Shown here piece after piece: positions 1 to 12,572 of a stretch of 12,572 nt of DNA (within the stretch, counting starts at the first letter, position 1; the number at the start of each line of letters is the position of its first letter). The notes beneath the pieces were generated by a model. The model ran no database searches, was not told the origin of the DNA, and was given only the letters and a program-made list of their open reading frames with translations. The translations under genes were made by a program, and so were the position numbers. Location of the stretch: assembly GCA_022564935.1 (NCBI GenBank), contig JADFKM010000060.1, positions 1 to 12,572 of the forward strand, in the 5' to 3' direction. This DNA is from Candidatus Dadabacteria bacterium (GTDB lineage: Bacteria; Desulfobacterota_D; UBA1144; Nemesobacterales; JADFKM01).

Positions 1-812
1 AAGGGAACAGGGTCGAGAAAGGCAGGTACGGGCTCCATTACATGTACAGCAACGACAACCATTTCGTTGAAAACGTGTTCAGCGAAAACCTGGTAGGCGG
101 TTTCTTAATGTACAGCACCGGGATACGTCTTTACCGGAACGTTTTTGCAAGGAATAGGGGTATGGCGAGCGGATACGGTATAGGGTTAAAAGACCTTGAC
201 GACGTTGTTATGAGCGAAAACCTGTTCGTCGAGAATAGGGTGGGCGTCTATATCGACAATTCGCCCCGCTCCATTGACTCCCGCAACATTATGAGAAAAA
301 ACGTGATCGCATTCAATGACATCGGCCTCTCGGTTATGCCTGCGGTGGAAAGGAATGTCATAGTGGGTAACAGCATTATCGACAACACTGAGCAGGTCGA
401 GGTGAGGGGGGGCGGTACCCTGAGAGGGAACGTGTGGTCTGAGCTTGGCAGGGGTAACCACTGGAGCGATTACGTTGGTTACGACGATAACGGAGACGGC
501 GTGGGAGAGGTTCCCTATCTGGCCGAGAGCCTGTTCGAGAGCCTTATAGACAGGTATCCGATACTACGCATACTCATGTTCAGCCCCGCCTCGGAGGCGA
601 TCGAATTCGCTTCAAGGGCGTTTCCCATAATCAAGCCCGAGCCGAAGGTGAGAGATAACCACCCGCTGATTAAGGCCGGGCTTCCCGGTTGGGTAAACAC
701 AGACAGAGGCGGATATTCTCCGAAATTGCTCGGTCTCTCAACCCTTATGATCATTGCGTCGGCAGCTATATATTTATATTTAATACTGCCTTGGAGGGGA
801 AAAGACGTTTGA
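1..812 (+). CDS. nosD: NosD, copper-handling beta-helix accessory protein of N2O reductase (5' partial)
   Basis: NosD is an exported right-handed beta-helix (CASH-domain) protein that works with the NosFY ABC transporter in assembling the copper-sulfide CuZ centre of NosZ. The frame is open to the left edge of the window, so the N-terminus is missing; the first in-frame ATG, at 42, is internal. The visible part has short repeated beta-helix turns (N-x-F-x-x-N, N-x-I/V-x-x-N). Near the end it has the typical segment N-H-W-S-D-Y followed by a D-x-N-G-D-G-V-G-x-x-P-Y motif, the usual NosD signature. The last ~25 residues form a hydrophobic stretch (LSTLMIIASAAIYLYLILPW) that would anchor the protein in the membrane. 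The stop codon overlaps the TTG start of nosF, which supports translational coupling. The identification is firm from motif plus neighbours. Confidence 0.9.
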   Translation, partial: GNRVEKGRYGLHYMYSNDNHFVENVFSENLVGGFLMYSTGIRLYRNVFARNRGMASGYGIGLKDLDDVVMSENLFVENRVGVYIDNSPRSIDSRNIMRKNVIAFNDIGLSVMPAVERNVIVGNSIIDNTEQVEVRGGGTLRGNVWSELGRGNHWSDYVGYDDNGDGVGEVPYLAESLFESLIDRYPILRILMFSPASEAIEFASRAFPIIKPEPKVRDNHPLIKAGLPGWVNTDRGGYSPKLLGLSTLMIIASAAIYLYLILPWRGKDV

Positions 813-1720
813 TAAAGATAAATGATGTAAGCAAGTGTTTTGGCAGCCTCAGGGCCTTGGACGGCGTTTCAACCTCGGTGGAAAGGGGGGAGGCCGTGGC
901 GCTTCTCGGCCCCAACGGGGCGGGCAAAAGCACCTTGATCAAATGCCTTCTCGGTGTGCTCGATTTCACAGGCGAGATAATAGTTGACGGGCTCGGCGTA
1001 AGGGACAACTCAAAGCTTACTAAAGCCCTCATGGGATACGTGCCGCAGGAGCCCGCTTTTTACGATATGACCGTGCTTGAGCTCGTGGGTTTTTTCGGCT
1101 CCCTGCGCAACGTAAAAAGAGAGAGAATCATGGAGGCGATCGAGCTTACGGGTCTTACCGAGCACGCAGGCAAACACTGCTCCGCACTGTCCGGAGGGAT
1201 GAAGCAGAGGCTTTCTTTCGCCATAGCCATGCTCTCCGATGCCCCGATCCTACTCCTTGACGAGCCGACCTCAAATCTCGACGCCTTTGTCAGGACTGAT
1301 TTTTTGCGCCTTATAAGGGATTTTAAGGAGAACGGCAAGACGATCCTATTCTCCTCTCACAGATTGGACGAGGTGGAGTTTTTAGCGGACAGGGTGGTCG
1401 TGATGAACTCGGGCAGGATAGTGCTGGAATGCAGTCCCCATGACCTGACGAAGCAGATCGAGCACAAAACTCGAATTCACCTCGAAATACCCTCTTCCAG
1501 CTTGCCCGCCGCCGATAGTGTTATTAGGGAACTCGGATACGAAGCCGTTACGCTCAACTGCGGGGACCTGATTGTAGAGACCTCGGTGGAAAATAAAATG
1601 GGTCTTTTGAGCGCCCTCATTAGACGGAACGTTCCGGTAACGGATTTTAAAGTCGAGGAAATATCAATGGAGGAGCTTATGCTGGCCTTAGTGTCGGAGA
1701 GGGGTAATGATGGACATTAG
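809..1720 (+). CDS. nosF: NosF, ABC transporter ATPase for N2O reductase maturation
   Basis: This is the cytoplasmic ATPase that, with NosY and NosD, forms the transporter supplying material (probably sulfur) for the NosZ CuZ centre. The start is taken as TTG at 809, which overlaps the nosD stop and lies 9 nt after a GGAGGGG ribosome-binding site at 793-799; longer in-frame starts would lie inside nosD. This gives 303 aa, the usual NosF length. Motifs from that start are Walker A GPNGAGKST (34-42), a Q-loop Gln at 80, signature LSGGM (127-131), Walker B ILLLDE (147-152) and the switch His at 184 (SSH). The C-terminal ~90 residues are a DrrA/NosF-like extension. The gene overlaps nosY by 14 nt. 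The context distinguishes NosF from generic ABC-2 ATPases. Confidence 0.92.
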   Translation: MIKINDVSKCFGSLRALDGVSTSVERGEAVALLGPNGAGKSTLIKCLLGVLDFTGEIIVDGLGVRDNSKLTKALMGYVPQEPAFYDMTVLELVGFFGSLRNVKRERIMEAIELTGLTEHAGKHCSALSGGMKQRLSFAIAMLSDAPILLLDEPTSNLDAFVRTDFLRLIRDFKENGKTILFSSHRLDEVEFLADRVVVMNSGRIVLECSPHDLTKQIEHKTRIHLEIPSSSLPAADSVIRELGYEAVTLNCGDLIVETSVENKMGLLSALIRRNVPVTDFKVEEISMEELMLALVSERGNDGH

Positions 1721-2546
1721 AAATATCAATGTTCTGGTTAGAAAGGAAGTGAGGGAGTCGCTTAAGAACAGGTGGTTTATTCTCTACACAGCGGGCTTTT
1801 CCATCCTCGCACTGCTCGTCATGTTGTTTGCCACCTCAAGCGGGGGCCTTGGCGGTTACTCGGGGTTTGGACGTATTACTGCAAGCCTCATCAACCTAGT
1901 GCTCTTTTTCATTCCTCTAATCTCTATCGTCACGGGCGCCGTCAGTATATCAGGCGAAAGAGAAAATAAAACACTCGCGTTCCTCCTGTCCCATCCCGTT
2001 TCAAAGTCCGAGGTTTTCATCGGCAAGTTCACGGGACTCCTGATCTCGATTTGGGTCTCGATTGTTCTGGGGTTTGGTTTAGCGGGTGTCGTGGCAGCGC
2101 TCAGAGGAGGGAGTGAAGACGCCTCGAGGTACCTGATGATGGCGCTGCTCTCGGCCCTTCTTGCGGCCTCAATCCTGAGCGTCGGGTTTCTAGTATCTTC
2201 ACTTTCCAGGAAGGTGGCCAGTGCGATGGGAGTGGCGGTGTTCCTGTGGCTAGCCTTCATCGTGCTTGGAGACCTCGGCATCATGGGAACCACGATTGCT
2301 ATGGATTTGGGGGTAAGGCAGGTTTTCGTGCTCGCAGTCATTAACCCGGTCGAGGTTTTCAAGATGACCGCGGTGATGACACTTAGCCCCAGGTTTGAAG
2401 TGCTGGGGCCGGTGGGGATCTACGCCCTCAGGACGTTTGGAAGTGCGGGTACGTTCTGGCTGCTTTCAGGGGTAATGGTGCTTTGGACGGCGGTTCCACT
2501 GTGCATCGCCATGTTGTCCTTCACCGTCTGGAGGAGGGAGGAGTGA
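1707..2546 (+). CDS. nosY: NosY, ABC-2 type membrane permease of the Nos transporter
   Basis: NosY is the integral-membrane subunit paired with NosF. The 279-residue product has a short charged N-terminus (V-R-K-E-V-R-E-S-L-K-N-R-W, the typical start of ABC-2 permeases that couple to the ATPase). It is followed by about six hydrophobic segments, including one around residues 20-40 and a final one near 250-272. The motif S-G-E-R-E-N-K-T-L-A-F-L-L-S-H-P-V-S near residue 85 is the conserved coupling region of NosY/ABC-2 proteins. The ATG at 1707 is preceded by a strong GGAGAGGGG site, and the gene begins inside the end of nosF. Its stop TGA overlaps the GTG start of nosL (GTGA). All these couplings point to one polycistronic unit. 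Confidence 0.92.
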   Translation: MMDIRNINVLVRKEVRESLKNRWFILYTAGFSILALLVMLFATSSGGLGGYSGFGRITASLINLVLFFIPLISIVTGAVSISGERENKTLAFLLSHPVSKSEVFIGKFTGLLISIWVSIVLGFGLAGVVAALRGGSEDASRYLMMALLSALLAASILSVGFLVSSLSRKVASAMGVAVFLWLAFIVLGDLGIMGTTIAMDLGVRQVFVLAVINPVEVFKMTAVMTLSPRFEVLGPVGIYALRTFGSAGTFWLLSGVMVLWTAVPLCIAMLSFTVWRREE

Positions 2547-3007
2547 AGAGGTACGCGGCAGTTTTGTTGATTGTATTTTTTGCGGCGGCGGCTTCCTGTG
2601 AGAGGCAGGAGGGCCCTCCCGTGCCGGGCAGGGTGTTCTATGGAGAGGACATCTGCGAGAGGTGCAAGATGATAATCAACGAACGGGAGTTCTCCGCACA
2701 ATACGTCTTAAAAAACGGAGGGGTAAAGAAGTTCGACGACATCGGGTGCATGCTGCATTTTCTTAAAAACAACAATATCGATAGGGGCGCTTTAGGGGGA
2801 ATCTATGTCAGGGATTACGGCTCCGGGCGGTGGATAGACGCAGAGAGCGCTTTCTATGTCGTTAGCGACAATATAAAAACGCCTATGGCACACGGCATTG
2901 TGGCCCACGGGGAAAGGGTAGCAGCAGAAGCACTGGCGAAGGACAAAAGTGGTATTGTTTTAAAGGGCCTTGACGGGGCTTCGAATAAAATATCATCTAA
3001 TAGATAG
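2543..3007 (+). CDS. nosL: NosL, lipoprotein copper chaperone
   Basis: NosL is an outer- or cytoplasmic-membrane-anchored lipoprotein that binds Cu(I) and delivers it to NosZ. The start chosen is GTG 2543, overlapping the nosY stop and preceded by GGAGGGAGGA inside nosY. An upstream in-frame ATG at 2483 would add residues from the nosY frame and spoil the signal peptide. From GTG the protein is 154 aa. It has a Lys-Arg start, a hydrophobic stretch and a lipobox ending AAAASC, with the lipidated Cys at residue 19. The metal-binding motif C-E-R-C-K-M is at 38-43, followed by I-I-N-E-R-E-F-S-A-Q, typical of the family. It is the last gene of the nos run; a gap of about 250 bp follows. Confidence 0.9.
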   Translation: MKRYAAVLLIVFFAAAASCERQEGPPVPGRVFYGEDICERCKMIINEREFSAQYVLKNGGVKKFDDIGCMLHFLKNNNIDRGALGGIYVRDYGSGRWIDAESAFYVVSDNIKTPMAHGIVAHGERVAAEALAKDKSGIVLKGLDGASNKISSNR

Positions 3008-3121
3008 TCCGGGCATGGATGAATTAACATGTGTATACAGCTCTAGTAAGTCTGTAATGTTAAATTATTGAAGCGGCAACTCTAAATATATCTCTCACTT
3101 ACATATTCACCGGAGCTTTCT

Positions 3122-3141
3122 AGCCGGTAGAACTGCCGGCT
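3122..3141 (+). terminator. hairpin downstream of nosL, possible terminator
   Basis: Bases 3122-3129 and 3134-3141 (AGCCGGTA / TGCCGGCT) pair over 8 bp with one G-U wobble and close a GAAC tetraloop. It lies 115 nt after nosL in otherwise AT-rich DNA. Only a short T-rich stretch (GTTTATA) follows, so intrinsic termination would be weak. It could instead be a 3'-end stabilising hairpin. Confidence 0.3.
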
Positions 3142-3263
3142 GTTTATACCCGCCCTCGGTATTTAGTATTAGATAGTGGATAGGGGCATAAACAATGATT
3201 ATATTAGTAGAGTAAAACATGGTTTCATGGTGAAGCTTTCGGTTCATGCGGAGGGGGTCAAAT

Positions 3264-4418
3264 ATGGACGAGCTCAGTAAGGATGAATTGAGAGAACTTA
3301 TAAGCGTGGATGAGGGGCCTTGCCTATCAATCTATTTGCCCACTCATAAATCGGATAAAGGAGTAACGACAAATCCGTCTAGATTTAAGAGCCTCATACG
3401 AGCTGCCGAGCGCCAATTACAGACTGCGGGGCTTCGCTCGGTTGAAATACAAAAGCTTATCAGTCCGGCTCGCAAGCTCATTGATAGCATATCTTTTTGG
3501 CGGCACCAGAGCGAGGGGCTGGCCGTTTTTTGTTCGCCTCGGAAATTCGAGCGCTTCCGCCTGCCTATAAAATTCGAGGAGCTCGCTATAGTCTCGGGCC
3601 GTTTCCACATAAAACCCCTTATTCGCTTTTTCACCGGAGAGGGCCAATTTTATGTGCTGGCTCTCAGTCAAAACGATGTAAGGCTGCTACGCGGCTCACA
3701 TTTCAACGTCACTGAGCTGGATATAGAAACCGTTCCAACAAACCTGGCCGACGCGCTGAGGGATGACGTGATTCCTAAACAGATTCATTTTCACTCCGGC
3801 ACTACAGGCAGAGGCGGTAAGAGGGACTCCATCATTCATGGAGCCAGCGCCGAGCCGGACGCAAAGGACGCTATGCTTCGGTATTTCCATAGGATAGACA
3901 AAGGCTTGCACGAATATTTGAAGAACAAACGCGCACCTCTTGTGCTTGCCGGAGTCGATTACCTGTTTCCAATTTACAAAGAGGTTAACACTTACCCCTT
4001 CATCGTGGATGAAGGCATAGAGGGAAACCCGGACAGACTGAGCCCGGAACAGCTGCATGAGAAGGCCTGGAAAATAGTTCAGCCCCGCCTAGAGAGGGCT
4101 ATTGACAAAGCTGTTTGCAAATATAAAGGGTTTGAGGGCACCGGAAGCGGCTTGGCCTCAAGCGACATTCATGAGATACTCGACGCCGCCTTTCAGGGAC
4201 GGATTGAGTATTTGCTGGTAGCGGTAGGCGCTCATCTATGGGGGAGTTATGATCCAAATGCGGGTGAAATTCGTTTTGATGAGAAGCCCGAAAACGATAA
4301 TGAGGACCTCTTAGACTACGCCGCCGTTCATACCATCTGGAATAGGGGGACAGTGTATGTGGTTGAAAGGGAAAGGGTACCGGGAGACCGGCCCTTTGCC
4401 GCCATGTTTCGCTTTTGA
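3264..4418 (+). CDS. baeRF family protein (bacterial eRF1-domain-3-like)
   Basis: The product (384 aa) resembles the bacterial 'baeRF' proteins, relatives of archaeo-eukaryotic release factor domain 3 / Pelota-like folds that have been proposed to act on ribosomes. What is seen is the N-terminal pattern L-R-E-L-I-S-V-D-E-G-P-C-L-S-I-Y-L-P-T-H, a mid-region with V-L-A-L-S-Q-N-D-V-R-L-L-R-G, an H-F-H-S-G-T-T-G-R-G-G-K segment, and a C-terminal G-x-I-E-Y-L-L-V-A-V-G region ending in a short basic/aromatic tail. ATG 3264 is preferred over ATG 3246 because GGAGGGGG at 3250-3257 is positioned 6 nt before it. The gene stands alone, with about 256 bp before it and about 830 bp after, so context gives no function. 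I am confident of the family, not of the subfamily or role. Confidence 0.8.
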   Translation: MDELSKDELRELISVDEGPCLSIYLPTHKSDKGVTTNPSRFKSLIRAAERQLQTAGLRSVEIQKLISPARKLIDSISFWRHQSEGLAVFCSPRKFERFRLPIKFEELAIVSGRFHIKPLIRFFTGEGQFYVLALSQNDVRLLRGSHFNVTELDIETVPTNLADALRDDVIPKQIHFHSGTTGRGGKRDSIIHGASAEPDAKDAMLRYFHRIDKGLHEYLKNKRAPLVLAGVDYLFPIYKEVNTYPFIVDEGIEGNPDRLSPEQLHEKAWKIVQPRLERAIDKAVCKYKGFEGTGSGLASSDIHEILDAAFQGRIEYLLVAVGAHLWGSYDPNAGEIRFDEKPENDNEDLLDYAAVHTIWNRGTVYVVERERVPGDRPFAAMFRF

Positions 4419-4421
4419 GCC

Positions 4422-4438
4422 GCTCAAGGTCGTTGAGC
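4422..4438 (+). terminator. short hairpin just after the baeRF gene
   Basis: GCTCAA (4422-4427) and TTGAGC (4433-4438) form a perfect 6-bp stem with a 5-nt loop, beginning 4 nt after the stop codon. No T-tract follows, so it is at best a weak or factor-assisted terminator. Confidence 0.3.
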
Positions 4439-4611
4439 CCATGACTTCTAATTTAGGAGCATAAGAATCGGTGCTTGAAATGACCGTTAGGGTCTATAGA
4501 GCTGCGGCTTTTACAAAGTTGATATAGATGTCGTAGTACTCACCTACATCGCGAGGGTCGCTATGGGTGAAGTCACTGACCCATCACCTTATAAAATTTA
4601 AATAACTTCAT
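4439..4611. other. gene-free stretch left of the integrase remnant
   Basis: I see no gene here. The only notable structure is an imperfect palindrome at 4563-4584, with arms ATGGGT and ACCCAT and an inner AGT-C-ACT. A 29-codon open frame on the minus strand (about 4498-4587) reads protein-like but is too short to call. Together with the integrase remnant and tRNA fragment to its right, this belongs to a scarred intergenic region running to 5249. Confidence 0.4.
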
Positions 4612-4851
4612 TTAAGCGTGGCTTGTATCGAGGCTCGTGTTGAAGGGCTTGGATTTCCCTAACTAAGACATACAGCACCAACTCCAATGACCGAAAGCGG
4701 GGCAAATGCAGTAACGGTCCCTAAAATGCTTGGACATCCAAGCTTTGCTGCTACTATTAGATAGGCGCACCCGTATGATTCACTAATAAACTTGGTTGAA
4801 ACATTGGTGAATTTCAAGCAAGTATGTGGCCATTTAGGCAGCGAGAAAAAA
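4612..4851 (+). pseudogene. C-terminal remnant of a tyrosine recombinase (phage/ICE integrase)
   Basis: One frame reads A-C-I-E-A-R-V-E-G-L-G-F-P-[stop]-L-R-H-T, then E-S-G-A-N-A-V-T-V-P-K-M-L-G-H, then A-A-T-I-R-[stop]-A-H. This matches, position by position, the C-terminal catalytic region of phage-type integrases (F-H-D-L-R-H-T ... E-x-G-x-x-x-x-V-x-x-x-L-G-H ... T-x-R-Y-x-H). The second catalytic Arg (LRHT, 4663-4674) and the GH motif (4732-4737) survive. The HxxR histidine is Pro (4657-4659), the next codon is TAA (4660-4662), and the catalytic Tyr codon is TAG (4762-4764). The N-terminal two thirds are absent. The remnant runs up to the CCA end of a tRNA fragment on the other strand, the usual place for an integrase. 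The fragment is certainly inactive; the family call rests on motif recognition. Confidence 0.68.
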
Positions 4852-4853
4852 GT

Positions 4854-4898
4854 TGGCGCACCCGGAGGGATTCGAACCCCCGGCCCCAAGATTTGGAA
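4854..4898 (-). tRNA. 3' half of a tRNA gene (anticodon loop to CCA), probable att-site remnant
   Basis: Read on the minus strand, 4898-4854 gives a 7-nt loop TTCCAAA, the 3' anticodon-stem strand TCTTG, and a 5-nt variable loop. It then gives a T-arm with stem GGGGG/CCCTC around TTCGAAT, the acceptor strand CGGGTGC, discriminator G and encoded CCA. The loop would place CCA as anticodon, and with G73 this suggests tRNA-Trp, but only tentatively. No 5' half follows: the 5' anticodon strand would need CAAGA and the sequence reads TAACA, and no matching acceptor strand (GCACCCG or GCGCCCG) is found nearby. Identity ending in the anticodon loop is typical of sites used by tyrosine recombinases. 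It is not a functional tRNA gene. Confidence 0.75.
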
Positions 4899-4947
4899 TG
4901 TTATACTGCCCAAACTCCTCCTTAGGAGCTTCTGCTCTCACATTCCA
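4894..4947. repeat. 8-bp inverted repeat around the tRNA-fragment boundary
   Basis: TGGAATGT (4894-4901) and ACATTCCA (4940-4947) are perfect inverted copies. Between them is a smaller hairpin, CTCCT/AGGAG, around 4915-4928. The left arm overlaps the anticodon-loop end of the tRNA fragment. Inverted core-type sites of this size are expected at recombinase attachment sites, but this function is inferred. Confidence 0.45.
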
Positions 4948-5182
4948 CATTATGGAGAGAACGAAAAAGACTTTATTTATGATGAATGCTGCACCTTCAT
5001 GGCACTGCTCCTTATTCAAGTGTGGTGTTTGCTTTCCCTACCCTACAGGATCACCTAAGTTGTGACCAAACCGCTCAAATAAATTGGTCGATTTTAAGAT
5101 AATCCTTAAATATAATGGCAACATATGTAAGAACTACTACCCGGTTCCTTTGTCTCATATGTCTTGAACCTATACAAAGTAG
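4948..5182. other. gene-free stretch between the tRNA fragment and the operon promoter
   Basis: No convincing gene is present; open frames crossing 4850-5065 are translations of the tRNA arms. A 6-bp inverted repeat (GACCAA 5064-5069, TTGGTC 5084-5089) followed by ATTTT could be a weak terminator. ACATATG and CATATGT (about 5122 and 5157) form another spaced repeat. A TATAAT at 5111-5116 has no acceptable -35 box. Confidence 0.35.
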
Positions 5183-5211
5183 TTGACTTTATTTAATAAA
5201 GTTACTAAAAT
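5183..5211 (+). promoter_or_regulatory. sigma70-type promoter of the carbamoyl/nitrogen operon
   Basis: TTGACT (5183-5188) and TAAAAT (5206-5211) are separated by exactly 17 bp. This predicts a transcription start near 5218 and a leader of about 30 nt before the ATG at 5250. It is the best promoter-like match in the window and sits at the correct place for the six-gene operon. Confidence 0.7.
5186..5202. promoter_or_regulatory. 17-bp perfect palindrome, probable operator
   Basis: ACTTTATT-T-AATAAAGT is a perfect inverted repeat with a single central base. It occupies the spacer between the -35 and -10 boxes, so a bound dimeric protein would block RNA polymerase. The XRE-cupin protein encoded third in the operon is the obvious candidate repressor (inference). 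Confidence 0.6.
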
Positions 5212-5249
5212 GTCAATTATAGTGAACGGGACGCCGGGTATGGGTTGAG

Positions 5250-5699
5250 ATGTCAGAGTTTATCTTTAAAATCGCTGAAACAGAAATGGAATTAAAACAG
5301 TATTTTCGTCTTCGTGATGATGTTTTTGTTAAAGAGCAAAAAATATTATCTGAAACTGATATTGACGAGCATGACAAGGGGGCGATACACATAGTTGCAG
5401 TAGAAAAATCAACTGGAAAGGTGGTAGGTGGGGTCAGGTGCTACAAAAAAGAGGGAGACACCTGGTTTGGCGGACGACTCAGTACCGCAACAGATTATCG
5501 CAATTGGCGAGTAGGGTTAAATCTCGTGAGATTTGCGGTAAAAACAGTGAAGTCCAACGGTTGCAAAGAGTTCCTTGCATATATTCAACCCCAGAATGTG
5601 AAATTCTTTGAGAGACTGGGCTGGAAAGTCCTAGGGGAGCCCATTATATATCAAGGAATTCCTCATCGGTTAATGGAAGCGGATCTGAACTCAGATTAA
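5250..5699 (+). CDS. GNAT N-acetyltransferase, Sll0786/MSMEG_0567-like (Nit1C type)
   Basis: The product is a 149-residue single-domain GNAT protein, predicted to transfer an acyl group from acyl-CoA to an unknown amine. The pattern fits the family found with nitrilases in Nit1C clusters. It has F-R-L-R-D-D-V-F-V-K-E-Q near residue 19, G-x-V-V-G-G-V-R near 57, W-F-G-G-R-L-S near 72, then G-C-K-E-F-L-A-Y-I-Q-P-Q-N-V-K-F-F-E-R-L-G-W near 104-126, and a final G-I-P-H-R-L-M-E-A-D-L. The ATG at 5250 is the only sensible start; it has only a weak G-rich site upstream but follows a strong promoter. The next gene, 18 nt downstream, encodes the PurM-like partner that accompanies this family in Nit1C clusters. 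The family assignment is from memory of its conserved motifs; the substrate is not known. Confidence 0.75.
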   Translation: MSEFIFKIAETEMELKQYFRLRDDVFVKEQKILSETDIDEHDKGAIHIVAVEKSTGKVVGGVRCYKKEGDTWFGGRLSTATDYRNWRVGLNLVRFAVKTVKSNGCKEFLAYIQPQNVKFFERLGWKVLGEPIIYQGIPHRLMEADLNSD

Positions 5700-5717
5700 A
5701 AGAAAAGGGAGGAAGTA

Positions 5718-6725
5718 GTGCAGGAGCTAATTTCGGCTTTACGTTCTTCACCTCAATTAGCCCATAAAGAAAAGTTGAGAAATCTATGGCACCTGTTGCC
5801 CCGAGTCTCTGAAGTTGACGGTAACGAAGTGATTCTTGGCGACGATGCGGCTGCAATTAAAACCCAAAACGGCTACCTGCTTCTTGCCGCCGAAGGTGTC
5901 TATCCCCCTCTTTTAAGATCGAACCCCTACCTTGCGGGACGCACTTCCGTTCTTGCAAACGTAAACGATATCTACGCTATGGGCGGAAGACCCCTCGCTG
6001 TTGTAGATGTGATATTTGGATCCCATTTTGAAGAAGTCGACCAGGTACTTCGCGGAATTATGGATAATTCCACCCGTTACAGGGTTCCACTGGTTGGCGG
6101 ACACTTAACTTCGGAAGCCGGTTTTTCTTCGGTTTCCGTCTTCATATTGGGTAGAGCCGTTAAACTGCTTTCGAGTTTTGATGCCGCGGTGGACGATGAT
6201 TTGGTTTTTATTTCTAACCTTAATGGGAAATTCTATTCGGGTTTTAACTTCTGGGATTCTTCGAGTAGCTTGAGTGATGAAGAGGCCTTGGGGCAGTTAG
6301 AACTTCTACCTCTCATAGCCGAGGATGGATTAGCGGATGCAGCAAAGGATATAAGCATGGCCGGGCTTATTGGTTCTATACTGATGTTCCTTGAGGGTTC
6401 CGGCAAGGGAGCGGAGATTTATATCGACAGAATTCCCAGGCCTTTTGAGATTCCTTTAAAACAATGGTTTCTTTCGTTTCCAAGTTTTGGATTTATTTTA
6501 TCTCTGAAACCCTTTAACACTCCAAAGCTTAAGAAGAGATTCGAAAAGTTAGATCTAGTGTGTAAAAGGATTGGGAAGGTGACCCTAGGCCATCGGGTCT
6601 TTTTCGTTAACGATAACGGCAAAAAAGAACTTTTCTGGGATCTTAGTATTCGGCCTTTTATTGGTCTTAACAAACTAAACTCAAAAAAGGTGAGTAATGG
6701 AAGAAGCAAGAAATCAGATAGATAG
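5718..6725 (+). CDS. AIR synthase (PurM)-like protein, Sll0787-like
   Basis: This 335-residue protein has the PurM/ThiL/SelD/HypE ATP-binding fold. It shows G-D-D-A-A-A-I (41-47), then A-N-V-N-D-I-Y-A-M-G-G-R-P (80-92), and V-G-G-H-L (126-130) before a conserved hydrophobic strand and G-R. Such proteins use ATP to activate a carbonyl or amide oxygen, often with ammonia or another nucleophile. It is not a purine-biosynthesis PurM: its context and partner GNAT match the Nit1C Sll0787 family, whose reaction is unknown. The start is GTG 5718, 4 nt after GGGAGGA; no ATG precedes the conserved block. The last 29 nt overlap the regulator gene. The C-terminal basic tail (S-N-G-R-S-K-K-S-D-R) lies in that overlap. 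Confidence 0.78.
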   Translation: MQELISALRSSPQLAHKEKLRNLWHLLPRVSEVDGNEVILGDDAAAIKTQNGYLLLAAEGVYPPLLRSNPYLAGRTSVLANVNDIYAMGGRPLAVVDVIFGSHFEEVDQVLRGIMDNSTRYRVPLVGGHLTSEAGFSSVSVFILGRAVKLLSSFDAAVDDDLVFISNLNGKFYSGFNFWDSSSSLSDEEALGQLELLPLIAEDGLADAAKDISMAGLIGSILMFLEGSGKGAEIYIDRIPRPFEIPLKQWFLSFPSFGFILSLKPFNTPKLKKRFEKLDLVCKRIGKVTLGHRVFFVNDNGKKELFWDLSIRPFIGLNKLNSKKVSNGRSKKSDR

Positions 6726-7284
6726 GATCGTCTCAAAGCTGGGAGAAAAGATAAAGGCCCTTCGAAAAGATACGGGCTTGTCTCTGAAGGACTTATCTCG
6801 AAGATCGGGCATCTCTGCCGCTGCGATTCACAAGATTGAGTCGAATGGAATAATGCCGACTATAACTACTATGATGAAAATTGCAGACTCTTTGGGAAAG
6901 AAAGTGAGCTATTTCATTGAGGAAGAAAGTGAAAACAATGATGCCTTTTTTGTTCCGTACTCAAAGCGTGAATCTATTTTAACTTTTAAGAAGGGATTAA
7001 CTCTACAGGGTATCTCTGCAAAGAAGTACGGAGATTTTATTATGACTGCGGCTTGTGCGGTTGTTGATGTAGGAGCCTCAAGCGGCACTAAGCCTATGAG
7101 TCATCGCGGAGAAGAGTTGGTATGCTGTCTCCAAGGAAAAATGGAATTTCGGCTGAAAGATATTACCCATTTATTAGGCCCTGGCGATAGTCTTCATTTC
7201 AGAACTCATCTGGAGCACAGCTGGAAAAATGTCGGTGATGTTCCGGCGAAGTTGATATGGATACTTGCCATTGCACCGTCCTGA
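6697..7284 (+). CDS. XRE-family transcriptional regulator with C-terminal cupin sensor
   Basis: The 195-residue protein has an N-terminal helix-turn-helix of the Cro/CI (XRE) type at about 17-70 (L-R-K-D-T-G-L-S-L-K-D-L-S-R-R-S-G-I-S-A-A-A-I-H-K-I-E). A cupin barrel follows at about 115-192, with H-R-G-E-E-L near 136, P-G-D-S-L-H-F near 162-168 and H-S-W near 174. This HTH-cupin architecture (SutR/PuuR-like) typically senses a small metabolite or metal and controls an adjacent catabolic operon. The ATG at 6697 lies inside the end of the PurM-like gene with an AAAAGGTGAG site upstream. Lying third in the operon, it probably regulates its own transcription through the palindrome at 5186-5202. 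The ligand cannot be read from the sequence. Confidence 0.85.
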   Translation: MEEARNQIDRIVSKLGEKIKALRKDTGLSLKDLSRRSGISAAAIHKIESNGIMPTITTMMKIADSLGKKVSYFIEEESENNDAFFVPYSKRESILTFKKGLTLQGISAKKYGDFIMTAACAVVDVGASSGTKPMSHRGEELVCCLQGKMEFRLKDITHLLGPGDSLHFRTHLEHSWKNVGDVPAKLIWILAIAPS

Positions 7285-7303
7285 GACCAAAGGAGGTAAT
7301 TTA

Positions 7304-8608
7304 GTGGTAGCTGAAATCAGAATGCAAGAAGAAAGCACGCGAACTAAGTATCTTGCAGAACGGATTAAGGAGGCCAATACCACTGCTATAGAAAGAATAC
7401 TTTCTGTTGAACCCACTCTTGTTGACGTCGATACTGCATTAAACGTAATACCCGATATGACCCCAAACACTATACTTCACGCGGGTCCCCCGATTGATTG
7501 GGAAGGGATGTGCGATCCGATGAGAAGAGCCCTTAGAGGAGCTTTGATATTTGAAGGTTTAGCCGATAGCGATCAAAAGGCCGGGGAGCTGCTGCGTGCA
7601 AATCAAATAAAACTTTCACCAAACCATCACCATGATGCTGTAGGTCCGATGACGGGGGTTATCTCCCCTTCTATGCCTGTGATTGTCACAAGGGATTCAA
7701 CGTATGGGAAAACGGCTTATTCCACTTTTAATGAAGGTGGGGGTAAGGCCCTGTGGTTTGGGGCTTTTGGAAAAGAGACCCTTCAGCGCCTTAACTGGCT
7801 AAAGGATGTGTTTGGTTCCGTAATGAAAAGGGTAATTGCTAAAACGGGAGGCATTTCTATCTGGAATATTCTGGCTCAGGGCATTCAGATGGGAGATGAA
7901 TGTCATAATCGTCATTCGGCTTCAACTAATCTTTTCCTAAAAGGCATCGTTGAGCCTCTTCTTTCTATAGATCTGTCACGTGAAGTCGTTATGCAGGCGT
8001 ATAAATTTATTGCGGGAAATAGCCATTTCTTTCTAAACATTACGATGACGGCAAGCAAGCTCGCAATGGATGCAGCCCATCATGTAAGAGATTCCACAGT
8101 ATTGACCGCTATGTCTCGAAACGGGACGGAGTTCGGAATCCGTGTTAGCGGGCTGGGGGACAGTTGGTTTGTAGCGCCTGCTCCTTATCTTCATGATGCT
8201 CTTTATAGTCCCGGATATGGTCCCGGTGAGGGTGCACCCGATATTGGGGATAGCTCGATTATCGAAACAATGGGACTGGGAGGGTTCGCTATTGCCGCCG
8301 CGCCTGCGATGGCCTCTTTTGCAGGGGGAGGTTTCGAAGAAGCTGTGAATATAACAAAGCAGATGGGTCTGATTACACTCTTTGAAAACCCCACATTTAG
8401 AATTCCCGCTTTGGACTTTAAAGGAACTCCGACAGGTGTCGATATTCGCAGGTTTTTAGAAACCGGGATTCTTCCGAGCATAAACAGTGCGGTGGTTCAT
8501 AAAAGTTCTGGGGCGGGGCAGATTGGAGCCGGGATCGCAAAAGCTCCCTATGAGTGTTTTATAGAGGCTCTTAAGGCTTTTGGAAAGAAATATAGTTTGG
8601 CGGCATAG
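7304..8608 (+). CDS. allG: DUF1116 protein, AllG/YlbE-like oxamate carbamoyltransferase component
   Basis: This 434-residue protein belongs to the DUF1116 (YlbE) family. Recognised features are D-V-D-T-A-L-N-V-I-P near the start, H-A-G-P-P-I-D-W-E-x-M-C-x-P-M, L-S-P-N-H-H-H-D-A-V-G-P-M-x-G-V-I-S-P-S-M-P, the conserved Q-M-G-D-E-C-H-N-R-H, and G-A-G-Q-I-G-A-G-I-A near the C-terminus. In E. coli the AllF-AllG-AllH complex catalyses oxamate carbamoyl transfer, making carbamoyl phosphate. Start GTG 7304 is set by an AGGAGGT site at 7291-7297, 6 nt before it; an upstream ATG at 7265 lies in the regulator gene. The stop TAG at 8606 overlaps a GTG that is a possible start of allF. The gene symbol is by similarity; the actual carbamoyl donor here may differ. 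Confidence 0.82.
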   Translation: MVAEIRMQEESTRTKYLAERIKEANTTAIERILSVEPTLVDVDTALNVIPDMTPNTILHAGPPIDWEGMCDPMRRALRGALIFEGLADSDQKAGELLRANQIKLSPNHHHDAVGPMTGVISPSMPVIVTRDSTYGKTAYSTFNEGGGKALWFGAFGKETLQRLNWLKDVFGSVMKRVIAKTGGISIWNILAQGIQMGDECHNRHSASTNLFLKGIVEPLLSIDLSREVVMQAYKFIAGNSHFFLNITMTASKLAMDAAHHVRDSTVLTAMSRNGTEFGIRVSGLGDSWFVAPAPYLHDALYSPGYGPGEGAPDIGDSSIIETMGLGGFAIAAAPAMASFAGGGFEEAVNITKQMGLITLFENPTFRIPALDFKGTPTGVDIRRFLETGILPSINSAVVHKSSGAGQIGAGIAKAPYECFIEALKAFGKKYSLAA

Positions 8609-8643
8609 TGTGTGATGATCCCTGGATTACAGAGAGGAAAAAG

Positions 8644-10206
8644 TTGGCGACAATAAGCACGTTAAAAAAAAACTACTATCAGGATTCGCTGAAGCTAATG
8701 CAGATAGGTCAAAAGCTAAGCTCTTTTCCCGGTGTTAGTAATGCATACGCTATGATGGCGACAGAAGCCAATATAAAGATGCTAAAAGAATCTGGATTGA
8801 TTATGGGGGCTTTCGACTCAGCAAATGCGAATGATCTGATCGTATCGGTTGAAGCGGAATCTGAAGAGGCGGCAAAAGAAGCGATAGACAGGTTAGATTC
8901 TCTTTTTCTTCCCAAGCAGAGCGGTGTTAGTACAAAAGAAGAATATAAAAACTTTGATTCTGCTTACGGCGCCCTACCTCAGGCAAACCTAGTAAATATT
9001 TCTGTTCCCGGCCAATATGCTAAATTGGAAGTTGCAAAGGCAATCGATAGGGGTCTTCATACGTTTCTTTACAGTGATAACTTAACGGTTGAGGAAGAAA
9101 TAGAGCTCAAGGAAAGGGCTAAAGAACGAGGACTTTTGATGATGGGCCCAGGTTGCGGCACGGCAATAATCAATGGGGTTGGTCTAGGGTTTGCAAACGT
9201 GGTAAGGCGCGGACCGATTGGAGTAGTCGGCGCGGCGGGAACAGGAATGCAGGAGGTCACCAGCCTCATCCATAATTGGGGCTCGGGGATTTCCAATGCA
9301 ATTGGGGTGGGTGGAAGGGATCTATCAGAAAGAGTCGGCGGACTCATGATGATAGAGGCTATAAGGATGCTCCAAGGAGACGAGAGCACAGAAGTTCTTC
9401 TTCTCGTTTCCAAGCCTCCTTCGGAAAAAATAGCAGAAAAAGTCCTCACCGTTGTCCGTGGAGGTAAGAAACCTGCCGCCCTTTGCTTCCTTGGAAGGAA
9501 TTCGCACAAGGAAATGGAACCAAACATTCGCTTCGCTTCCACATTGGAAGAAGCGGCTCTGGAGGCATTGAAGCTACTGGGGATAGAGAGAGAGCGCTCT
9601 ACAATTCTCTCCAGTAAGAAATGGAAAAGTAGGGCCGAGAGGTTTATTAAATCACTCCATTCCAGACAACGTTATCTTCGCGGCATATTTTCAGGCGGCA
9701 CTTTCTGTTATGAAGCCCAACAGGTACTCACCGTGATTTTAGGAAAGATTTACTCAAATGCTCCACTCGATAAGGAAAACAAATTGGAAGACTCGAGTAT
9801 AACTAAGCGTCATAGTTGCATCGATTTGGGTGAAGAAGAATTTACACAGGGTCGTCCTCATCCCATGATCGATCTAACATTGGTGAAGGAGAGGTTGATT
9901 GAAGAGGCTTCTTTCTCAGATGTAGCGGTAATTCTTTTCGATGTAGTTCTTGGATACGTAGCCAGCTCCGATCCCGCTGGTGATCTTATACCCGCGATTA
10001 AAAAAGCAAAGACTATCGCAAAGAAAAACGGAAGTTCTCTTGCGTTCGTGGCTCACGTCTGCGGTACGGAGGATGACCCACAGAACCTGGGATCACAACA
10101 GGAAAAACTAAAAAAAGCAGGGGTGTTGGTCCTTCCTACAAATGCACTTGCCTCTAGAGTTGCAGGATGGATTACAGCAAGGGGTAAAAAGGGGCTGGGA
10201 ATTTAA
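8644..10206 (+). CDS. allF: FdrA/AllF-like protein, acyl-CoA-synthetase-fold carbamoyltransferase component
   Basis: The protein matches FdrA/AllF over its length. The start K-K-x-x-Y-Q-D-S-L-K-L-M is like K-K-x-x-x-Q-D-S-x-x-L-M in E. coli FdrA. Further blocks are G-P-G-C-G-T-A-I-I-N-G, G-V-V-G-A-A-G-T-G-M-Q-E, G-V-G-G-R-D-L-S-x-x-V-G-G, V-S-K-P-P and G-R-P-H-P-M-I-D. The fold is that of succinyl-CoA synthetase, but the family acts in the oxamate carbamoyltransferase, not in CoA ligation. TTG 8644 is preferred because GAGG (8634-8637) is 6 nt upstream and the protein then starts where E. coli FdrA does. The alternative GTG 8608, overlapping the allG stop, would add 12 residues and has no ribosome-binding site. 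The length is 520 aa from TTG, somewhat shorter than E. coli FdrA. Confidence in the family is high. Confidence 0.85.
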   Translation: MATISTLKKNYYQDSLKLMQIGQKLSSFPGVSNAYAMMATEANIKMLKESGLIMGAFDSANANDLIVSVEAESEEAAKEAIDRLDSLFLPKQSGVSTKEEYKNFDSAYGALPQANLVNISVPGQYAKLEVAKAIDRGLHTFLYSDNLTVEEEIELKERAKERGLLMMGPGCGTAIINGVGLGFANVVRRGPIGVVGAAGTGMQEVTSLIHNWGSGISNAIGVGGRDLSERVGGLMMIEAIRMLQGDESTEVLLLVSKPPSEKIAEKVLTVVRGGKKPAALCFLGRNSHKEMEPNIRFASTLEEAALEALKLLGIERERSTILSSKKWKSRAERFIKSLHSRQRYLRGIFSGGTFCYEAQQVLTVILGKIYSNAPLDKENKLEDSSITKRHSCIDLGEEEFTQGRPHPMIDLTLVKERLIEEASFSDVAVILFDVVLGYVASSDPAGDLIPAIKKAKTIAKKNGSSLAFVAHVCGTEDDPQNLGSQQEKLKKAGVLVLPTNALASRVAGWITARGKKGLGI

Positions 10207-10207
10207 A

Positions 10208-11158
10208 ATGAGGGAAAAGATGAAGTTAGCTGTGGTAGCGTTTGGTGGAAACGCTCTCATGGGGAAAGATGGAAAAAGCAGTTATGCGCAGCAGATGAAC
10301 AAAACCGAACAGATATGTGGAAAACTGCTCGGACTTTTTGATCTTGGCTATGAGATTGTAATCACTCACGGAAATGGTCCTCAGGTTGGAAATTTTCTCA
10401 TGCAGCAGGAATGGTTAGCCGATGCTATTCCCCCAATGCCCCTTGATGTTTGTAATGCAATGACACAGGGTCAGATGGGATATATGATAGAGCAGAGGCT
10501 AAGAAACACTTTGATCGAAAAACGTATGGAAAAATCTGTTATCACCTTTGTTACTCAAGTAGTAGTTTCAGAGAATGACTCTGCTTTTAAAAATCCTACA
10601 AAGTTTATCGGCCCGTTTTTTGACAAAGAGGAAAGTGAGATGCTTCGGCAAGAAAAGGGCTGGCGGATGAAAGAGGATTCTGGAAGGGGTTACAGACGTG
10701 TAGTTCCCTCTCCCATGCCTATAGACATAGTTGAAAAAGAAGAAATAGTCAAGATGGCAAGTAAAGATTTTGTCGTAATAGCATGTGGAGGCGGTGGAAT
10801 CCCCGTGCTTCGAGATAAAAAGGGAAGGCTCAAGGGAGTAGAAGCCGTAATTGACAAGGATTTGGTTGCTGAGAGACTAGCTAGCCTCGTCGGTGCAGAT
10901 ACGCTTCTATTAATAACACCGGTAAGCCAGGTAGCAATTTTCTTCGGAACTTCCAAGCAGAGGAATCTGCGAAAGATGACGCTAAAAGAAGCCAAGCGCT
11001 ATTTGGCTGAGGGACATTTCCCGCCGGGAAGCATGGGGCCTAAGATCGATGCCGCAATCAAGTTTCTCCGCTCAGGCGGCAGGAGGACAATCATAACGTC
11101 GCTTGAGGGTATAAATGCGGCAATAAGAGGAGAGGCGGGAACGGAAATAGTTCAGTGA
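10208..11158 (+). CDS. allK: carbamate kinase (AllK/ArcC-like)
   Basis: The enzyme catalyses carbamoyl phosphate + ADP to ATP + carbamate, which breaks down to NH3 and CO2. The 316-residue protein has all the family blocks: V-V-A-F-G-G-N-A-L near residue 9, T-H-G-N-G-P-Q-V-G-N, P-L-D-V-C-N-A-M-T-Q-G-Q-M-G-Y, V-P-S-P-M-P, V-I-A-C-G-G-G-G-I-P-V, G-V-E-A-V-I-D-K-D-L-V-A-E-x-L-A and F-P-P-G-S-M-G-P-K-I-D-A-A. One departure is T-P-V-S-Q-V where many members have T-D-V-x-x-V. The gene starts 1 nt after allF. ATG 10208 (GGGA 7 nt upstream) and ATG 10220 (AGGG 5 nt upstream) are both plausible starts. The position after allG-allF suggests it consumes the carbamoyl phosphate they make, so AllK-type catabolic use is preferred over arginine-pathway ArcC. 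Confidence 0.9.
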   Translation: MREKMKLAVVAFGGNALMGKDGKSSYAQQMNKTEQICGKLLGLFDLGYEIVITHGNGPQVGNFLMQQEWLADAIPPMPLDVCNAMTQGQMGYMIEQRLRNTLIEKRMEKSVITFVTQVVVSENDSAFKNPTKFIGPFFDKEESEMLRQEKGWRMKEDSGRGYRRVVPSPMPIDIVEKEEIVKMASKDFVVIACGGGGIPVLRDKKGRLKGVEAVIDKDLVAERLASLVGADTLLLITPVSQVAIFFGTSKQRNLRKMTLKEAKRYLAEGHFPPGSMGPKIDAAIKFLRSGGRRTIITSLEGINAAIRGEAGTEIVQ

Positions 11159-11341
11159 TAAGGGTGAGTTAAAACGTGGCAAAGAGCGGTATGGTATTTG
11201 AGAAACTGTAACGATACGATGAGAGAAGAACAAATGGATTGCTTTTAATCTCTTGTTATACTAAGATTAGGCTGGGTGGTATGAGAACTAAGGGTTTGAA
11301 AATCCTTTACTATAATAAACAAAGCAAAGGAGGCGAAATGC
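11159..11341. other. intergenic region before the amidohydrolase gene
   Basis: A strong ribosome-binding site, AAAGGAGG (11326-11333), ends this stretch, 8 nt before the ATG at 11342. A TATAAT at 11311-11316 is present without a recognisable -35 box, so a separate promoter would need an activator. Read-through from the upstream operon is also possible, as no T-tracted terminator is seen. Confidence 0.4.
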
Positions 11342-12040
11342 ATGAAGGCAACAAGAAAGGTATTTGATGCTCATACTCATATCGGTGAAATCCCAGCATT
11401 TAAGTATTATGACCTTAAAGAAGCTGTAAAACCAACCGTGATTGAATATTCTTCTTCAAATGAATACATAAAGCATATGGATGAATACAATGTGGACCGA
11501 GCGATGGTTATCTCCAATTACGGGGTGCCGGATTCCGCGCAGCCTTTTTCTCTTAATCCCATTGTGATTGATAGCGTCCACAAAGCAGACCGCCTTGTCG
11601 GTGCTATCTGGGTTTCAGGACTGCCAAAAGACGCTGAACGCACCGAAGAAGCCTTGAGGCATGTAAAAGAAAATGGCATAGTTGCATTAAAGGCCACGTG
11701 CCTACTCGGCGGAACCTATAACCCTGGGGAATGGGATGAATCGGTAAAGGGAATTTGGAATAGTATTGTGAACGCGGCTGAGGAAAATGGTCTTGTTCTC
11801 CATATCCACACCAGCCCTGGGGGCGGTTCCGATATAGGAAACGCTTTGGAGTTTGTAAAGGAATACGGGAAACGGATTAAAGTTCATTTGGTTCACATGG
11901 GTGGCGGTGTGAGCGGTCACATAAGGATCGTTCCGAAGTTCATAGAGTTCGTAAAAGAGGGATATCAGGTTTATACCGATACCACGTGGGCGGTGGGTTT
12001 TGGTTCCAGGTGGCTGCTTCATGAGGTCGAACGAACCGGT
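11342..12040 (+). CDS. metal-dependent amidohydrolase (amidohydrolase-2 type), 3' end lost at a junction
   Basis: The N-terminal 233 residues look like a TIM-barrel amidohydrolase of the PF04909 type. The metal-binding D-A-H-T-H-I-G is at 9-15, L-H-I-H-T at 153-157 and V-H-L-V-H-M-G-G-G near 181-189, followed by Y-T-D-T-T-W-A. The usual last block (G-x-D-R-x-x-F-G-S-D-x-P) should follow H-E-V-E-R-T-G but does not: at 12040 the sequence changes to GC-rich, Arg/Pro-rich nonsense. Start ATG 11342 is favoured over ATG 11338, which stops after nine codons. The same frame happens to stay open to the window end and runs into the cytochrome c, which I do not take as a real fusion. The substrate is unknown; the neighbouring carbamoyl genes suggest an amide or ureide. 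The gene is probably non-functional as seen, or split by assembly. Confidence 0.75.
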
Positions 12041-12049
12041 CGGCGACCG
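12037..12049. repeat. 13-bp palindrome at the sequence junction
   Basis: CGGTCG-G-CGACCG is a perfect inverted repeat with one central base. It lies exactly where the amidohydrolase similarity stops and GC-rich sequence begins. It may have promoted a recombination or a chimera-forming artefact. Confidence 0.55.
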
Positions 12050-12137
12050 CCTCCGTATCGAGTCAGCGCGCCGGGCCGGTTTGGCAGTAAGGCGCCTCTT
12101 CAACCCTTTGGCATGCGACGTGCTAACCCACCGGTGA
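12039..12137 (+). other. possible tail of a GC-rich gene (partial)
   Basis: Right of the junction, the frame starting at 12039 reads V-G-D-R-L-R-I-E-S-A-R-R-A-G-L-A-V-R-R-L-F-N-P-L-A-C-D-V-L-T-H-R and then TGA at 12135-12137. About three quarters of its codons end in G or C, unlike the amidohydrolase frame. This suggests the 3' end of a different gene whose upstream part is missing. I do not recognise the peptide, and 32 codons can be open by chance. Confidence 0.25.
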
Positions 12138-12271
12138 GGCCTAATGGATTACGTCAAGAGGTCGTGAAACTCGGGCCGATAAAATCCCCGCAGCGGCTTC
12201 TCGCTGGTCGCTATGAACCACGTGGGTTCTGGACGGCGGAGCGGCCGGGAGACAACAGGGGTAGATACCTA

Positions 12272-12572
12272 ATGTACAAGTTGCCTACGCGATCGTGGCT
12301 TCCGGGATGTCTGGTCATCGCCGTGGGCCTGTTGCCGCTGGCTTTTTCGTGCCGCAGCAGCGAGCAGTTGGAAGCAATGCCCGTTTCCCAGGAAGGCTCG
12401 TGGCTTTACGTGGCACACTGTGGCGCTTGTCACGGGCGCACAGGCCGGGGGAACGGACCGGCGGCGATCGCCTTGGAGATCCGGCCTCGCGATTTTCGCA
12501 ACGAACCGTTCCGCTACATCTCGACGCTCGACGGGACGCCGACATACGAAGACCTGACACAAACGATCCGAT
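12272..12572 (+). CDS. lipoprotein c-type cytochrome (3' partial)
   Basis: The visible 100 residues start with a basic N-terminus and a hydrophobic stretch ending in a lipobox L-A-F-S-C (Cys at 27), so the protein should be a lipid-anchored exported protein. A heme-c attachment motif C-G-A-C-H follows at 50-54, in the arrangement L-Y-V-A-H-C-G-A-C-H-G-x-x-G-x-G-N-G typical of mono-heme class I cytochromes and cytochrome c domains of electron-transfer chains. ATG 12272 has AGGGG (12257-12261) 10 nt upstream and is the first residue of a sensible signal peptide. The gene runs off the window end. Its composition is distinctly GC-richer than the operon to the left. It would shuttle electrons, but the partner is not visible. 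Confidence 0.75.
   Translation, partial: MYKLPTRSWLPGCLVIAVGLLPLAFSCRSSEQLEAMPVSQEGSWLYVAHCGACHGRTGRGNGPAAIALEIRPRDFRNEPFRYISTLDGTPTYEDLTQTIR

Follow-up and report, generated by a model that had tools for sequence, protein, structure and literature searches.

What do genes for a carbamoyltransferase and a carbamate kinase do in the company of genes from Nit1C, a cluster known for its nitrilase? The question is raised by a contig from a Candidatus Dadabacteria MAG, and it bears on Nit1C itself, a cluster that occurs in several phyla and in which the roles of the radical SAM, GNAT, PurM-like and Sll0783 proteins are unsettled. A variant that keeps these shared proteins, lacks the nitrilase and carries a carbamoyltransferase with a carbamate kinase makes it possible to probe the output of the shared part, since whatever is made must also be acceptable to an enzyme that forms carbamoyl phosphate. 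A 2005 paper described Nit1C as seven conserved genes grouped around a nitrilase (PMC1199592), and Pseudomonas requires the cluster to assimilate cyanide (reviewed in PMC11049912). In E. coli, AllFGH use phosphate to turn oxalurate into oxamate and carbamoyl phosphate; allK lies in the same operon (PMC11326118).

The window, by which we mean the whole stretch of DNA analyzed, is an entire contig of 12,572 bases from a draft genome of 1.99 Mb in 104 contigs. The cluster genes from 5250 to 11158 lie on one strand, with short gaps or overlaps between neighbors; the list also gives what follows them:

5250..5699, plus strand: GNAT N-acetyltransferase of the MSMEG_0567/Sll0786 family, NitE of Nit1C (TIGR04045, 154 bits against a cut-off of 68)
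5718..6725, plus strand: AIR-synthase (AIRS)/PurM-like ATP-dependent protein of the sll0787 family, NitF of Nit1C (TIGR04049, 336 bits against a cut-off of 321)
6697..7284, plus strand: XRE-type helix-turn-helix and cupin regulator (PF01381 and PF07883)
7265..8608 (open reading frame), plus strand: AllG (DUF1116), oxamate-carbamoyltransferase-like subunit (PF06545, 267 bits against a cut-off of 27)
8608..10206, plus strand: AllF (FdrA) subunit (NF004760, 483 bits against a cut-off of 433)
10208..11158, plus strand: AllK, carbamate kinase of the catabolic type (TIGR00746, 392 bits against a cut-off of 358)
11342..12040, plus strand: Amidohydro_2 metal-dependent hydrolase, cluster gene 7, broken off at the contig breakpoint (PF04909; homologue alignment)
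12041..12572, no strand assigned: foreign or misjoined tail (GC content; homology ends at 12040; single copy)

The six genes between 5250 and 11158 that a preliminary description had listed are all present, and curated models bear out their names; the seventh, the amidohydrolase gene at 11342, had been overlooked. Judging from how far conservation extends, AllG probably begins with the ATG at 7322, and the AllK reading frame, which opens at 10142, likely starts at the ATG at 10208. AllG matches PDB 3clq (E 2e-117) and AllF matches the FdrA structure PDB 3dmy (E 1e-82). The PurM-like protein retains a GDDAAAI motif in which G41, D42, D43, A45 and A46 are invariant among 13 homologues, and its predicted structure, of low confidence (mean pLDDT 66), gives fold matches to PurL, ThiL, SelD and HypE. 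Together, the GDDAAA motif and these fold matches point to a likely ATP-dependent step. We also considered HypE-like carbamoyl-to-nitrile chemistry for this protein but did not adopt it, as the protein has no NCBIfam HypE match and no conserved C-terminal cysteine. The XRE-cupin protein is PuuR-like, yet scores under the PuuR cut-off; its gene always lies between those for AIRS and AllG in Dadabacteria (22 adjacencies), and the protein is a probable local regulator.

The window is the 5' half of a larger conserved Dadabacteria gene cluster. Its amidohydrolase aligns with complete homologues up to residue G233 (nucleotide ~12040), after which homology is lost. The last 532 bases have a GC content of 0.617 against 0.449 for the cluster, and a genome search found no second copy of them elsewhere in the host genome. 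In our reading, this tail stems from a misjoin, or from a rearrangement, where the contig ends, and it replaces the remaining cluster genes, which, judging from the order in relatives, would be those for Sll0783, the radical SAM protein, an FAD oxidoreductase, AllH and a glycosyltransferase. AllH, the radical SAM protein and TIGR04044 were not found in the rest of the host draft, which is 88.6% complete. We compared 43 genomes of the same order as the host. AllH (PF11392) is encoded in 23 of them, and in 14 of these it shares a contig with AllG, lying 7-10 kb downstream. The earlier statement that AllH is absent from the window is thus literally true, but it describes a contig-end effect: AllH is missing because the contig breaks inside the amidohydrolase gene, before AllH, and relatives carry AllH downstream in the cluster.

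Comparison of gene order across relatives' regions of up to 20 kb gave the full row: GNAT, AIRS, XRE, AllG, AllF, AllK, (AmdH2), Sll0783, radical SAM, FAD oxidoreductase, AllH and glycosyltransferase. This row, of which the GNAT gene is the first member, is kept across four families of the order. The amidohydrolase gene stands in the row in one family and is divergent and upstream in several others, and the glycosyltransferase is of the MSMEG_0565 type (TIGR04047). Median gaps are -14 to 30 nt at most joins (2 nt between AllF and AllK, and an overlap of 14 nt between AllH and the glycosyltransferase), with wider gaps of 80-336 nt at AllK-AmdH2, AllK-Sll0783, AmdH2-Sll0783, Sll0783-rSAM, rSAM-FAD and FAD-AllH. 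By this neighborhood comparison, the carbamoyl-transfer and Nit1C genes form one conserved unit that recurs across genomes, which supports the preliminary description on this point. Many loci continue past the row with genes for OsmC, a short FdrA-like protein, a 188-residue uncharacterized protein, a methyltransferase, an aminotransferase and others. At 15295-15750 of locus L061, and at equivalent positions elsewhere, a gene for a free-standing 151-residue relative of the N-terminal domain of FdrA adjoins the OsmC gene; it lies downstream of AllH in many Dadabacteria. In Bacterium HR37 (locus L050, 6186-7247), a second carbamate kinase gene lies directly upstream of AllH.

The two gene sets also co-occur. 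AllG, AllH and the radical SAM protein are all present in 19/43 genomes and all absent in 17/43; the seven mixed genomes include the host and other incomplete drafts. Fisher tests of AllG with AllH (p 4e-7) and of AllG with radical SAM (p 2e-7) agree, these values being optimistic given the relatedness of the genomes. In one genus (g6), three genomes carry the whole cluster and the others lack it.

The preliminary description recognized genes of the Nit1C type and did not see the main oddity of the cluster, the loss of the nitrilase. Five Nit1C-defining families score over their curated cut-offs, two of them in the window (TIGR04045 and TIGR04049) and three in relatives (TIGR04043, TIGR04044 and TIGR04047). 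The radical SAM protein TIGR04043 (NitD), beyond the window's contig end, is over cut-off in 21/43 genomes, within the cluster, and the Sll0783 family TIGR04044 (NitB) reaches 173 bits against a cut-off of 110 in L061. The Nit1C nitrilase itself, TIGR04048/Nit6803 (NitC), is over its curated cut-off in none of the 43 genomes, and a tblastn search with canonical NitC against all cluster loci gave no match; nitrilase-superfamily proteins occur elsewhere in these genomes with scores under the TIGR04048 cut-off. Likewise, MSMEG_0570 (NitG) and the MSMEG_0569 flavin oxidoreductase (NitH) had no tblastn match in the cluster loci. Our canonical reference was a Rhizobium daejeonense plasmid with the order Sll0783, Nit6803 nitrilase, radical SAM, GNAT, AIRS, glycosyltransferase, MSMEG_0570 and MSMEG_0569. 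Its Sll0783, radical SAM, GNAT, AIRS and glycosyltransferase proteins share ~35-50% identity with those of the Dadabacteria loci. On plasmids in general, the radical SAM protein and NitC occur in nearly equal numbers (513 and 524 records), with near-equal counts by genus.

With five Nit1C families present and the nitrilase in 0/43 genomes, this is therefore a Nit1C cluster that lacks its eponymous enzyme and carries AllFGHK. It has Sll0783, radical SAM, GNAT, AIRS and the MSMEG_0565 glycosyltransferase in common with known Nit1C (nitBCDEFGH; sll0783-0787; MSMEG_0565-0572). It differs in the lack of nitrilase, MSMEG_0570 and MSMEG_0569, and in the addition of AllFGHK, the amidohydrolase and another FAD oxidoreductase, resembling CoA-disulfide reductase.

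The AllG proteins of these clusters stand apart from others. The closest relatives of the window's AllG (66-79% identity) are nearly all from Dadabacteria or from MAGs of the same kind, which places the host in Candidatus Dadabacteria, and identity to AllG of most other phyla is about 50% or less. An archaeal host, at first suggested by NosD and a methanogenesis-marker-2-like match, was rejected in view of these relatives. In a quick tree search, a branch 0.91 changes per site long (SH-aLRT 100) separated all Nit1C-linked sequences, together with one Dadabacteria sequence from a 4-kb contig too short to judge, from the rest. None of the 63 other AllG sequences, from many phyla, has Nit1C genes nearby.

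One genome outside the order, FK3.bin127 (locus L090), holds AllG, AllF, GNAT, AIRS, AllK, Sll0783, the amidohydrolase, a copy of Sll0783, radical SAM and the FAD oxidoreductase in an order different from the Dadabacteria row; its AllH lies on a separate contig, away from the cluster. The two Sll0783-like genes (15694-16182 and 17135-17623), on both sides of the amidohydrolase gene, are identical and represent either a recent duplication or an assembly repeat. Directly upstream of AllG and in the same orientation, at 3-10 kb, lies a full set of bacterial genes for coenzyme M biosynthesis (XcbA, ComA, XcbC, XcbD and XcbE), adjoined by a sigma-54 regulator.

No allantoinase (TIGR03178) scores over cut-off in the order (0/43 genomes); the weaker matches, mostly one per genome, are probably dihydroorotase. 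The carbamoyltransferase substrate therefore probably does not derive from allantoin made in the cell, and the new substrate that had been suggested earlier, one other than allantoin-derived oxalurate, is plausible. The preliminary description took DUF2877 together with a complete allantoin pathway as evidence against a distinct system; DUF2877 is indeed present, inside the cluster itself, but allantoinase is lacking. AllF, AllG and AllK of the window, and AllH of its relatives, are shared with the E. coli allFGHK operon. In contrast to that operon, the Dadabacteria set is embedded in Nit1C genes, its AllG sits on a separate long branch, and it belongs to an order without allantoinase over cut-off. 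In nitrifiers, AllFGHK without upstream allantoin genes has been reported and interpreted as a means of taking up oxalurate that other organisms produce (PMC12625717). Those nitrifier MAGs resemble our case in that uncultured bacteria and archaea carry AllFGHK but lack upstream purine genes; there, however, the genes are linked to biuH/atzF, whereas in Dadabacteria they are linked to Nit1C.

The reading that we cautiously favor is a nitrilase-free variant of Nit1C in which phosphorolysis removes a ureido (carbamoyl) group, with ATP and ammonia recovered through carbamate kinase. In this scheme, the DsrE-like Sll0783 protein, the radical SAM protein, the GNAT and the PurM-like protein would convert an organic nitrogen compound to a ureido (N-carbamoyl) intermediate, with the FAD oxidoreductase and the amidohydrolase assisting; for production of the ureido substrate, the foremost candidates are the Nit1C proteins together with the amidohydrolase. 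AllF-AllG-AllH would then use phosphate to cleave the intermediate, yielding carbamoyl phosphate plus an amine or amide. From carbamoyl phosphate and ADP, AllK would generate ATP, CO2 and ammonia, and the XRE-cupin protein would regulate the operon. Judging by family membership and by their E. coli counterparts, AllFGH and AllK should catalyze these reactions in Dadabacteria. What the data show is gene content, gene order, co-occurrence, the separate AllG clade and the loss of the nitrilase, of which the gene content and its conservation are solid; the reaction sequence is one that we infer, and its catabolic direction is only proposed. Several points weigh against this reading: five cluster genes are missing from the window itself, AllH of FK3.bin127 lies apart from its cluster, and a nitrilase-superfamily protein encoded elsewhere in the genome and scoring under the cut-off could do the job of NitC.

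One alternative is scavenging of oxalurate or a related ureide as in E. coli, in which AllFGHK breaks down oxalurate taken up from outside and the neighboring Nit1C genes share its nitrogen control but not its pathway. The proteins of the window and its relatives do belong to the AllFGH families, and the nitrifier systems, with the same lack of upstream allantoin genes, offer a precedent for oxalurate uptake. Against this, the two gene sets are interleaved, with AllH between the FAD oxidoreductase and the glycosyltransferase and with GNAT and AIRS ahead of AllG. They are gained or lost together, they are still together after rearrangement in L090, and the AllG protein is distant from that of organisms without Nit1C. 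We consider this explanation unlikely.

The second alternative runs in the opposite direction. AllFGH is reversible, and carbamoylation within a biosynthetic pathway is possible: AllFGH would carbamoylate, and the GNAT, glycosyltransferase, radical SAM and PurM-like proteins would build a small molecule such as a thiol, metallophore or osmolyte. The glycosyltransferase also resembles MshA/BshA, and several loci run on into OsmC, methyltransferase, aminotransferase and cysteine-synthase-like genes. The cysteines of two cluster proteins lend themselves to the same reading. The Sll0783-like protein has one invariant cysteine, and its predicted structure, of low confidence (mean pLDDT 67.5), gives DsrE-type fold matches that agree with the YchN-like assignment of Sll0783 in PMC1199592; the FAD oxidoreductase keeps the active-site cysteine of CoA-disulfide reductase. 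Together these features hint at a thiol or persulfide step, which could equally belong to the favored scheme. The fold searches with the AIRS and Sll0783 models were used as support for the PurM/ThiL-like and DsrE-like assignments only. What weighs against biosynthesis is that the cluster encodes a catabolic-type carbamate kinase, an enzyme whose usual role is to consume carbamoyl phosphate, and that Nit1C genes are tied to nitrogen starvation and the use of cyanide nitrogen (PMC11049912, PMC1199592). We judge a biosynthetic cluster improbable as well.

A carbamoyltransferase without AllH, in which the PurM-like protein takes its place, as had been suggested from the absence of AllH in the window and in keeping with its absence from the host draft, is very improbable and, the absence being an assembly effect, therefore unsupported: the contig is truncated and the draft incomplete, AllH lies inside the same cluster in relatives whose contigs extend far enough, with the PurM-like protein encoded alongside it, and TIGR04049 proteins of canonical Nit1C clusters occur without AllFG.

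Returning to the nitrilase-free variant with phosphorolytic cleavage, it suggests an unrecognized, ATP-yielding route for taking nitrogen from an organic molecule. We found no report of Nit1C genes joined with FdrA/DUF1116/DUF2877 in the open-access literature searched. The cluster would add to the AllFGH enzymes a group with a probably different substrate, in the uncultured and widespread Dadabacteria. A further, more tentative idea, which we think possible rather than probable, is that Nit1C comes in two forms with one upstream module, a hydrolytic form that uses the nitrilase and a phosphorolytic, ATP-recovering form that uses AllFGH and carbamate kinase. If true, the shared intermediate would need to be able to become either a nitrile or a ureido compound, a condition that would constrain the roles of the radical SAM, GNAT and PurM-like proteins.

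Upstream of the cluster, the window carries several other features. Positions 3-3007 hold the last part of a nos operon, with NosD, an ABC transporter pair and NosL, pointing to nitrous oxide reduction by this Dadabacterium, and a baeRF-family (ribosome-hibernation-factor-like) protein, scoring under the NCBIfam model cut-off, is encoded at 3246-4418. An Rfam scan of the window gave no match. On the minus strand at 4854-4900 lies a fragment resembling the 3' end of a tRNA and ending in CCA, with no plausible 5' half adjoining it; ARAGORN gives tRNA-Pro(TGG) here only when a 104-nt intron is allowed. The fragment is the sole exact copy in the host genome and is possibly an integration scar.
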